From positions 372,001-436,000 of the forward strand of contig JABCZI010000003.1 in the NCBI GenBank assembly GCA_013289765.1: a stretch of 64,000 bases of DNA. The letters are read 5' to 3'. Position numbers and translations under genes: made by a program. The notes beneath the pieces are model-generated. The model saw nothing but the letters and a program-made list of their open reading frames with translations. It was not told the origin of the DNA and ran no database searches. Numbering within the stretch: the first letter of the stretch is position 1; each line of letters opens with the position of its first letter. Positions 1 to 64,000 of the stretch are shown one piece after another. Source of the DNA: Acidobacteriota bacterium. GTDB lineage: Bacteria; Acidobacteriota; Terriglobia; Terriglobales; Acidobacteriaceae.

Positions 1-2
1 CG

Positions 3-1037
3 GGAGCCATGGTCCTGGTGCCGAAATTTGCCGCGGCGACGGGAATCAGTACGCTCGCAGCCTTTCGACTGGTCCGCTTTCTTACCGGAATCGGTGAGGC
101 GGCAGTTTCCTCTAACGTAACTCGAGTCATCGCATCCTGGACGGCTCTGCGAGAGCGAGGCTTCGCCAGCGGCTTGCAGGTCTGCGGTCTGGGACTCGGT
201 GGAACTCTCACTCCAATTGCCATTGCGTGGACGATGGTTCATTGGGGATGGCGAGCCTCGTTTGCCATATCCGCCTCGCTGGCCTTCCTTGTTGTCGCAG
301 TATGGCATTGGTACGTCACTGATTGGCCGGAAGAACATCCCCGCGTGAACCAGGCAGAAGTAAAACTCATACATCCAGATGAATCGATCAAGGGCGTTCC
401 CCGCTTCCAGCGGACCGCAGCGAACGTGCCCTGGGCGAAAATGCTAAGCAGTATTTCTGTATGGGGATTGATCCTCGGATACGGATGTCAAGGCTATGCA
501 TTCTACGTTTATTACAACTGGTTTTATTTTTACGCGGTGAAACAGCGAGGACTGGACATCATGCATGCGGCGGCGTGGACCTCAGCGCCCTTCTTCGCGA
601 TGGCTGTTCTCTCGCCCGTGGGCGGATGGTTTTCTGATCGCATTGCAAGGGTGTCTGATCGCCGCACCGGACGGCGGGTCGCGGTGTGGATGGGCATGGG
701 AGTCGCGGCCTTGCTGTTGTACGTTGGGAATCATCTCAGTGTGACCGTTGTCGCCCTCCCCATGATCGCTCTCGCCGCGGGCTTCACGATGTTTGCGGCC
801 GCAAATTTCTGGGCTGCCTGCATTGATTTGGCGCCCAGTTCATCCGCCTCGATGTCTGCTCTGATGAACACCATTGGCAGTCTTGGGGGCGTTGTGTCGT
901 CCGCGGTCACGGCCTCCGTTGCCGTTCATCGGGGCTGGAGTCACGCTTTGGACTTGGCTGTTGTGGTGACGCTTGGGTCCGGCTTACTATTCACTTTGGT
1001 CGACGCCAATCACAGCCTGGAAGAAAAAGCCACTTGA
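3..1037 (+). CDS. MFS transporter, ACS-like (5' end cut by window)
   Basis: Inner-membrane major facilitator, probably of the anion:cation symporter family that takes up small organic anions. The visible part covers roughly the last nine membrane segments, with a cytoplasmic loop after the DWPEEHPR stretch (about residues 105-145), as in ACS proteins where TDWP closes the N-terminal bundle. The frame is open to the left edge. The first ATG (position 9) has no ribosome site in the few bases before it, and the first helices plus the usual loop 2-3 motif are missing, so the true start lies outside the window. The substrate cannot be read from the sequence. The nearby second ACS-type transporter and the organic-acid dehydrogenase make a carboxylate or sugar acid plausible, but that is inference. 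Confidence 0.85.
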   Translation, partial: GAMVLVPKFAAATGISTLAAFRLVRFLTGIGEAAVSSNVTRVIASWTALRERGFASGLQVCGLGLGGTLTPIAIAWTMVHWGWRASFAISASLAFLVVAVWHWYVTDWPEEHPRVNQAEVKLIHPDESIKGVPRFQRTAANVPWAKMLSSISVWGLILGYGCQGYAFYVYYNWFYFYAVKQRGLDIMHAAAWTSAPFFAMAVLSPVGGWFSDRIARVSDRRTGRRVAVWMGMGVAALLLYVGNHLSVTVVALPMIALAAGFTMFAAANFWAACIDLAPSSSASMSALMNTIGSLGGVVSSAVTASVAVHRGWSHALDLAVVVTLGSGLLFTLVDANHSLEEKAT

Positions 1038-1294
1038 TGTTGACTCGCGAGAGTCGTGGCAAACAGGAGATCTGAGATCGGGATGGAGTTCCTGAGTCAA
1101 ATCACAGGCGCGAAACATGAAGGCCGCTACGAATCATAAATTCGCCAGCATTTTTTGCAAGTTGCCGATCTTGCGACAACGCTGACTCGCGACTCCGGAT
1201 ATTTTCCCTTTCACCTCTTCCCTCTCACCTCAACGATGAAGAGTTCATCGGACACTCTTCTCCATTGCAGCAACGCATTGATGCTCACGTCAAC

Positions 1295-1355
1295 ATGAAT
1301 GGAAATTAATGTGTTGTAACTGCTTGAGATGAATGGAAATTAATGTGTTCTAACT
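1295..1355. repeat. Direct repeat pair, 34-bp period, upstream of TonB receptor
   Basis: Two copies of a 27-base element (1295-1321 and 1329-1355) that begin ATGAATGGAAATTAATGTG and differ at one base. They lie 45-105 bp before the start of the TonB receptor gene, in an intergenic stretch (1038-1399) that otherwise shows no gene. The near-identity and the position suggest a tandem regulator-binding site or a short duplication around the promoter. The rest of the 362-bp gap holds nothing recognisable. Confidence 0.7.
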
Positions 1356-1399
1356 TCTCGCTGTTGAGTTAAGCTCTGTGGCGCACTGAAGGGGGCACC

Positions 1400-4300
1400 A
1401 TGGCTTGTGCTTCAAATATGAGAACTCTCTGTAGAGCTCTACTGGTTTTGCTGATGTGCAGTGTTGTTGCTGTGAACCTTCACGCCCAGGTCGCGGGCGG
1501 GACGATCTCTGGGACGGTTACCGATAGCAGCGGCCGCGTCATCAATAACGTCCAGATTACGATTACTAACTTGGCTACCGGGGTTACTCGGGATGTAACC
1601 ACGAACGAGGACGGCTTTTATTCCGCTCCCAACCTGCTTCCCGGAACCTACGAAGCAAAGTTCACCGCACAAGGTTTCAAAGGCGAGCTGCGGACGGGCA
1701 TCGAGATAACCGTTGGCGCGTCGGTTGGGTTGGATCAGCAATTGCGCGTCGGTGCGGTAGGCGAGACGGTGGAGGTACAGAGTGAGGTTCCCGCCGTACA
1801 ACTCTCCACATCTGATATGAGCGCTGTGGTCAATGCGACCACCGTCCGCGAACTGCCCCTGAACGGCCGCAGCTGGACCGATCTGGCGCAACTTCAGCCC
1901 GGCGTGAGCGCGATCCACCTGCAGCCGGACTTTTCGGCGGGCACCGACCGCGGGAACCGCGGCTTCGGGCAGCAGTTAACCATCTCAGGCGCGCGGCCCC
2001 AGCAGAATAACTACCGCCTGGATGGCGTGAGTCTCAACGACTACGCCAACGGCGCACCTGGCAGCGTGCTGGGGGGAAGCCTGGGAGTTGACGCGATCGA
2101 AGAATTTTCCGTCATCACCAGCAACTACGAGGCGGATTACGGCAAGACCTCCGGCGGCGTGGTGAACGCGATCACGCGTTCCGGGACCAACCAGATTCAC
2201 GGCAGCGCCTACGAGTTTATTCGAAACAGCGCTCTGGACGCCCCGAACTATTTTGACAAGGGTAATATTCCGCCTTTCAAGCGGAATCAGTTTGGCGGCA
2301 CTATCGGCGGACCGATCGTAAAGAACCACACCTTCTTCTTTGCCGACTTCGAAGCTATCCGGCAATCGAAGGGAATTACGACGGTTGCTACCGTGCCTTC
2401 AGCAGCAGCGCGCAGTGGAAATTTGTGTTCGAGTCCCGACACCGGTACATGCGCGCCAAACACCATAACTGTCGACCCAGCAGCGCAAGCGTACTTCACT
2501 TTTTACCATCTGCCCAACCAAGGCTTGGTGCCTAAAAGTGATGGAGACCTCGGAATATTTACCTTTGCGGGCCAGCAGGTGGTCAGTGAAAACTTTTTGA
2601 CCACTCGTATCGACCACAAGTTCTCGCAGAGCGACAGCTTGTTCGGCACCTACATGTATGACAAGACGCCATATTCATCTCCCGACGGGTTGGACAACGT
2701 TGAGTTCACCACCAGCACGGCAAGACAGTTCCTGTCCCTCGAAGAAACGCACATCTTTACGCCAACGTTTGCAAATTCAGTACGTATTGGCGGCAATCAC
2801 GAAGCCGTCGCCAACAACCAGAGCCTGAAGGCGATCAATCCGGACGCCGCGAGAGCCGATTTGGGCGTTGGGGGTTCGACATTCGCGGGTAGGGATGCAA
2901 CTCAGGTCCTTATCGGTGGAGTCAGTGATTTTACGGGCGGAATCGGAGGCAGCCCGACTTATCTCTATCATTGGAATTCAGCCCAAGCCTATGACGATGC
3001 CTTCTTTACGAAAGGCACCCATTCCATCCGGTTCGGCGGCGCGTTCGAACGCATGTTTCTTAACGTCACTGCGGATACCGATCCAAACGGAATCTGGCGC
3101 TTTACGAACTTGCAGGGCTTCCTTACCAATAACCCAAAGAAATTCCAAGGAGGAATCGCCAGCACGCTTTCGCCGCGCAATCTTCGCCAAAACATAGTTG
3201 GCTTGTATTTGCAGGATGACTGGCGCTGGAAGCCGAACTTGACGCTAAATCTGGGCGTACGCTACGAGATGTCCACAGTACCCTCAGAAACCAGCGGAAA
3301 GATCGCCAACCTGCAAAACATCTCGGACGCCTTGCCGATTTGCGGATCGCTCTCGGTTGGTGGGTGCGCCAGCAAAGGCCCTTTCTTCAACAATCCGACG
3401 CTGCATAACTTCGAGCCGCGAGTGGGTTTTTCCTGGGATCCTTTCCGCAACGGGAAGACTGCGGTGCGCGGCGGCATCGGTATGTTCGACGTGCTGCCGC
3501 TACCCTATCAGTTCGTGCTCATGACCACTCAGGCAGCGCCCTTCTTTTCTTATACCTCGGTAAACCATCCAGGACCGGGCAGTTTCTATAACGGTCTCAC
3601 GAACTTTCCCAATAACACACTGCGATCCACTTATGTGCAACACGCCAAGCGCGACTACGTTGCTCAGTGGAATTTTAATATTCAGCAACAAATTACACCG
3701 TCCGTGGCGGGGATGATCGCTTATGTGGGATCGCGCGGCGTCCATCAACCTTTCAAGGCAGATGAAGTAGACCTGGTCGTGCCCACAAAGACTCCGTACG
3801 GATACATGTGGCCAAAGGTCGATGCCCAGGGAAACGTATTCTCTCCAATATGCAACTCTACAGATGCTAATGGTGTTGCCGATCCTTCGTCGTGCGCTCC
3901 TCCCGCTACCATCAATCCGAATTACGGATCCATTCGCGGATTGTTCTACGAAGGGCATTCCTACTACAACGCGCTGGAAGCACAACTCTCAAAACGCATG
4001 AGCCACGGATTTCAAGTGCAGGGCGTCTTTACCTGGGCGAAAAGCATGGACACCAGTTCGGCGTCGGTGGCCGGCGACACATTCGGGAACTCAATCTCGA
4101 GCCTTCCTTGGTGGGACCTGAGATTGAGCCGCGCCCTCTCCGATTTCAACGTTGACAAAACCGTAGTGGTGAACGGAACCTGGGAGTTGGGAACCCCAAA
4201 GAATATGTCTGCCCCAGCCCAATGGGTGCTGGGCGGATGGGAACTGGGAGTTATCTTCTCAGCCAGTGGGGGCGTTCCATTCACGCCAACTTGGGGAACC

Positions 4301-4834
4301 GGATCGGATCCACAAGGCTCACTCAGCAGCGACGACTGGGCCTATACCAACCGGGTCGGCGGGTCCGGATGTGGTTCACTTATCAATCCTGGCAATCCCA
4401 ACAACTACATCAAAACCAACTGTTTCGCCGTTCCCACCTGGCCGGGAGATCAGGCCTCATGGGCGGCAAACTGCAACGCGGTTCCTCCGAGCGCCCAACC
4501 CAGTTCAGGAACTCCGGTGCTGGCCGTTTATCCGCAATGCTTCAATCTTCGCGGAAATGCTGGACGGAATAGCCTGATTGGTCCAGGCGTTACGTCTTTG
4601 GACTTCTCCGTATTCAAGAATAACTACATCAAGAGTATCTCGGAGCGGTTTAACATCCAGTTCCGCGCTGAGATCTTCAACATTCTCAATCACCCGAATT
4701 TCGCGCCACCGGTTCAGGGAGTAAACACAGATATTTTCGATGGCACTGGATCTCCGAACCCGACCGCGGGCTTGTTGACCAGAACCACGACGACGGCACG
4801 CGAAATGCAATTCGCCCTCAAAATCATTTTCTAA
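1400..4834 (+). CDS. TonB-dependent receptor with carboxypeptidase-regulatory-like N-terminus
   Basis: Outer-membrane receptor for active uptake of a large or scarce substrate, 1144 residues. Residues 1-30 are a signal peptide ending LHAQ (start may also be Met7). A Cna-B-like domain follows at about 35-120 (GTISGTVTDSSGRVINN). Then come a plug with the RELPLNGRSW segment near 150 and a long C-terminal beta-barrel ending in an aromatic residue (FALKIIF). This architecture is abundant in Acidobacteriota. Substrate is unknown. It is followed by secreted propeller and transporter genes on the same strand. A stem-loop just after the stop suggests it may end its own transcript. A duplicated element upstream may control it. 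Confidence 0.93.
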   Translation: MACASNMRTLCRALLVLLMCSVVAVNLHAQVAGGTISGTVTDSSGRVINNVQITITNLATGVTRDVTTNEDGFYSAPNLLPGTYEAKFTAQGFKGELRTGIEITVGASVGLDQQLRVGAVGETVEVQSEVPAVQLSTSDMSAVVNATTVRELPLNGRSWTDLAQLQPGVSAIHLQPDFSAGTDRGNRGFGQQLTISGARPQQNNYRLDGVSLNDYANGAPGSVLGGSLGVDAIEEFSVITSNYEADYGKTSGGVVNAITRSGTNQIHGSAYEFIRNSALDAPNYFDKGNIPPFKRNQFGGTIGGPIVKNHTFFFADFEAIRQSKGITTVATVPSAAARSGNLCSSPDTGTCAPNTITVDPAAQAYFTFYHLPNQGLVPKSDGDLGIFTFAGQQVVSENFLTTRIDHKFSQSDSLFGTYMYDKTPYSSPDGLDNVEFTTSTARQFLSLEETHIFTPTFANSVRIGGNHEAVANNQSLKAINPDAARADLGVGGSTFAGRDATQVLIGGVSDFTGGIGGSPTYLYHWNSAQAYDDAFFTKGTHSIRFGGAFERMFLNVTADTDPNGIWRFTNLQGFLTNNPKKFQGGIASTLSPRNLRQNIVGLYLQDDWRWKPNLTLNLGVRYEMSTVPSETSGKIANLQNISDALPICGSLSVGGCASKGPFFNNPTLHNFEPRVGFSWDPFRNGKTAVRGGIGMFDVLPLPYQFVLMTTQAAPFFSYTSVNHPGPGSFYNGLTNFPNNTLRSTYVQHAKRDYVAQWNFNIQQQITPSVAGMIAYVGSRGVHQPFKADEVDLVVPTKTPYGYMWPKVDAQGNVFSPICNSTDANGVADPSSCAPPATINPNYGSIRGLFYEGHSYYNALEAQLSKRMSHGFQVQGVFTWAKSMDTSSASVAGDTFGNSISSLPWWDLRLSRALSDFNVDKTVVVNGTWELGTPKNMSAPAQWVLGGWELGVIFSASGGVPFTPTWGTGSDPQGSLSSDDWAYTNRVGGSGCGSLINPGNPNNYIKTNCFAVPTWPGDQASWAANCNAVPPSAQPSSGTPVLAVYPQCFNLRGNAGRNSLIGPGVTSLDFSVFKNNYIKSISERFNIQFRAEIFNILNHPNFAPPVQGVNTDIFDGTGSPNPTAGLLTRTTTTAREMQFALKIIF

Positions 4835-4864
4835 TCAGGGCGGAGACTCTCATGCTTTTCAATC

Positions 4865-4894
4865 GCAGCCGGTTGATACTTCTCAACCGGCTGC
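4865..4894 (+). terminator. Stem-loop after TonB receptor gene
   Basis: Perfect 12-bp inverted repeat (4865-4876 with 4883-4894) around a 6-base loop, 30 bases after the receptor stop codon. The 3' flank is not strongly T-rich, so this could be a terminator or an mRNA-stabilising hairpin. Confidence 0.55.
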
Positions 4895-4951
4895 CCGTTA
4901 CCTCGGTTGTGATCTGCTAATTTCTTGTCCTAAGGATCTGAGAGCCGGAGC

Positions 4952-6781
4952 ATGTACAACTTGATGGTGTTGCGGTTTGCCGTTGCGCTGTTTTTTTTCC
5001 CATCGCTAATGAGCTTCGCGCAAGGGCCGCAAAGCAGCGACCAGTCGGAGACGGCTCTTGACTACAAAATGTACCGGACTCGCATTGAACCCATCTTTCT
5101 CAAGAAGCGTGAGAACGGTGTGCGTTGTTACGACTGCCACTCAGCCATATCCACACGATTGCGGCTGCAGCCACTCGCGACAGGAAGTTCGTCATGGACG
5201 GAAGATCAATCGCGACAGAACTTCGAAGCTGTCTCGAAACTTGTGACTCTGTGCGCTCCCATGAAGAGCCGGCTATTGCTTCATCCCCTCGCCAGCGAAG
5301 TGGGAGGGGATCCGTCGCATACAGGTGGCAAATTCTGGAAATCGCAGAGTGACCCGGAGTGGCAAATGCTCGCCGAGTGGGTCGGGAAATGTTCTGGAAA
5401 GGCACCAGACATCCCGGCAAATTCACCGTCCACTGAAACGACCGCACTGAGCTTCGAGATGTTCAAAACCCAGGTCCAGCCCATTTTCTTGAAGCACCGC
5501 CCGGGACACGCGCGCTGTTACGGTTGCCACATCCTCGCAGCCCGCAATTTCCGTCTCCAGGTGTTGCCCTCCGGAAGCACGGAGTGGACTGAGGAGCAGT
5601 CTCAGCGAAACTTCCAAAGTGCTCTGCAGCATGTCATTCCAGGAGATCCCGGCTCCAGCAGACTTCTGATCCATCCCCTTGAACCCGATGCGGGAGGAGA
5701 TCCATTCCATTCAGGGGGCAGGCAATTCGCCTCGCAGAACGATCCGGACTGGCTCACGATAGCGGAGTGGGTGCGCGGTGGCGATGCAAAGCCCGAGACA
5801 CTCCCGGTCCAGATCTACATTACTAACAGTGCTTCCGATACGATCGACGTGGTTGATCCGGCAACCAACAAAGTTGTGAAGGTAATACACGGCATTGAAT
5901 TACCACATGGCATTGTCTTTTCTCCCGACGGTACACGAATCTATGTGAGCAACGAATCTGAGAGTGTGCTCGATGTGGTGGATCGAAAAAGTGGAGACAT
6001 TCTGCAGAAAGTGCCTCTCAGCGGCCACCCCAATAACCTCGCCGTCACCAAAGATGGAGGCCGCGTCCTGGTAGGAATCCGCGAACAACCGGGACTCATC
6101 GATATCATCGATACGAACTCCTTCAAGCGCCTAAAATCTATCGCCGTCGCCGGGTCCGTACACAATATTTATGTTACCCCTGACGGCAGGTACGCAGTCA
6201 GTGGCTCCATAGAAAACAAAATTCTCACTGTCATCGACCTTCAAACCGACCAGATAGTCTGGACACTCAAATTTCAAAGCGGAGTTCGGCCCATGACCTT
6301 TGAGACGAATGCCGACGGATCGACTCGTCGCATCTTCGTCCAACTCATGAGATTCAACGGATTCGCGGTCATTGACTTCGCCCGGCGCGAGCAAGTGGCG
6401 CAGATCGAACTGCCTGATCAGCCAAGGGGGTTCGAAATCGCTGAAGGGCGATTGGAGGTTCCCTCTCATGGAATCGGAGTGGCCCCCGATGGCAAATCAT
6501 TGTGGATCAACAGCACACTCGCCAATGCTGTATTCGAGTACTCGTTGCCGGATCTGCGGTTGATTGGGCACGCGAAATTGCCGGAGGTTCACGCGCTGGG
6601 GCACGCGCTAAGCGGCGCAGTGCCAGAATGGATCACGTTTACGCCCGACAGTAAGCGAGTGTATGTTTCAAACTCCGCGGCTAAAAGTGTCTCCGTCATT
6701 GACGCGGAAACTTTGAAAGAAGTCGCCATCATCCCGGTAGGCGAAGTGCCGAAGCGCGTGAATACTTTGGTTTTACACTGA
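4952..6781 (+). CDS. Secreted protein: two PSCyt-like haem-motif modules plus YVTN beta-propeller
   Basis: 609 residues. A signal peptide ends near residue 24 (SFAQ). Two similar N-terminal modules each begin like Planctomycete cytochrome domains (YRTRIEPIFL, FKTQVQPIFL) and each carry one c-type haem motif, CYDCH at 59-63 and CYGCH at 189-193. The two modules repeat each other over about 125 residues, pointing to internal duplication. From about 280 to the end it is a YVTN-type propeller (IYITNSASDTIDVVD and similar blades). It probably acts in the periplasm or at the cell surface, and electron transfer is possible from the haem motifs. The real substrate or partner is unknown. It is 12 bp from the following transporter gene, so probably co-transcribed. 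Confidence 0.8.
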   Translation: MYNLMVLRFAVALFFFPSLMSFAQGPQSSDQSETALDYKMYRTRIEPIFLKKRENGVRCYDCHSAISTRLRLQPLATGSSSWTEDQSRQNFEAVSKLVTLCAPMKSRLLLHPLASEVGGDPSHTGGKFWKSQSDPEWQMLAEWVGKCSGKAPDIPANSPSTETTALSFEMFKTQVQPIFLKHRPGHARCYGCHILAARNFRLQVLPSGSTEWTEEQSQRNFQSALQHVIPGDPGSSRLLIHPLEPDAGGDPFHSGGRQFASQNDPDWLTIAEWVRGGDAKPETLPVQIYITNSASDTIDVVDPATNKVVKVIHGIELPHGIVFSPDGTRIYVSNESESVLDVVDRKSGDILQKVPLSGHPNNLAVTKDGGRVLVGIREQPGLIDIIDTNSFKRLKSIAVAGSVHNIYVTPDGRYAVSGSIENKILTVIDLQTDQIVWTLKFQSGVRPMTFETNADGSTRRIFVQLMRFNGFAVIDFARREQVAQIELPDQPRGFEIAEGRLEVPSHGIGVAPDGKSLWINSTLANAVFEYSLPDLRLIGHAKLPEVHALGHALSGAVPEWITFTPDSKRVYVSNSAAKSVSVIDAETLKEVAIIPVGEVPKRVNTLVLH

Positions 6782-6793
6782 CACTGACAAAGA

Positions 6794-8194
6794 GTGGCGG
6801 CATCGCATTTCGAAAGCCATGGAGGGTGTTTGCAAAACCCCGTCACACAAAGTCCCGAACAGACCGCTCGTGGCGCGTCAACAGATGACCCGCTTTCGAT
6901 CGCTTTTCCTGACGTCGCCCTGCGCGCGCGCCATCGCATCGCGCGGCGGCTCCTGCCCTTTCTGTTTCTGCTCTATGTAATTGCTTTTCTCGACCGCATG
7001 AACATCGGTGCGGCTGCGCTCCAAATGCCTCATGATCTTGGTTTCAGCGAAGGTGTAATCGGGTTCGGAGCAGGAATTTTCTTTCTCGGCTACTTCCTGC
7101 TGGAAATCCCCGGTGCGCTGATTGTGGAGCGGTGGGGCGCTCGCCGCTGGATCGCGCGCATCATGATTACCTGGGGTCTGATGACGGTGTTGATGGCGTT
7201 CATCCACACTTCGCGTCAGTTTTATATTGTGCGATTTCTGGTGGGCGCCGCCGAGGCAGGCTTCCTGCCTGGGGTCATTGTGTACTTGACCTACTGGTTC
7301 CGCTATCAGGACCGAGCCAAGGCCGTCGCATTTTTCTACGCTGCTAATCCTCTTTCGTACGTGATCGGTTCGCCGCTGGCCGGCTTCCTGCTGGGCCTCT
7401 CTTGGCTTGGGATGCGGGGATGGCGATGGTTATTCATCATCGAGGGCGTTCCGGCGGTCGTGGTGGGTGTAATTACCCTCTGGTATTTGACGGATTGGCC
7501 GCGTCAGGCGGAGTGGCTTCCCGACGACGAAAAATCTTGGATCACCACCGAGTTGCAGCGGGAAAAGGATGCCAAGAAACTTCGGCATTCTTATAGCATC
7601 TGGCAAGCATTGCGCCACCGGGACGTCATTCTGCTGACTGCGTGCTACTTCTGCGCCATGACTGGTAGTTACGGCATTGCATTCTGGCTGCCAACTATTC
7701 TGAAGCGCCTTTCAGGAAAGAGCGATCTCAAGGTGACGCTGTTAGCGGCGCTGCCTTACGTCGCAGCGTTCCTCACCCAGCAGGTGAACGGCTGGCATTC
7801 GGACCGCACTCGAGAGCGCCGCTGGCACGCAGCCATTCCTGTTTTCCTGTGCGGCGTGGCGCTTGCATTGGCGGTCGTTTACGGTACGAACCTGGCGATC
7901 TCGGTTGGACTTTTTGTTATCGCGGGCGGCTCGTTTTATGGCTTTCAACCGGTGTTTTGGACAGTGCCCACGCTGTTTCTGAGTGAGTCGGCTGCGGCCG
8001 CGTCCATCGGCCTGATCAATGCAGTAGGCAATTTGGGCGGATTTGTAGGACCGATGGTAATGGGTTATCTCGCTCACCGCACGCATTCGTTTTCCGCAGG
8101 TCTGCTGTATCTGGTGGCGAGTTTATTTGTGTCAGGCGGTTTGATGCTTGCGGTGGGAAGGCAGGCTTCGGCAGGGTACGTAAATCCAAGCTGA
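6794..8194 (+). CDS. MFS transporter, anion:cation symporter (ACS) family
   Basis: Twelve-helix inner-membrane transporter, 466 residues with the GTG start used here. It shows ACS-family features: DRMNIGAAALQMPHDLG at the end of helix 1, then GYFLLEIPGALIVERWGARRWIAR (loop 2-3 motif), the TDWP loop and a second bundle with LSGKSDLKVTLL. The family imports organic anions such as tartrate, galactarate, glucarate or phthalate with protons. The start is uncertain: GTG at 6794 follows AAAGAG, and an in-frame TTG at 6830 follows GGAGGG at short spacing. About 40 residues precede the first helix, so a later start is possible. It lies between two propeller genes on the same strand, suggesting one operon. 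Confidence 0.9.
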   Translation: MAASHFESHGGCLQNPVTQSPEQTARGASTDDPLSIAFPDVALRARHRIARRLLPFLFLLYVIAFLDRMNIGAAALQMPHDLGFSEGVIGFGAGIFFLGYFLLEIPGALIVERWGARRWIARIMITWGLMTVLMAFIHTSRQFYIVRFLVGAAEAGFLPGVIVYLTYWFRYQDRAKAVAFFYAANPLSYVIGSPLAGFLLGLSWLGMRGWRWLFIIEGVPAVVVGVITLWYLTDWPRQAEWLPDDEKSWITTELQREKDAKKLRHSYSIWQALRHRDVILLTACYFCAMTGSYGIAFWLPTILKRLSGKSDLKVTLLAALPYVAAFLTQQVNGWHSDRTRERRWHAAIPVFLCGVALALAVVYGTNLAISVGLFVIAGGSFYGFQPVFWTVPTLFLSESAAAASIGLINAVGNLGGFVGPMVMGYLAHRTHSFSAGLLYLVASLFVSGGLMLAVGRQASAGYVNPS

Positions 8195-8216
8195 AAAGAA
8201 AGAATGATAGGGCTTT

Positions 8217-9269
8217 ATGTTGCGATTGAGATTTTATTTATTCGCGGGATTTGTTTGCACTGGCCTCCTGGGTTTAGGGGTGGAGAATCCCACAGGTCAT
8301 GGCTTCAGACTTTACGTCGCTAATAGTCGAGGCGACGACATCAGCGTGGTTGATCTGACCTCTCTGAAGGTGACTGGACAACTTAAAGCGGGCGAGCGCG
8401 TGCACGGAGTATGCGTTCAGGCCGATGGTAAGCGCCTATTCGCAACCGTCGAGTCGGACCAGACTCTGAGAATCATTGATACTGCGAGTCAGCAGACGAT
8501 CGGAACCGTAAAAGTTTCGGGGCGTCCGAACCAATGCGCTGCGACTCCGGACGGAAAATATGTCGTGGTTCCGATCCGCGATAAAGACAGCGCGGACATC
8601 ATTGATGTACAAGCGCAAAAGATTGTGAAGAGCCTTCCCATCAAGGAACCGCACAATGGGCTGAACACCGGCAGCAACCGCTACCTCTACGTGAGTTCAA
8701 TGGGATCGCACGAGATCGACCTGATTGATCTGGAGAAGATGGACTTCGTCGCGCACATTCCCACGGGTGGCAAACCTCGGCCTTATGTGTTTTCACCGGA
8801 TGGAAATACGATGTACGTCGCGGTGTCCGATCTGCACGGATTCGTGATCGTGGATATTCCGGGGAACAAAGTTCTTGAGCGGGTGGAAATTCCCTCGGAG
8901 AACAAAACGCTGCGAAAGCTGCAATACGAAAGCCAGGACACCCTCACCCACGGAATGGCGCTTACTCCAGATGGCAGTGAGCTTTGGGTCTCGAGCTTGC
9001 TCGATGATGCTACCTACATTTACGACGTCAAGGCAAAGAAAGTGACCGGACGCGTAAACACCGGCCCAGGGCCAAACTGGATCGTATTCAGTCCCGACGG
9101 CAAGTACGCATGCATCAGCGATAACGACAGCGACGAAGTCTCTGTGGTCGACGTAAAAAGTCGGCGCGAAGCCGCACGCGTGAAGGTAGGCAAAGTGCCG
9201 AAACGGCTGGTGGTTGCGATCGCTCCCGCGGCCGCCGCGGCACCTGTCGCTCGTGGCAAATTACGCTGA
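8217..9269 (+). CDS. Secreted YVTN-family beta-propeller protein
   Basis: 350 residues. An N-terminal hydrophobic segment (about 1-22) is a likely signal peptide. The rest is a seven-bladed YVTN-type propeller. Blades contain repeated LYVANSRGDDISVVDL, VSPDG-like and WIVFSPDGKYACISDNDSDEVSVVDV strings. It ends with an Ala/Pro-rich tail. The propeller is related to the C-terminal half of the product encoded upstream at 4952-6781, for instance in the shared ending VGKVPKRL versus VGEVPKRV. The spacing from the transporter stop is 22 bp, so it is probably in the same transcript. No catalytic motif is visible. It could bind a ligand or a redox partner in the periplasm, and its exact function is not known. 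Confidence 0.8.
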   Translation: MLRLRFYLFAGFVCTGLLGLGVENPTGHGFRLYVANSRGDDISVVDLTSLKVTGQLKAGERVHGVCVQADGKRLFATVESDQTLRIIDTASQQTIGTVKVSGRPNQCAATPDGKYVVVPIRDKDSADIIDVQAQKIVKSLPIKEPHNGLNTGSNRYLYVSSMGSHEIDLIDLEKMDFVAHIPTGGKPRPYVFSPDGNTMYVAVSDLHGFVIVDIPGNKVLERVEIPSENKTLRKLQYESQDTLTHGMALTPDGSELWVSSLLDDATYIYDVKAKKVTGRVNTGPGPNWIVFSPDGKYACISDNDSDEVSVVDVKSRREAARVKVGKVPKRLVVAIAPAAAAAPVARGKLR

Positions 9270-9336
9270 ATTATTTTTAATGTCCTTTTAATGACAGCTT
9301 CAGGTTTGTCTGAGAACGTAAAAATGGAGGATCCAC

Positions 9337-10359
9337 TTGAATTTATCGAAAGCAACGCTTTTGTCGACAGCATTTCTGGCCTTTGCCATAGGCGCCTCGG
9401 CGCAGGACAAAGCTCCCTTAAAACTGTTGACCTCGACGCCCATACCAGAACTTAAAGACGGTGATTTCGATCACTTGACCGCCGACGTTGCCGGCAACCG
9501 GCTATTCGTCACGGCGGAAGAAAATTCGAAAGTTCTGGTCTTCGATCTCAAAACTAACAAGCTCATCCACACCATCGCCGATCTTAAGGCGCCGCATTCC
9601 ATGCTCTATCGGGAAGACTTAAAAAAGCTTTTCATCGCCGATAGCGACCTGGGCGCGGTAAAGGTCTATGAGACTGAATCGTATAAGCCCGTGGGAAGCA
9701 TTAAAGTTCGCGATGGGGCTGATGCCAGCGCTTACGATTCTGCCGCAAAGTTGTATTACGTCGTCAACGGGGGCAAGGATGCGAAGCTGCCCAACGCCTA
9801 CATTACCATTCTTGATGTGGACGCCGGCAAAAGTGTCGGCGATATCAAGATCGACTCCGACGATGTGGAAGGCGTAGCCTTCGAAAAATCAGGGCCACGG
9901 ATGTTCGTCAACGTCCGCGGAAAGAGCGCAGTGGAAGTGTATGACCGCAAGACCCGCAAGTTGCTGAACACGTGGTCGACTGCGGAAGCGGGAAAGAATC
10001 CAACGTCGATGGCCTTCGACGAGGATGCGCATCGCCTGTTTCTGGGTACTCGTGTTCCCGCAAAATTGGTCGTGCTGGATTCTGACACGGGCAAGATTGT
10101 CACCAGTTATCCGGCCGCAGCCATGGTCGATGACATGGCATATGACAGCCAGAGCAAGCGCATCTACTACGCCGGAACCGAATTCCTCGACGTGTTCCAG
10201 GAAAAGGATTCTGACCACTTCGATCGCGTCGGACATGTTGCGACCGCGTTCCGGGCAAAGACGGGTGTTCTGGTTCCTGAGTTGAACCAGTATTACCTCG
10301 CGGTTCCGCATCACGAAAAACAGGTAGCAGAATTACGGGTGTACGAAGTTACACAGTAG
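9337..10359 (+). CDS. Secreted beta-propeller protein (YVTN/NHL-like)
   Basis: 340 residues with a clear signal peptide (LLSTAFLAFAIGASAQ, cleavage near residue 22), then a propeller of repeated FDLKTNKLIHTI / VYDRKTRKLLNTW / VLDSDTGKIVTSY blades. The start is a TTG codon. A strong GGAGG lies 6 bases upstream, and the only nearby ATG (9324) is out of frame, so the TTG is well supported. It diverges in sequence from the two preceding propellers but belongs to the same general fold. No enzyme motif was recognised. It is the last gene before a convergent minus-strand operon. Confidence 0.78.
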   Translation: MNLSKATLLSTAFLAFAIGASAQDKAPLKLLTSTPIPELKDGDFDHLTADVAGNRLFVTAEENSKVLVFDLKTNKLIHTIADLKAPHSMLYREDLKKLFIADSDLGAVKVYETESYKPVGSIKVRDGADASAYDSAAKLYYVVNGGKDAKLPNAYITILDVDAGKSVGDIKIDSDDVEGVAFEKSGPRMFVNVRGKSAVEVYDRKTRKLLNTWSTAEAGKNPTSMAFDEDAHRLFLGTRVPAKLVVLDSDTGKIVTSYPAAAMVDDMAYDSQSKRIYYAGTEFLDVFQEKDSDHFDRVGHVATAFRAKTGVLVPELNQYYLAVPHHEKQVAELRVYEVTQ

Positions 10360-10412
10360 CGGTAAGTTGTTCCGCGATTTAGCACGAGCGGACTGGGAGA
10401 GGCTACACAGAG

Positions 10413-11480
10413 CTAGGCTACCGACGAAACCTCGGCGGCGATCACCTCTCCTACGTCCCTCGTGCTGGCGCGGCCCCCAATGTCGCGGGTTCGAATATCG
10501 GAGTGCGCCAGCACTTTGAAAATAGCCTGTTCAATGGCACGAGCCGCCTGTTTCTCGCCGAGATGTTCCAACATCATCGCTCCCGACCAGATCTGGGCAA
10601 TAGGATTTGCGATTCCCTTCCCTGCGATATCGGGAGCGGACCCATGTACCGGCTCGAAGGTCGAGGGAAATTCCCTTTCAGGATTTATGTTGGCCGAAGG
10701 CGCAAGGCCCATCGATCCTACAACCGCTGCCCCCAGGTCGGAAAGAATATCGCCGAAAAGATTCGATCCAACGACAACATCGAACCAGTCAGGATGAGCG
10801 ACAAAGTGCGCGGTCAGAATGTCGATATGGTACTGATCGGTCTTTACGTCGGGATACTTCTTTGCAATCGCGGCAAAGCGCTCATCCCAGAAGGGCATGG
10901 AGTAAACAATGCCGTTGGACTTCGTGGCCGATGTGACATGCTTTTTGCGGGTGCGAGCCAGTTCGAAGGCCCACGTAATGATGCGGTCGCAGCCGCGGCG
11001 GGTGAAGATACTCTGTTGTATCGCCATGTCGAACTCGGTATCCCGGTTCATGCGGCCGCCGACCTCCGAGTATTCTCCCTCGTTGTTTTCTCTGACGATA
11101 ATGAAGTCGATATCCCCGGCCTTGCGGCCGCTGAGCGGACTTGTGATGCCCTTCAGCAAACGCGCCGGGCGAACACAGACGTACTGCTGAAATGCCCGGC
11201 GAATCGGAATCAGTAAGCCCCAGAGCGAAACATGGTCGGGCACTCCGGGATAACCCACTGCCCCCAGGTAAATGGCGTCAAAGGGACGCAACTGGTCGAG
11301 ACCGTCTTCCGGCATCATGCGGCCGGTCTTGGCGTACCGCTCGCAACTCCAATCGAAACGCTCCCACGAGAACGACAAATCAAAACCGCGACCCGCCGCC
11401 TCAAGCACACGAATGCCTTCGGAAACCACTTCTTTTCCGATCCCGTCGCCTTCGATCACCGCTATTTTGTAGTTCTTCAA
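10413..11480 (-). CDS. D-malate / tartrate dehydrogenase-type beta-decarboxylating dehydrogenase
   Basis: NAD-dependent oxidative decarboxylase of the isocitrate/isopropylmalate dehydrogenase superfamily, about 355 residues, cytoplasmic. It opens KIAVIEGDGIGKEVVSEG. It has the LWGLLIPIRRAFQQYVCVRPAR substrate loop, FIIVRENNEGEYSEVGGR, the TSATKSNG segment and GSNLFGDILSDLGAAVVGS. The combination with the LW.LL.PIR loop resembles D-malate and tartrate dehydrogenases (DmlA, TtuC) more than LeuB. The frame continues 12 codons further up to a TTG at 11516 that has no ribosome site. The TTG at 11480 follows GAGGG and matches the family N-terminus, so it was chosen. It is the last gene of a three-gene minus-strand operon that begins with an amidohydrolase. 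Confidence 0.87.
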   Translation of the reverse strand: MKNYKIAVIEGDGIGKEVVSEGIRVLEAAGRGFDLSFSWERFDWSCERYAKTGRMMPEDGLDQLRPFDAIYLGAVGYPGVPDHVSLWGLLIPIRRAFQQYVCVRPARLLKGITSPLSGRKAGDIDFIIVRENNEGEYSEVGGRMNRDTEFDMAIQQSIFTRRGCDRIITWAFELARTRKKHVTSATKSNGIVYSMPFWDERFAAIAKKYPDVKTDQYHIDILTAHFVAHPDWFDVVVGSNLFGDILSDLGAAVVGSMGLAPSANINPEREFPSTFEPVHGSAPDIAGKGIANPIAQIWSGAMMLEHLGEKQAARAIEQAIFKVLAHSDIRTRDIGGRASTRDVGEVIAAEVSSVA

Positions 11481-11520
11481 GATCCCTCGCAATCCCAGAT
11501 TTTGTTCAGGCCACAACTAA

Positions 11521-13050
11521 TTACTGCAGGAGCGCCGTCAGCGTGCGGACGTCCGATACGTTTTCGAGCTGGCGCACCATATCGATTACCTGGTTCGCCT
11601 TTGAACTGGGCCACTCCGCAAACGCGGCGCAGCCACGGAACTTTTCCGCAACGTCGTCGTAGCTCATGGGATCGCTTGGACTTCCCTTGCCAAAATCGGC
11701 CCGGCCGGAGATGGTGCGGCCGTCCTTTAGAGTGATTTTGATGATCGTGGTCATCTTATCGTAGCCCGCATTTTCGGCCTCGGGGTCGACGTAGAAGCGG
11801 ACCCGCTCGATCATCTTCTTTACATCGTCGCGATTGACCACTGCGTCCGTGTATTTTGTCTGATCAGCTTTCCCGTCGAGCAAAAGGATCGCCATGCAAA
11901 ACTCCATGCTGAACTTCCCCTGCAATCCAGTGGTTGGATGGTGGTGAATCAGAGCGTTTGGCATGTTGCGATTGGTGCCAACGTCAACATGTTCGACATT
12001 CGCCGCTTGGATGGAGTTAGCATGAATCAGGCGCATGAGCTCGGTCATGCCGGGATGAGTTAATGAACCTGAGGGAAACGGCTTGATGGAGACGCCGGGG
12101 TTCTGCAACGTCCAGGGCTTGCCTAATTTATCGACGATTGAGGCGGGATCGTACGTGCCACCGTAGGCATGGAAGAAGCCGCGCTGCGCTTCCAGAATCT
12201 GTTCCGCTGCGGTCCAGCCGATCGCGGCGAAATCCGCCGCTACCACACCGGACTCAGCGGCATGCCCAGCCTGAAACGCCTTCATCATCGTGCCGAAGTT
12301 TTCGCGCAGGCCGGCTGCGTGACTGGCGGCAATCCCAAAGGCGCGAGACGTATGAACCACGTCGAAGCCTTTTAGTTTGGCGCAGGCCGCTGCTCCTCCG
12401 AAAACTCCGCAAGTGCCGGTCGAGTGAAATCCATCTTCATAGTGGCGCGGAGAAATTGCTTCTGCGATCTTGCACTCCACTTCCACCCCGCTGTGGTAAG
12501 CAACGAGCAATTCCTTCCCACTCTTGCCTTCCACTTCGGCGGTCGCCAGGGCCGCGGGCAGTACGGGGACCGTGGGATGAGTCAGCAGACCGTACACGCG
12601 GTCTTTGCCGACGGCGAGCTGTGTGTCGTCGTAATCGTCGACGTGAATGGCCACTCCGTTAGCAAAAGCAGCGAAGCGGGCTGGAAGCCGAACCGCGGAT
12701 CCCAGCACCGCCGCACCAGCGCCTGGGGGAAACCCAAAAGGTCTTAGATACTCTTGGATAAATTTCCAAGTCTCGGCTTTGGACCCGCTGAGAGCGAGTC
12801 CAAGACCATCCAGGATTGATTTCTTTCCGAGTTCCTGCGTCTCTGCAGGGATATCCGCAAGTTTGAGGTTCACGACAAACTCAGACGTATACTTCGTCAA
12901 ATTTGGAACTTGCGGGAAGGTCGCACCCGCCGACTCCTTAGCGGCGGAAGGCGCGGTCTGCGCTCCCGCAAGCCTTGACTCGGCAGCTCCGAACAGTCCT
13001 AGCGATGCTCCAACCCCGGCTGCATTTCTCAAGAACGCGCGCCTCTGCAT
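11521..13050 (-). CDS. MmgE/PrpD-family protein with Tat-type signal
   Basis: Member of the 2-methylcitrate dehydratase / cis-aconitate decarboxylase superfamily, about 509 residues. These enzymes act on tricarboxylic acids or related diacids. Typical PrpD segments are visible: GSAVRLPARFAAFANGVAIHVDDYDDTQ, HPTVPVLPAALA, HSTGTCGVFGGAAACAKL and the C-terminal RVRFYVDPEAE domain. The N-terminus (MQRRAFLRNAAGVGASLG, then LAGAQT) is a twin-arginine leader, so the protein seems to be exported, which is unusual for the cytosolic prototype. ATG 13050 has AGGAG nine bases upstream. A GTG at 13083 that overlaps the preceding stop codon is the alternative. The substrate is unknown. Confidence 0.85.
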   Translation of the reverse strand: MQRRAFLRNAAGVGASLGLFGAAESRLAGAQTAPSAAKESAGATFPQVPNLTKYTSEFVVNLKLADIPAETQELGKKSILDGLGLALSGSKAETWKFIQEYLRPFGFPPGAGAAVLGSAVRLPARFAAFANGVAIHVDDYDDTQLAVGKDRVYGLLTHPTVPVLPAALATAEVEGKSGKELLVAYHSGVEVECKIAEAISPRHYEDGFHSTGTCGVFGGAAACAKLKGFDVVHTSRAFGIAASHAAGLRENFGTMMKAFQAGHAAESGVVAADFAAIGWTAAEQILEAQRGFFHAYGGTYDPASIVDKLGKPWTLQNPGVSIKPFPSGSLTHPGMTELMRLIHANSIQAANVEHVDVGTNRNMPNALIHHHPTTGLQGKFSMEFCMAILLLDGKADQTKYTDAVVNRDDVKKMIERVRFYVDPEAENAGYDKMTTIIKITLKDGRTISGRADFGKGSPSDPMSYDDVAEKFRGCAAFAEWPSSKANQVIDMVRQLENVSDVRTLTALLQ

Positions 13051-13079
13051 TATTCTTTTGCTCCTGATGGTGTCACTAT

Positions 13080-14402
13080 TCACTTGAATTCGTTCTTAAA
13101 TACGTGACCGTCTTTCATAACGAACTGTACGCGCTCAAGCTCGGTAATGTCGGCGATCGGATCACCCGCGACCGCGACTAGATCCGCGAACTTGCCTGCT
13201 TGCACCGAGCCTATCCGGTCTTGCCATCCCATCAGCTGGGCCGCTTCCGTGGTTGCAGCCCGAATTGCCTGCACGGGAGTCATGCCAAACTTCACCATGT
13301 ATTCGAATTCCTTGTTCTGCGTACCGTGCGGGAAAGGTCCAACGCCGGAACCAAATGCGACTTTAACACCCGCCGCTACGGCCCTGCGAAAGCTCCGTTC
13401 GGAAACATCCGCGACATTGTGCCCTCCATACTTCTTCATGTCGTGCTCACGATCAAGCTGGTAATGGTAAAGGGTCGGCACAAGATAAATCCCCTTTTGC
13501 ACCATCAGCTTGAGGTCACTATCATCGAGATCAGCGCCGTGTTCGAGCGACTCGACGCCTGCGTTTAAGCAATTGCGTACGCCTTCTCCGGCGAAGGCGT
13601 GGCAGGAAACTTTGCGTCCCTTCTTGTGCGCCTCGTCCACGATGGCGTTTACTTCTTCCGGGGTGAAGGTCGGCGGACTTACGATTTTGCCGTCGCTGGA
13701 GAAATGAAAGTCGTAGGCCGCGTACAACTTAATCAGGTCGGCATCATGCGCGACCTGGTCGCGGACCGCTTCACGGGCCGCCCACGGAGAGTCGACAACC
13801 TGAAGGGCACTGGGCAGCGGAACGTCGGAAGAGTAGCCGCGCATAATGAACCCGCCGGTGGTTTGAAGTCCCCTGGTCGCCACCTGCATGCGAGGGCCGG
13901 GGACGATGCCGCGGTCAATCGCGTTACGCAAGTCTACGTCGCTATACATTGCGCCCAGCGTCTTCAGATCGCGCAGCGTGGTGAATCCGACCATCAGGTC
14001 TTTCTGCGCATTGGCCAGCGCCGTCAGCGTACGGTACTGATAAGACTCGCGCAGGATTTGGTTATCGAAATCGGGTCCGTTACCGAAGACGTGAGTGTGA
14101 GCGTCAATCAGCCCGGGCAAGACGGTGGCGTGACTCAGGTCCACTACTTCAGCCTCCGCGGGCACCTGCAGTTGCTCCGCCGAGCCAACCTTAACGATGC
14201 GATTCCCTTTGATCAATATCACCTGATTGGCGGCCAGCTTCTCGGTACCGTCGAATAGTCGGCCGGCGCGGACTGCAATCCAATGATCTGCAATTGCATG
14301 TTCTGTCGAAGAGGTCGATTGGGCAGGGGCAGAAAAAGGAGCGAGCGCCCAGACGAATAGCAGGAGCCCGGCACCATATTTTTTTAGCATGGCGGGAATC
14401 AT
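13080..14402 (-). CDS. Secreted metal-dependent amidohydrolase (imidazolonepropionase/prolidase-like)
   Basis: 440 residues with an N-terminal signal peptide (LLLFVWALAPFSAPAQS), so a periplasmic or extracellular hydrolase. It belongs to the amidohydrolase superfamily clade that includes Xaa-Pro dipeptidases and imidazolonepropionase-like enzymes. Visible motifs are VLPGLIDAHTHVFG (metal-binding HxH), the lysine/aspartate region DLIKLYAAYDFHF, the histidine segments KVSCHAFAGEGV and SLEHGADLDD, then the C-terminal GSVQAGKFADLVAVAGDP strand. It is first in a minus-strand operon. Its stop overlaps the possible GTG start of the PrpD-like gene by four bases, implying translational coupling. Substrate is not predictable. 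The neighbouring organic-acid genes hint at stepwise breakdown of one compound. Confidence 0.85.
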   Translation of the reverse strand: MIPAMLKKYGAGLLLFVWALAPFSAPAQSTSSTEHAIADHWIAVRAGRLFDGTEKLAANQVILIKGNRIVKVGSAEQLQVPAEAEVVDLSHATVLPGLIDAHTHVFGNGPDFDNQILRESYQYRTLTALANAQKDLMVGFTTLRDLKTLGAMYSDVDLRNAIDRGIVPGPRMQVATRGLQTTGGFIMRGYSSDVPLPSALQVVDSPWAAREAVRDQVAHDADLIKLYAAYDFHFSSDGKIVSPPTFTPEEVNAIVDEAHKKGRKVSCHAFAGEGVRNCLNAGVESLEHGADLDDSDLKLMVQKGIYLVPTLYHYQLDREHDMKKYGGHNVADVSERSFRRAVAAGVKVAFGSGVGPFPHGTQNKEFEYMVKFGMTPVQAIRAATTEAAQLMGWQDRIGSVQAGKFADLVAVAGDPIADITELERVQFVMKDGHVFKNEFK

Positions 14403-14534
14403 CGTGGCGGGTCCACATTAACATTCCGTGAAGGCCTGATGAAACGTTATTCATGATCGCGAGATCCGGACGGGCAAAGAATCCGTGTGAGGCGAATGCG
14501 CATTTCTGAATGAATTTTCATCTGACTTCTCTAA

Positions 14535-14560
14535 CGGTTTTGGTAAAACCGCAATATACT
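14535..14560 (+). promoter_or_regulatory. Dyad and -10-like box before two-component genes
   Basis: A 7-bp dyad (CGGTTTT-ggt-AAAACCG, 14535-14551) is followed directly by a -10-like TATACT (14555-14560), 18 bp before the response-regulator ATG. The dyad would fall near the -35 position, where OmpR-type activators or repressors often bind. The promoter assignment is tentative because no good -35 hexamer is visible. Confidence 0.35.
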
Positions 14561-14577
14561 TACTGGGCGAGAATCGC

Positions 14578-15258
14578 ATGCGTATTCTGCTGGTAGAGGA
14601 CGAGACCAAGGTATCGAGTTTTGTGGCGCGTGGATTGACTGAGGAGAGGTTTGCGGTCGATGTTGCCGCGGACGGTAAGTCAGGCCTCGATCTCGCGACA
14701 ACCTATCACTACGATCTGGTGATTCTCGATCTCATGCTGCCCGTACTGGATGGCAGTCAGGTCCTTCGCAGGCTGCGCAGCGAGAACGTCCAGGTTCCGG
14801 TTCTGATCTTAACCGCCCGCGATGCGGTGGCGGACAAAGTTGGCAATTTCGAAGCGGGCGCCGATGATTACCTGACCAAGCCGTTCGCCTTTGCCGAGCT
14901 ACTAGTGCGGGTGAAGGCTTTGCTGCGGCGCGGGCCGGTCAGCCGTAGCAGTGTGGTGCGCGTGGCTGATCTCGAGCTTGATCGCCTGGCACAGCAGGTC
15001 AGGCGCGCGGGCAAGCGGATCGACCTGACGGCTAAGGAATTTTCCCTGCTGGAATATCTTATGTCGAATGCCGGCCGAGTTTTGTCGCGGACCATGATTA
15101 TCGAACACGTGTGGGACCACAGCTTCGATGGCATCACCAACATCGTCGACGTGTATGTCCGGCACCTGCGCAGCAAGGTGGACGATGCTTTCGATCCGAA
15201 GTTAATTCGCACGGTGCGCGGAGTAGGCTACAGTATCGGTCACGGGGCGCAGCCATGA
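14578..15258 (+). CDS. OmpR/PhoB-family response regulator
   Basis: 226-residue DNA-binding response regulator. The receiver (1-115) has the acidic pair ED at 7-8, phospho-acceptor Asp51 in VILDLMLP, LTARD near 78-82 and Lys101 in YLTKPF. The winged-helix effector (about 128-222) has VADLELDRLAQQVRRAGKRIDLTAKEFSLLEYLMSN and ends VRGVGYSI, as in CusR/MprA-like regulators. It is immediately followed by a sensor kinase whose ATG overlaps its stop (ATGA), so the two form a classic co-translated pair. The signal and target genes are unknown. A dyad just upstream of its start could be an autoregulatory site. Confidence 0.95.
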   Translation: MRILLVEDETKVSSFVARGLTEERFAVDVAADGKSGLDLATTYHYDLVILDLMLPVLDGSQVLRRLRSENVQVPVLILTARDAVADKVGNFEAGADDYLTKPFAFAELLVRVKALLRRGPVSRSSVVRVADLELDRLAQQVRRAGKRIDLTAKEFSLLEYLMSNAGRVLSRTMIIEHVWDHSFDGITNIVDVYVRHLRSKVDDAFDPKLIRTVRGVGYSIGHGAQP

Positions 15259-16703
15259 TGAATACCCGCTCTCTGCGTTTTCGAATCACGGCATGGTATG
15301 CCGGCCTGCTGGCAGGAACACTGTTGGTGTTCGGTGCTTCGGTATATCTGGGGCTAGAGCGATACCTGGATTGGAATCTGCAGAGGACGCTGGCAGGGGA
15401 GTGCCGGGCTATCGGCACGCAATTGCTTTCGCAATTGCCAGACAAAGACGTTACCTGGCTGACGCGTGAAATCACCGAGGCGTATGCGCCGGAGGTCAAC
15501 GGCCTCTTTATTCGCGTCGTGCATCAGGAGGGGGAGGTCCTCTACCTTTCGGGCGCGCCGAAAGACGGAACCTTCGACCCACGGAGAATTCCGTTTCCCC
15601 GCGACAAAGAAATGGATGGTTCCCGGAAACTTCAATTCGAATCCGGCAATCGGCTGCTGATCAATTCGATAACCGTGACCACGGCCGCCGGAACTCGCTT
15701 CATCGTCGAGAGCGGCGCCCCATACCATCAAATCGAGGTCGTGCTACATGGACTGCTGCTGACGCTTGCGATTTACATGCCCTTCGTCGTCTCGCTTGCG
15801 GTGGCAGGCGGCTACTGGCTGATGAGGCGATCGCTGCAACCAGTGGACGAGATCACGAAGAGGGCGGAGGGCATAACTTCCACGAATTTGAGCGAGCGCC
15901 TGCCGGTGATACGGTCGGGCGATGAGTTGGAGCGGCTCTCGATGTCCCTGAACCGGATGATCGAGAGGCTGGATAACGCATTCGAACAGATCAACCGCTT
16001 TTCCGCCGACGCTTCTCACGAGTTGCGTACACCCTTAACCATCCTGCAACTCGAACTTGAAGGGATTGCGCAGAACCATCGCAGGGATGCAGCTCTGGGA
16101 GATCAGATTGGCAGCGCCTTGGAAGAAACTCACAGGATGTCTCGAATCGTCGAAAGCCTGTTGACCATCTCGCGTCTGGACGCCGGGGAAGTGAAAATGG
16201 AGAAGTCGCGTTTGGACTTGGGAGAACTGGCGGCGTCGACAGCAGGCGAAATGAAGCTGTTGGCGGAGGAGAGATCGATCGGGCTACGCATCCGTGCGGA
16301 AAATGGAGTTCATGTGTTGGGGGACCGGGTTCGCCTCCAACAGATAATCGTGAACCTCGTCGATAACTCCATCAAATACACACAGGTAGGCGGTATGATC
16401 GAGGTGCGCGTTGACCGGGAGGGAAACAGCGCAATCCTCATAGTCTCCGACAACGGCCTTGGCATTCCGGCGCATGCCCTGCCCCATGTCTTTGAGCGCT
16501 TCTATCGCGCCGACAAAGCGCGCTCGCGCGCCACTGGCGGAGCCGGATTAGGACTCTCCATCGTGAAAGCCATCTGTGCCGCACACAACGGCGAAATCAA
16601 AGTCTCGAGCCAGGAAGGCCGAGGGAGCAGTTTCCGCGTGGAACTTCCGCTGTCCCCGCTTTTCGTAAACGACCGACCCAGTGTTGTACTTCGGGAAGTC
16701 TAA
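15255..16703 (+). CDS. Sensor histidine kinase (HAMP, HisKA, HATPase)
   Basis: Membrane sensor of the pair, 482 residues from ATG 15255. The open frame extends upstream but that part overlaps the regulator gene. Layout: TM1 about 10-30, periplasmic domain about 31-165, TM2 about 166-192, HAMP with a PVDEITKRAEGI segment, a HisKA box SADASHELRTPLTIL with phospho-accepting His255, then an ATPase domain with NLVDNSIKYT (N box), SDNGLGIP (G1) and GGAGLGLSIVKAI (G2). The architecture matches CusS/QseC-type kinases. The periplasmic domain shows no recognisable ligand fold. Overlap with the regulator gene supports co-expression and cognate phosphotransfer. Confidence 0.95.
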   Translation: MMNTRSLRFRITAWYAGLLAGTLLVFGASVYLGLERYLDWNLQRTLAGECRAIGTQLLSQLPDKDVTWLTREITEAYAPEVNGLFIRVVHQEGEVLYLSGAPKDGTFDPRRIPFPRDKEMDGSRKLQFESGNRLLINSITVTTAAGTRFIVESGAPYHQIEVVLHGLLLTLAIYMPFVVSLAVAGGYWLMRRSLQPVDEITKRAEGITSTNLSERLPVIRSGDELERLSMSLNRMIERLDNAFEQINRFSADASHELRTPLTILQLELEGIAQNHRRDAALGDQIGSALEETHRMSRIVESLLTISRLDAGEVKMEKSRLDLGELAASTAGEMKLLAEERSIGLRIRAENGVHVLGDRVRLQQIIVNLVDNSIKYTQVGGMIEVRVDREGNSAILIVSDNGLGIPAHALPHVFERFYRADKARSRATGGAGLGLSIVKAICAAHNGEIKVSSQEGRGSSFRVELPLSPLFVNDRPSVVLREV

Positions 16704-16868
16704 GTCGCTCTTTCCACACTATTTACGTCAGACTACTAGAGAAAGCTAATAGGGGATCCGATCGCCCGATCCACGGATTCCGCTACTTCGATCACGTCCG
16801 GGCATCGATATTTTGGCTTTGAGGCATGCCAAACAATCCGAATGGTGGGTTGAGGAATCTAATGCACC

Positions 16869-17984
16869 ATGCGTGCACGAAGAGATTTAGTCGTTTTCAT
16901 CGCAGTTATTCAGTCCGTCCTTTTTTTAACCCATTATCTTCTTTATAAGACGTGGACATTTTCGCCCGAGGGAGGAGAAATCCACGGGACGTTCTGGATC
17001 AAACTCATGCTGGGCTTGTTGTCAGTAAGCTTTGTCGCCGCTTCGCTACTCGCCTTTCGGTACACCAATTCTGCTTTGCGCGCCTTTTACCGGGTTGCTG
17101 CGGTTTGGATGGGCCTGCTCAGCTTCCTCTTGCTCGCTGCGATTTTCTGCTGGATTATCTTTGGAGTTGCACGGCTAGCCGGCCTAGATACAAACTTCCA
17201 CAGGACTGCGGAATTGCTGTTCGGGGCTGCGATATTAACCGGACTCTACGGTGTCTTCAACGCAAATTGGACGCGAATCACGCGGACGACAGTGCGGCTT
17301 GCGAACTTGCCGGCAGCCTGGCAGGGGCGAAGAGCGGCGCTGATCAGCGATGTGCATTTGGGACATGTACGAAACGGCAATTTTCTCCGACGCATGGTCG
17401 CAAAGATTTTAGAAGAAGAGCCGGATGCGATTTTTATCGCTGGAGATTTGTATGACGGTACCGCGATTGATGCCCGGCAAGCAGCGGAGCCGTTGAGCCG
17501 ACTGGTGGCGCCACACGGCGTGTATTTCGTGGCTGGAAATCATGAGCAATTCGGGGACGACAGCAAATACCTGCATGCCATCGCGGCGGCCGGTGTGCGG
17601 GTCCTTAGTAATGAGAAATTGGAGGTAGACGGGCTGCAGATTATTGGCGTGCAATACCGGAATGCGGTGCAGGAGGGACAGTTAGCGTCCGTGCTGAGCA
17701 GCATCCGATTGGATCGCGATCGCGCCAGCATTCTGTTGACGCATGCGCCCGATCATCCCGAGATCGCCGAGGCCGCGGGCATTTCCCTACAGCTATCCGG
17801 GCATACGCATCTTGGGCAGTTCGTTCCCTGGAGTTGGATGGCGCGGCGGATTTACCGTCAGTTTGTGTATGGCTTAAGCAGGATTGGGAAGATGCAGGTA
17901 TTCACTTCCAGCGGAGCAGGAACGTGGGGACCACCTTTGCGGTTGGGATCGAATCCAGAGATTGTAATGCTTCAGTTTCAGTAG
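16869..17984 (+). CDS. Membrane-anchored metallophosphoesterase
   Basis: 371 residues. The N-terminal third carries about four membrane segments (roughly 8-26, 43-63, 77-104, 112-131). A calcineurin-type phosphoesterase domain follows from about 153. Metal-binding motifs are complete: ISDVHLG (Asp161, His163), AGDLYDG (Asp193), AGNHEQFGD (Asn224, His225), THAPDH and SGHTHLGQ. The layout resembles YaeI/YkuE-like phosphodiesterases, some of which act on UDP-2,3-diacylglucosamine or other lipid-linked substrates. The actual substrate here is not known. The gene has 165 bp of its own upstream space and a similar direction to the two-component genes, but co-transcription is not shown. Confidence 0.88.
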   Translation: MRARRDLVVFIAVIQSVLFLTHYLLYKTWTFSPEGGEIHGTFWIKLMLGLLSVSFVAASLLAFRYTNSALRAFYRVAAVWMGLLSFLLLAAIFCWIIFGVARLAGLDTNFHRTAELLFGAAILTGLYGVFNANWTRITRTTVRLANLPAAWQGRRAALISDVHLGHVRNGNFLRRMVAKILEEEPDAIFIAGDLYDGTAIDARQAAEPLSRLVAPHGVYFVAGNHEQFGDDSKYLHAIAAAGVRVLSNEKLEVDGLQIIGVQYRNAVQEGQLASVLSSIRLDRDRASILLTHAPDHPEIAEAAGISLQLSGHTHLGQFVPWSWMARRIYRQFVYGLSRIGKMQVFTSSGAGTWGPPLRLGSNPEIVMLQFQ

Positions 17985-18057
17985 GTTTGGTAGCTCTCAA
18001 CGGCGAGCCGACGCCATCCTTGCTGCGTTCTCGTGCCAGTGCGTTAAAATTTGGCGT

Positions 18058-19236
18058 ATGCGAGTGCGAATGTTCGCCGGGCGGATCGCGATAAACTATG
18101 CAATGTGGCTGCTGCTCGTGAATTGTGTGGCGGCTCAAGCGCCATCGAACCTACCGCTCCCAAATGGCGCAGAAATACAGCTACACACCTATCTCGAACA
18201 TGCCGCGGAATCGATGCATAAAGGCGACAACGCGGCCGCGGCGGAAGCTCTCAGGAGCGCATTGAAAATCGATCCGCATTCACTGGTCGCGCTCAACAAC
18301 CTTGGAATTGTGCTGGCCCGGATGGGGAGACCTGCCGACGCGATCCCGTTGTACGAATCCGCGCTAAAACTCCATCCTGACGACCCTTCGACAGAACGCA
18401 ATCTGGCCATCGCTTACTTTAAAGCTCAACGCTACTTGCCGGCGTGGCGATCTCTTCGGCCAATGGCGGCGAGGTACCCAACCGATTTTCAGATTCTCGA
18501 CTTGACCGGCCTCACGCTCTTTGCTCTTGATCGTTATCCGGAAGCCACCGAATATCTGGAACGGGCGAACCACATCGAGCCATCCGATTTAGAGACTCTC
18601 GATATGCTCGGCAAAGCGTACCTGCGGATGAAGGATTACAAGGCGCTAACTAGCGTGTTCGCTCGAATCATGCAGGTCAATCCAAATTCGGCATCCGCCC
18701 ATATCATGATGGGGACGGCCTATGACCAAATGTCGAATCGAGCGCAGGCTATCAAGGAATATCAAGCCGCTGTCGAAGCGGATCCAAACTTCGCGGGCGC
18801 GCATTCCGGCCTGGGCTTCCTGTATTGGCGAGAAGGCGAGAATGAACTTGCCGAGAAGGAGTTTCGGACGGAATTACAGCATTTCCCCAACGATCCAGTC
18901 TCAAACTGTATCCTCGGTCTAATCCTTCTGGGTAATTCCCTGCCAGCAGAAGCCGAGCCTCATTTTCGAGCAGCATTGGTTGCGAATCCTCGTTACGCTG
19001 AGGCTCTGTTCGGTCTGGGAAAGGCACAACTCACTCTGCATCATCCCACCGCAGCGGTTGAGCCGTTGCGCAAGGCCATCCGGATTAATCCCAACTACGT
19101 CGAGGCCCACTTCGTTCTCGGTACGGCATTGCGGCAGCTAGGACAAACTTCCGAAGCGGCAAACGAACAAAAGACGGCGCTAGCCATTCAGGAGAAGGGC
19201 AGAGAGGAAGCCATTAAAAGGAGCGAGAGCCAGTGA
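18058..19236 (+). CDS. Secreted/periplasmic TPR-repeat protein
   Basis: 392 residues with an N-terminal signal peptide ending VAAQA (about residue 30), followed by around ten tetratricopeptide repeats to residue 385. Repeats are recognisable from the W-LG-Y-A-P pattern, for example NNLGIVLARMGRPADAIPLYESALKLHP and LGKAYLRMKDYKALTSVFARIMQVNP. Such proteins are scaffolds for protein assembly, and no enzyme domain is present. The ATG at 18058 is 74 bp after the phosphoesterase stop. A second in-frame ATG (codon 25, at the end of the hydrophobic stretch) is less likely. Confidence 0.85.
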   Translation: MRVRMFAGRIAINYAMWLLLVNCVAAQAPSNLPLPNGAEIQLHTYLEHAAESMHKGDNAAAAEALRSALKIDPHSLVALNNLGIVLARMGRPADAIPLYESALKLHPDDPSTERNLAIAYFKAQRYLPAWRSLRPMAARYPTDFQILDLTGLTLFALDRYPEATEYLERANHIEPSDLETLDMLGKAYLRMKDYKALTSVFARIMQVNPNSASAHIMMGTAYDQMSNRAQAIKEYQAAVEADPNFAGAHSGLGFLYWREGENELAEKEFRTELQHFPNDPVSNCILGLILLGNSLPAEAEPHFRAALVANPRYAEALFGLGKAQLTLHHPTAAVEPLRKAIRINPNYVEAHFVLGTALRQLGQTSEAANEQKTALAIQEKGREEAIKRSESQ

Positions 19237-19280
19237 AAGCGCCGCGCAAGAGTATGTGATCGTGGCGGATTTGTTAGGGA

Positions 19281-19313
19281 AAATAAAAGAGCGCACGCCG
19301 AGACGTGCGCTCT
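19281..19313 (-). terminator. Rho-independent terminator of the TonB receptor gene
   Basis: Perfect 10-bp stem (19288-19297 with 19304-19313) around a 6-base loop. Read on the minus strand it is followed directly by TTTTATTT. It lies 20 bases after the stop of the minus-strand receptor gene, a textbook intrinsic terminator. Confidence 0.85.
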
Positions 19314-19332
19314 GGGTAGCTGTTAGACGCGG

Positions 19333-22300
19333 TTAGAAGTTAACCTTGGCGCCGATCTGCACGTTGCGCGGATCATGCCATGCGTTGACGGTACCGAAGC
19401 TTGCCCCGTCGTCCACGCCCGTGTCGATCGAACTTGGGTTGCCGTGATTGAACGTGTTGAAAGTCTCAAGCCGGAGTTGCAAGGAAACCCGTTCCGCGAA
19501 TCGTATGTTCTTGATGAGCGACATATCCCAAACTTGTAATCCGGGTCCATAAATTGCGCCTGGACGGGATGAGCCGAAGTGCCCCACAGCGTCCGTGAAG
19601 CCAGCTGTATTGAAGAATTGGGCTGCGGTCTTGGGCCCACCGACACTGCCGATCTGGTCGGCACGAACTTGAATCGTGCTGCCAGAACGCGTCATGCCCA
19701 GACCGCCGGGATAGAGCGGACAAGAAGTAACTGTGGCGGAGATTACGCAACTACCCACCGAATTGGGAACTGACACCGCTGCAAAGGGATCTGAACCTTG
19801 TGTGATCGTAAGCGACTGACCGGTCTGGATCGTGGTGATCCCAGAAATTTCCCACCCACCAAGCAGTTTGCCGACGAAGCCGTTCTGGTTTCTATAGAAC
19901 GGCAGATCGTACACGTAGCTGGCGACGAACATCTGCGGAGTGTTCAGGGTAGATGGCCCATAGCTCTGCTTCAGATCGTAGGTGTTATAGGTGCCCAAGG
20001 ACCGGTCCTGTGGATTCGTCGTGAGAAGCCTCGACCAGGTGTAACCAAGTTGCACCGTTAGTCCTTTGCTGAAGCGACGGTTTAACGAAGCTTGCAGCGA
20101 GTTGTAATTGCTCGTAAAGACTGGCAAGCGATCGGTGATTACTCCGTATCCGGGATAGGGACGGATCGCGTTTACGTCGACGCCAGGATTCGCCAGGCGC
20201 GCAGCTAGGGTGGGCTGATTGATATCAACATCGCCGAGCAGATGCGTTCCCTTCGTACCCACATACCCAACTTCGAGAACGGTGTTAGGCATTATTTCGC
20301 GTTGCACGGAGAGGTTGTAGTCCATATAGCTCGGAACCTTGAAGGCTGGTGTCCCAGTTGCGATCAAACCGTTTGGACCAAGCGACGGACCAGCCACCTG
20401 TCCACCAAGCGGATTATCGAATAGATTCAAAGCGCTACCTGGGTTATTCACCGTCACACTTTGGACCAGCGGTGGATCGGTGAATGCATTCTGCTCCCAG
20501 ATGCCATTCAGAGTGCGGTCATAGAAGATGCCGAACCCAGCGCGGACAGCCATCTTGCCATCTCCGCGCGGATCCCACGCCAAGCCCAGACGCGGTCCCC
20601 AATTGTTGTTCGAGTTGGGATTAACCCGGGCGCCGAACGGTGAGCATGACACCTGCGGCGCGATAGCTTGAGCGGCCGTGCAAGCGGCGCCCCGAGGAAA
20701 GATGAGTCCATTAGCATAGATTGCCGCATTTGTCGCGGCGCCGCCAACCGTGAGTCCGGTCATATTTCCAGATGCGGGATCGATGAGCGCGGCATTGGTC
20801 GGGTTGAACAGAAGGGGATCGAAGCTGTTCAGCGTGTTATTACTGTCGGTTGGTGAGGGGAAGTAGCTCCATCGCACCCCCGCGTTTATGGTCAGGCGCC
20901 GAGTTACCTTCCAGTCATCTTGCACGTAGAGTTCAAAGTTAGTGTAGTTAAGGTGCGGGATGGTGTCCTTACTAGGTTGGTTATAGCTATCCGCTTGCCC
21001 CAGGAGGAAATTAGCGAAAGCCGGATTACCATTCGTGGGGCTGAACGTGAACGTCGCGAAACCAGAGGAAGCATTCTCGGTCTTCTGCATCCACATCGCC
21101 GTAAAGCCGGCGCGGATGGTGTGATTTCCGTGCTGGATCGACAGATTGTCGAATATGTTCTTGTCGATGTTGCGCTCGAAGTAGGGCGCGCTTCCATTGC
21201 CCAAACCAGTCAGCGCCGGGACCGCCTGAGTTCCTCCGGTAAAGCCTACATTAGGGGCTCGACCGTTCGGATCTTTGTATGCAGTGTTGTTGGTGAGTTG
21301 GCTGAGAAAAGCCGGCGAGTTTGCAATTCCGCTGAGAGTGGAATTGATCGCGCCCCACGCGTCCACATATTCTATTTCGTTCACTACCTTCGGTGAGATC
21401 GTAACACTCGCATTTATGACCAGGTTGCGACCAGGCGCGTTCACCGATGTGTTTTCTACTCCAGGGTAGTTTCCGCCGCCCCATAATGAGAAAGGCTCGT
21501 TTTGTGGAACAACGTCCTCCATATAACGGGCGAAGATACGCACCTTTTCCCCGACGTTCTGGTCGAGGCGAATAATATCCTGGCGAAAATTATTGAGTTG
21601 GCCGTAGTTGGTAATCAACTGCGTCCCCGTTGGATCGTTGGCAGGGTTGGGCACCATGAATGCGTTCAGGTAAGCAGTGGCATTCTTGCTGTAGCACGAG
21701 GGGTTGATGGTAGAGACGCCGCCGGCAGTAGTAACACAGCCCGCGGGAGCAACCGGAATCGGACCCGTGAACGAACCGGCAAGCTCCGCATTGGTTGGCA
21801 CATTGATTTGATTCGTGCCGGGCGTGCTGGCTTTGCGCCACTCCTCCGACCAGAAAAAGTATGTCCTGTCCTTCTCCGGGTGGAATATCTTCGGAATGAA
21901 CAGTGGACCGCCGAGCGTGAAGCCATAGTCGTTGTAGCGCTCGATCGGGACCGTGTTGTTCGCGGAAAGGGGATTCCCAGCCGCAATGGAGGCTCGGCCT
22001 CCGAAGGTATTCGCATTGTAGAAGTTATTGCGGTTGAACTCATAAGCACTGCCGTGGAATGTGTTCGTTCCCGACTTGGTTGCAACCACGATTTGACCGC
22101 CGCCACTGCGCCCGAACGCCGCATCATAGTTGCTGCGCTCCAGCGTGAACTCCTGAATGGCGTCGATGCTCGGGGTATTCAGCAAGGTCCCGTTCGAACC
22201 ACTGTCGTTGATGTCGGCGCCGTCCACCGTATAATTGTTAGCTCCCGTGCGCGCGCCGTTCACAGAAATTGAGGTGTTGTTCGCCAAGCCAAAGCCGACC

Positions 22301-22872
22301 TTATCGGGTAATTGATTGGCAACGCCGGGTTGCAAGAGGATCAGCTGTTCGAAGTTGCGGTTGTTCAGCGCCAACTCTCGAACCTGGTCGCCTGTGACCG
22401 TCCCTGATTCCTCCGCTGTGGTTGTCTGTATCGCGATATTTTCCGCTGTCACCTCGATGGTTTCGCTGGCTTTTCCGGTCGTCATCGTCACATCGAGCGT
22501 ATGCTTTTCCGCAACGTTGAGAATTACTTCTTTTGCCACGAATTTTTGAAATCCAGCGTCCGTAACGGTCACGGTGTATCGACCTGCCGGCAGGTTCGTA
22601 ATATTGAAGCTGCCAGTGTCGCTGGTGGTCACGGAACGGACGTCCGCGCCGGTTTCCTCGCTGTGCACGACGACAGTCGCTCGAGGTACAACGGCTCCGC
22701 TGGAATCGCTTACCGTCCCGGTGAGTGTCGCCGCCAACTCTTGTCCCACGCCTACTGCGGACAAGGTTAGGACAACTACGCAGACTGCCAGATATAAAGA
22801 ATGCTTCCGGACAAATCCGCGATCATTCTTTTCGGTTGAGTCTCCACGTCTTCCACACGTCAATTCCGCCAT
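19333..22872 (-). CDS. TonB-dependent receptor of the chitin locus
   Basis: Outer-membrane receptor, about 1179 residues. ATG 22872 is preceded by GAGGAGG at 6 bases. An upstream in-frame TTG at 22887 would swallow this ribosome site, so it is rejected. Signal peptide at about 21-45 (LAVCVVVLTLSAVGVGQ), Cna-B-like domain (ATLTGTVSDSSGAVVPRATV) to about 125, plug with RELALNNRNFEQL, then a beta-barrel ending GAKVNF. It diverges from the GntR gene, and its promoter carries the same palindrome as the regulator and chitinase promoters. This makes chito-oligosaccharides the best guess for its substrate. That substrate is inferred from context, not from the receptor sequence itself. Confidence 0.93.
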   Translation of the reverse strand: MAELTCGRRGDSTEKNDRGFVRKHSLYLAVCVVVLTLSAVGVGQELAATLTGTVSDSSGAVVPRATVVVHSEETGADVRSVTTSDTGSFNITNLPAGRYTVTVTDAGFQKFVAKEVILNVAEKHTLDVTMTTGKASETIEVTAENIAIQTTTAEESGTVTGDQVRELALNNRNFEQLILLQPGVANQLPDKVGFGLANNTSISVNGARTGANNYTVDGADINDSGSNGTLLNTPSIDAIQEFTLERSNYDAAFGRSGGGQIVVATKSGTNTFHGSAYEFNRNNFYNANTFGGRASIAAGNPLSANNTVPIERYNDYGFTLGGPLFIPKIFHPEKDRTYFFWSEEWRKASTPGTNQINVPTNAELAGSFTGPIPVAPAGCVTTAGGVSTINPSCYSKNATAYLNAFMVPNPANDPTGTQLITNYGQLNNFRQDIIRLDQNVGEKVRIFARYMEDVVPQNEPFSLWGGGNYPGVENTSVNAPGRNLVINASVTISPKVVNEIEYVDAWGAINSTLSGIANSPAFLSQLTNNTAYKDPNGRAPNVGFTGGTQAVPALTGLGNGSAPYFERNIDKNIFDNLSIQHGNHTIRAGFTAMWMQKTENASSGFATFTFSPTNGNPAFANFLLGQADSYNQPSKDTIPHLNYTNFELYVQDDWKVTRRLTINAGVRWSYFPSPTDSNNTLNSFDPLLFNPTNAALIDPASGNMTGLTVGGAATNAAIYANGLIFPRGAACTAAQAIAPQVSCSPFGARVNPNSNNNWGPRLGLAWDPRGDGKMAVRAGFGIFYDRTLNGIWEQNAFTDPPLVQSVTVNNPGSALNLFDNPLGGQVAGPSLGPNGLIATGTPAFKVPSYMDYNLSVQREIMPNTVLEVGYVGTKGTHLLGDVDINQPTLAARLANPGVDVNAIRPYPGYGVITDRLPVFTSNYNSLQASLNRRFSKGLTVQLGYTWSRLLTTNPQDRSLGTYNTYDLKQSYGPSTLNTPQMFVASYVYDLPFYRNQNGFVGKLLGGWEISGITTIQTGQSLTITQGSDPFAAVSVPNSVGSCVISATVTSCPLYPGGLGMTRSGSTIQVRADQIGSVGGPKTAAQFFNTAGFTDAVGHFGSSRPGAIYGPGLQVWDMSLIKNIRFAERVSLQLRLETFNTFNHGNPSSIDTGVDDGASFGTVNAWHDPRNVQIGAKVNF

Positions 22873-22938
22873 TAAATGCCTCCTCAAACCGAGTTCCCCA
22901 CTGGGGATTACAAATTGGCCTATACTCTAAACGCACTA

Positions 22939-22969
22939 TGCTATATAGCACGCAGTGGTTCATAGTCAA
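22939..22969 (-). promoter_or_regulatory. TonB receptor promoter with GntR-type operator
   Basis: Read on the minus strand: -35 box TTGACT (22969-22964), a 16-bp spacer and a -10 box TATATA (22947-22942). The -10 is embedded in a perfect 12-bp palindrome TGCTATATAGCA (22939-22950). A protein bound there would block RNA polymerase. The same palindrome recurs before the GntR and chitinase genes. The expected start of transcription is about 60 bases before the receptor ATG. Confidence 0.7.
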
Positions 22970-23244
22970 GAAGAAAAAAACCATCACCCTGAGAAAATTG
23001 TTCGATGGCCCCCGGCCATCCGAACCCCTTCTCCCGGAAGATCGAGACTGGAAGCACTAAAAATCAGAGTTAGACCCCAAAATTCGGAGAGGATTGCATC
23101 GAAAAACGCTGGTTTTAGTGATTGCCCGCCAGATCCGGGATGCGCACCAGGCTGATCGAGCTACCGAACGTGCCTTTTCAATGGCCGATTCCATGGGAAC
23201 CGTCCGCAAGGAACCGCCGATGTCATCTCTCACGAGAATTGACC

Positions 23245-23278
23245 TTTACATCAAACCCTCAATACGCTATATAGCATA
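23245..23278 (+). promoter_or_regulatory. gntR promoter with operator palindrome
   Basis: A -35 box TTTACA (23245-23250) lies 17 bp before a -10 box TATATA (23268-23273), which forms the centre of the palindrome GCTATATAGC (23266-23275; outer bases also symmetric at 23263-23264 and 23277-23278). The site is about 100 bp before the regulator ATG and suggests autoregulation. The rest of the 500-bp divergent region (22888-23374) shows no gene. Confidence 0.65.
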
Positions 23279-23374
23279 CGGTACCCTGGGCGACTGCCCT
23301 GCGGGACTCAACACATACCGGGGGCCCGTTCCTAGCAAAGACTCGCCGTCCAAGAAAGTCTGGAAACAATAAAT

Positions 23375-24097
23375 ATGTCTGGAAACCATCACGGCAGAAC
23401 TCCGGCTTACAAGAGAATCCAGAGCGTGATCCGCAACCGGATCGCGGCGGCTGGACTGAAACCGGGGGATGCGGTTGCATCGGAGCGCGAGTTGGCCAAG
23501 ATCCACAAGGTGAGCCTTATGACGGCTCGCCACGCCTTGGCGGGACTGGAACAGGAAGGAATCGTCGAACGCCGCCTCGGGGCGGGTACCTTCGTCGCTG
23601 TGCCGAAGATCCACTTTAACAAGTTGATGAGCTATACCGAGCAAATGTCGAGCCGTGGTTTGGCTCCGCGCTCTCGAGTCTTGGTGGCAAAGGTGATTGA
23701 GGGCGAGTCGGAAATTGCGGCCAGGCTCGGGTTGCCAGAAACCAACGGAGTGGTAAAGATACAACGTCTGCGACTTACCGGGGAAGAGCCGTTTGCGCTG
23801 GAAACCTGCTACTTAGCCGCCGCCGATTTTCCCGATCTGGCGTCGGCCGCTCTTGGAAAAAGTTCCCTGTTTGCGATTCTCGAACACGACTACGACACAA
23901 AGTTGGCATACGCAGACGAAGAAGTCGATGCCACCTCAGCCGACGCCAACATTGCGGAGTTACTCAGCGTGCCTCGCGGCGCTCCAATGTTGCGAATTCG
24001 CCAGATTATCTATTCATCAAAGGGTAAGGCTGCGATTTACGTAGTCGGTTTCTACCGGTCGGAGCGGCACACTTTGTTTATTCGACGCTTCCGCTAG
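23375..24097 (+). CDS. GntR-family (HutC/NagR-like, UTRA) transcriptional regulator
   Basis: 240-residue regulator. The N-terminal winged helix (about 8-75) has VASERELAKIHKVSLMTARHALAGLEQEGIVERRLGAGTFV. The C-terminal UTRA domain (about 95-238) binds small effectors in this subfamily, typically amino sugar phosphates in NagR/DasR relatives. It is divergent from a TonB receptor and directly upstream of a hexosaminidase, next to three chitinases. A shared palindrome in these promoters makes it the likely local repressor of chitin use. The likely inducer is GlcNAc or GlcNAc-6-phosphate by analogy. The residues do not settle this. ATG 23375 lacks a strong ribosome site. Confidence 0.92.
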   Translation: MSGNHHGRTPAYKRIQSVIRNRIAAAGLKPGDAVASERELAKIHKVSLMTARHALAGLEQEGIVERRLGAGTFVAVPKIHFNKLMSYTEQMSSRGLAPRSRVLVAKVIEGESEIAARLGLPETNGVVKIQRLRLTGEEPFALETCYLAAADFPDLASAALGKSSLFAILEHDYDTKLAYADEEVDATSADANIAELLSVPRGAPMLRIRQIIYSSKGKAAIYVVGFYRSERHTLFIRRFR

Positions 24098-24130
24098 AAC
24101 GCTGTAGCCAGCCCCGCGAAAAAGAGGCTT

Positions 24131-26203
24131 ATGATGCATCTAATAGGCGCAGTTATTCTCGCAACTCTTACAGCAGCATTACCTGGCCCACCAAATCAGA
24201 CAACTCCGCCAGGCCCGGCTCCGAGATTCGTCAACACCTTGATGCCGCAACCGTCGCATCTTTCCACTCAGGAAGGACCACTAACCCTCACACCCGCTTT
24301 TGCTGCCATCACGGACCACTATCGGGACGCTCGCGTCGACGCCGCCATGGCGCGCAGCCTTAATCGCCTCAGGACTCAGACTGGCATTCCATTTCCAACA
24401 TCTCCACCGGCCGCCACCACGTCCGGGGCCCTGGTTGTCAGTGTCGACGGACCAGGAGAAACCATCCAGTCAGTCGATGAAGACGAGTCCTACTCTCTTG
24501 AAGTCACACCCTCGGGTGCGCGCCTGCATGCCGCTACTGTGGTCGGAGCTATGCGCGGTCTCGAAACTTTCCAACAGCTAGTTCAATCGGATGCCACGGG
24601 TTATTTTGTTCCCGCCGTTTCGATTCGCGACACTCCACGTTTTCGCTGGCGCGGCCTCATGATCGACTGCGGACGACACTTCATGCCGCTCGACGTTATC
24701 AAACGCACTCTTGACGGGATGGTCGCGGTTAAGCTTAACGTCTTCCACTGGCATCTTAGTGAAGACCAGGGCTTCCGCATGGAGAGTCGAGCTTTCCCGA
24801 AACTAACGGGGATGGGCTCCGACGGACTTTTCTATACTCAGGAGCAAGCCCGCGAAATTGTTGCTTATGCGCGCGAGCGCGGCATCCGCGTCGTACCTGA
24901 GTTCGACATCCCGGGACACACCAGCTCATGGTTCGTCGGATATCCCGATCTCGCCAGCGGGCCTGGCCCCTTCCACATCGAGCGGGAGTTCGGCGTCTTC
25001 GATCCGGTGATGGATCCTACGCGAGAAAGCACCTATAAATTCCTCGACACCTTTATCGCAGAGATGGCCATTATCTTCCCTGACCACTTCATGCACATCG
25101 GAGGGGATGAGAACAACGGCGCAGAGTGGAAGGCTAATCCGCGCATCCAGGCTTTCATGCGGGAGCACAAGCTGCAAGACACGGCCGCGCTGCAGAATTA
25201 TTTCAACCAGCGGCTCCTCAAACTTCTTGAGAAGCATGGCAAGCACATGGTCGGCTGGGACGAGATTCTCACTCCCGATCTGCCCAAGGACATTGTGGTT
25301 CAGAGCTGGCGCGGCTTCGATTCACTCGCCGCCGGAGCCAGAAATGGTTACGACAGCATTCTCTCCGCGGGCTATTACTTGAATCTTATGAGCACCGCCG
25401 CGGCGCACTATATGGTGGATCCGCTGCCGCAAGCGAGCGGTCTCAGCCCGGAGCAGCAGGTGCGCATTCTCGGCGGAGAAGCTTGCATGTGGACTGAGCA
25501 GACCTCCCCGCAAGATATCGATTCGCGAATCTGGCCACGTGCCGCAGCCATCGCCGAACGGCTCTGGTCGCCGCGTGACGTGGACAACGTAGACGACATG
25601 TACCGTCGACTTGATGCCGAGTCATTGCGACTGGAAGGCCTAGGTCTCACGCACATCTCTCAGGAAGCTGTGAGCCTGCGCCAGTTGGCCATGACACAAG
25701 AGATCAGTCCACTGCATACCCTGGCCTCCATTATCGAGCCTGTCACTTTCGACGAGCGCGCACAAATTCAGCACCCGAATCAACTCACGCCACTCGATCA
25801 ACTCGTAGACTCTCTTCCGCCCGACCCGCCATCCCGCCACAATTTTGAGCTGCTCATACGCTCTTATCTACAGGACCCCGCAACCCGATTGCAGGAACAA
25901 GCCGAACTTACTACTCGCTTCAAAGCCTGGATCGCTGCGGAGCCTGGAATCTTGCACTTGATGGCAGGCTCGGCCAACCTCGCCCAGGAAGAATCGTTAG
26001 CTCCGCAGCTCACTGTTTTGGGCACGATAGGTCTCGAAGCGGTTTCCTATATCTCATCCCGACTGCCAGCGCCCGCGGGTTGGAAGGCTGAGAAACTAGC
26101 TGTCTTAGGCGAAGCCGCGAAACCGCGAGGAGTGGTTCAATTCACCGTCATCAAGCCCTTGCGGGATCTCGTCCAAGCGGTTCCCGAAGCGCCTAACGAA
26201 TAA
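24131..26203 (+). CDS. Secreted GH20 beta-N-acetylhexosaminidase
   Basis: 690-residue exo-glycosidase that removes terminal GlcNAc (or GalNAc) from chito-oligosaccharides. Signal peptide at about 1-19, then the GH20b-like N-terminal alpha/beta domain (about 35-165). The catalytic barrel starts at RWRGLMIDCGRHFMPLDVIKRTLDGM. Visible catalytic features are NVFHWHLSEDQGFR, VVPEFDIPGHTSSW, HIGGDENNG with the Asp-Glu acid/nucleophile-assisting pair, VGWDEIL and the tryptophan-rich GGEACMWTEQ. The C-terminal 160 residues are an extra helical region. It is 33 bp from the GntR gene, so it is probably co-transcribed from the palindrome-controlled promoter. Two adjacent ATGs (24131, 24134) follow AGAGG. 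The second has better spacing. Confidence 0.94.
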   Translation: MMHLIGAVILATLTAALPGPPNQTTPPGPAPRFVNTLMPQPSHLSTQEGPLTLTPAFAAITDHYRDARVDAAMARSLNRLRTQTGIPFPTSPPAATTSGALVVSVDGPGETIQSVDEDESYSLEVTPSGARLHAATVVGAMRGLETFQQLVQSDATGYFVPAVSIRDTPRFRWRGLMIDCGRHFMPLDVIKRTLDGMVAVKLNVFHWHLSEDQGFRMESRAFPKLTGMGSDGLFYTQEQAREIVAYARERGIRVVPEFDIPGHTSSWFVGYPDLASGPGPFHIEREFGVFDPVMDPTRESTYKFLDTFIAEMAIIFPDHFMHIGGDENNGAEWKANPRIQAFMREHKLQDTAALQNYFNQRLLKLLEKHGKHMVGWDEILTPDLPKDIVVQSWRGFDSLAAGARNGYDSILSAGYYLNLMSTAAAHYMVDPLPQASGLSPEQQVRILGGEACMWTEQTSPQDIDSRIWPRAAAIAERLWSPRDVDNVDDMYRRLDAESLRLEGLGLTHISQEAVSLRQLAMTQEISPLHTLASIIEPVTFDERAQIQHPNQLTPLDQLVDSLPPDPPSRHNFELLIRSYLQDPATRLQEQAELTTRFKAWIAAEPGILHLMAGSANLAQEESLAPQLTVLGTIGLEAVSYISSRLPAPAGWKAEKLAVLGEAAKPRGVVQFTVIKPLRDLVQAVPEAPNE

Positions 26204-26223
26204 CCTTCCCCAACACAAAGTGG

Positions 26224-26252
26224 GGCAGGCTGACTTAATTAGTCAGCCTGCC
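26224..26252. terminator. Bidirectional terminator between hexosaminidase and chitinase A
   Basis: Perfect 12-bp stem (26224-26235 with 26241-26252) with loop TAATT, placed between two convergent genes and followed by a T-rich stretch on the plus strand. It probably serves both. Its GGCAGGCTGA core is shared with the hairpin at 27793-27822. Confidence 0.75.
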
Positions 26253-26283
26253 TCAGTTCTTCTTTACGCCGAGGGTTATTGGA

Positions 26284-27621
26284 CTAGCGACCGAGACCTG
26301 CTGCCATGGTTTTTACCATGGTCCCGCTTGCATCGTCGTCTTTCAGCGCCCATACATAGGCGCCGCCAAGACCTTTCGGAACCTTGGTGTTTATATAAGT
26401 CATCTTGAGAGAAGCTGTGGAGGGATCGTCGTAGGTATAGAAGGTCCCGCTGGTCGGATCGTAGAGCGATACCGCGCCTCTTTGCTGATCGAAGTAATTG
26501 CTGTAGCCATTGGATGTGAGCGTGGAGAGCGTCGAGTAGGTGAGAAGTCCGGGAGTTAGCAGGGTGTCGCAGCCCGGCGTATTACCGCTGAGGTCCGGAC
26601 ACAAACCCGTTCCGTTAGTCCAGAGGACTGGAGAAGGACCAGTTGAGTTCTGGTACAAGCCATTATTCACATTGGGGACGCCCGTCCAGCCTGCGCCATA
26701 GAGGGGCAAACCCATGGTGTACTTGGATGCAGGCACGCCGGCACTGAGATAGGCATTTACCGTGTCGTCAATGTCGAGTCCCTGGCCAAACAATGGGTCC
26801 TCAGAGGAATCGTATAGGGGCGATGCGTGATTGGTCTGAGTGACCCATGATCCGGAATAGTTGTAGCCATCGATAGTGATGAAATCTACCTGTTTGGCTG
26901 CATTCTTCAGATCGATGTTGACATAGTTCTGAGCTCCGGCGGGCCCATCGAACGACAGACTATATTGCTTTCCCGTAGTTTCGCTCAAGGCGTTCAGTTG
27001 CTTGCTGAACTCTTGCAACAGGGCGGTGAAGTTCTGCGTGTCAGTCGCTGTGGGGAATTCCCAATCGATATTGAAGCCGTCAAACAAGCCCGGAGCGGTA
27101 ATACCTGAGGCTATGTTGCCATTGACAAACATGTCGATGCAGGAAGCGGCAAGAGCTTGCCGTCCGGCCGTGGTGCTGGCGGCGGCAACGAAGGCCGCAG
27201 TGTTGGCGCTGGAGGCCCCTCCTAAGGACATCAGCACACTCAGGTTCGGATGGAGTCCTTTCAGTTGTTGGATGGCCGCAAAATTTCCATAGAGCGGCCC
27301 AGGATACGCGTTACCGTTCACACTGGGCAGATATGGAGATTGATAGTCGGCCCAACTATCGGCAATCGAGCATGCCGGCGCAGGAGTCGTTGTCACATTG
27401 CCGAAAGCGTATAGGAGGTGCGTCAGTTTATCGGCAACACCGTTTTGCTGCAGGTTCGCAATGTTATAGCCAGCGTAATAGATACCCCACTCTTCGAAGT
27501 ATCCCCCGAGAATCTTGCCTTGTTTATGGTTTTGTGCGAACGAGGAAGAGATGCATGCAACGAGGGCCAACATAGTCAGCAGAGCCGTTCGGAGCAGGCG
27601 CGAAAGGAAATGTTTGGACAT
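26284..27621 (-). CDS. Secreted GH18 chitinase A
   Basis: About 445 residues. The open frame reaches 46 codons further upstream, but ATG 27621 has GGAGG eight bases before it and begins a proper signal peptide (RLLRTALLTMLALVACISSSFAQ). The catalytic TIM barrel carries the GH18 signature LFDGFNIDWEFP with catalytic Glu188, plus GGYFEEWGIYY, LSVLMSLGG, FITIDGYNYSG and KYTMGLPLYGAGW. It hydrolyses beta-1,4 chitin with retention by substrate assistance. It lacks binding modules. It is closely similar to chitinase C (31233-32570), evidence for gene duplication. The operator is inside its promoter. Confidence 0.93.
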   Translation of the reverse strand: MSKHFLSRLLRTALLTMLALVACISSSFAQNHKQGKILGGYFEEWGIYYAGYNIANLQQNGVADKLTHLLYAFGNVTTTPAPACSIADSWADYQSPYLPSVNGNAYPGPLYGNFAAIQQLKGLHPNLSVLMSLGGASSANTAAFVAAASTTAGRQALAASCIDMFVNGNIASGITAPGLFDGFNIDWEFPTATDTQNFTALLQEFSKQLNALSETTGKQYSLSFDGPAGAQNYVNIDLKNAAKQVDFITIDGYNYSGSWVTQTNHASPLYDSSEDPLFGQGLDIDDTVNAYLSAGVPASKYTMGLPLYGAGWTGVPNVNNGLYQNSTGPSPVLWTNGTGLCPDLSGNTPGCDTLLTPGLLTYSTLSTLTSNGYSNYFDQQRGAVSLYDPTSGTFYTYDDPSTASLKMTYINTKVPKGLGGAYVWALKDDDASGTMVKTMAAGLGR

Positions 27622-27659
27622 AGCAGAGGCCTCCGGAATTCGAAAGTACGAACCGGCGG

Positions 27660-27688
27660 AGTATAGAGCTATATAGCGGAACTTGCAA
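27660..27688 (-). promoter_or_regulatory. Chitinase A promoter with operator in the spacer
   Basis: Minus-strand -35 TTGCAA (27683-27688), a 17-bp spacer and -10 TATACT (27665-27660). The spacer contains the palindrome GCTATATAGC (27668-27677), the same core as the receptor and regulator sites. Predicted transcript start is about 32 bases before the chitinase ATG. Confidence 0.7.
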
Positions 27689-27792
27689 TACCCCTGTTTT
27701 GTGGAGCACAACTTTTTAGCGTGTGCCTGGCAGGTCGGCATGAGTGCAATGCCCGGCACAGATCACCATTTCAAGATCATCCATCCAAAATC

Positions 27793-27822
27793 AAAGGCAG
27801 GCTGATCACTCAGCCTGCCTTT
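27793..27822 (-). terminator. Terminator of multidomain chitinase B gene
   Basis: Perfect 13-bp stem (27793-27805 with 27810-27822) and a 4-base loop, located 24 bases after the chitinase B stop. The minus-strand 3' side is CTTTGATTTTGG, T-rich. The stem shares a ten-base core with the terminator at 26224-26252. Confidence 0.75.
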
Positions 27823-27845
27823 GTGATTATTCCTGGCGCCGGTCT

Positions 27846-30836
27846 CTACGGGTTGAGATCTGTAGCCAGGGCTTTGGTCAGGTCTCCGTTCGGGTCGTCA
27901 TCTTTCACCGCCCAAACGTAGCCGCCGCCCAAGCCATACTGTTTGATGTAGTTCACTTTGCACTGTACCGACTGAGCGTTGTCGTAGCTGTAGGCAGTGT
28001 CGGTGGTTGGGTTGAACATACGAGCCGCGCAACGGGCAGCATCGTAGCTGGGGGTGAACCCGTTGTTCAGCAGGTTTACGATTGAGCGGTAGGTCGCCAT
28101 GCCGTCGGTCAAGAGGAAGTCGCATCCCGCGGCTGGCCCTCCCTGGTTCTGACCCGTCGGGCAATTCCCTACTCCGTTGATATTGGGGACCGGAGCAGTT
28201 CCGTTCGGAGTCTGGGCTCCGGTCGGATCCGTGGTCCCGGTTGCGTTCTGGTACATGCCGCTGTTGGTCGAGGTCAGACCTTGCGTCCAGCCCACACCGT
28301 AAAGCGGGAATCCCATGGTGTATTTGGCCGGTGATGCGCCATGCGCCAGATAATACTGTACGGTTGAGTCAATCGTGTCACCTTTTCCGTACAGCGGACT
28401 GGCAGTTTCGTCGTACAGCGGAGACGCGTCATTGGTGGCATTAGACCAGTCTCCGGCGTAGTTATAGCCGTCCACATTCATGTAGTCCAACACCGCATTT
28501 AGACCTGCGATGTTGATCGTGTCATAACCACCGTCGTTGCCCGAGTCCACGGCCGCGCCCGGGGTTGACGGACCGGCAGCCAAATCAGCCAGTACCTGAT
28601 ACGTCTTGCCTGTCGTTCCCGACAACGTATTCAGCTCGCTGCGGAACTCGGTCATCAACGCTGTGAAGTTGGCCGTATCGTTTGCGTTCGGGAACTCCCA
28701 GTCGACATCGAAGCCATCGAAGAGAGTACCGGTGGAGACGCCCGAGGCGATATTGCCCTGGATGAACATGTTGATACACGAACCAACAAACGCCTGGCGT
28801 TGAGCCTGCGTGCTGGCTGCAGTGTCGAAGAGTTGGTTGTAGGTGGGGGGATTCCATCCGCCAATGGAGATCAACACTTTCAGGTTGGGATGGAGCTGCT
28901 TGAGTTGCACGAGCGCGCCAAAGTTCCCTTGCAGCGGGGCCGTGGCCGGAGTAGCGCCAGACACCTGCGGAACGTTCTTTTGATAATCGGCATAGGAGTC
29001 GGCGAGCGCGCAATTCACGTTGCTGCCGTTCGCGACCGGCTTGGCAAAGGCATAAATGAGATGCGTGAGGACGCCGGCTACGCCATTGTTCTGCAGGTCC
29101 GCAACGTTGGCATTGGCGTAGTAAGTTCCCCACTCTTCATACCATCCGGCCATCATTAGAGTACTGGCGACGGATGTTTTCACGGTGACCGTCGTCGCAG
29201 ACGAGGAACCGGCATAGTCGGTAGCTGTCAGCGAGAACGTGTAGCTGGTTGACGGCGTCAGTCCGCCCGCCGTATCGGACGTGCTAGTAGTGGTTAAAGT
29301 CGAGGGCCCTCCTGTGATCGAATAGCTGATGCTGCATCCGTTAGGAGGAGTGACCGCATTCCAACTCAGGTTTGTGCTGGAATCGGTCGTGCCGGAAGCC
29401 GCCAACCCGGTTGGAGCAGCCGGTTTGGTCGTGCATGAGCTGGCCGAAGTCGTCACACTTACCGCTGAACTCGCGGCTGATGTGCCGGCAGCATCTGTCG
29501 CTTCCACCGTAAAGCTATAAGTGGTCGAAGGAGTGAGGCCAGTGACCGCATCTGACGTTGTGGTTGGCGTCGCGATCGTGGTGCCGCCCTGCAGTACCTT
29601 ATAGCTGACACTGCATCCTGCGGGTGGACTAACCGCACTCCAATTCAAGTTTGTGCTCGAGCTGGTCGTTCCGGATGCCGCCAATCCAGTAGGAACAGCC
29701 GGTGCGCTTGAGCAACTCGAACAGGCGCCCGTCGCAGTCCAAGGTTGACCGCTACCTGCCCCGCCGTTGTTGGTGGCCGGACTCTGATTCTGCGTCCAGA
29801 AGTTGGCGACGTAGTTCTCGCCGTTCTGACTCGCCGTCATGCCCTGAGTGTAAACCGCGGTGGAACTCCACGCTGTGGCGCATCCCGATCCGCCGCTTGC
29901 GGACGTCGTCACGCTCAACGCCGAACTTGCGCCGGATGTGCCGTGAGCGTCCGTCGCTTCCACTGTGAAGTTGTAAGTGGTCGAAGCCGAAAGGCCGCTC
30001 ACGGCAAACGACGTGCCGGTTGCGGTTCCAATCGAGCTTCCGTTCTGCAATACCGTGTAGCTGCTGATCGTGCAATTGGCGGGAGGAGTGACCGCCGTCC
30101 AACTCAGACTTGTGCCGGAGCTGGTTGTGCCGGAAGCTGCCAATCCAGTTGGAGCGCTCGGCGTAGTCGTGCACGAGTTCGCCAGCGTCGTCACATTCAC
30201 GGCCGAACTTGGGCCAGAAGTGCCGTTGGCGTCTGTCGCCTCAACCGTGAAGCTGTAAGAGGTCGAAGCCGCAAGTCCGCTGACGGTAAACGTTGTGCCG
30301 GTTGTGGTTCCAATCGAGGTTCCGTTCTGCAATACGGTATAGCTGCTGATCGTGCAGTTTGCGGGAGCAGTGTCCGCGGTCCAACTTAAGTTGGTGCCGG
30401 AGCTGGTTGTGCCCGATGCCGCCAATCCAGTTGGAGCGCCGGGTGTGGTCGTACAACTGCCGCCGCTTCCGCCAGTTCCACTGAGAGCAGATGTCTGCGG
30501 ACTATTTGCGGCGGTGTCGGTCACTGTCAGCGTGCCGCTGGCCGCGCCCGCCACTGTTGGGTAGAAATACACGTAGATTGGACACGAACCGTTGGCGGCC
30601 ACCGAGGATCCGCAATTGCTGGATACGACGAATGGGCCGCTGACGGCGACGTTGCTGATGCTCACGGCCGAGCTGCCGCTGTTAGCGAGTGTGAAGGTAA
30701 CCCACGCGGTGCCTGTGCCGACCGCGGTGCTGCCAAAGTTGTAACTCGACGGACTCAGAGTGACTGACGCTTGCGCCAACAGCGAAACCGAGACAACGAC
30801 GCAGAGTAGGGGGGAGAAAAGCAACGCACGCTTCAT
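27846..30836 (-). CDS. Multidomain secreted GH18 chitinase B with Fn3 and CBM5/12 modules
   Basis: 996 residues. Signal peptide 1-23. Ig-like/abnormal-spindle-type beta domain about 24-120 (SYNFGSTAVGTGTAWVTFTL). Fn3 modules about 131-217, 226-311, 380-463 and 472-553. Between Fn3-2 and Fn3-3 lies a CBM5/12 chitin-binding module about 319-372 (AWSSTAVYTQGMTASQNGENYVANFW). The GH18 catalytic domain spans about 561-996 with LFDGFDVDWEFP and catalytic Glu714. The first two Fn3 modules are almost identical, a sign of recent internal duplication. Serine/threonine-rich linkers fit a secreted enzyme that tethers to chitin. The gene lies between chitinases A and C, all on the same strand, each with its own promoter. 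Confidence 0.94.
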   Translation of the reverse strand: MKRALLFSPLLCVVVSVSLLAQASVTLSPSSYNFGSTAVGTGTAWVTFTLANSGSSAVSISNVAVSGPFVVSSNCGSSVAANGSCPIYVYFYPTVAGAASGTLTVTDTAANSPQTSALSGTGGSGGSCTTTPGAPTGLAASGTTSSGTNLSWTADTAPANCTISSYTVLQNGTSIGTTTGTTFTVSGLAASTSYSFTVEATDANGTSGPSSAVNVTTLANSCTTTPSAPTGLAASGTTSSGTSLSWTAVTPPANCTISSYTVLQNGSSIGTATGTSFAVSGLSASTTYNFTVEATDAHGTSGASSALSVTTSASGGSGCATAWSSTAVYTQGMTASQNGENYVANFWTQNQSPATNNGGAGSGQPWTATGACSSCSSAPAVPTGLAASGTTSSSTNLNWSAVSPPAGCSVSYKVLQGGTTIATPTTTSDAVTGLTPSTTYSFTVEATDAAGTSAASSAVSVTTSASSCTTKPAAPTGLAASGTTDSSTNLSWNAVTPPNGCSISYSITGGPSTLTTTSTSDTAGGLTPSTSYTFSLTATDYAGSSSATTVTVKTSVASTLMMAGWYEEWGTYYANANVADLQNNGVAGVLTHLIYAFAKPVANGSNVNCALADSYADYQKNVPQVSGATPATAPLQGNFGALVQLKQLHPNLKVLISIGGWNPPTYNQLFDTAASTQAQRQAFVGSCINMFIQGNIASGVSTGTLFDGFDVDWEFPNANDTANFTALMTEFRSELNTLSGTTGKTYQVLADLAAGPSTPGAAVDSGNDGGYDTINIAGLNAVLDYMNVDGYNYAGDWSNATNDASPLYDETASPLYGKGDTIDSTVQYYLAHGASPAKYTMGFPLYGVGWTQGLTSTNSGMYQNATGTTDPTGAQTPNGTAPVPNINGVGNCPTGQNQGGPAAGCDFLLTDGMATYRSIVNLLNNGFTPSYDAARCAARMFNPTTDTAYSYDNAQSVQCKVNYIKQYGLGGGYVWAVKDDDPNGDLTKALATDLNP

Positions 30837-30994
30837 TGTGGCTCCTTGATTCGGGGGACGTGCCAGGAGATCCGCCCGCGGTTGGGTGATTGAGAGAAGA
30901 GTCCGGTTGCGGTCACATCGGACTCCGCGTCGTGAGAGTTAGCTGTACTTAGCGCTCATTTTCAGCACTCACGGAAGATCTGCAGCTTGAAAAC

Positions 30995-31006
30995 TGCTCT
31001 ATAGCA
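30995..31006 (-). promoter_or_regulatory. Operator-like palindrome upstream of chitinase B
   Basis: TGCTCTATAGCA matches the 12-bp receptor operator at 11 of 12 positions. It lies 159 bp before the chitinase B ATG, farther than in the other promoters. A TTGACT is found further up on the minus strand (about 31050), but no convincing -10 pairs with it. The remainder of the 396-bp gap (30837-31232) shows no gene. Confidence 0.5.
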
Positions 31007-31232
31007 CTAACGCGAAGGAGCGTACTCCGGTTAAGCAACTCAGTCAAGAATTTTTTTTCGTTTTGCGGAATCCGAACTACAACTTGACCAGCGAGGCGCT
31101 AACCACTAGAAGGCGTGGGGCGAGCAAGCGGGGAGCAGGTTTCTTTTGGAGTGTGGAAAAAAGGCGACTCTGGAGCGATCTTGTTACGAAAACCGAACTT
31201 GATGCGGAGAGTGGTGGCTGGACCGGCTCAAT

Positions 31233-32570
31233 TTACTTCAAGCCGGCAGCAATTGCTTTAGTCAGGGATGCTTTGGGATCATCGTCGTTTAGTGCCCAAA
31301 CATAGGCGCCGCCGAGTTTATGCTTCCTGATGTAAGCCGTCTTCGCTACGACTGCGGCGGGATTGTCGTAGGTATAAAAAGTTCCGGTGGCCGGATTGTA
31401 GAGCGTAGCTCCGATCCTGGCCGAATCGTACCAGGCGGCGTACCCGTACTTATTCGCAAGGTTCTCAATGGTTGAGTAGGTTGCAAATCCCGCAGTCAAA
31501 ATAGTGTCACAACCGGGTGAGGCATTGGTTTTGTCTGGATTCGGACACAGACCCGATCCGTCAGTCAAGAGAACTGGAGCAGGACCGGCTCCGCTTTGGT
31601 ACAAGCCATGATTCACGTTAGGGACACCCGTCCAGCCGACCGCATACAACGGAAACCCCATGGTGTACTTTGCCGCCGGCACTCCAGCTTTTAGATAGGC
31701 TTTTACAGTCGCATCGATGTAGCGGTCGTCGGCATACACAGGGTCGGAAGCGGTGTCATATAGAGAAGATGACTCGTTGGTCTGCTTTTCCTCCGCTGCG
31801 GCGTAATCGTAGCCGTCGATGGTGAGGAAATCCACTTGCGCTGCGGCGGATTTAAGATCGATGTTGATATATTTCTTCGGGCTCGCTGGAGAATCAAACG
31901 TCAAGACATATTTTCTGCCCGTTGTCTTCGACAAAGCGTTGAGTTGCGTACGGAACTCTTTTAGCAGGGCGGTAAAGTTCTCTTTGTCCGCAGGGCCGGG
32001 AAACTCCCAATCGATATTAAAGCCGTCAAATAGGCCGGGAGCCGTAACCCCTGCAGCGATGTTGCCCTTAACAAACAGGCTGATGCACGAGGACGCGAGT
32101 GCGGCGCGGCCGGCTGCGGAGCCTGCGGCAGTCACAAAGCCAGCAACATTCCCCGCTTGTCCCCCCAAAGAGATCAACACTTTCAGATTGGGATGCAGCC
32201 CCTTGAGCTGTTGGAGCGCGCCAAAATTTCCGTACAGCGGCGCCGCGTACGCTTTGCCGCTCACACTAGGCACCGCGGAATTCTGGTAAGCGGCCACGGG
32301 ATCAGCAATGGCGCACGCCGGCGGAGAAGTCGGGGTTACATTGCCGAAGGCATAGATCAAATGAGTAAGTTCATCGGCCACGCCATTCTTTTGCAAATCC
32401 GCAATGTTGTAACCGCCGTAATTGATGCCCCATTCTTCAAAGTAACCCCCGAAAATTTTGCTATGGTGCCGCGCTTGCGCAACTGACTGAGAAAGGCAAG
32501 CAACGAGGGCCAACAAACTTGTCAAAACCACTCGAAGCAAGTGCGGCATGAAACTGGAACGTCTTGTCAC
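31233..32570 (-). CDS. Secreted GH18 chitinase C
   Basis: 445 residues. The start is GTG 32570 with GGGAGG seven bases upstream, while the ATG at codon 8 has no ribosome site. Signal peptide about 10-32 (VVLTSLLALVACLSQSVAQ). The catalytic domain matches chitinase A strongly (GGYFEEWGINYGGYNIADLQKNGVADELTHLIYAFGN in parallel). It has LFDGFNIDWEFP with catalytic Glu189 and FLTIDGYDYAA, KYTMGFPLYAVGW. No binding module. It is most likely a paralogue of chitinase A made by duplication. It belongs to the same locus with a weaker operator-like sequence about 46 bp upstream. Confidence 0.93.
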   Translation of the reverse strand: MTRRSSFMPHLLRVVLTSLLALVACLSQSVAQARHHSKIFGGYFEEWGINYGGYNIADLQKNGVADELTHLIYAFGNVTPTSPPACAIADPVAAYQNSAVPSVSGKAYAAPLYGNFGALQQLKGLHPNLKVLISLGGQAGNVAGFVTAAGSAAGRAALASSCISLFVKGNIAAGVTAPGLFDGFNIDWEFPGPADKENFTALLKEFRTQLNALSKTTGRKYVLTFDSPASPKKYINIDLKSAAAQVDFLTIDGYDYAAAEEKQTNESSSLYDTASDPVYADDRYIDATVKAYLKAGVPAAKYTMGFPLYAVGWTGVPNVNHGLYQSGAGPAPVLLTDGSGLCPNPDKTNASPGCDTILTAGFATYSTIENLANKYGYAAWYDSARIGATLYNPATGTFYTYDNPAAVVAKTAYIRKHKLGGAYVWALNDDDPKASLTKAIAAGLK

Positions 32571-32615
32571 AGCAACGCCTCCCGGATTCGTAACGAATTG
32601 ATCGGTAGAGCATCA

Positions 32616-32627
32616 AACTATACAGCA
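32616..32627 (-). promoter_or_regulatory. Degenerate operator-like site upstream of chitinase C
   Basis: AACTATACAGCA agrees with TGCTATATAGCA at 9 of 12 positions, with one half-site intact. It is 46 bp before the GTG start, nearly the same distance as the operator of chitinase A. On its own it would be weak evidence, but the position supports it. Confidence 0.35.
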
Positions 32628-32768
32628 GAGCCTGCCGCTGCCCCCCATAACCAGACCAGAGCGTCGTCAGCCTTGGAACGTATGACGGATGAGGGGCGAC
32701 CATATCGCTATAATTAAGGAGTTGTGTTTTCGGTGCGGAAGTAGGGCAGAACTGTTAAGACGACAAAT

Positions 32769-33895
32769 ATGACGACAAACCATCAACATCCTCTTGAAAA
32801 GATCCTCGAAAATCGAATTGCCATCATCGACGGAGCGATGGGCACGACGATCCGCACGTACGGCATGACTGAAGCGGACATACGTGGGGAGCGCTTCAAG
32901 AATTCGACCAAGGGCCTGCTGAACAACGGTGACCTCTTCTCGCTGACCAAGCCGGAAATGATCGGCGACATCCATCGCCGGTTTCTCGAGGCTGGAGCGG
33001 ACATCATCGAGACGAACACTTTCGGAGCAACCAGCATTACGCAGAGCGAGTTTTTCGTGGAAGATCCTCGGGAGCGTGGTGGGCGAAAGGATCCGGCGTT
33101 CTATCAAAAGATCATCGACGATTCGTTTCTCGGTAGCCTGGCTTGGGATATTAATGAGCAATCGGCGCGGCAGTGCCGTGAGTGGGCTGACCGTGTCGGC
33201 AGTGCGACCTCGCGTCAACGGTTCGTGGCGGGCGCGATCGGGCCGCTGACTGTATCTCTTTCGAACTCCCCCGATGCCGATGATCCTGGTTTCCGCGTAG
33301 TCACGTTCGATCAGGTTAAGACTGCCTACATGCAGCAGGTGCGTGCCCTCATCGCCGGCGGGGTTGATCTGCTCTTGGTCGAAACGATTTTTGATTCACT
33401 GAACGCCAAGGCAGCACTTGTAGCCATCCGTGAGGTGTTCGATCAGGATGGCAAGAAATTGCCGCTGATGATTTCAGCAGCAGTGGGCCGGGGCGGCGAA
33501 ACGATGATCTCGGCGCAGACCACTGAGGCGTTCTGGAATGCGGTGGAACACGCGAAGCCACTCTCGGTGGGGCTCAACTGCTCTATCGGTCCCGATCTGA
33601 TGTATCCGTTCCTGGAGGAACTCTCGGAGAAGGCGGACGTGGCCATCTCGTGCTACCCAAATGCTGGTTTGCCGAATCCTCTGTCGGAAACCGGGTTCGA
33701 TCTCGGGCCGCAGGATATGGCCCGCTATCTGGGCAGCTTTGCGCGGTCGGGGCTAATCAATATTGCCGGCGGATGCTGCGGCAATACACCCGAGCACATC
33801 GAGGCTATCGCCAAAGCGCTCGAAGGGCAGCCTCCGCGAAAGTGGGGGACACAGACTGCTGAAGAATCCTTCGCCGACCAGATTGAGAGTCGAGC

Positions 33896-33899
<4 letters not shown>
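32769..33899 (+). CDS. metH: Methionine synthase homocysteine-binding subunit (split MetH, N-part)
   Basis: 376-residue homocysteine S-methyltransferase domain, equal to the first module of cobalamin-dependent methionine synthase. It begins with a short leader, then [21 protein letters not shown]. The zinc ligands for homocysteine are visible as Cys271 ([11 protein letters not shown]) and Cys336-Cys337 ([12 protein letters not shown]). The canonical MetH is one chain of about 1200 residues. Here the chain is cut after this module, and the next gene, overlapping it by four bases (GTGA), encodes the remaining modules. Together the two add to 1286 residues, so a two-subunit enzyme is likely. No cobalamin or SAM riboswitch was recognised upstream. 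Confidence 0.93.
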
Positions 33900-36628
<2,729 letters not shown>

Positions 36629-36866
36629 CATTGAATCTTTGGTCGCTAGCGGACATAGCAACGCTTCACACGCCCGCCGGTTCCGGACCGCAGACTAGCG
36701 TTAAACAAGACCAGGGACAAACTCAAGGTTGGTTTTGCCATCGCCTCGCCTTGAGTGACCACTGATCTCTCTCAACGACAGTCTTACGGTCGGGCGGTGC
36801 CCTTCGGTATTCCCTTTTCGCCTACATGCTCTACCGAGTTCAACCAACCGCTGCCATAATGTCGCA

Positions 36867-38564
36867 ATGGCCGTTACTTTCTTAGAAGACCGATGGCTCC
36901 CGAAGTCAGTCCTCTGTCTGCGCGACTACAACCGTCACAAATTCCTCCTCGACCTGATCGCGGGAGTCACCGTCGGTCTGGTCGCACTTCCCCTGGCCAT
37001 GGCCTTCGCCATCGCGTCGGGGCTTACGCCGCAAGCCGGCATCTACTGCGCCATCGTCACCGGCTTCCTGATCTCGGCCCTCGGCGGATCGAAAACGCAA
37101 ATCGGTGGACCGACCGGCGCCTTCGTAGTGGTGATCGCGGGAATCATCGCTGCGCACGGTGTTGATGGCCTGTTCATGTGTACGATCATGGCCGGGATTC
37201 TGCTGATCATCATGGGAGCGACCGGGCTCGGTACCGGCGTAAAGTTCATCCCGCGCCCCGTTGTCATCGGCTTCACAAATGGCATCGCGGTTCTGATCGC
37301 CAGTACGCAAATCAAAGATTTCTTCGGATTGCGTCTCGATAAAGTCCCTGGCGTCTTCTGGCTGCGCCTGGAAGCTCTCGCCGGAAACTTCCACACGCTC
37401 TCCTACGAAGCGACCGCGCTTGCTGTCTTCACCGTGCTGGTCCTGATCATCTGCCGCAGTCTTTCCCCGCGCATCCCCGGTCCGATTGTCGCCCTGCTCT
37501 TAGGAACCGCGGCTGTCTATTTCTTCAAGCTCCCAGTAGAAACCATAGGAACCCGTTTCGGAGGAATCCCCAGCGGCCTTCCGCATCTTCAGATTCCGCG
37601 ATTCCGCACCGACTTGATTCACGGCCTGCTCGGCCCGGCCTTCACGGTTGCGATGCTCGGCGCGATCGAATCGCTGATGTCCGCTGTGGTCTCGGACCGC
37701 ATGAGCAATGACCGCCACAATCCCAACGTCGAGCTCATCGGCCAGGGCGTTGCGAATATTATTTCGCCCATGTTCGGAGGGCTTCCCGCCACCGGCGCCA
37801 TCGCCCGCACCGCCACCAACATCCGCTCCGGCGCACAGTCTCCGATCGCCGGCATGATCCACTCGCTCACGCTGCTCTGCATTCTTCTTTTCGCCGCGCC
37901 GCTCGTGAGCTATGTCCCCATGTCTGCGCTCGCAGGAATCCTGATGATCGTCGCCTACAACATGGGAGAGTGGCGCGAGATTCCGCAGCTGCTGAAATTG
38001 ACGAAGACCGACATCAGCATCTGGCTGGTCACCTTCGCTCTCACCGTCTTCGCCGACCTCACCGTCGCCGTCGAAGCCGGAATGATTCTGGCTGCGCTGC
38101 TCTTCATCAGCCGCGTCGCCGCCACCACCACGGTGTCGCAGGTCACCGACGACTACATCGAAGACGGCCGCATGCACATTCTCCAGGACAAAGACATCCC
38201 CTACTACGCCACGATCTTCCGTGTCCACGGCCCGTTCCTGTTCGGGGCGACCGATAAAATCTCCGTCGTCACCGAGAATCTCCACAAGCTGCCTCCGGTC
38301 GTCATCCTGCGCCTGCGCAACATGACGGCCCTCGACGCCACTGGCCTATTCGCCCTGGAAGAAGTCGCCAGGACCCTGCACGCCAGCAAGCGCACCCTGA
38401 TCCTCTGCGGGGCCCGCGAGCAGCCCGCACAATTGATCCATCAGGGAGAGTTCGCGGAAATTGTCGGTCCAGAAAATATCTGTGAGAACGTGCTGGAAGC
38501 GTTGCGCCGTGCGGAAGAAGTGTATGAAAGGCTAGAGGCGAAGTTCGTGGTAAGTAAGAGCTAG
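36867..38564 (+). CDS. SulP-family anion transporter with STAS domain
   Basis: 565-residue inner-membrane transporter of the SLC26/SulP family. The N-terminus is short, then LDLIAGVTVGLVALPLAMAFAIASGLTPQAGIYCAIVTG marks helices 1-3. Further helices run to about 430. The cytoplasmic STAS domain (about 440-555) has IFRVHGPFLFGATDKI and LRLRNMTALDATGLFALEEV. Members carry sulfate, bicarbonate or other anions. The substrate is not fixed by the motifs. The nearby methionine synthase might suggest sulfur metabolism, but a 238-bp gap separates them and no link is shown. The reading frame is intact. Confidence 0.93.
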   Translation: MAVTFLEDRWLPKSVLCLRDYNRHKFLLDLIAGVTVGLVALPLAMAFAIASGLTPQAGIYCAIVTGFLISALGGSKTQIGGPTGAFVVVIAGIIAAHGVDGLFMCTIMAGILLIIMGATGLGTGVKFIPRPVVIGFTNGIAVLIASTQIKDFFGLRLDKVPGVFWLRLEALAGNFHTLSYEATALAVFTVLVLIICRSLSPRIPGPIVALLLGTAAVYFFKLPVETIGTRFGGIPSGLPHLQIPRFRTDLIHGLLGPAFTVAMLGAIESLMSAVVSDRMSNDRHNPNVELIGQGVANIISPMFGGLPATGAIARTATNIRSGAQSPIAGMIHSLTLLCILLFAAPLVSYVPMSALAGILMIVAYNMGEWREIPQLLKLTKTDISIWLVTFALTVFADLTVAVEAGMILAALLFISRVAATTTVSQVTDDYIEDGRMHILQDKDIPYYATIFRVHGPFLFGATDKISVVTENLHKLPPVVILRLRNMTALDATGLFALEEVARTLHASKRTLILCGAREQPAQLIHQGEFAEIVGPENICENVLEALRRAEEVYERLEAKFVVSKS

Positions 38565-38971
38565 GGCCATCTGTTCCCAGAATCAAAGACGAAGCCTTTT
38601 CCATCATTTACTCATGAAGGAGCATGGGCGATCAGTTCCTCAAAAGCCTAGCTGGATTGCGCCGCTCTGGCACGCTGCCGTAGGACGTAACGCCGATAGT
38701 GCTGCCCTTCGGTTGTCGAGGATTTACGTGTTATTCCAATCACTCCGACTTAGCTTGCTGTTGCCTCAATGATTTTTTCTCGTGGGCGGTTAACAGACGA
38801 TTCATTCGTTCGAGTATAGCGGCCAGTTTTTCCGGGTTACGTTCTTTTTGGGCCATCGCCTGCAGTTGTCGCCAACCTTTCGGCTCGTTGGGTAAGGGCC
38901 GTTCATGACTACCTCCAGCGCGATGTTAGTTCGACATGTCGCAAAAGCATGTGACGGGAAACATCCGTGAG
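38565..38971. other. Intergenic region without a supported gene
   Basis: About 400 bp between the SulP gene and the next regulatory site. Short open frames exist on both strands, but none has a ribosome site, a family-like sequence or clear coding bias. Confidence 0.6.
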
Positions 38972-39009
38972 AGTGATGGCGATCACAAGCCAGCGTGATC
39001 GCCATCATT
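38972..39009 (+). promoter_or_regulatory. Tandem Crp/Fnr-type sites upstream of the four-Cys protein
   Basis: Two dyads, AGTGATGGCGATCACA (38972-38987) and CGTGATCGCCATCATT (38994-39009), fit TGTGAT-N4-ATCACA and are 22 bp apart centre to centre. Together they also form a 13-bp inverted repeat (38974-39007). They sit 50-87 bp before the likely ATG at 39059. The same arrangement recurs at 40283, 41516 and 43175. Confidence 0.72.
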
Positions 39010-39058
39010 GCAGGACAAACTGGTCCTTGCGATTCTGGGTATTAAGAAGAGGTGCTGT

Positions 39059-39478
39059 ATGTCACACGACGAACACGAAATGCTGGAACTCCTCAAGTTT
39101 GAATTGAAGTTCGTAGAAGATGGAGGCTACGGGCGCTCTCCCCGCACACCGCGGCGTCCTCCCTACATCTTGGAAGACTCGCCCAGTTGTCCGAACCTAG
39201 GCGACCCCGCTCGGACGCATCCGTGCAGCGAGTGTCAATTGATAAAGTTCGTTCCTCGTGAACTTCGGGGCGAGAGTTCGCCGTGCCGGTTTATTCCCCT
39301 CAATGAACAGGCGGAGACCATTGATTATTTCTATCGCTACGGCACGCAGATCGAGTTGGAAGAAGCTTTTGCCGGCTGGTTGCGCGGTCAGATCGCACAA
39401 ATTGAACAGCGGTTGGCATACTCGACCGATCCGTTGATGGAGGAACACGGCGAATTCTCCAAACTCGCAGAGATTTAG
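39059..39478 (+). CDS. Small protein with four conserved-looking cysteines, unknown function
   Basis: 139 residues. ATG 39059 has AGAGG six bases upstream. A farther in-frame TTG at 39008 would overlap the regulatory site, so it is rejected. The central part holds Cys44, Cys56, Cys59 and Cys76 (SCPNLG, HPCSEC, SPCRFIP), a spacing that would suit a metal or iron-sulfur site, while the flanks are charged and helical (KFELKFVEDGGYGR; LRGQIAQIEQRLA). No family was recognised. It has tandem Crp/Fnr sites directly upstream and lies next to the Crp/Fnr gene. A role in redox or oxygen response is inferred from context only. Confidence 0.72.
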   Translation: MSHDEHEMLELLKFELKFVEDGGYGRSPRTPRRPPYILEDSPSCPNLGDPARTHPCSECQLIKFVPRELRGESSPCRFIPLNEQAETIDYFYRYGTQIELEEAFAGWLRGQIAQIEQRLAYSTDPLMEEHGEFSKLAEI

Positions 39479-39528
39479 GGAGGGTTGCTAATGTCGGTTC
39501 GGAGTGACGGCGCCCGATACATTACCCC

Positions 39529-40245
39529 TTAGGAGTTCAACATTTTCTCCAAAGCAGGCTTGTTGCGAATGATCAGGGTGGATCCCTTCGTTTGCAGCAA
39601 CTGCTTCTTCTTGAAATCAGAGAACAAGCGGCTGACCGTCTCGCGCGTCGTGCCGATCATTTCCCCGATTTCTTCATGTGTCAGCGTCATCTTCACATGC
39701 GCAGGTTCATTCGCGTTACCCCGGTCTGGCGACCAAGAGAGTAGCAGCTTTGCAAACTTTTCCGACGGTGAACTAGTCAAACCTAAAGTGCGGATTTCCT
39801 CATATGCTGTGTAGTAGTTGCGGCTGAGTTGCTCTGCAACTCGTAATGCCACCTCGCCGTGTTCGCGCAGGAATTCTAGGAGCGCGTCGCGGGCGATGAA
39901 ATTGGCCTGGCCTGGCTCCATCATCTCGGCCGTAACTTCATAGGGCCGATTGGAGATGGTCGCGTTCAGACCCAAGACATCTCCGGCCTCCGAAATCTTG
40001 GTGATGATGGTTTTGCCATCGCTCGAAGATGTGAAGAGTTTCGCCTTTCCCGCACAGAGTACGAACACCCCACGCGGCTGTTGGCCCTCGATAAATAGCA
40101 CGGTTGATTTCGGATAAACCGCAGTGGACTTGATTTCATTCAGTTTTTGTACTGCAGCCAAAGGCAAATTGCAGAATAAATGCTCCTCCCGAACAGGACA
40201 GATGAGGCAGTTGTCGATGATATTTAAGCCGTAAGGGGCGCGCAT
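39529..40245 (-). CDS. Crp/Fnr-family transcriptional regulator with FNR-like cysteines
   Basis: 238 residues. ATG 40245 follows GGAGGG at 5 bases, better than the GTG at 40251. The cNMP-type jelly roll covers about 12-125, a dimerisation helix about 128-160 and a winged helix about 165-230. N-terminal cysteines at 13, 16 and 25 (NCLICPVREEHLFCNL) and Cys64 recall the iron-sulfur ligands of FNR, with wider spacing of the third. The recognition helix reads TTRETVSRLFSDF. Its Arg-Glu-x-x-x-Arg pattern is the CRP-type set that reads TGTGA. That agrees with the TGTGA-N6-TCACA sites found in this island. It probably regulates itself and the neighbouring genes. Confidence 0.92.
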   Translation of the reverse strand: MRAPYGLNIIDNCLICPVREEHLFCNLPLAAVQKLNEIKSTAVYPKSTVLFIEGQQPRGVFVLCAGKAKLFTSSSDGKTIITKISEAGDVLGLNATISNRPYEVTAEMMEPGQANFIARDALLEFLREHGEVALRVAEQLSRNYYTAYEEIRTLGLTSSPSEKFAKLLLSWSPDRGNANEPAHVKMTLTHEEIGEMIGTTRETVSRLFSDFKKKQLLQTKGSTLIIRNKPALEKMLNS

Positions 40246-40282
40246 CAGCACCCTCCAGTTGAGCGTATTGTAGCACCCGATA

Positions 40283-40351
40283 TGTGACTGGCATCACAAG
40301 GAGCGGTGACCTCGGCCACCGCTTTGATTGGTCCTTTGGCACAGAATCATC
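40283..40351. promoter_or_regulatory. Tandem Crp/Fnr sites between regulator and osmC-like gene
   Basis: A perfect TGTGA-N6-TCACA (40283-40298) is followed, exactly 22 bp on, by a degenerate copy GGTGACCTCGGCCACC (40305-40320). A 9-mer AGAATCATC (40343-40351) may hold the -10 region. If so, the second dyad would be centred near -42, a class II activation position. The region is divergent and likely serves the regulator as well. Confidence 0.75.
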
Positions 40352-40396
40352 AGGAACAATGGCCGTGAAACGCAATCAAGCTCTCGGGAGTACGGA

Positions 40397-40846
40397 ATGG
40401 AAAATGAACATAAGTATCGCGTTGTAGCTTGGTGGACTTCCGGACAGACCGGTATTGCCAAGTCCGATTCGGTCCCAAACGCAATTCATTTCACGGCGCC
40501 GCCGCAGTTCGGCGGTGTCGAAGGCAGGTGGACACCGGAAGATCTGATGCTGACTGCTCTCGCGAGTTGCTTTACGACGACGTTCCACGCAATCGCAGAG
40601 TACTCGAAATTTGAATACACGGACTTGGCGGTGGAAGCGGAGGGAACCGTGAGTAAGACGGACACTGGCTACGGCTTCAACGAGATTGTCATCCGCCCCA
40701 GCTTGACGATTGCCAGTGAAGAGAACCGGCAGCGAGCAATCGTTCTCTTGTATAAGGCGAAGGCGCTGTGTCTGGTCTCACGCGCGCTGGCAATGCCTCA
40801 GAACTTTGAAATCCAAGTCGAGACCAAGGGGCATTCGCAGGTCTAA
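40397..40846 (+). CDS. OsmC/Ohr-like peroxiredoxin family protein
   Basis: 149 residues from ATG 40397, which has GGGAG eight bases before it. The frame runs 23 codons further up without a ribosome site. OsmC-family features are the GRWTPEDLMLTALASCFTTTF helix with Cys58 and the later KAKALCLVSRAL with Cys125. These are the two redox-active cysteines that reduce organic peroxides. Length is typical for the family. It is driven by the tandem Crp/Fnr promoter and followed 54 bp later by an acetyltransferase gene, so co-transcription is likely. Peroxide detoxification is inferred from the family. A more specific substrate cannot be named. Confidence 0.9.
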   Translation: MENEHKYRVVAWWTSGQTGIAKSDSVPNAIHFTAPPQFGGVEGRWTPEDLMLTALASCFTTTFHAIAEYSKFEYTDLAVEAEGTVSKTDTGYGFNEIVIRPSLTIASEENRQRAIVLLYKAKALCLVSRALAMPQNFEIQVETKGHSQV

Positions 40847-40900
40847 GTGTTTCGTTATTCTGAGATCGCGGCTGATCTTCAGCTTGGGCGTGAGGGTTTT

Positions 40901-41506
40901 ATGAACCAAATCCAAGAAAATCAGATTGACCTAACGCAGACCTCCGCGGAAAGGCCAGCGGAATCTGGATCGGAGCTGGCTGCCGGTTTGGTTTCACAAT
41001 TCTCCATGAAAGACGGAACAGAAGTTTCGCTTCGGCCCATCCACCCTGGTGACGAACCGCTGATGGCACAATTCCATCAGACGCTTTCTGGCCGCAGTGT
41101 CTACATGCGCTACTTTTGCTCCATCAGCTTGGAGGCGCGCCTGGCGCACGAGCGCCTGGTTCGCATTTGTCACGTCGATCGTGAGCGCGAGGTCGCTTTG
41201 GTCGTGGACTACACAAATAAAAGTTCGGGGAAGCAGCAGATCCTGGGAGTGGGCAGACTGATCAAACTCGACGGTCAGAATGAGGCCGAAGTTGCCATCC
41301 TAGTGTCCGATCAGTACCAGAAACAGGGTCTGGGAACTGAACTACTGCGTCGGTTGATCCAGATCGCGCGTGACCAGAAGCTGCACCGTGTATCCGGTGA
41401 ATTGTTGCGTGACAATCTGGCCATGCAGATCATTGTCAAAAAGCTTGGCTTTCGTTTTCGTCTTTGCGCCGACAGCGCGTCCATTCCTGTGGTTCTCGAA
41501 CTGTGA
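40901..41506 (+). CDS. GNAT-family N-acetyltransferase
   Basis: 201 residues. ATG 40901 follows GAGGG at 5 bases. A GTG at 40847 immediately after the previous stop is the alternative and would add 18 residues. The GNAT fold spans about 36-200: VSLRPIHPGDEPLMAQFHQTLSGRSVYMRYF resembles the acetyltransferase domain of Pat-type protein lysine acetylases, EVAILVSDQYQKQGLGTELLRRLIQIA holds the acetyl-CoA pyrophosphate loop (Q-x-x-G-x-G). Stand-alone members acetylate proteins or small molecules. The target is not known. It sits between the OsmC-like gene and the alcohol dehydrogenase in the Crp/Fnr island. Confidence 0.87.
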   Translation: MNQIQENQIDLTQTSAERPAESGSELAAGLVSQFSMKDGTEVSLRPIHPGDEPLMAQFHQTLSGRSVYMRYFCSISLEARLAHERLVRICHVDREREVALVVDYTNKSSGKQQILGVGRLIKLDGQNEAEVAILVSDQYQKQGLGTELLRRLIQIARDQKLHRVSGELLRDNLAMQIIVKKLGFRFRLCADSASIPVVLEL

Positions 41507-41515
41507 TTCCCCATT

Positions 41516-41553
41516 TGTGATCACTATCACAGGGAATAGTAACGACGGTCATA
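41516..41553 (+). promoter_or_regulatory. Tandem Crp/Fnr sites upstream of alcohol dehydrogenase
   Basis: A perfect TGTGA-N6-TCACA (41516-41531) begins ten bases after the acetyltransferase stop. A weak second copy AGTAACGACGGTCATA (41538-41553) follows at the same 22-bp period. A -10-like AATACT lies at about 41573-41578. The start codon is 50 bp after the second site. Confidence 0.7.
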
Positions 41554-41602
41554 CCTCCTGCTCTCGGAAAGGAATACTAGTACGAACAGAAAGGAGTAAG
41601 CC

Positions 41603-42700
41603 ATGTCCCAAACTTCTTACGCACTACTGACAGAACAGGAGGAAACAACCTCCACGATGAAAGCGCTGGTTTTTTACGGACCGGGTCAGATCGGCCTGGA
41701 AACGGTCCCCATCCCGAGGCCGCGAGCGGGTGAGGCGGTAATACGCGTAACCCTCACCACCATTTGCGGTACGGACCTCCACATTCTGAGAGGCGAATAC
41801 CCCGTCAAGCCCGGCTTGATCATCGGCCATGAGCCCGTGGGCATCATCCACGAGCTTGGAGAGGGCATAACCGGATACGAAGTTGGAGATCGCGTCCTCG
41901 TGGGTGCAATTACACCATGCGGACAGTGTAATTCTTGTTTGGGTGGAAACTGGTCGCAGTGTGGTGGACCACTCGGCGGCTGGAAGTTCGGCAATACCAT
42001 CAACGGCGCTCAGGCGGAATACTTGCTTGTGCCACACGCCCAGGCAAACTTGGCTAAAATTCCCGACGAACTGGCCGATGAGCAGGTTGTACTCTTAGGC
42101 GATATCGCTTCCACAGGCATCTCGGCCGCGGAGAGTGCAGACCTCGAAATTGGCGACACCGTGGCGGTCTTTGCTCAAGGCCCGATTGGCCTCTGCGCAA
42201 CGGCCGGAGCAAAACTAAAGGGCGCGAGCCTGATCATCGCGGTCGAGTCCGACCCGGTTCGCACCGAGATGTCAAAGCGCATGGGTGCGGACGTTGTGCT
42301 CGACTTTACCAAAGAAGATGTGGTCGAGAGTATCAAGCATCTCACTCGCGGACGGGGCGTCGATGTGGCTATCGAGGCTCTGGGTACTCAAGCTACGTTC
42401 GAGAATGCCCTCAGTGTTCTCAGACCGGGCGGAACTCTCTCCAGCCTGGGTGTGTACTCCGGGAAACTCTCAGTGCCGGTCGAGCCGTTTGCAGCTGGCC
42501 TCGGAGATCACAAAATTGTCACCACGCTCTGCCCTGGCGGCAAAGAGCGGATGCGCAGGCTGATGGAACTGGTTCGGCATGGACGGCTAGACCTGACCCC
42601 GCTCCTGACCCACAGCTTCGCACTCGATCGGATCAACGAGGCATATCAGGTCTTCGCTGAACGGAGCAATGGTGTGATCAAGGTTGCAATCAGGCCCTAG
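41603..42700 (+). CDS. Zinc-dependent alcohol dehydrogenase (medium-chain, secondary-alcohol type)
   Basis: 365 residues. ATG 41603 has AGGAG at six bases. It reversibly oxidises an alcohol with NAD(P). The catalytic zinc set is Cys55 (TTICGTDLH), the histidine-glutamate of GHEPVG and probably the aspartate of GDIASTG, as in Thermoanaerobacter-type secondary alcohol dehydrogenases. The structural zinc loop is complete, CGQCNSCLGGNWSQC. The Rossmann fold has AVFAQGPIGLCA. The N-terminal 18-residue extension is unusual but supported by the ribosome site. It is under tandem Crp/Fnr sites, which suggests a role in oxygen-limited or redox-stressed metabolism. Confidence 0.92.
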   Translation: MSQTSYALLTEQEETTSTMKALVFYGPGQIGLETVPIPRPRAGEAVIRVTLTTICGTDLHILRGEYPVKPGLIIGHEPVGIIHELGEGITGYEVGDRVLVGAITPCGQCNSCLGGNWSQCGGPLGGWKFGNTINGAQAEYLLVPHAQANLAKIPDELADEQVVLLGDIASTGISAAESADLEIGDTVAVFAQGPIGLCATAGAKLKGASLIIAVESDPVRTEMSKRMGADVVLDFTKEDVVESIKHLTRGRGVDVAIEALGTQATFENALSVLRPGGTLSSLGVYSGKLSVPVEPFAAGLGDHKIVTTLCPGGKERMRRLMELVRHGRLDLTPLLTHSFALDRINEAYQVFAERSNGVIKVAIRP

Positions 42701-43174
42701 TTGCAATCCGGGGATCGCAGACTCGGCAAACGAGTCAGCGGTCCCCATTTCCCTCCCCCCAGGAATAGCAGAGGAAGTCATTCCCGCCGGACGTGTCCGT
42801 CGGCGCGGATGAATCGCATAAGCGACCGCTTCAGCAATACCGATCTCAATTTCGCGGTGGGACGGACAGATTGGCTCCATTGTCGACGTACTGATTGATA
42901 GTCTTTGCAAAGTGAGCAATCTTGCACAGAAATCGCTGCTGTTGATGTGTCATCGTGAGCCCTGTCGATACATTTTTGAGGCTGGGGCAATTTGGAATAT
43001 TGCACGAACACGGACAAGAGAACCACACAGGACAGATCCAGCCCTAAACTTTCGTATTTCTTAATCCAAAATCACTTGTGTGCGAAATGCTACGCCAAGA
43101 ACCGTCTGGCACTGCAAGTGGCAAGCGTTATCGGAGCCGACCATCAGTTGTAACCCGAACTCTGTCCCTTTTTT
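42701..43174. other. Intergenic region without a supported gene
   Basis: About 470 bp between the alcohol dehydrogenase gene and the next Crp/Fnr-type site. Only short out-of-phase open frames occur, without ribosome sites or recognisable products. Confidence 0.6.
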
Positions 43175-43243
43175 TGTGATCCTGATCACAACAAGCGGTG
43201 ACCTTCACCACTGCGGTCGTATCTCCACCCGGCGAGAATCATC
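43175..43243 (+). promoter_or_regulatory. Tandem Crp/Fnr sites upstream of haem-motif outer-membrane protein
   Basis: A perfect TGTGA-N6-TCACA (43175-43190) and a degenerate copy GGTGACCTTCACCACT (43197-43212), 22 bp apart. The 9-mer AGAATCATC (43235-43243) sits exactly 60 bases from the first base of the first site, the same offset as in the 40283 region. The protein start is 41 bp further. Confidence 0.78.
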
Positions 43244-43284
43244 GTGAACAAACGGTATGAGCCCCAGGACTTAAGGAGAAGCCA

Positions 43285-44652
43285 ATGCCGCATGAGCAAT
43301 TTGAATCTTCAGCTGGAATGCTGACGAAACTTCTCTTAATCATTTGGTTGGGAGTTCTCTTCGTACCTGGCGCACACGCCGTCCCCAGCTATTCACGGCA
43401 GACCGGAATGCCATGCGCCTCCTGCCACTACGCTCCGCCCGAACTGACCCCATTCGGCAGAAAGTTCAAGCTCGAAGGTTATACGTTCACCACAAAGGCC
43501 CAAGTGACTGACGAGAAAAAGGATCACAATGCGGCGCTGGCGCTGCTGGAGGCATTTCCCCTCTCAATCGTCTTCGACACGTCTCTGACGGAGACCAAGT
43601 CGCCGCAGCCCGGAACTCAGAACGGAAACTTTCAATTTCCCCAGGATGTATCCCTCTTTCTCGCGGGCGCGTGGACGAGCCATATTGGCAGCTTCGTGCA
43701 GGTCACTTACGACGCTCAGGGCGATCATTTTTCCTGGGACAACACCGACATCCGCTATGCCAACCACGATCGGACGTTGTTTGGGAAGTCGCTCACGTAT
43801 GGAATCACTCTCAATAACAATCCGACCGTCGAGGACCTTTGGAATACGACACCCGCATGGGGATACCCTTATGTCGGGAGTAACGTCGCCCCAGGGCCTT
43901 CCGCAGGCGCGATCATCAATGGAGGTTTAGCCCAAGACGTAGCGGGCGTGGGCGGATACACGATGTGGAATGAGCACTGGTATTTGGCGGGAACGATGTA
44001 CCGGTCCGAACACATCGGAGGCACACAGCCCAATTCAGGGGCGGGGTTTAGCTACAACATCCGGGGCGTGGCACCCTACTGGCGTGCTGCCTACCAGACT
44101 TCCAGCAACAATAACTACCTGGAGATTGGCACCTACGGCATGCATGTGAAGAGCACTCCCAACGCAGTCGCCGGTCTGATGGATAGCTATACGGACTGGG
44201 GTACTGACTTTGAGTATGATCGGACGATTCCTCAGTTCAAGAATGACGTAGTTTCCGTCCGGGGTACCTATATCAGAGAGAACTCGACTCTGCTGGCGAC
44301 TTTTGCCGCAGGCGGCGCGGCGCAAACCAGCCACCATCTGAACACCGCGCAGGCAAACGTCGAATATCATTTCGGCACGAGATTTTCCGGGACGGCAGGG
44401 CTCTTCAACATCACCGGAACATCGGACCCGCTACTATTCTCCCAAGCCGCGGTTTCGGGAAGCGCCAACGGATCTCCCCAAAGCAACGGCTACACTCTGA
44501 ACGCTTCCTGGTGGCCTGCGCAGAATGTCGACTTGGCGGTGCAATACACGGGCTACCTGCGGTTTAATGGCGCTCAAATGAATTACGACGGCGCTGGGCG
44601 GAATGCTTCGAGCAACAACACCGTCTATTTGCTGGCGCGATTTGTTTTCTAG
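43285..44652 (+). CDS. Outer-membrane beta-barrel-like protein with one c-type haem motif
   Basis: 455 residues with AGGAG seven bases before ATG 43285. The signal peptide at about 12-33 ends AHAVP. A single haem-binding motif CASCH is found at 43-47 in GMPCASCHYAPPELTPFGRKFKLEGY. The rest alternates polar and hydrophobic residues, with many Tyr/Trp/Asn and ends in VYLLARFVF, an aromatic C-terminus typical of outer-membrane barrels. No exact family was recognised. It probably sits at the outer membrane and carries or passes electrons. It is the first gene of a transcript that may continue to the cytochrome bc-type genes. Confidence 0.78.
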   Translation: MPHEQFESSAGMLTKLLLIIWLGVLFVPGAHAVPSYSRQTGMPCASCHYAPPELTPFGRKFKLEGYTFTTKAQVTDEKKDHNAALALLEAFPLSIVFDTSLTETKSPQPGTQNGNFQFPQDVSLFLAGAWTSHIGSFVQVTYDAQGDHFSWDNTDIRYANHDRTLFGKSLTYGITLNNNPTVEDLWNTTPAWGYPYVGSNVAPGPSAGAIINGGLAQDVAGVGGYTMWNEHWYLAGTMYRSEHIGGTQPNSGAGFSYNIRGVAPYWRAAYQTSSNNNYLEIGTYGMHVKSTPNAVAGLMDSYTDWGTDFEYDRTIPQFKNDVVSVRGTYIRENSTLLATFAAGGAAQTSHHLNTAQANVEYHFGTRFSGTAGLFNITGTSDPLLFSQAAVSGSANGSPQSNGYTLNASWWPAQNVDLAVQYTGYLRFNGAQMNYDGAGRNASSNNTVYLLARFVF

Positions 44653-44664
44653 GTTCTCGCAATA

Positions 44665-44719
44665 CTGTAGACTCCTATCCTGAAGGAAGTCCAACATCGA
44701 ACGGGCTGGGAGTCTACAG
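44665..44719. repeat. Long-loop inverted repeat between haem-motif gene and cytochrome c gene
   Basis: Perfect 11-bp arms CTGTAGACTCC (44665-44675) and GGAGTCTACAG (44709-44719) separated by 33 bases, in the short gap before the cytochrome c gene. It could be an RNA hairpin that separates expression of the two parts of the operon or an operator. No T-tract follows. Confidence 0.5.
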
Positions 44720-44776
44720 CGTGGACCAAGCGATTCCAGACTGGCAACCGCCTCCCTGTCCTCTGAGGAGATAGAC

Positions 44777-45106
44777 ATGCGAGAGTTTGTTGTGCGAATC
44801 GTTCTGGCAGGCACATTGTGCTGCCTAGTTTCCCCCGCACTTTATGCCCAGTCCGACGCGGATAAGATTTACAAAACCAACTGTGTCCTATGCCATTCGG
44901 CCGATGGCAGTGGAGGCAGCCCAACCGGCAAGGCACTACACGCCAAGGATCTGCGTTCCGACGAAGTCCAGAAGCAAAGTGACACGGCACTCAGTGAAGT
45001 GATCACCAAGGGCCGAGGGAAAATGCCGGCGTTTGGTGCAAAGATCAAGGCGGACGATGTAACGAAGCTCGTCGCTTATATTCGAGCCCTGCCGAACAAG
45101 AAGTAG
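44777..45106 (+). CDS. Small periplasmic class I c-type cytochrome
   Basis: 109 residues. GAGGAG six bases before ATG 44777. Signal peptide 1-26 (TLCCLVSPALYAQ), haem motif CVLCH at about 36-40, and the distal methionine in GKMPAFGAKI. Compact fold of the cytochrome c6/c551 type. Likely electron carrier receiving electrons from the Rieske/cytochrome b complex encoded next to it, and delivering them to an oxidase. It follows the haem-motif outer-membrane gene by 124 bp and precedes the Rieske gene by 52 bp. Confidence 0.9.
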   Translation: MREFVVRIVLAGTLCCLVSPALYAQSDADKIYKTNCVLCHSADGSGGSPTGKALHAKDLRSDEVQKQSDTALSEVITKGRGKMPAFGAKIKADDVTKLVAYIRALPNKK

Positions 45107-45158
45107 CGAGTCCTATATGGTCATGGTCGCCGCCTGAGCACGGCAAACGAGGGATTGC

Positions 45159-45728
45159 ATGTTTGAACGCGCGGGACATTCAGAAAACACTACAGCCAAA
45201 CCTTCACCATCTGAATTGTCTCTCGAAAGCCGTCGGTCCTTTCTCGGGGGATTGCTGGGACTCGGCTCATTCCTTGTAGGCGCGCTGCTCGCGGTGCCGC
45301 TCATTCGCTTCGCTCTGTTTCCTCTCTTGCGGCGCACCACCGACCTCAAAGAGTCATCCGTGGGAGCGCTGACCGACTTTTCGTCCTTGACCGAACCCGT
45401 GATGCGCACCATTCAGATTGAGCAAGTGGACGGGTGGCGCAAAGCCGTTTCTGAAAAAGCAGTCTATGTGACGAAAGACGTTGCTGGCCAGCTTCGCGTT
45501 CTCACTTCTATCTGTCCTCACTTGGGTTGCACAGTCCCATGGAACAAGGGAAAAAACCAGTTTGTCTGCCCTTGCCACGGCGCCACTTTTGCCGCAGATG
45601 GAACGCGCGTCAGCGGGCCGTCACTGCGAGGGATGGATACGCTGGAAACGTCGATCCAGGACGGGCAACTGCTGGTGCGTTTCCAATATTTCCGGCAACT
45701 GGTCTCCGACAAGGAAGTCATAGGTTGA
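45159..45728 (+). CDS. Rieske 2Fe-2S protein of a cytochrome bc-type complex
   Basis: 189 residues. An N-terminal twin-arginine-like anchor SRRSFLGGLLGLGSFLVGALL at about 23-43 keeps the protein in the inner membrane. The soluble Rieske domain has the two cluster-binding boxes CPHLGC and CPCHGA with the Cys-x-His and Cys-x-x-His ligands and disulfide cysteines. It takes electrons from quinol at the Q site of cytochrome b and passes them to a cytochrome c. It is followed after 6 bp by the cytochrome b gene, so the two are one operon. Confidence 0.95.
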   Translation: MFERAGHSENTTAKPSPSELSLESRRSFLGGLLGLGSFLVGALLAVPLIRFALFPLLRRTTDLKESSVGALTDFSSLTEPVMRTIQIEQVDGWRKAVSEKAVYVTKDVAGQLRVLTSICPHLGCTVPWNKGKNQFVCPCHGATFAADGTRVSGPSLRGMDTLETSIQDGQLLVRFQYFRQLVSDKEVIG

Positions 45729-45734
45729 GAGGAA

Positions 45735-47204
45735 ATGCATTCGACAGATAAAAGTGAAGTGGGCACTCTACCGCAGCGCGACTCAGGATTATGGGGATGG
45801 CTGAACCGCCGTACCGGGCTGGACGATCTGCTTCGCAGTGCGCTCGACGAACCCATTCCCGGTGGCGCCCGTTTTGCTTACATATTCGGCTCGGGCCTGT
45901 TGTTCATATTTCTTTCACAAATCATCACTGGGATATTTCTCGCGCTCTACTACGTTCCCTCAGCCGATCACGCACACACAACGGTCGCTTACATTACAAA
46001 GGCAGTCACGGCTGGCTCTTTCCTTCGCAGCCTCCATGCCTACGGCGCCAGCGCAATGGTGGTCGTCTTGTTTCTGCATCTATCCCAAACCTACATCTAC
46101 GGAGCATACAAAGGCCGGCGCGAGCTTCTCTGGCTCTCTGGATGCGTGCTCTTCGGACTGGTTTTAGCAATGGCGTTCACAGGTTACCTGCTCCCGTGGG
46201 ACCAGAGAGCTTATTTTGCTACCGCCGTAGGAACGAACGCCGTCAGCGAACTTCCCTGGATTGGTGAGAGCATCAAACGCCTGATGCGCGGCGGCACGGA
46301 GATGGGGACCCTTACCATCTCGCGATTTTTCGTGGCCCACGTTTTTCTGATTCCTGCTTTTATTTTCGCGCTTGTGGCATCCCATATTTTTCTATTCCGC
46401 AAAGCTGGCGCGGCCGGACCGGTTAACGAAGATCCTTACCACCCAAAACAGAAATCAGAACTTTTCTACCCCCGCCAAGTGTTGATGGATCTCTCGCTGA
46501 CGGCGCTGCTCATCACAGGACTCGGATTGCTCTGCTTTTTCGTGCCGATGCAACTTGGACCGCCTGCGAACCCAGCGGATGCGCAGTATGTACCGCGGCC
46601 AGAATGGTATTACTTGCCCATCTTTCAATGGCTGAAATACTGGCACGGATCGGCCGCGATTGTGGGCGTGCTTGTAATTCCTACTCTTCTTGTGCTGGCC
46701 ATTCTTGCGCTCCCCTTTCTGGATAAAAGCGTCGAACGACGCCCGTGGAAGCGGCCTGCAGCAATGGGAGCATACGTATTCGTGTTGTTCTCGCTTGTTG
46801 GCCTCGGCCTCCGCAGTCAGTATTTGGATCGACACGATTCTGGAGTAGCCCAGCAACTGGCCAAGCAGAGGGCCGAAGAAGACGAATACGCAAGAAAGCC
46901 ATTTGAGCCGGAGCTTTCTTCTGCATCCCTGGTTGCGGCAAATGTGGCGCTCGCGGACCCACTAGCCGCGAAGGGGAAAACTATCTTCGAAGGACAATCC
47001 TGCAATGCGTGTCATGGCGATAACGGATTGGGTACGGCCGCGGCCCCACCGCTTGTTGGCATAAAAGCAAAATTCTCACCAGACCAAGTTGCCGAACTGT
47101 TCAAACATCCCACCGCAAAAATGAACGCTGGCGGCATGCCCCCAATCGATCTGCCGCCGGATGATTTGAAGGCATTGATTGCGTATGTGGAGAGTCTCAA
47201 ATAG
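45735..47204 (+). CDS. Cytochrome b fused to a C-terminal cytochrome c domain
   Basis: 489 residues. Residues about 35-240 correspond to cytochrome b6 with four helices and two pairs of haem-ligating histidines (HAYGASAMVVVLFLH, 13 residues between; HVFLIPAFIFALVASH, 14 between, a b6-like spacing). About 250-365 resemble subunit IV with the quinol-site PEWY motif (PRPEWYYLPIFQWLKYW). After a linker, residues about 405-489 form a monohaem cytochrome c domain with CNACH and a distal methionine in AGGMPPIDLPP. Quinol:cytochrome c oxidoreductase core. The covalent cytochrome c takes the role of the missing cytochrome c1. Confidence 0.93.
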   Translation: MHSTDKSEVGTLPQRDSGLWGWLNRRTGLDDLLRSALDEPIPGGARFAYIFGSGLLFIFLSQIITGIFLALYYVPSADHAHTTVAYITKAVTAGSFLRSLHAYGASAMVVVLFLHLSQTYIYGAYKGRRELLWLSGCVLFGLVLAMAFTGYLLPWDQRAYFATAVGTNAVSELPWIGESIKRLMRGGTEMGTLTISRFFVAHVFLIPAFIFALVASHIFLFRKAGAAGPVNEDPYHPKQKSELFYPRQVLMDLSLTALLITGLGLLCFFVPMQLGPPANPADAQYVPRPEWYYLPIFQWLKYWHGSAAIVGVLVIPTLLVLAILALPFLDKSVERRPWKRPAAMGAYVFVLFSLVGLGLRSQYLDRHDSGVAQQLAKQRAEEDEYARKPFEPELSSASLVAANVALADPLAAKGKTIFEGQSCNACHGDNGLGTAAAPPLVGIKAKFSPDQVAELFKHPTAKMNAGGMPPIDLPPDDLKALIAYVESLK

Positions 47205-47335
47205 GTTACCAATCGGCCTCCGCTCCAGAATCATTGAACGCAGTCAAATACAGTGTCGATTGTCCCCCAGAGCCTCAATTCCTCCCATATTCATTACCTT
47301 GTGCGATGAAACCAAGGACATCTGTTTTCACCACT

Positions 47336-49489
47336 TCATTGAGTCTCTGCCTGGGCTCGACATAAGACCACAATCGATCTTGGAGCCAGTAGGTATTTCG
47401 TCTGCTCTAAAGGGATTCCATCATCCGAGAAATCATCTGGACTGGGCAAAGCGGTATCCACGATTTTTTTCCACTCCCGTGCTGTTCCCTCTTGCACATT
47501 GAACTCCAACTCCTCCCAGTACGCATTGATCATCACGTAGATATCGTCATCATCTTGAGAAGCGCCGTGGAGGCAGAATGCCAGGCTGTGCGAGTCAGGA
47601 GACAAATCGACCGTGGGGCCGACGCCGTACCAGGAAACATCCTCCCGCCAGAACCTGCTCCGGCTGAGCGACGGATGATTTTTCCGGAACGCAATCATGT
47701 TCTTAAAGAACCGGAAAATGTCGCGGTTCGACTGGAGTTGACTCCAATCCAGCCATCCAATTTCGTTATCTTGGTTATAGGGATTGTTGTTGCCGAGTTG
47801 AGTATTTAGGAACTCGTCCCCAGCCCGAAACATCGGCGTACCGTTCGATAAGAAGAGCAGACAGCAGAAATTCTTTACTTGCTTGCGGCGCAACAAGAGG
47901 ACTGCCGGGGAGAGAGATTCATCCCCTTCCTGTCCGCAATTCCAACTGTAGTTCGCGTCGGTACCGTCCTGATTATTATTTCCGTTTTTCCAATTGTGCT
48001 TGCGGTCATAAGAGACCAGATCGTAGAGCGTGAAACCGTCGTGGGACGTTACATAATTCACACTCTGATATGCGTGATAAGCGTCGGCGCGGTTGTCGGG
48101 AAACAAATCATCGCTGCCATAGATACGTCGCATCACCTCGGGAACCATCCCAGCGTCGCCCTTAACAAAACGGCGAATGTCGTCGCGAAACCTTCCGTTC
48201 CACTGCAGCCAAGTCAGGCCGGGGAAGCCGCGCCCAAGCTGATAAGCGGCTGTGTCCCAGGGTTCAGCGATCAAACGCACCCGTCCTAATTCCGGGTCCG
48301 CGGCAATTTCACTGAAGATGGGCGCTTCACCCCAGTTGAGGGATCCATCCGCGTTGCGGCTGAATACCGACGCCAAATCGAAGCGGAATCCGTCGACGTG
48401 CATACCTCGCTTCCAATAGCGCAGACTATCAATCACCATCTTGCGCACGTGCGCCTGGCCGAAATTCAAGGTATTGCCGGTGCCGGAGTAATTGGCGTAG
48501 GGGTTTGCCGGATCGGAGGAAAGCATGTAATAGCCGGCGCTGTCGAGACCCTTGAAGCTGTAGATTGGCCCTTTGTAATCGCCCTCGCAGGTGTGGTTGT
48601 ACACGACGTCCAGCACTACGCCGATACCAGCCTGATGAAAAGCCTTCACCATATTCTTGAATTCAAGACCCTGCTCATCAACACGCTGTGTGCTCGCGTA
48701 CTGAGCATGCGGGGCGAAGAAATTCAAAGGCATATAACCCCAGTAGTCGCCCTCTTGTGGATCGCGCTGAAAAATCGGCATCAGTTCTACAACCGTCACC
48801 CCGAGTTCCTTTAAATAGGGGATCTTTTCCACGAGACCGGCGTATGTGCCGGCACGCGATGGATCGACACCTGAGTTTGGGTTCTTCGTGAAACCTCTAA
48901 CGTGAAGTTCGTAGATGACTGCATCCGACTCATGATACGGAGACCGAGCCCCCGACCAGTCAAATGTCGACCGGTGATCAATCAGCACTCCCAAAGGCGC
49001 GCTGCCTGCATTGGAGCCTTCTCGCATAGCCATGGTGCGATCAAATGCAGGTGGGAAGAAGATAAACTTCGCGTACGGATCGAGGAGAACCTTCTGCGGA
49101 TCGAAGCTATGGAGCTGAGGAATCGTCTCTCCTGATACGGAATATGCGTAATAACAAGCGGCACCAAGCATTGTGACTGGGACGCGGCAGTGCCAAATCC
49201 GCCCCGACTTGTTGTGCAAGAAATCCAATTGAAGTCTCAGAAGAGGATTCACCAGATCGGCCGGAGAATAGAGCAATAGAGTGACGCTCTCCGCATGTTC
49301 TGAGTGAACGGCGAAATTGAACGCCTGCTCCTCTTCGATCCAGTTGACCCCGAGCGGCAACGGGTTGCCCTCAGCTTCCTCCCATGTCGGACGCCTGATA
49401 GGTGGCGCTGCCATGGAATGGGCAGTGTCGGCTGAGTTGTTGACGTGCGCTTCGAGGTTTGAAGTGTTCACGGGTGTCTCTTTTTTCAT
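47336..49489 (-). CDS. glgX: Glycogen debranching enzyme GlgX (isoamylase-type)
   Basis: About 717 residues from ATG 49489. The frame runs upstream into the preceding gene without a plausible product, so the shorter start is used. CBM48 domain about 40-140 (PLPLGVNWIEEEQAFNFAVHSEHAESVTLLLY), GH13 catalytic barrel with VVYNHTCEG, DGFRFDLAS (nucleophile Asp), LIAEPWD (acid/base Glu) and NYVTSHDGFTLYDL, then the C-terminal beta domain. It cleaves alpha-1,6 branches of phosphorylase-limit glycogen. It is the last gene of a minus-strand operon with the maltodextrin, phosphoglucomutase and phosphorylase genes, 20 bp after malQ. Confidence 0.93.
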   Translation of the reverse strand: MKKETPVNTSNLEAHVNNSADTAHSMAAPPIRRPTWEEAEGNPLPLGVNWIEEEQAFNFAVHSEHAESVTLLLYSPADLVNPLLRLQLDFLHNKSGRIWHCRVPVTMLGAACYYAYSVSGETIPQLHSFDPQKVLLDPYAKFIFFPPAFDRTMAMREGSNAGSAPLGVLIDHRSTFDWSGARSPYHESDAVIYELHVRGFTKNPNSGVDPSRAGTYAGLVEKIPYLKELGVTVVELMPIFQRDPQEGDYWGYMPLNFFAPHAQYASTQRVDEQGLEFKNMVKAFHQAGIGVVLDVVYNHTCEGDYKGPIYSFKGLDSAGYYMLSSDPANPYANYSGTGNTLNFGQAHVRKMVIDSLRYWKRGMHVDGFRFDLASVFSRNADGSLNWGEAPIFSEIAADPELGRVRLIAEPWDTAAYQLGRGFPGLTWLQWNGRFRDDIRRFVKGDAGMVPEVMRRIYGSDDLFPDNRADAYHAYQSVNYVTSHDGFTLYDLVSYDRKHNWKNGNNNQDGTDANYSWNCGQEGDESLSPAVLLLRRKQVKNFCCLLFLSNGTPMFRAGDEFLNTQLGNNNPYNQDNEIGWLDWSQLQSNRDIFRFFKNMIAFRKNHPSLSRSRFWREDVSWYGVGPTVDLSPDSHSLAFCLHGASQDDDDIYVMINAYWEELEFNVQEGTAREWKKIVDTALPSPDDFSDDGIPLEQTKYLLAPRSIVVLCRAQAETQ

Positions 49490-49509
49490 CAGAGTCCACT
49501 TGCCCTTGG

Positions 49510-51108
49510 TCAGCGGAGGCTCGTCGCACCTTCGCGGTCCACTTGCGCCCTGAAGAGTGTTGCAGGACTTGCCGAGCGCTTGGAACTTTCTGTCAAATCC
49601 TGCAGCCGTTGAAAAGCCTGAGCGGATAGCATGTCTTCTCGGACACGCCAGCTCCAGTTCCCATCGGCACGACCAGGCACGTTCATGCGAGCTTCGCTCC
49701 CCAGGTTGAGCAGATCCTGCAACGGAGCAATCGCGAGCGCCGCCGGTGACGACCATGCCAGCCGCATCAACTCCGGAGCGGCGTCCGCACTGCTTCCCGG
49801 CGAACGCTTGAGATAGCTCCACAAGTTTTGCCGCTGGTAGTCGGGCAATTCCTCATACCATTGTCGAGTTGTAGCATTGTCATGTGTGCCGGTATAGGCG
49901 ACTGTATTGTGGACAAAGTTGTGCGGCAGATATGGATTGTCTGCATGACCATCGAAGGCGAATTGCAGGACGCGCATCCCCGGCAGGCGAAACTGGTCGC
50001 GCAGGGCCTGCACGTCGGGAGTAATCAAACCCAAATCTTCCGCGATGAAAGGTAGATGGCCCAGTTCTGTTTGCACGGCTTGAAAAAAGTTTGCTCCCGG
50101 GCCCGCTACCCACTGCCCGGACTGAGCCGTTGGCGCTCCGGCTGGAACGTGCCACGCGGCCGCGAACCCGCGGAAGTGATCCAGGCGAATCACGTCAACG
50201 TGATTGAGCAGGGCCCGCAACCGGTCGATGCACCACCGATACCCAGTCGAACGCAGGGCATCCCAGTTGTAAACGGGATCGCCCCACAATTGACCTTGCG
50301 CGCTGAAATAGTCGGGAGGAACTCCGGCGACAAAGCGAGGGCGCCGTTGCTCATCGAGCAGGAAAAATTCTGGGTTGGCCCAGACATCACTGGAATCCGG
50401 AGAAACGAAAAAGGGCAGGTCGCCGATCAATCCGACGCCTTTGGAGTGAGCGTACGCTTTGAGTTGATCGGCCTGGCGGAAGAGCAGAAATTGCGCAAAG
50501 CGAACCTGGTCGATTTGATCGGCCAACTCGTGCTGCGCATCGGCTAGAGGATCGAGTTTGCGTTGAACCAACTCTGCCGGCCAATCGAGATAATAAGCGC
50601 CGTGATACATGGCTTTCAGCGCGCGGAATATAGCGTAGTTATCCAGCCAATGCTCCTGCGTGGCGCAGAACTGTTCGTAGTCGAACTTTAGGTTCTTGAA
50701 TTTACTTTGTGCGCTTTTAAAGTTCGCCCATGCGGTTTCGAGCAGCCCCTCTTTGAATGCGCTCACAGAATCGAAGTCAACTACGTCATTCGAGAAGTTC
50801 GATTGGGCATCGCTCGCTCGTAACAATCGTTCCGCAATGAGAGAAGCGGGACTGATCAGCAGTGGACTGAGGGCGAACGACGAGAGCGATTGATACGGCG
50901 AATTTCCGTATCCAGTCGGGCCGAGGGGAAGCACTTGCCACCACTTCTGGCCGGCGTCGTGGAGACGATCAATCCACGAGAACGCGGACGATCCCAGATC
51001 GCCGACGCCATACGGCGAGGGCAAGGACGTGACATGCATCAGCAAGCCAGAAGCACGATATTCAGGCGGACCCGGCGGAACATTCGTGAGCCAGTCGTTG
51101 CCGCTCAT
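49510..51108 (-). CDS. malQ: 4-alpha-glucanotransferase (amylomaltase)
   Basis: 532-residue GH77 enzyme that transfers alpha-1,4-glucan segments between maltodextrins. It has the family start [44 protein letters not shown], the [24 protein letters not shown] region, [10 protein letters not shown] (nucleophile Asp), PFIAEDLG (acid/base Glu) and [13 protein letters not shown]. Length is as usual. ATG 51108 overlaps the stop of pgm by four bases (ATGA), so translation is coupled. It processes short dextrins left by phosphorylase and GlgX. Confidence 0.95.
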
Positions 51109-52826
51109 GGCCTGCCTCCCTGCCCGGGAACGACTGCGGACGAACCCAGTGCATTATTCACCATCTCCTGGGCTTCGCTAAGGATCGCGTTCAGATGGGT
51201 CTGGCTCTTGAAACTCTCGGCGTAGATCTTATAAATGTTCTCGGTACCGGAGGGTCGCGCTGCAAACCAGCCGCTCTCCGCCACAACTTTCAACCCGCCG
51301 ATAGGCGCATCGTTGCCCGGGGCTTTGGTCAGCTTGGCGGTGATTGGCTCGCCCGCCAGGTCTGACTCTTTCACCGCATCCGGAGTGAGCTTTGCTAACT
51401 TTGCTTTCTGCTCGGGAGTGGCGGGCGCGTCGATGCGCGTGTAGTACGGGATGCCGAACTCCGCCGTCAGTTCGCGGTAATGTTCTCCGGGATTCTTGCC
51501 AGTGCGGGCGGTAATCTCCGCCGCCAGCAAGTCCATGATGGGCCCGTCCTTGTCGGTCGTCCATACGGTGCCGTCAAGACGAAGAAAACTCGCTCCGGCG
51601 CTTTCTTCTCCGCCGAAACAGTACGAGCCATCGACCAGGCCCGGCACAAACCACTTGAAACCCACCGGCACTTCGCGGAGCTCGCGGCCGAGCTTTTTGA
51701 CAACCCGGTCAATCATGCTGCTGCTCACCAGCGTCTTTCCCACCGCTACTGTGTTACTCCACTGGGGCCGGTGCTTCAGTAAATAGCGGATGGCAACGGC
51801 AAGGTAATGATTCGGGTTCATCAACCCCGCAACGGGAGTTACGATGCCGTGCCGATCCGCGTCGGTATCGTTCCCGAACGCCACCTGGTACTGATCTTTT
51901 AAGGCGACGAGCCTGGCCATCGCATAGGGACTCGAACAGTCCATGCGAATTTTGCCGTCGTGGTCAACGGTCATAAACGAAAATGTCGGGTCGACTATTG
52001 GATTGGTAACGACGATGTCCAGACCGTAAATCGAGTTGATCGGCTCCCAGTAGGGCAATGAAGCTCCGCCCAGAGGGTCAACGCCAAGTTTAAGTTGGGC
52101 GCCGCGAATCGCATCCATGTCGACAACATTTTTGAGATCACGAACATAGGGCAGGACGAACTCTTCCTGGTGAGTGGTCGCGGAGCGGATCGCCTTAGCA
52201 AAGGGAATTCGCTTGACCCCTGCATTCCCTGCTCGCAACAATTCGTTCGCGCGATTCTCTACCCAGCGGGTCACGTCGGTATCCGCCGGACCGCCGTTGG
52301 GCGGGTTGTACTTGAAGCCTCCATCCTCCGGCGGATTGTGCGATGGCGTAATCACGATGCCGTCGGCTAGATGGTCTTTCTCTTTGCGACCACGGTTGTA
52401 AACCAGAATCGCTCGCGAGATAACCGGCGTCGGAGTTATCCCGTCGTCCTGCTGAATGATCGTTTCCACGTTGTTCGCCGCAAGCACCTCGAGGGCGGTG
52501 CGCTGCGCGGGCTCGGACACTGCGTGGGTGTCTTTCCCCATATAGAGCGGGCCGTCGGTTCCCTGCTCGCGCCGGTATTCGCAGATTGCCTGGGTAATTG
52601 CGAGGATGTGCGCTTCGTTAAATGTGCCGCGCAGGGGCGAGCCACGGTGTCCGCTGGTGCCGAAGCTGACTAGCTGGTTTGGATTATCCAAGTCGGGACG
52701 CCGCTCGAAATATTCCTTCTCCAGGCGAGCCACGTCCACCAGCAACTCCTTCGGCGCTGGTTTGCCTGCCAGCGGCGAAATGTTAGGTTCACCTGTCAGG
52801 GAGTGTGTTTCTAGAGTACTGGGCAT
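51105..52826 (-). CDS. pgm: Alpha-D-phosphoglucomutase
   Basis: 573 residues from ATG 52826, with AAGGTGG five bases upstream. An open frame extending 49 codons further up overlaps glgP and is rejected. It interconverts glucose-1-phosphate and glucose-6-phosphate. Family marks are [21 protein letters not shown], the active-site serine loop [20 protein letters not shown], the metal-binding DTDADRHG loop, a sugar-binding GGEESAGAS and the phosphate-binding [12 protein letters not shown]. It overlaps the glgP stop by 16 bp. Its position between phosphorylase and glucanotransferase fits delivery of phosphorylase product to glycolysis. Confidence 0.95.
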
Positions 52827-55339
52827 GGTTCCACCTTCCAGATCTCGCTTGCGTATTCCGCAATCGAGCGATCGCTCGAAAACTTCCCGGAGCTGGCGAC
52901 GTTCAAGATTGCTTTCTGCGCCCATGCGCCGGGTTCCGAATAGAGAGTGCCGAGCCGGTCTTGCGCATTGCAATACGAGGTCAGGTCGGCCAGATGCATG
53001 TAGTGATCGCCCTGGGTCAGAAGCATATCGCGCAAGGGAGCGAATACTCCCGGTTCGTTGGGGCTGAAGTGGTCAGAGAAAATCAGGTCGAGAGCGGCCC
53101 GCGTCTCCGGCTCATTTTCGTAATGCCAGTGTGGGTCGTACCAGGCGCGGCTGTTCTCGACTTCCTCCACGGTGAGGCCGAAGAGGAACATGTTCTCTTC
53201 TCCGGCTTCCTCCGCCATTTCGATGGTTGCACCGTCGCGGGTTCCGACCGTTAAGGCTCCGTTCATCATAAATTTCATGTTGCTCGTTCCGCTGGCCTCG
53301 TAACCGGCGGTCGAGATCTGGTTGGAGACATCGCTGGCTGGAATGAGGCGTTCCGCCAACGAAACGTTGTACTCAGGGAGAAAGACGACGTTGAGCCGGC
53401 CACGCGCCGCCGGGTCGGCGTCAATCGTGTCCGCCAGGTTGTTGATGAACTTTATGATGAGTTTGGCCAGTTTGTAAGCTGGCGCCGCTTTACCAGCGAA
53501 GAAAAATGTCCGCGGCACTATCTTCATGCCGGGATTTTCCCGCAGGCGGTTATAACAAATCACAATCCGCAGCGCATTCATCAATTGCCTTTTGTATTCG
53601 TGAATACGCTTGATGTGGCAGTCGAAAATGGTATCAGGATCCACGACACGCCCCGACGTTGACTTGAGCCAATTGGCAAACTGCACTTTGGCCTCTCGCT
53701 TTGACTTGAGGAAGCGTTCGCGGGCATTGGAATCCTCGGCGAATGGCCGGAGCTGTTTGAGCAGGCTAAGATCCGTGATCCAGCGATCTCCGATGACTTG
53801 CGTGATTTCGCGGGCCAGCGCGGGATTGGCCTCGCGCAACCAGCGCCGTGGCGTCACTCCATTTGTCTTATTGCTAAAACGCTCGGGAAACATTTCTGCG
53901 AGATCCTTGACCGTCGTGGTTCGCAGTAACTTGGAGTGGACAGCTGACACTCCGTTGGTGCTATGCGAGCCAACAATGGCAAGGTTGGCCATCCGGATTT
54001 TGCGCGGGCTGCCTTCTTCCACCAGGCTCACGCGCTGCGCGCGCCCGTCGTCGCCCGGGAAGCGAACCCGCACTTCATCGAGCAGCCGACGGTTGATCTC
54101 GTAGATCAGCTCCAGGTGACGTGGAAACAGTCTCTCAAACCACGCCACCGGCCATTTCTCCAGAGCCTCAGGCAGCAAGGTGTGATTTGTGTAGCCGAGC
54201 GTCTTCTTGGTCAGGTCCCAGGCGTGGTCCCATCCCAAGTGCACATCGTCGAGCAAGATTCGCATCAGTTCAGGGACCGACATGGAAGGATGCGTGTCAT
54301 TGAGTTGAATTGCGGCTTTGTCCGGAAACTTTTCCCAATCCGAGTTGTGGCGCTGGAAACGGCGCACCAGGTCGGCCATGGAACATGCGACCAGGAAATA
54401 CTCCTGCAGAAAGCGCAGTCCCTGCCCCTTCGTCGTAGAATCGTCGGGATACAGCACGCGGGTAAGCGACTCCGCTTCGAGAGTCTCGCCCAGTGCGCCC
54501 ACGAAGTCTCCGGTGCCAAACTTCTCAAAATCGAAATAATCGGGTGCCGCCGCGGCCCAGAGCCGGAGCGTGTTGATCGTCTTTCCACCATAGCCCACCA
54601 CGGGACGATCAAACGGGATGCCGATCAGGCTTGACGGCCGGTCGGGGATGACTTGAAAATTACCCTCTTGCAACTTGAATGAGACGTTCAACCTGATTTC
54701 CACATTCTCGTGAAGCCGGGCAATCTCCCAGGGATCGCCGTAGCGGAGCCAGTTGTCGGGATTCTCTTTTTGCCAGCCATCTACGATCGACTGCTTGAAC
54801 ATGCCGTACTCATAGCGGAGACCATAGCCCGTGCCCGGGAGTTTCATCGTCGCCATCGAGTCGAGAAAGCACGCCGCGAGGCGGCCCAAGCCGCCGTTGC
54901 CCAGCCCAGCATCCGGTTCCTGCTCAATCAATTCCAGCCAGTCGATACCATGTTCTTGAGCTGCATCCGGCAAAAGCGGATCTAGCAACAGGTTGGTGAT
55001 GTTGTTGGCCAACGAACGTCCGATGAGAAACTCCATGGACAGGTAATAGATGCGTTTGGCATTCTCTCGCTCATAAGTGTTCTTGGTCAGCACCCAACGC
55101 TGAGCGAGAATGTCTCGCACGGAACGGGAGAACGCCTCAAAGCGCTCACGCGCGCTCGCTACTTTGGGATCGATCGCTCTGTCAAAAACCAGGTGCCGTT
55201 CATAAAAAGCGTTTTCCGTCCCGATAAACGGCATCGCACCGCACCTGTACTGTTGCAGAGCATCTGAAACATTTGTTGCGCTGGTGGTCATGGGAACGAC
55301 TTTTGCGGAACTCGGGCGCACCACGCGATTGGTGCTCAT
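52811..55339 (-). CDS. glgP: Glycogen/starch/maltodextrin phosphorylase
   Basis: 842-residue GT35 enzyme that releases glucose-1-phosphate from alpha-1,4-glucan ends with phosphate. Family marks include [38 protein letters not shown], the [14 protein letters not shown] segment, [21 protein letters not shown] and the PLP-lysine box [24 protein letters not shown] 55339 has GAGG eight bases upstream. The leader of about 30 residues is slightly longer than in E. coli. It lies 63 bp after a small DUF2934 gene and overlaps pgm. The genes form a glycogen-degradation operon. Confidence 0.95.
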
Positions 55340-55402
55340 AAGATAGACCTCAGTTTTCTAGGTTGTGGAACCGTTCGTGTTCTATGTTCAAAGCCACGCC
55401 AG

Positions 55403-55654
55403 TCAAGAGTACATATCCTCGTCTGGCCCGAGCTCAATTCCTGACGCTAAAAGGTACGCACGCATGGCCCTTTCGGCCGCGAACCAATCAATTTCCGGCG
55501 ACCCAAGCGGACTGCCTCTTTGTTCCCAGTGCTGGTAAGCGAGTTTTTGCACCAGTTCATGACGATCCTCTCCATAAAAATCGGTCAGTGGCTTGGGCCG
55601 TTGCACGCGGTCTTCGCTTCTGCTTCTGGGCTGTTCAGTCATGAGACCCTGCAT
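55403..55654 (-). CDS. DUF2934-type small protein
   Basis: 83 residues. AGGAG eight bases before ATG 55654. The central part HELVQKLAYQHWEQRGSPLGSPEIDW.AAERAM matches the DUF2934 pattern (a helix with A-Y-x-x-W-E-x-x-G-x-P-x-G and a second helix with W-x-x-A-E). No catalytic residues. The family is often found near carbohydrate-storage genes and its molecular role is unknown. Here it sits between pgi and glgP with 12 and 63 bp gaps, thus inside the operon. It may act as an adaptor or regulator of phosphorylase, which is speculation. Confidence 0.8.
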   Translation of the reverse strand: MQGLMTEQPRSRSEDRVQRPKPLTDFYGEDRHELVQKLAYQHWEQRGSPLGSPEIDWFAAERAMRAYLLASGIELGPDEDMYS

Positions 55655-55666
55655 CGCTAATCTCCT

Positions 55667-57322
55667 TTATGACTGCTTCGACTTACGGTAATACCTGATC
55701 AGGTTGTTGGTGGAACTGTCGTGGGCAAGCTGCGGTTCTGTTTCGCTCTCGAGTTCAGGGATGATGCGTTGCGCGAGGACTTTTCCCAGTTCGACGCCCC
55801 ATTGGTCGAATGAATCGATATTCCAGATTGTGCCCTGGGTAAACACGGAGTGTTCGTACAGCGCAACTAGCTTCCCGAGAGTTTCCGGCGTGAGTTTGTC
55901 CGCCAGAATCGTATTCGACGGACGGTTGCCTTCGAACACCCGGTGCGGAATGAGCCACTTCGGAGTGCCTTCCGCCTCGACTTGTGCCGGAGTCTTGCCA
56001 AAGGCCAGCGCTTCAGTCTGTGCGCAAACATTGGCAATCAGCATGTCGTGGTGGTGCCCCAGTGGATTGAGTGGCTTGGAAAAAGCGATGAAGTCGCAGG
56101 GAATGAGTCTCGTCCCTTGGTGAATCAGTTGGTAGAAAGAGTGTTGGCCGTTGGTTCCCGGCTCTCCCCAATAAATCGGACTCGTGTCATGCTTGACTTT
56201 TTTCCCGGCAAGCGTGACATGCTTGCCGTTGCTCTCCATCGTCAGTTGCTGAAGGTAGGCCGGAAAACGTTTCAGGTATTGTTCATAAGGCAAGACGGCG
56301 ACCGTCTGCGACCCGAAGAAATCGTTGTACCAGATCGCCAGAAGACCCATCAGCACCGGCAGATTTTGCTGGAAGGGAGCAGTGCGGAAGTGTTCGTCCA
56401 TCTGATGGAAGCCGTTCAACATCGCGTGAAACTTCTCCGGGCCGATCGCGACCATGGTGGACAGACCAATGGCAGAGTCCATCGAGTAGCGTCCGCCCAC
56501 CCAGTCCCAGAACTCGAACATGTTGGCGGTATCGATCCCGAATTTCGCAACCTCGGACGCATTCGTCGAGACCGCGACAAAATGCTTCGCCACCGACTTT
56601 TCGTCCCCGCCTAGTCCAGCGAGAGACCACTCGCGAGCCGTGTGAGCGTTGGTCATCGTTTCCAGGGTTGTGAAGGTTTTCGAAGAGATGATGAAAAGTG
56701 TTTCCGACGGAACGAGGTCACGGACCGCCTCGGCGAAATCGGTGCCATCAATGTTGGAAATGAAGCGGAACGTGATGGCTCGATCGCTGTAGTGCTTCAG
56801 AGCCTCGTAGGCCATGACCGGACCCAGGTCGGAGCCGCCGATGCCGACGTTAATCACGTTACGAATGCGCTTGCCGGTGTGTCCCTTCCATTCACCGCTT
56901 CGCACGCGGTTGGAAAAATCCGCCATCCGGTCGAGCACCGCATGGACTTCAGGCACCACATTCTTTCCATCGACGACAATGGAAGTGCCTTGCGGCGCAC
57001 GCAGGGCAACGTGCAATACTGCGCGCTTCTCGGTGATGTTGATTTTCTCGCCGTGGAACATGGCATCGATTCGTGCTCTCAGGCCAGACTCTTCCGCCAG
57101 TTGAAGAAGGAGACGCATCGTTTCATCGGTGACGCGGTTCTTGGAGTAATCCAGATAAACACCAACGGCCTCGACAGCCAAACGCTCACCGCGCTCCGGA
57201 TCATCCGCAAAAAGCTGCCGCAGATGCAGCTTTGAAACCGTTTTGTAATGTGACGCCAGTGCGCTCCACGCTGTCTGACTAGTCCTCGGCGGCTTCGTCA
57301 GTGGTTGGACCTGTGCTGCCAT
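55667..57322 (-). CDS. pgi: Glucose-6-phosphate isomerase
   Basis: 551 residues from ATG 57322, which has AGGAG at seven bases. A first ATG two codons upstream is too close to the ribosome site. It interconverts glucose-6-phosphate and fructose-6-phosphate. Family marks are [16 protein letters not shown], the [14 protein letters not shown] strand, [49 protein letters not shown] and [11 protein letters not shown]. It is the first gene of the glycogen-degradation operon, so its promoter should lie in the 57.3-57.8 kb gap. Confidence 0.96.
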
Positions 57323-57812
57323 ATGCATACTCCTTTGGTATTCGCGCGTTTTATTCTCAAGAGCTTCACCCCTTTTGATTTAACTGACTGCCTTCAGGGT
57401 GCTGCTTTTGTTTAGCAAGGCTCTCTTAGAAGAGACCTGGCCACCACGGGAGGTTGCAGGTGAAGTGCCAGACGCGGAAGTGGATTTCGCGCCTGAATTT
57501 CACTTTCCTCAGGCGATGCTACGAAACCATTCGGCAGATTCTGCTCTGTCGCTTGAGGGGAGACCTGCACCACCGGCATTTGGGGCATGCATCCTCAGTG
57601 GTGCACCGCGTGCGGGCTCCCGAGATTTGGCACACTTGACCATGGAAAATAAATACGAACAGTGACAAGATTGACATGGCTCTCCTGTAGGAACTTAGCG
57701 AGTAGGAATTGTAGCGACCAAATTCAAGTTCTGGTATCTAAAGGAGTCATCGGTGCACTGAAGAAGCTTGCGCGCTTGCCTCTCTGCCCGAAGGTTCGAA
57801 ACGAGATCGAGA
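57323..57812. other. Divergent intergenic region without a supported gene
   Basis: About 490 bp between divergent pgi and the receiver/reductase fusion. Several short open frames exist on both strands without ribosome sites. A 7-bp inverted repeat with a 12-base loop (57490-57515) is the only structure noticed. Promoters for both operons are expected here but no convincing -10/-35 pair was seen. Confidence 0.55.
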
Positions 57813-59483
57813 ATGCCTAAACCGATTCTACTGAGCGTAGATGACGACTCCGATGTGCTGCGGGCGATCGAGCGCGATCTGCGTTCGCAGTACGGCGCTG
57901 AATACCGGGTCATAGGAAGCGATTCGCCCGAGGGCGCGCTCGATCTTCTAAAGCAGTTGAAGGTGCGCAATGACAGCGTGGCGCTGCTGCTCGCCGACCA
58001 ACGCATGCCGCGCATGGACGGCGTGGAATTTTTGCAGCAGGCGATGGGAATCTTCCCGGGTGCGAAGCGGGCGCTGCTCACCGCCTACGCCGACACCGAC
58101 GCTGCAATCAGCGCCATCAATCACGCCAGCATCAATTATTTTTTCTTGAAGCCGTGGGACCCTCCCACCGAGCACTTATATCCGCAGTTAGATGATTTGC
58201 TCGATGACTGGCAGGCTTCGTTCCACCCCCCATTTCAGGGGATCAGAGTGCTAGGCACGCGCTGGTCGCCGCGATCCTACGAACTGCGCGACTTCCTGGC
58301 ACGCAACCACGTTCCCTATCAGTGGATCGATGTCGAGTCTTCCGCCAATGATCCGGAGACTAAGCGCCTGCTCGAAGCTTTGGGTCCAGAGGCGGCCAAT
58401 CTTCCGGTGGTTCTCTTCCCGGACGGAACCAAACTTCTTGAAGGTGTACCAGCCGACGTCGCGCAAAAGGTCGGGCTACGGACTCGCGCCCAAACCAGTT
58501 TTTACGACCTGGCCATTGTGGGAGGAGGTCCGGCTGGTTTGGCTGCCGCCGTCTATAGCGCTTCGGAAGGTTTGCACACAGTAATGATTGAGCGGGAAGC
58601 CCCTGGCGGCCAGGCTGGCATGAGCTCACGCATTGAGAACTATCTCGGATTTCCCACCGGGCTCAGTGGTGGCGACCTGGCTCGCCGCGCCGTAGTGCAA
58701 GCGCAGCGTTTTGGAGTGGAGATTCTCGCACCTCAGGAAGCTGTGGGCGTCAGAACGGAAGGGCCTTACCGAATTATCAAACTGGCAGATGGAAATGAAA
58801 TCTCTTGCCATGCCTTGATGATCGCCACAGGCGTCCAGTGGAGGCGACTGGACGCTCTGGGGGTCGACCGGCTGCAGGGTGCCGGGATCTATTATGGTGG
58901 CGGCGCAACCGAGGCGTTATCTTGCAAAGGCGAGATCGTCTATGTGGTGGGCGCCGCGAACTCGGCTGGTCAGGCGGCGATGAACTTCGCGAAGTTTGCC
59001 GAGCGCGTCGTAATTCTCGTGCGCGGCGAATCGCTTTCCAGCACCATGTCACAATACCTGATCGACCAGATTCAAGAGACGCCGAACATTCAGCTCTGGA
59101 CGCATGCCAGCGTGGCCGAGGCGCATGGCGAAACTCGGCTGGAAGAGATTTCCGTACTTTGTTCCGATACCAACAAGATTGAACGCGTGCCGGCGAGTTC
59201 GATGTTTATTTTCATTGGGGCCTTGCCGAGGACCGGTTGGCTGGCGAACATCGTCGAACGGGACGAGCGCGGCTTCCTGTTAACTGGCCCCGATCTCATA
59301 CGTGATGGGCAACGCCCCAAGGGATGGAGCCTTGACCGTGATCCGTTCTTGCTGGAAACGAATGTTGCCGGTATTTTTTCCGTGGGCGATGTGCGGCACG
59401 GTTCGATCAAGCGCGTGGCTTCGGGAGTCGGGGAAGGTTCGGTGGCGGTGCAGTTCATCCATCAATATCTAAGCAAGGTGTAA
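57813..59483 (+). CDS. Fused receiver / glutaredoxin-like / thioredoxin reductase-like protein
   Basis: 556 residues from ATG 57813. A canonical receiver domain (about 3-125) has VDDD, phospho-acceptor Asp62 in LLLADQRMP, LLTAY and Lys113 in FLKPW. A glutaredoxin-like fold (about 145-220; IRVLGTRWSPRSYELRDFLARNHVPY) has no CxxC. The pyridine nucleotide-disulfide reductase part (about 230-556) keeps the FAD motif IVGGGPAGLAAAVYSASEG and an NAD(P) motif VVGAANSAGQAA but lacks the redox-active CxxC found in thioredoxin reductases. It is a phosphorylation-controlled flavoprotein of unknown substrate. The next gene, one base after the stop, is a histidine kinase, its likely partner. Confidence 0.88.
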   Translation: MPKPILLSVDDDSDVLRAIERDLRSQYGAEYRVIGSDSPEGALDLLKQLKVRNDSVALLLADQRMPRMDGVEFLQQAMGIFPGAKRALLTAYADTDAAISAINHASINYFFLKPWDPPTEHLYPQLDDLLDDWQASFHPPFQGIRVLGTRWSPRSYELRDFLARNHVPYQWIDVESSANDPETKRLLEALGPEAANLPVVLFPDGTKLLEGVPADVAQKVGLRTRAQTSFYDLAIVGGGPAGLAAAVYSASEGLHTVMIEREAPGGQAGMSSRIENYLGFPTGLSGGDLARRAVVQAQRFGVEILAPQEAVGVRTEGPYRIIKLADGNEISCHALMIATGVQWRRLDALGVDRLQGAGIYYGGGATEALSCKGEIVYVVGAANSAGQAAMNFAKFAERVVILVRGESLSSTMSQYLIDQIQETPNIQLWTHASVAEAHGETRLEEISVLCSDTNKIERVPASSMFIFIGALPRTGWLANIVERDERGFLLTGPDLIRDGQRPKGWSLDRDPFLLETNVAGIFSVGDVRHGSIKRVASGVGEGSVAVQFIHQYLSKV

Positions 59484-60869
59484 ATGGTCGATAAAACTGA
59501 ATTACGTCGCGTCACTGAATTCGCCGATTTGCCGGATGATCAACTGGATTGGTTTCTCAGTCAGTCGCAAGAGATGCATCTTAAAGCGGGTGAAATGTAC
59601 TCGCGCCAGGGCGACCCAGCCGACGCGATGTTTGTGATTCTTGAGGGGCACCTGCAAGGGCGGGGGGAACTCAATGGCGAAACCGTCGTCTTTGACCTGG
59701 AGCCGGGCGACGTTACCGGGGTCTTGCCATTTTCCAGAATGAAGCAGTTTACCGTGGGCCAGCGTGCCGAGACCGACAGCCGCGCCCTGCGATTTCCCGC
59801 CTCATTATTTCCAGACCTTATACAGAGAATGCCGGAGCTGACCAAGCGTCTGGTGGGCCTTATGTCCGACCGCATCCGGGAAGTCACTCGCCTTGAACAA
59901 CAGCGAGATCGTCTGGCTTCTCTCGGAAAGCTGTCGGCCGGCCTCGCGCACGAACTCAACAATCCTGCGTCCGCCGCGAAACGCGCTGCCAGCCAACTGC
60001 GCGAGATGATCAAGAAAATAAAAAGCGCGAGTCTCGAACTGGGAAAGCGCGATCTTACTCCGGGCCAAAAAACAGAGATCGAAAAACTGGAAGCTTTGTT
60101 CACGCAAAAAGATGTGGTTCCACCTGATGCGCTCACCATCAGCGACCTGGAGGACCAGATCGATTCTCTGCTCCGCAGTCACGGGCAGAACGATCTCTGG
60201 CAATTGGCCGCTGACCTGGCGCGGCGGAATATTAAGCCGGAAATTTTGGAATCATTGTTTGCGAATCTGGATGCAGACGCCGCCAGAGCGGCCTTGGTTC
60301 GAATTGCGGCTTCCGTGGAGGTTGCCGTTCTATTGCACGAAATCGAGAGTAGCACGTCGCGAATATCGGACCTGGTGGGTGCGATCAAGGAATACACCTA
60401 CATGGATCGTGCCAAGGTGCAGAACGTCGATGTCGTAAAGAGTCTGGAGACTACGCTTACGATTTTGAATCACAAACTGAAACAAGGAGTGGCGGTGCAG
60501 CGCGATTACCAGCGCGTTCCGCTGCTGGTAAATTCGTTTGGCAGCGAACTAAACCAGGTCTGGACCAACATTATCGATAACGCGATTGACGCCATGCGCG
60601 GAAAAGGCGACCTTCGCGTCCGTACCTACCGCGACGACGATTGCGTGGTCGTTGAGATTGCGGATAACGGTCCAGGAATTTCTCCCGAGGTGCAGCCTCA
60701 CATCTTTGAGCCGTTTTTCACGACCAAAGGAGTCGGAGAAGGCACCGGCCTCGGCCTGGACACCGTCCAGCGAATTGTGAAGAAGCACCGAGGAAATATT
60801 CAGGTCAATTCCAAACCCGGCGACACGCGTTTTCAAGTCTGGCTGCCTTTAGCGGATGCCACGCGCTAA
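59484..60869 (+). CDS. Histidine kinase with N-terminal CNMP-binding-like domain
   Basis: 461 residues, soluble, no membrane segment. Residues about 5-125 fold as a cyclic-nucleotide-binding jelly roll (GEMYSRQGDPADAMFVILEGHLQGRGEL). The usual phosphate-binding cassette (Gly-Glu...Arg) is not well kept (GVLPFSRMKQFTVGQRAET), so the ligand may differ. The kinase has LASLGKLSAGLAHELNNPASA with His156, a long spacer, NIIDNAIDAMRG, DNGPGIS and GTGLGLDTVQRI. It starts directly after the receiver/reductase stop. It probably phosphorylates that receiver. The signal is unknown. Confidence 0.9.
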   Translation: MVDKTELRRVTEFADLPDDQLDWFLSQSQEMHLKAGEMYSRQGDPADAMFVILEGHLQGRGELNGETVVFDLEPGDVTGVLPFSRMKQFTVGQRAETDSRALRFPASLFPDLIQRMPELTKRLVGLMSDRIREVTRLEQQRDRLASLGKLSAGLAHELNNPASAAKRAASQLREMIKKIKSASLELGKRDLTPGQKTEIEKLEALFTQKDVVPPDALTISDLEDQIDSLLRSHGQNDLWQLAADLARRNIKPEILESLFANLDADAARAALVRIAASVEVAVLLHEIESSTSRISDLVGAIKEYTYMDRAKVQNVDVVKSLETTLTILNHKLKQGVAVQRDYQRVPLLVNSFGSELNQVWTNIIDNAIDAMRGKGDLRVRTYRDDDCVVVEIADNGPGISPEVQPHIFEPFFTTKGVGEGTGLGLDTVQRIVKKHRGNIQVNSKPGDTRFQVWLPLADATR

Positions 60870-60959
60870 TATAGAGTTCGGAAATCGCATGATTGTTTCA
60901 GGCTGATTCGCTGACGATGAAGCCCAACCGTTGTGCAGCCAGCGCGAGGAGTGTGATGG

Positions 60960-61553
60960 ATGTTTGAAAGTATTCTGTGCGAAGTAACCGAATACGATCC
61001 GGGCGTTCTTGAGCCGCTGATTGGGCTCGCTGTCGAAATTGCCCGCGAGGGTCGGGAGGGGAAACGCGTTGGTACTCTGTTCACGCTCGGAGATGAGGCT
61101 GCCGTGCTCGCCAGGTCCCGCCCACTGATTTTGGATCCGTTGATGGGACATCCTGAGTCTTCGCGCCACATCACCAACCTCAATCTCCGCGGAACCATTA
61201 AAGAATTGTCGCAACTGGACGGCGGCTTTGTGGTGAGTCACGACGGAATTGTCCTTTCCGCATGCCGTTATCTTGACGCTGTAGCCGCTCAGGTGGAGGT
61301 CCCACTCGGGCTCGGTAGCCGTCACATTGCCGCCGCCAACATGAGCGCGGTGACCAAGGCCGTGGGCATCGTCGTTTCTGAGAGCTCGGTGGTTCGGCTT
61401 TTTTGTCACGGGCACCTGGTCGGCGAAATTATTCCCGAGCTTTGGATGACGGATCACGCGGCCCACCTTCGCGGTTCGACCAAAAGGGAACAAATAGGCG
61501 AACTGACGGTGCTGACCCCAAACCGCCTGCAGGCTGCCGTAAAGGGAGACTAG
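60960..61553 (+). CDS. DisA_N / diadenylate cyclase-domain protein, degenerate motif
   Basis: 197 residues. The N-terminal IAREGREGKRVGTLFTLGDEAAVLARSRPLILDPLMGHP matches DAC (DisA_N) family proteins, which condense two ATP molecules to c-di-AMP. The first active-site motif is DGG at 87-89 (canonical DGA). The second is RHI at 121-123 (canonical RHR, with Arg in the third position replaced by Ile). The spacing of 34 residues is normal. Activity is thus uncertain. It may be a c-di-AMP or ATP-binding regulator. It lies 90 bp after the CNMP-kinase gene and just before a possible small ORF and a receiver-protease gene. Confidence 0.78.
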   Translation: MFESILCEVTEYDPGVLEPLIGLAVEIAREGREGKRVGTLFTLGDEAAVLARSRPLILDPLMGHPESSRHITNLNLRGTIKELSQLDGGFVVSHDGIVLSACRYLDAVAAQVEVPLGLGSRHIAAANMSAVTKAVGIVVSESSVVRLFCHGHLVGEIIPELWMTDHAAHLRGSTKREQIGELTVLTPNRLQAAVKGD

Positions 61554-61576
61554 AGCTCGATATACGGAAGACATTC

Positions 61577-61864
61577 ATGACAACGCTGGGGGAATTCCGA
61601 TATGAAGTCTGTGGAATCGTGACCAGCAATCCTATCCGCTGGTTCGCGATTCGATGCGGAGATTCCGAGCTGACCGTGCACCTGTGGAATTCTGAAAGCG
61701 CCAATGCCGCCGGAGCCCGCCGTTACAGCGGTGAAGACATGCCGAGGTTTACAGTCAGCCGATGGTTTGACTCAGTGTGCGCGCCGCCGAAGCCCAGTTT
61801 CACCCAGCACCTCAGCTCGGTTGTTTCGCAAGCTCGCGGGTTCCAGGAAGGCCATGAACGATAA
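61577..61864 (+). CDS. Hypothetical protein, 95 residues, overlapping next gene
   Basis: A short open frame from ATG 61577 with a weak GGAAGA upstream. The product (starts MTTLGEFRYEVCGIV) has about six aromatic residues and a basic C-terminus, and no recognised family. Its stop overlaps the start of the receiver-protease gene by 11 bases (shared ATGAACGATAA in two frames), the arrangement expected of translationally coupled genes. That overlap is the main evidence. The coding status is moderately uncertain. Confidence 0.55.
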   Translation: MTTLGEFRYEVCGIVTSNPIRWFAIRCGDSELTVHLWNSESANAAGARRYSGEDMPRFTVSRWFDSVCAPPKPSFTQHLSSVVSQARGFQEGHER

Positions 61865-63527
61865 AGCCGAGAAAGTCTTGGTGGTCGAGTCCGACGACGG
61901 TCTCAGAGAACACATCGTCGCGGTTCTGAGGGATGCGGGATATGGGGTCTCGACCGACAGCCGCGAAGGAATGAAGGCAGTTGTCGCCTTCGACCCCGGC
62001 ATCGTTGTCCTGGGTGCTGATCCACCCCAGCTCGATTGCTGTGACCTTCTCTCTGAGATCAAAGGTTCCGAGCAGACACGCAACATACGGGTTGTGATGC
62101 TATCTCCGGGAGGGTCAGGCGAGCGCACTCGAGGGCTCGATCTCGGGGCCGACGATGTAATTTCCCTACCCTTTGACTCGCACGAATTGCTGTCGCGGGT
62201 GCGCTCGCAACTACGAAATAAATCCATTGCCGACGAGTTTAGCGAGCGGTTGCGCCTTGCCGAGGAAAACCGAAACGGCACCCAGCAGGTGCTAACGGCT
62301 GTCAACCAAGAACGACGCGCGCTCCGAGTTGGCGGCTTGGTGACGGCTGCCGTGCTTATCGTTGCTGCCGTCGTCTTCGTCTTCTTCTATCGTCGAACTC
62401 AGGAACAGAATACCCGAGTCTTCGCAGCGATCACTCGATTGCAAAGTGGTGTCCTGACCCAAGAACAGTTGATAGAGCGTTCGCGTCGGGCCCTGGAAGA
62501 GGCGGAACACCGTCCTTCCCTGGCGAGCGATCCACAGAAACTCCAGCTTCAGAAGAAGAGCGAGGATCTGAGATCGCAAATTGCAAACAGCGACCCGAAA
62601 AACGCTTCTGCTTTGCAAAATCAATTAACCGCAGTAGAGGGCCGCCTTCAGAAACTCGAGACCGAGGGCAAGTTTGCGCAGACAATCATCCAGTCGTACG
62701 AGCCGAGTGTCTGCCTCATTCATGTTGTGCTGGCCTTCCGCGACCACACGACCGGGTTGCGATTGCACTACGCTGGGATGACAGCCAGTGGCGAGCCAAC
62801 GACCGACGAACACAATAACCCACTGGTGGGTGTCACTGGGAACGGTCCGGAGGTACACCTGGATGTTTTTGGCACTGGGTTTCTCGCCTCTGCCAGCGGA
62901 CAAATTCTGACGAACCATCACGTGGCCGAACCCTGGTGGCAGAATAATGATTTGAAGGAAATAGTCGATCAAGGACTTGAGCCAGTGGTTGCCGAGATGA
63001 CTGCGTATTTCCCCGGCGTTCCTCGCGGCATTGCCATCAGTACCGAGAAGATTTCCTCTTCAGCAGACGTTGCGGTTGTGAAAGGGAATGTTTCAGAGCT
63101 CAGAATTAGAAAGATAGCCCTTGCCGATGACCGGGGTTCAACCGTGAGTGGAGGCGCCGTTGTGCTGCTCGGTTATCCCACTGCTCTTGACGGAATTCTG
63201 GCTCGGACGGGGGCAGAGACTCTGCAGTCCATCGCGACTGCATCCAAGGGTGATCCGAAGCAGGTCGTGGAAGAACTCGCCCGCCGCAACCTGATCAGGC
63301 CGATCACTACCCAAGGCCACATCGGCGACGTACTGCCCGACAAGATTGTCTATGATGCCCAAACCACGTCCGGCGGATCAGGCGGTCCTCTTTTCAACAA
63401 CGAGGGGAAAGTTATAGGAATTAATTTTGCAATGGTGCGTGAATTTGGCGGATCGAATTTCGCAATTCCTGTCGGCTATGGAAGGTCACTCTTGAACCTT
63501 GCGGCGACACCTCTGGGAAAACCGTGA
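61854..63527 (+). CDS. Degenerate receiver / TM / coiled coil / trypsin-like protease fusion
   Basis: 557 residues from ATG 61854. Cytoplasmic receiver-like domain about 6-118 is degenerate: the phospho-acceptor position is Gly in IVVLGADPP, the conserved Lys is replaced (SLPFD), and the acidic pair reads ES. A single TM helix at about 158-181 (GGLVTAAVLIVAAVVFVFFYRR), then an extracytoplasmic coiled coil about 185-290 and a trypsin-like serine protease about 300-557 with His356 (TNHHVAEP), Asp405 (SSADVAVV) and Ser509 (GGSGGP). The triad is complete. It appears to be a membrane-tethered protease with a pseudo-receiver, possibly linked to the preceding signalling genes. Confidence 0.87.
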   Translation: MNDKAEKVLVVESDDGLREHIVAVLRDAGYGVSTDSREGMKAVVAFDPGIVVLGADPPQLDCCDLLSEIKGSEQTRNIRVVMLSPGGSGERTRGLDLGADDVISLPFDSHELLSRVRSQLRNKSIADEFSERLRLAEENRNGTQQVLTAVNQERRALRVGGLVTAAVLIVAAVVFVFFYRRTQEQNTRVFAAITRLQSGVLTQEQLIERSRRALEEAEHRPSLASDPQKLQLQKKSEDLRSQIANSDPKNASALQNQLTAVEGRLQKLETEGKFAQTIIQSYEPSVCLIHVVLAFRDHTTGLRLHYAGMTASGEPTTDEHNNPLVGVTGNGPEVHLDVFGTGFLASASGQILTNHHVAEPWWQNNDLKEIVDQGLEPVVAEMTAYFPGVPRGIAISTEKISSSADVAVVKGNVSELRIRKIALADDRGSTVSGGAVVLLGYPTALDGILARTGAETLQSIATASKGDPKQVVEELARRNLIRPITTQGHIGDVLPDKIVYDAQTTSGGSGGPLFNNEGKVIGINFAMVREFGGSNFAIPVGYGRSLLNLAATPLGKP

Positions 63528-63619
63528 AGCTTGCTAGTTCTCACGATCACCTCGAGGTCCAGGTTGACGACACGGTACAGCAGGTAATGACGGCTTCGAC
63601 CCTGGACTGTCGTTGACAC

Positions 63620-63629
63620 TGTCTAGACA
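63620..63629. promoter_or_regulatory. Palindrome TGTCTAGACA (HutC-type match)
   Basis: A 10-bp palindrome lies 137 bp before the ATG of the right-edge gene. Its GTCTAGAC centre fits the published GT-N-TA-N-AC pattern of HutC-type GntR regulators. TTGACA lies at 63613-63618, but no convincing -10 is seen. Candidate operator only. The rest of the 63528-63765 gap shows nothing else. Confidence 0.35.
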
Positions 63630-63765
63630 ATTTCGACACTTCAACACCAGCCGCGAGTCATCTCTCCAAAAAGACCTCTACATTTCAGCCAGTTAGAAGC
63701 AGAACCTTTCTTGATGCCCCTGGCATACTAGTTGCCCTTTGCTGAGTTGGAGAGGCGTCACAAGC

Positions 63766-64000
63766 ATGACTCCCCAAGTCATTCAGGCCGCAGACAGGAA
63801 CCTCCAAACCAGACGCAAGCATCGCATTGAGTTTTTCCGTCGATCACTCACTCTAGTACCAGGAGATCGAGACGGTCGATATAGGTTCGTGAATCGAGTA
63901 TTGGTCCTATCCGCCGCGATTTTCATTGGAATGTTCCTCATCACATCTGCGTCCGCACAAGAACAGCGGCATGCCCATAGCGAATACACGTATTGGTTCG
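63766..64000 (+). CDS. Secreted protein, unknown, 3' end cut by window
   Basis: An open frame without a stop to the right edge. From ATG 63766 there is a 40-residue basic leader, then LVLSAAIFIGMFLITSASAQE, a clear signal peptide with AxA cleavage, followed by QRHAHSEYTYWF. GGAGAGG lies about 10 bases before the ATG. An in-frame GTG at 63889 directly before the signal peptide would give a normal signal-peptide length and may be the true start. The mature part is too short to name. Confidence 0.6.
   Translation, partial: MTPQVIQAADRNLQTRRKHRIEFFRRSLTLVPGDRDGRYRFVNRVLVLSAAIFIGMFLITSASAQEQRHAHSEYTYWF

Follow-up and report, generated by a model that had tools for sequence, protein, structure and literature searches.

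Five plus-strand genes, designated A to E, are packed into positions 57813-63527 of the 64,000-nucleotide stretch of Acidobacteriota DNA analysed here (the window; Table 1). Their coordinates and strands agree with a preliminary description of the locus as five tightly spaced, co-directional genes. B starts at the base directly after the stop codon of A, gaps of 90 bp and 23 bp separate B from C and C from D, and D overlaps E by 11 bp. A sequence scan of positions 57300-64000 returned 1 promoter-like site vs. 2.5 in shuffled sequences, and 11 terminator-like sites, all inside genes, vs. 6.3 (sd 2.9) in shuffles.

Table 1. Genes of the A-E locus and features of its downstream flank
Feature	Position	Strand	Basis
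Gene A: receiver / thioredoxin-like / thioredoxin reductase (TrxR)-like flavoprotein	57813..59483	+	domain profiles, motifs
Gene B: soluble cNMP-domain histidine kinase (cNMP-like domain N-terminal; H-box with His156; HATPase_c)	59484..60869	+	
Gene C: 197-residue protein with a stand-alone diadenylate-cyclase (DAC) domain	60960..61553	+	
Gene D: small ORF, degraded version of a Cys-rich protein of 76 aa	61577..61864	+	
Gene E: degenerate receiver, hydrophobic stretch, trypsin-like protease	61854..63527	+	
PagL-like (lipid A deacylase family) gene, 5′ part only in window	63739..64000	+	
RND efflux operon past the window end: membrane fusion protein, pump, outer-membrane factor	G000:C3:437190-442964		

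Profile searches of A detected a Response_reg domain and a Pyr_redox_2 domain (110 bits), and its best solved-structure matches are thioredoxin reductases. The receiver keeps Asp62 and Lys113, which are conserved in all 16 unbroken A ORFs, a set in which the A gene of the window (L018) is included and one locus (L019/L102) appears twice. In the same 16 ORFs, CxxC is absent from both the TrxR-like domain and the thioredoxin-like middle part, which in the window protein is Cys-less; A genes that are split in their bins (L083, L101, L123, L143, L150) were left out of this check. The site at which two aligned solved enzymes carry Cys reads GGGAT in the window protein and GAA.T in Rubrobacter A. 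As the TrxR-like domain is without a catalytic CxxC, classical thioredoxin reduction by A appears unlikely. The earlier view of A as a receiver/glutaredoxin-like/reductase fusion needs correcting in that its glutaredoxin-like and reductase parts are both without CxxC; redox sensing, proposed at the same time, is made uncertain by the missing motif.

B contains cNMP_binding and HATPase_c domains (96 bits for the latter), with a weak HisKA match below cut-off. Its H-box, LAH(E/Q)LNNPA, was found in 29 of 29 ORFs, including the window's own and three loci counted twice (L019/L102, L026/L092, L029/L100). B is a soluble cNMP-domain histidine kinase, as first described, and the residues named for phosphotransfer, His156 of B and Asp62 of A, are numbered correctly. 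In CRP-type domains, cAMP is contacted by Glu and Arg residues in the phosphate cassette. In an alignment with CRP, GVLP.FSRMKQFT replaces GELGLFEEGQERS and the usual cAMP contacts are missing from B; the pattern of the cassette is similar across Acidobacteriota B sequences and varies among those of Rubrobacter.

C matched the DAC profile (PF02457) with 58.4 bits (cut-off 27), in keeping with its initial assignment as a nucleotide-cyclase-domain protein. A structure predicted from 7 sequences (pLDDT 70, pTM 0.74) was used in a structure search, in which rows 1-40 were all DAC structures (Z 8.8-11.6) and the next row scored 4.0; the predicted C protein has the DAC fold. Row 1 of this search is a B. 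cereus entry that also matches the DAC profile. The best curated match of C was NCBIfam NF041371 (DacZ), with 121 bits against a family cut-off of 430, at model positions 122-268 of 270. An N-terminal PK_C-like domain is a common feature of DacZ, a branch that is reported to include some bacterial proteins (PMC6741144). This domain is missing from C, which rules out an archaeal-type DacZ; C represents a family of stand-alone DAC proteins of ~190 residues. A tblastn search of C against 72,556 plasmid records returned only two haloarchaeal DacZ proteins.

Two motifs bear on whether C could be an active cyclase. Among 81 sequences, the Asp and Gly of DGA are present in 79, with 2 gaps, and the third residue is Ala in 57 and Gly in 22 of these 79. 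RHR is the other DAC-domain motif. Arg-His was found in 80 of the 81 sequences, the remaining one reading X, and where the full motif has its second Arg, 80 sequences carry a hydrophobic residue (Met, Ile, Leu, Val or Phe) and one reads X. These substitutions, the canonical CdaA encoded at G000:C12 in the window genome, and a copy of C in G249 that has lost the stretch bearing RH could be expected of a DAC-derived nucleotide-binding sensor with no working cyclase. We consider such a sensor quite improbable: the Asp and Gly of DGA and the Arg-His pair are invariant where readable, in a Haladaptatus DacZ, too, the residue after RH is not Arg, and C is closest to the DacZ family, in which the Haloferax protein synthesizes c-di-AMP in vitro (PMC6741144). 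C probably makes c-di-AMP. It is unlikely to be a housekeeping enzyme, since CdaA is also present and C occurs in 12 of 37 genus genomes.

The distribution of the genes was surveyed around relatives of C. A total of 147 were found, and the best 80 (named loci L083-L162) were examined; this set does not include the contig of the window, and it overlaps a genus set, L018-L030 (e.g., L084=L020, L092=L026, L100=L029, L102=L019). Gene maps were built on our own ORF calls, not on annotation, and nine queries were used for neighbours, two of which underlie the B counts. Within these best 80 of 147, B lies at most 10 kb from C in 16 loci, 14 of them at most 1 kb away, and an A-type sequence lies in the same 10-kb range in 12, some bins holding fragments only (e.g., L123, L143, L150). 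L146, where the match is only a ~30% TrxR-like protein, was not counted as A. No module gene and no pump were detected in the flank covered at 48 of the same 80 loci (49 without L146). Many of these 48 partnerless loci are on short contigs, and many are in other phyla and have other neighbours.

The order A-B-C is found in Acidobacteriota near the window's genus (L083, L102) and in Rubrobacteraceae (L123, L127, L129, L130). Other arrangements include A-B-UBP-C (L104), C-A-B (L101), divergent (L103) and convergent (L105, L092), and C adjoins A, B or both in several lineages of Acidobacteriota as well as in Rubrobacteraceae (Actinomycetota). Because gene order differs between lineages, the adjacency is not simply inherited. 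Since the grouping of A, B and C is found again in other lineages, it exceeds chance; chance clustering is ruled out, given that A is a few-copy gene (one or a few per genome) and that the pairing recurs. In support of the preliminary description, the kinase, receiver-flavoprotein and cyclase genes co-occur beyond the window genome and in two phyla.

Within the genus, B is present in 11 of 12 genomes having C vs. 7 of 25 without it (p 0.0003, relatedness ignored), and C lies directly beside B in only 4 of 13 loci. A and B themselves are a fixed pair: the genus has 16 A orthologues, and B adjoins 15 of them. A search of 396 Acidobacteriota genomes at E 1e-130 found A in 50, of which only two (G000 and G135, the latter with A and C on different contigs) have a C match above 100 bits; A therefore works without C. 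A search with C matched 50 phylum genomes as well, but in 45 of these the score was below 35 bits; they were not counted as C, as by place and score these matches are probably ordinary DAC proteins.

The frequency of A-B without C raises the alternative that A and B (with a UBP zinc finger, see below) are a complete redox/xenobiotic two-component unit, and that C is an independent accessory synthase in the same gene-rich islands, with nothing specific gained from A-B. Elsewhere, C does adjoin D, RND pumps, chaperones or other flavoproteins. Independence of this kind would not, however, be expected to produce adjacency in different orders and in two phyla, with a steep fall with distance from C, or the fusion of DAC to the type of zinc finger that flanks A-B, and we regard it as somewhat unlikely, though a serious contender. 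That A, B and C are functionally linked is, by comparison, quite probable.

The commonest recurrent partners outside the genus are this UBP-type zinc finger and an efflux pump. The zinc finger lies at most 10 kb from C in 12 of the best 80 loci of 147, its gene stands beside A-B in 3 of 7 mapped genus loci (L070, L077, L081), and in one genome (G135; L034 = L063 = L111) it forms a single ORF with DAC, both domains scoring over cut-off. Pump type follows lineage, with RND pumps in diderms and EmrB/QacA-type MFS pumps in Rubrobacter. The density of RND genes is 3.3 per 100 kb up to 1 kb from C vs. 0.4 at 4-10 kb, and an MFS gene lies at most 1 kb from C in 12 actinobacterial loci; one MFS protein of these 12 loci was tested, that of L127, and scored over the EmrB cut-off. 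Module genes and a pump occur together in 14 of the best 80 loci of 147. Pump labels are BLAST clusters of at least two loci, with four permeases checked by Pfam/NCBIfam (L018, L127, L156, L161), so that pumps seen once are missed. It is adjacency alone that links efflux to the module, and MFS adjacency, found in one lineage (Actinomycetota), may reflect plain inheritance.

The two remaining genes of the window locus have a narrower distribution. D is without a Pfam domain match, and its predicted structure has a pLDDT of 52. Within the genus it goes with C more tightly than B does, adjoining C in 8 of 13 C loci and sharing a genome with it in 10 of 12 cases vs. 1 of 25 genomes without C (p 2e-6). 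The ORF does overlap E, as first noted, but it is a decayed gene copy: Cys has been lost, two compensating frameshifts are present, and with its stop lost the frame reads on into E. Elsewhere in the window genome, a different RND operon carries an intact copy at its 3′ end. The decay of the window copy rules out D as a conserved fifth gene of the locus.

In E, profile searches identified Response_reg and Trypsin_2 domains. The receiver was correctly called degenerate, with Gly54 at the phospho-acceptor position and Leu105 at the Lys position. A hydrophobic stretch from about residue 159 was read as one membrane helix, and a protease triad (His356, Asp405, Ser509) was assigned by eye. The protease domain stops 34 residues short of the C terminus, and no PDZ match was detected in E at E 0.01.

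The preliminary description proposed that redox or nucleotide sensing is passed to E as an extracytoplasmic protease. E is co-directional with the other genes and overlaps D, it adjoins C in 3 of 13 genus loci, and it accompanies C in 5 of 12 genus genomes vs. 2 of 25 without C (p 0.025). Among the best 80 loci of 147, however, E is near C in 2 (L086, L095), both already genus loci; its position varies from upstream (G017) to downstream (window) to convergent (G012), its receiver is without Asp and Lys, and E-type proteins occur without C in G005 and G018. Since D is decayed and E is linked to C only within the genus, signalling to a protease is unsupported, and we judge it very improbable. 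As E is near C in the genus only, a protease as general output is ruled out; D and E are genus-level additions, with D decaying in the window genome.

What recurs is best described as a two-component module that responds to stress and is tied to efflux and to the local synthesis of c-di-AMP. Its linkage is well supported, and the following signal flow is inferred. The cNMP-like domain of B would sense a ligand, leading to autophosphorylation at His156 and transfer of the phosphate to Asp62 of A. Phosphorylation of A would alter its NAD(P)H/FAD unit, which, having no CxxC route to thioredoxin, might reduce another acceptor or act as a reporter of NAD(P)H state. Controlled in the same way as A-B, C would make a local c-di-AMP signal, and this would adjust the neighbouring efflux pump and envelope functions in xenobiotic or redox stress. 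We offer this route tentatively, at rather less than even odds. The chances seem about equal for and against the reading of A, B and C as this genome's version of a mobile signalling module that has been assembled repeatedly and works in the proposed manner.

A more specific variant is a dedicated c-di-AMP signalling-and-export module, in which the kinase and flavoprotein control the cyclase, the linked pump, of the RND or DHA2-MFS type, either exports c-di-AMP or is itself gated by this nucleotide, and the UBP zinc finger is the adaptor between kinase pair and cyclase. This variant is unlikely in our estimate; if its export reading were true, soil bacteria would have a regulated extracellular c-di-AMP signal.

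No description of an A-B-C/pump module was found in the open-access PMC literature searched, and these data suggest an undescribed signalling module that recurs in a second, distant phylum. A J Bacteriol review of 2023 is said to cover DAC domain architectures and may list stand-alone or UBP-fused DACs. We know of no c-di-AMP synthesis wired to a two-component kinase and flavoprotein regulator, nor of a c-di-AMP synthase encoded beside an efflux pump. The locus provides a gene set for studying the role of a stand-alone diadenylate cyclase, which the window genome has in addition to CdaA. Rubrobacter marinus (L130), which also has the module, is in culture and its genome is complete; as deposited, its MFS gene is broken across two frames. 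The module further raises the questions of what substitutes for thioredoxin in CxxC-less TrxR-like regulators and what ligand bacterial UBP zinc fingers bind.

Several known systems share parts with the module. C resembles DacZ/CdaZ, its best curated match, and has the same DAC-domain motifs as the Haladaptatus relative, but it is without the PK_C-like domain, is bacterial, and lies in a two-component/efflux context. With CdaA (DacA) it shares the DAC fold; CdaA is membrane-anchored, reading GTRHR in the window genome, whereas C is soluble and reads GSRHI. To our knowledge, the c-di-AMP synthase and MFS pump of Listeria or Bacillus do not form one gene cluster. MFS multidrug pumps export c-di-AMP in both, namely MdrM/MdrT of Listeria and YcnB/YhcA of Bacillus (PMC5874923). 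Loci of the Rubrobacter type likewise have a DHA2-type MFS gene, placed one or two genes beyond C, whereas in diderms the pump is RND; c-di-AMP export from these loci is hypothetical. E is like HtrA/DegP in its trypsin-like domain, His-Asp-Ser residues and GGSGG, but has an N-terminal degenerate receiver and a membrane helix, with no room for a PDZ domain. Receiver-thioredoxin reductase fusions paired with cNMP histidine kinases are known from annotation; A and B match this pair, to which the window locus adds a DAC gene.

An earlier claim of five consecutive same-strand genes was confirmed by open reading frames and domain content. They encode a flavoprotein with receiver, thioredoxin-like and thioredoxin reductase (TrxR)-like parts (A), a cNMP-domain histidine kinase (B), a stand-alone DAC-domain protein (C), a small protein of a Cys-rich family (D) and a receiver-protease (E). 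The first base of B is the base right after the A stop codon, gaps of 90 bp and 23 bp separate B from C and C from D, respectively, and D and E overlap by 11 bp. E is followed on the same strand by a PagL-like gene and, after it, an RND efflux operon, so the cluster may extend past the window end. Near full-length RND pumps number 14 in the 4.8 Mb window genome.

Positions of the cluster and associated features (G000, window genome; L018, window locus)
Feature	Position	Strand or context
Five-gene cluster, A to E	57813-63527 (window)	+
D	61577-61864	+
PagL-like lipid A deacylase gene	63739-64000 (to window end)	same strand as E
RND efflux operon	G000:C3:437190-442964	same strand as E; beyond window end, 3' of PagL-like gene
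PagL-like gene and RND operon	L018, 11740-18965	
Intact D-type copy	G000:C8:65668-65895 (L074)	3' end of another RND efflux operon
Rubrobacter marinus MFS gene	L130, 11164-13544	split across two frames

A is a 556-residue protein in which a receiver (Asp62, Lys113) is joined to a thioredoxin-like segment and a TrxR-like FAD/NAD(P) domain, and a Pfam scan found no DNA-binding domain in it. Its thioredoxin reductase name comes from similarity; against TIGR01292 it scores 191 bits, under the cut-off of 343. GGGAT stands at the catalytic CxxC place of the window protein, and 16 of 16 unbroken A reading frames from Acidobacteriota and Rubrobacteraceae had no CxxC at this place or in the thioredoxin-like part, while all 16 retained the receiver Asp and Lys. 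B is a soluble kinase of 461 residues with His156 and a cNMP-like domain; alignment with CRP showed a cassette without the usual cAMP contacts. Because their adjacency is fixed and the phospho-sites are intact, B and A look, from their sequences, like a kinase-regulator pair.

The DAC model matches C (197 residues) at 58.4 bits, over its cut-off of 27. A structure model built from a seven-sequence alignment (A2; pLDDT 70, pTM 0.74) matched DAC structures in rows 1-40 with Z of 8.8-11.6, the next structure falling to 4.0; row 1 was an unnamed B. cereus entry that also matches the DAC profile. Across the window sequence and those of the 80 loci (81 in all), DG of the DGA motif was present in 79, with 2 gaps, and RH of RHR in 80, with a hydrophobic third position. 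The DAC score, the fold of the model and the conserved DG and RH indicate that C is probably a cyclase.

Co-occurrence was measured in 37 genomes of the genus. A orthologues (84% identity or more) were found in 16, with B adjoining in 15; the sixteenth is cut off by contig ends. B was present in 18 genomes, C in 12, D in 11 (leaving out one further genome with a weaker partial match) and E orthologues in 7. Comparing the 12 genomes with C to the 25 without, B occurred in 11 vs. 7 (p 0.0003), D in 10 vs. 1 (p 2e-6), A in 9 vs. 7 (p 0.009) and E in 5 vs. 2 (p 0.025), by Fisher tests uncorrected for relatedness; C-bearing genomes were somewhat larger (mean 5.7 vs. 5.0 Mb). At the 13 genus C loci, C was adjoined by B in 4, by D in 8 and by E in 3. 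C was found in 0 of 24 non-genus genomes of the same sample. Across 396 phylum genomes, matches above 100 bits were limited to the window genome, G135, G145, G249, in which the RH-bearing middle of C is missing, and G213, whose match is DacZ-like with an N-terminal extension; 45 others matched below 35 bits. A was present in 50 of the 396 (E 1e-130), two of which carry a strong C match.

A one-genome-per-species collection (84,980 species by description) yielded 147 C relatives, and neighbourhoods were examined for the best 80. These form a stand-alone DAC family in Acidobacteriota, Actinomycetota (Rubrobacteraceae), Thermodesulfobacteriota and others, the closest named relatives being 'Candidatus Sulfotelmatobacter' and other Acidobacteriota bins. 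A tree of 83 rows placed the Actinomycetota in a single clade (97/88); Acidobacteriota required 2 changes and Thermodesulfobacteriota 6. Among the best 80 loci, B lay within 10 kb of C in 16 (within 1 kb in 14), and a D-like gene within 1 kb in 11, two of them weak or partial. A-type sequences, some of them fragments, stood by C in 12, UBP-type zinc fingers (UBP) in 12, RND pumps in 10 and MFS pumps in 12, the MFS loci all being Actinomycetota. Within the first kb from C, RND genes had a density of 3.3 per 100 kb, falling to 0.4 at 4-10 kb. A module gene or pump stood by C in 32 of the 80 (L146 solely through a TrxR-like protein of ~30% identity) and both in 14; the 48 with neither include many on short contigs or in other phyla.

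Gene orders around C
Order	Loci
A-B-C	window, L083, L102; Rubrobacteraceae L123, L127, L129, L130, with one to three B genes
A-B-UBP-C, then RND operon	L104
C-A-B	L101
A-B divergent from C	L103
UBP-B-A convergent with C	L105
RND-UBP-C	L097, L106
RND operon, then one ORF of UBP finger and DAC, both over Pfam cut-off	L111 (= L063)
RND directly before C	L096; Syntrophobacteraceae L156, L161
A-B-B-C-DUF924-MFS, then UBP	L130 (R. marinus, complete genome)

These orders vary among lineages, which argues that the genes were assembled more than once. The split of the R. marinus MFS gene in the deposit reflects either genuine loss of the gene or an error in sequencing.

Other neighbours were also observed. 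Other pyridine-nucleotide flavoproteins are among the nearest C neighbours at seven loci of other phyla (L115, L144, L146, L151, L153, L159, L162; four Pfam-checked). By eye, Hsp20-like small heat-shock genes lie near C in L117, L119, L125, L128, L146 and L158, of other groups, with GroEL-like genes upstream in L119 and L125, and Dadabacteria-type loci (L138, L144, L145, L148, L159) share a neighbourhood in which a metallophosphatase-like gene follows C. Two acidobacterial genomes (G392, G426; L038, L039) contain frames of ~1,000 residues with two apparent DAC-like stretches, one carrying DGA and ARH, preceded by a region resembling AMP-binding enzymes (by eye).

Comparison with relatives shows that D belongs to a family of 76-residue Cys-rich proteins and has decayed: two cysteines are gone, a 1-base deletion and a 1-base insertion lie a short distance apart, and the stop is lost, hence the overlap with E. 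The D-after-RND layout of the intact copy also occurs in L075, and the family member in L020 had no Pfam or NCBIfam match. The receiver of E has neither Asp nor Lys. The protein also contains a single hydrophobic segment, read as a membrane helix, and a trypsin-like protease domain that leaves no space for a PDZ domain. The preliminary description linked kinase, flavoprotein regulator and cyclase, and this part holds, as A, B and C recur together in other genomes; its protease output is unsupported, E lying near C in just 2 of the best 80 loci.

As its flavoprotein output has no disulfide, A would reduce a target other than thioredoxin or report NAD(P)H. C would supply c-di-AMP as a local messenger, and the neighbouring MFS and RND pumps might be its targets or exporters; they are of interest because MFS pumps of Listeria and Bacillus can handle c-di-AMP, according to one report (PMC5874923). 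The scheme as a whole is inferred. No description of this gene set was found in the open-access literature searched. Among known systems, archaeal DacZ is similar to C in its DAC half (121 bits across model positions 122-268). DacZ and CdaZ are united by an N-terminal PK_C-like domain, as one source describes (PMC6741144); C is without that domain. The window genome also encodes a canonical CdaA.
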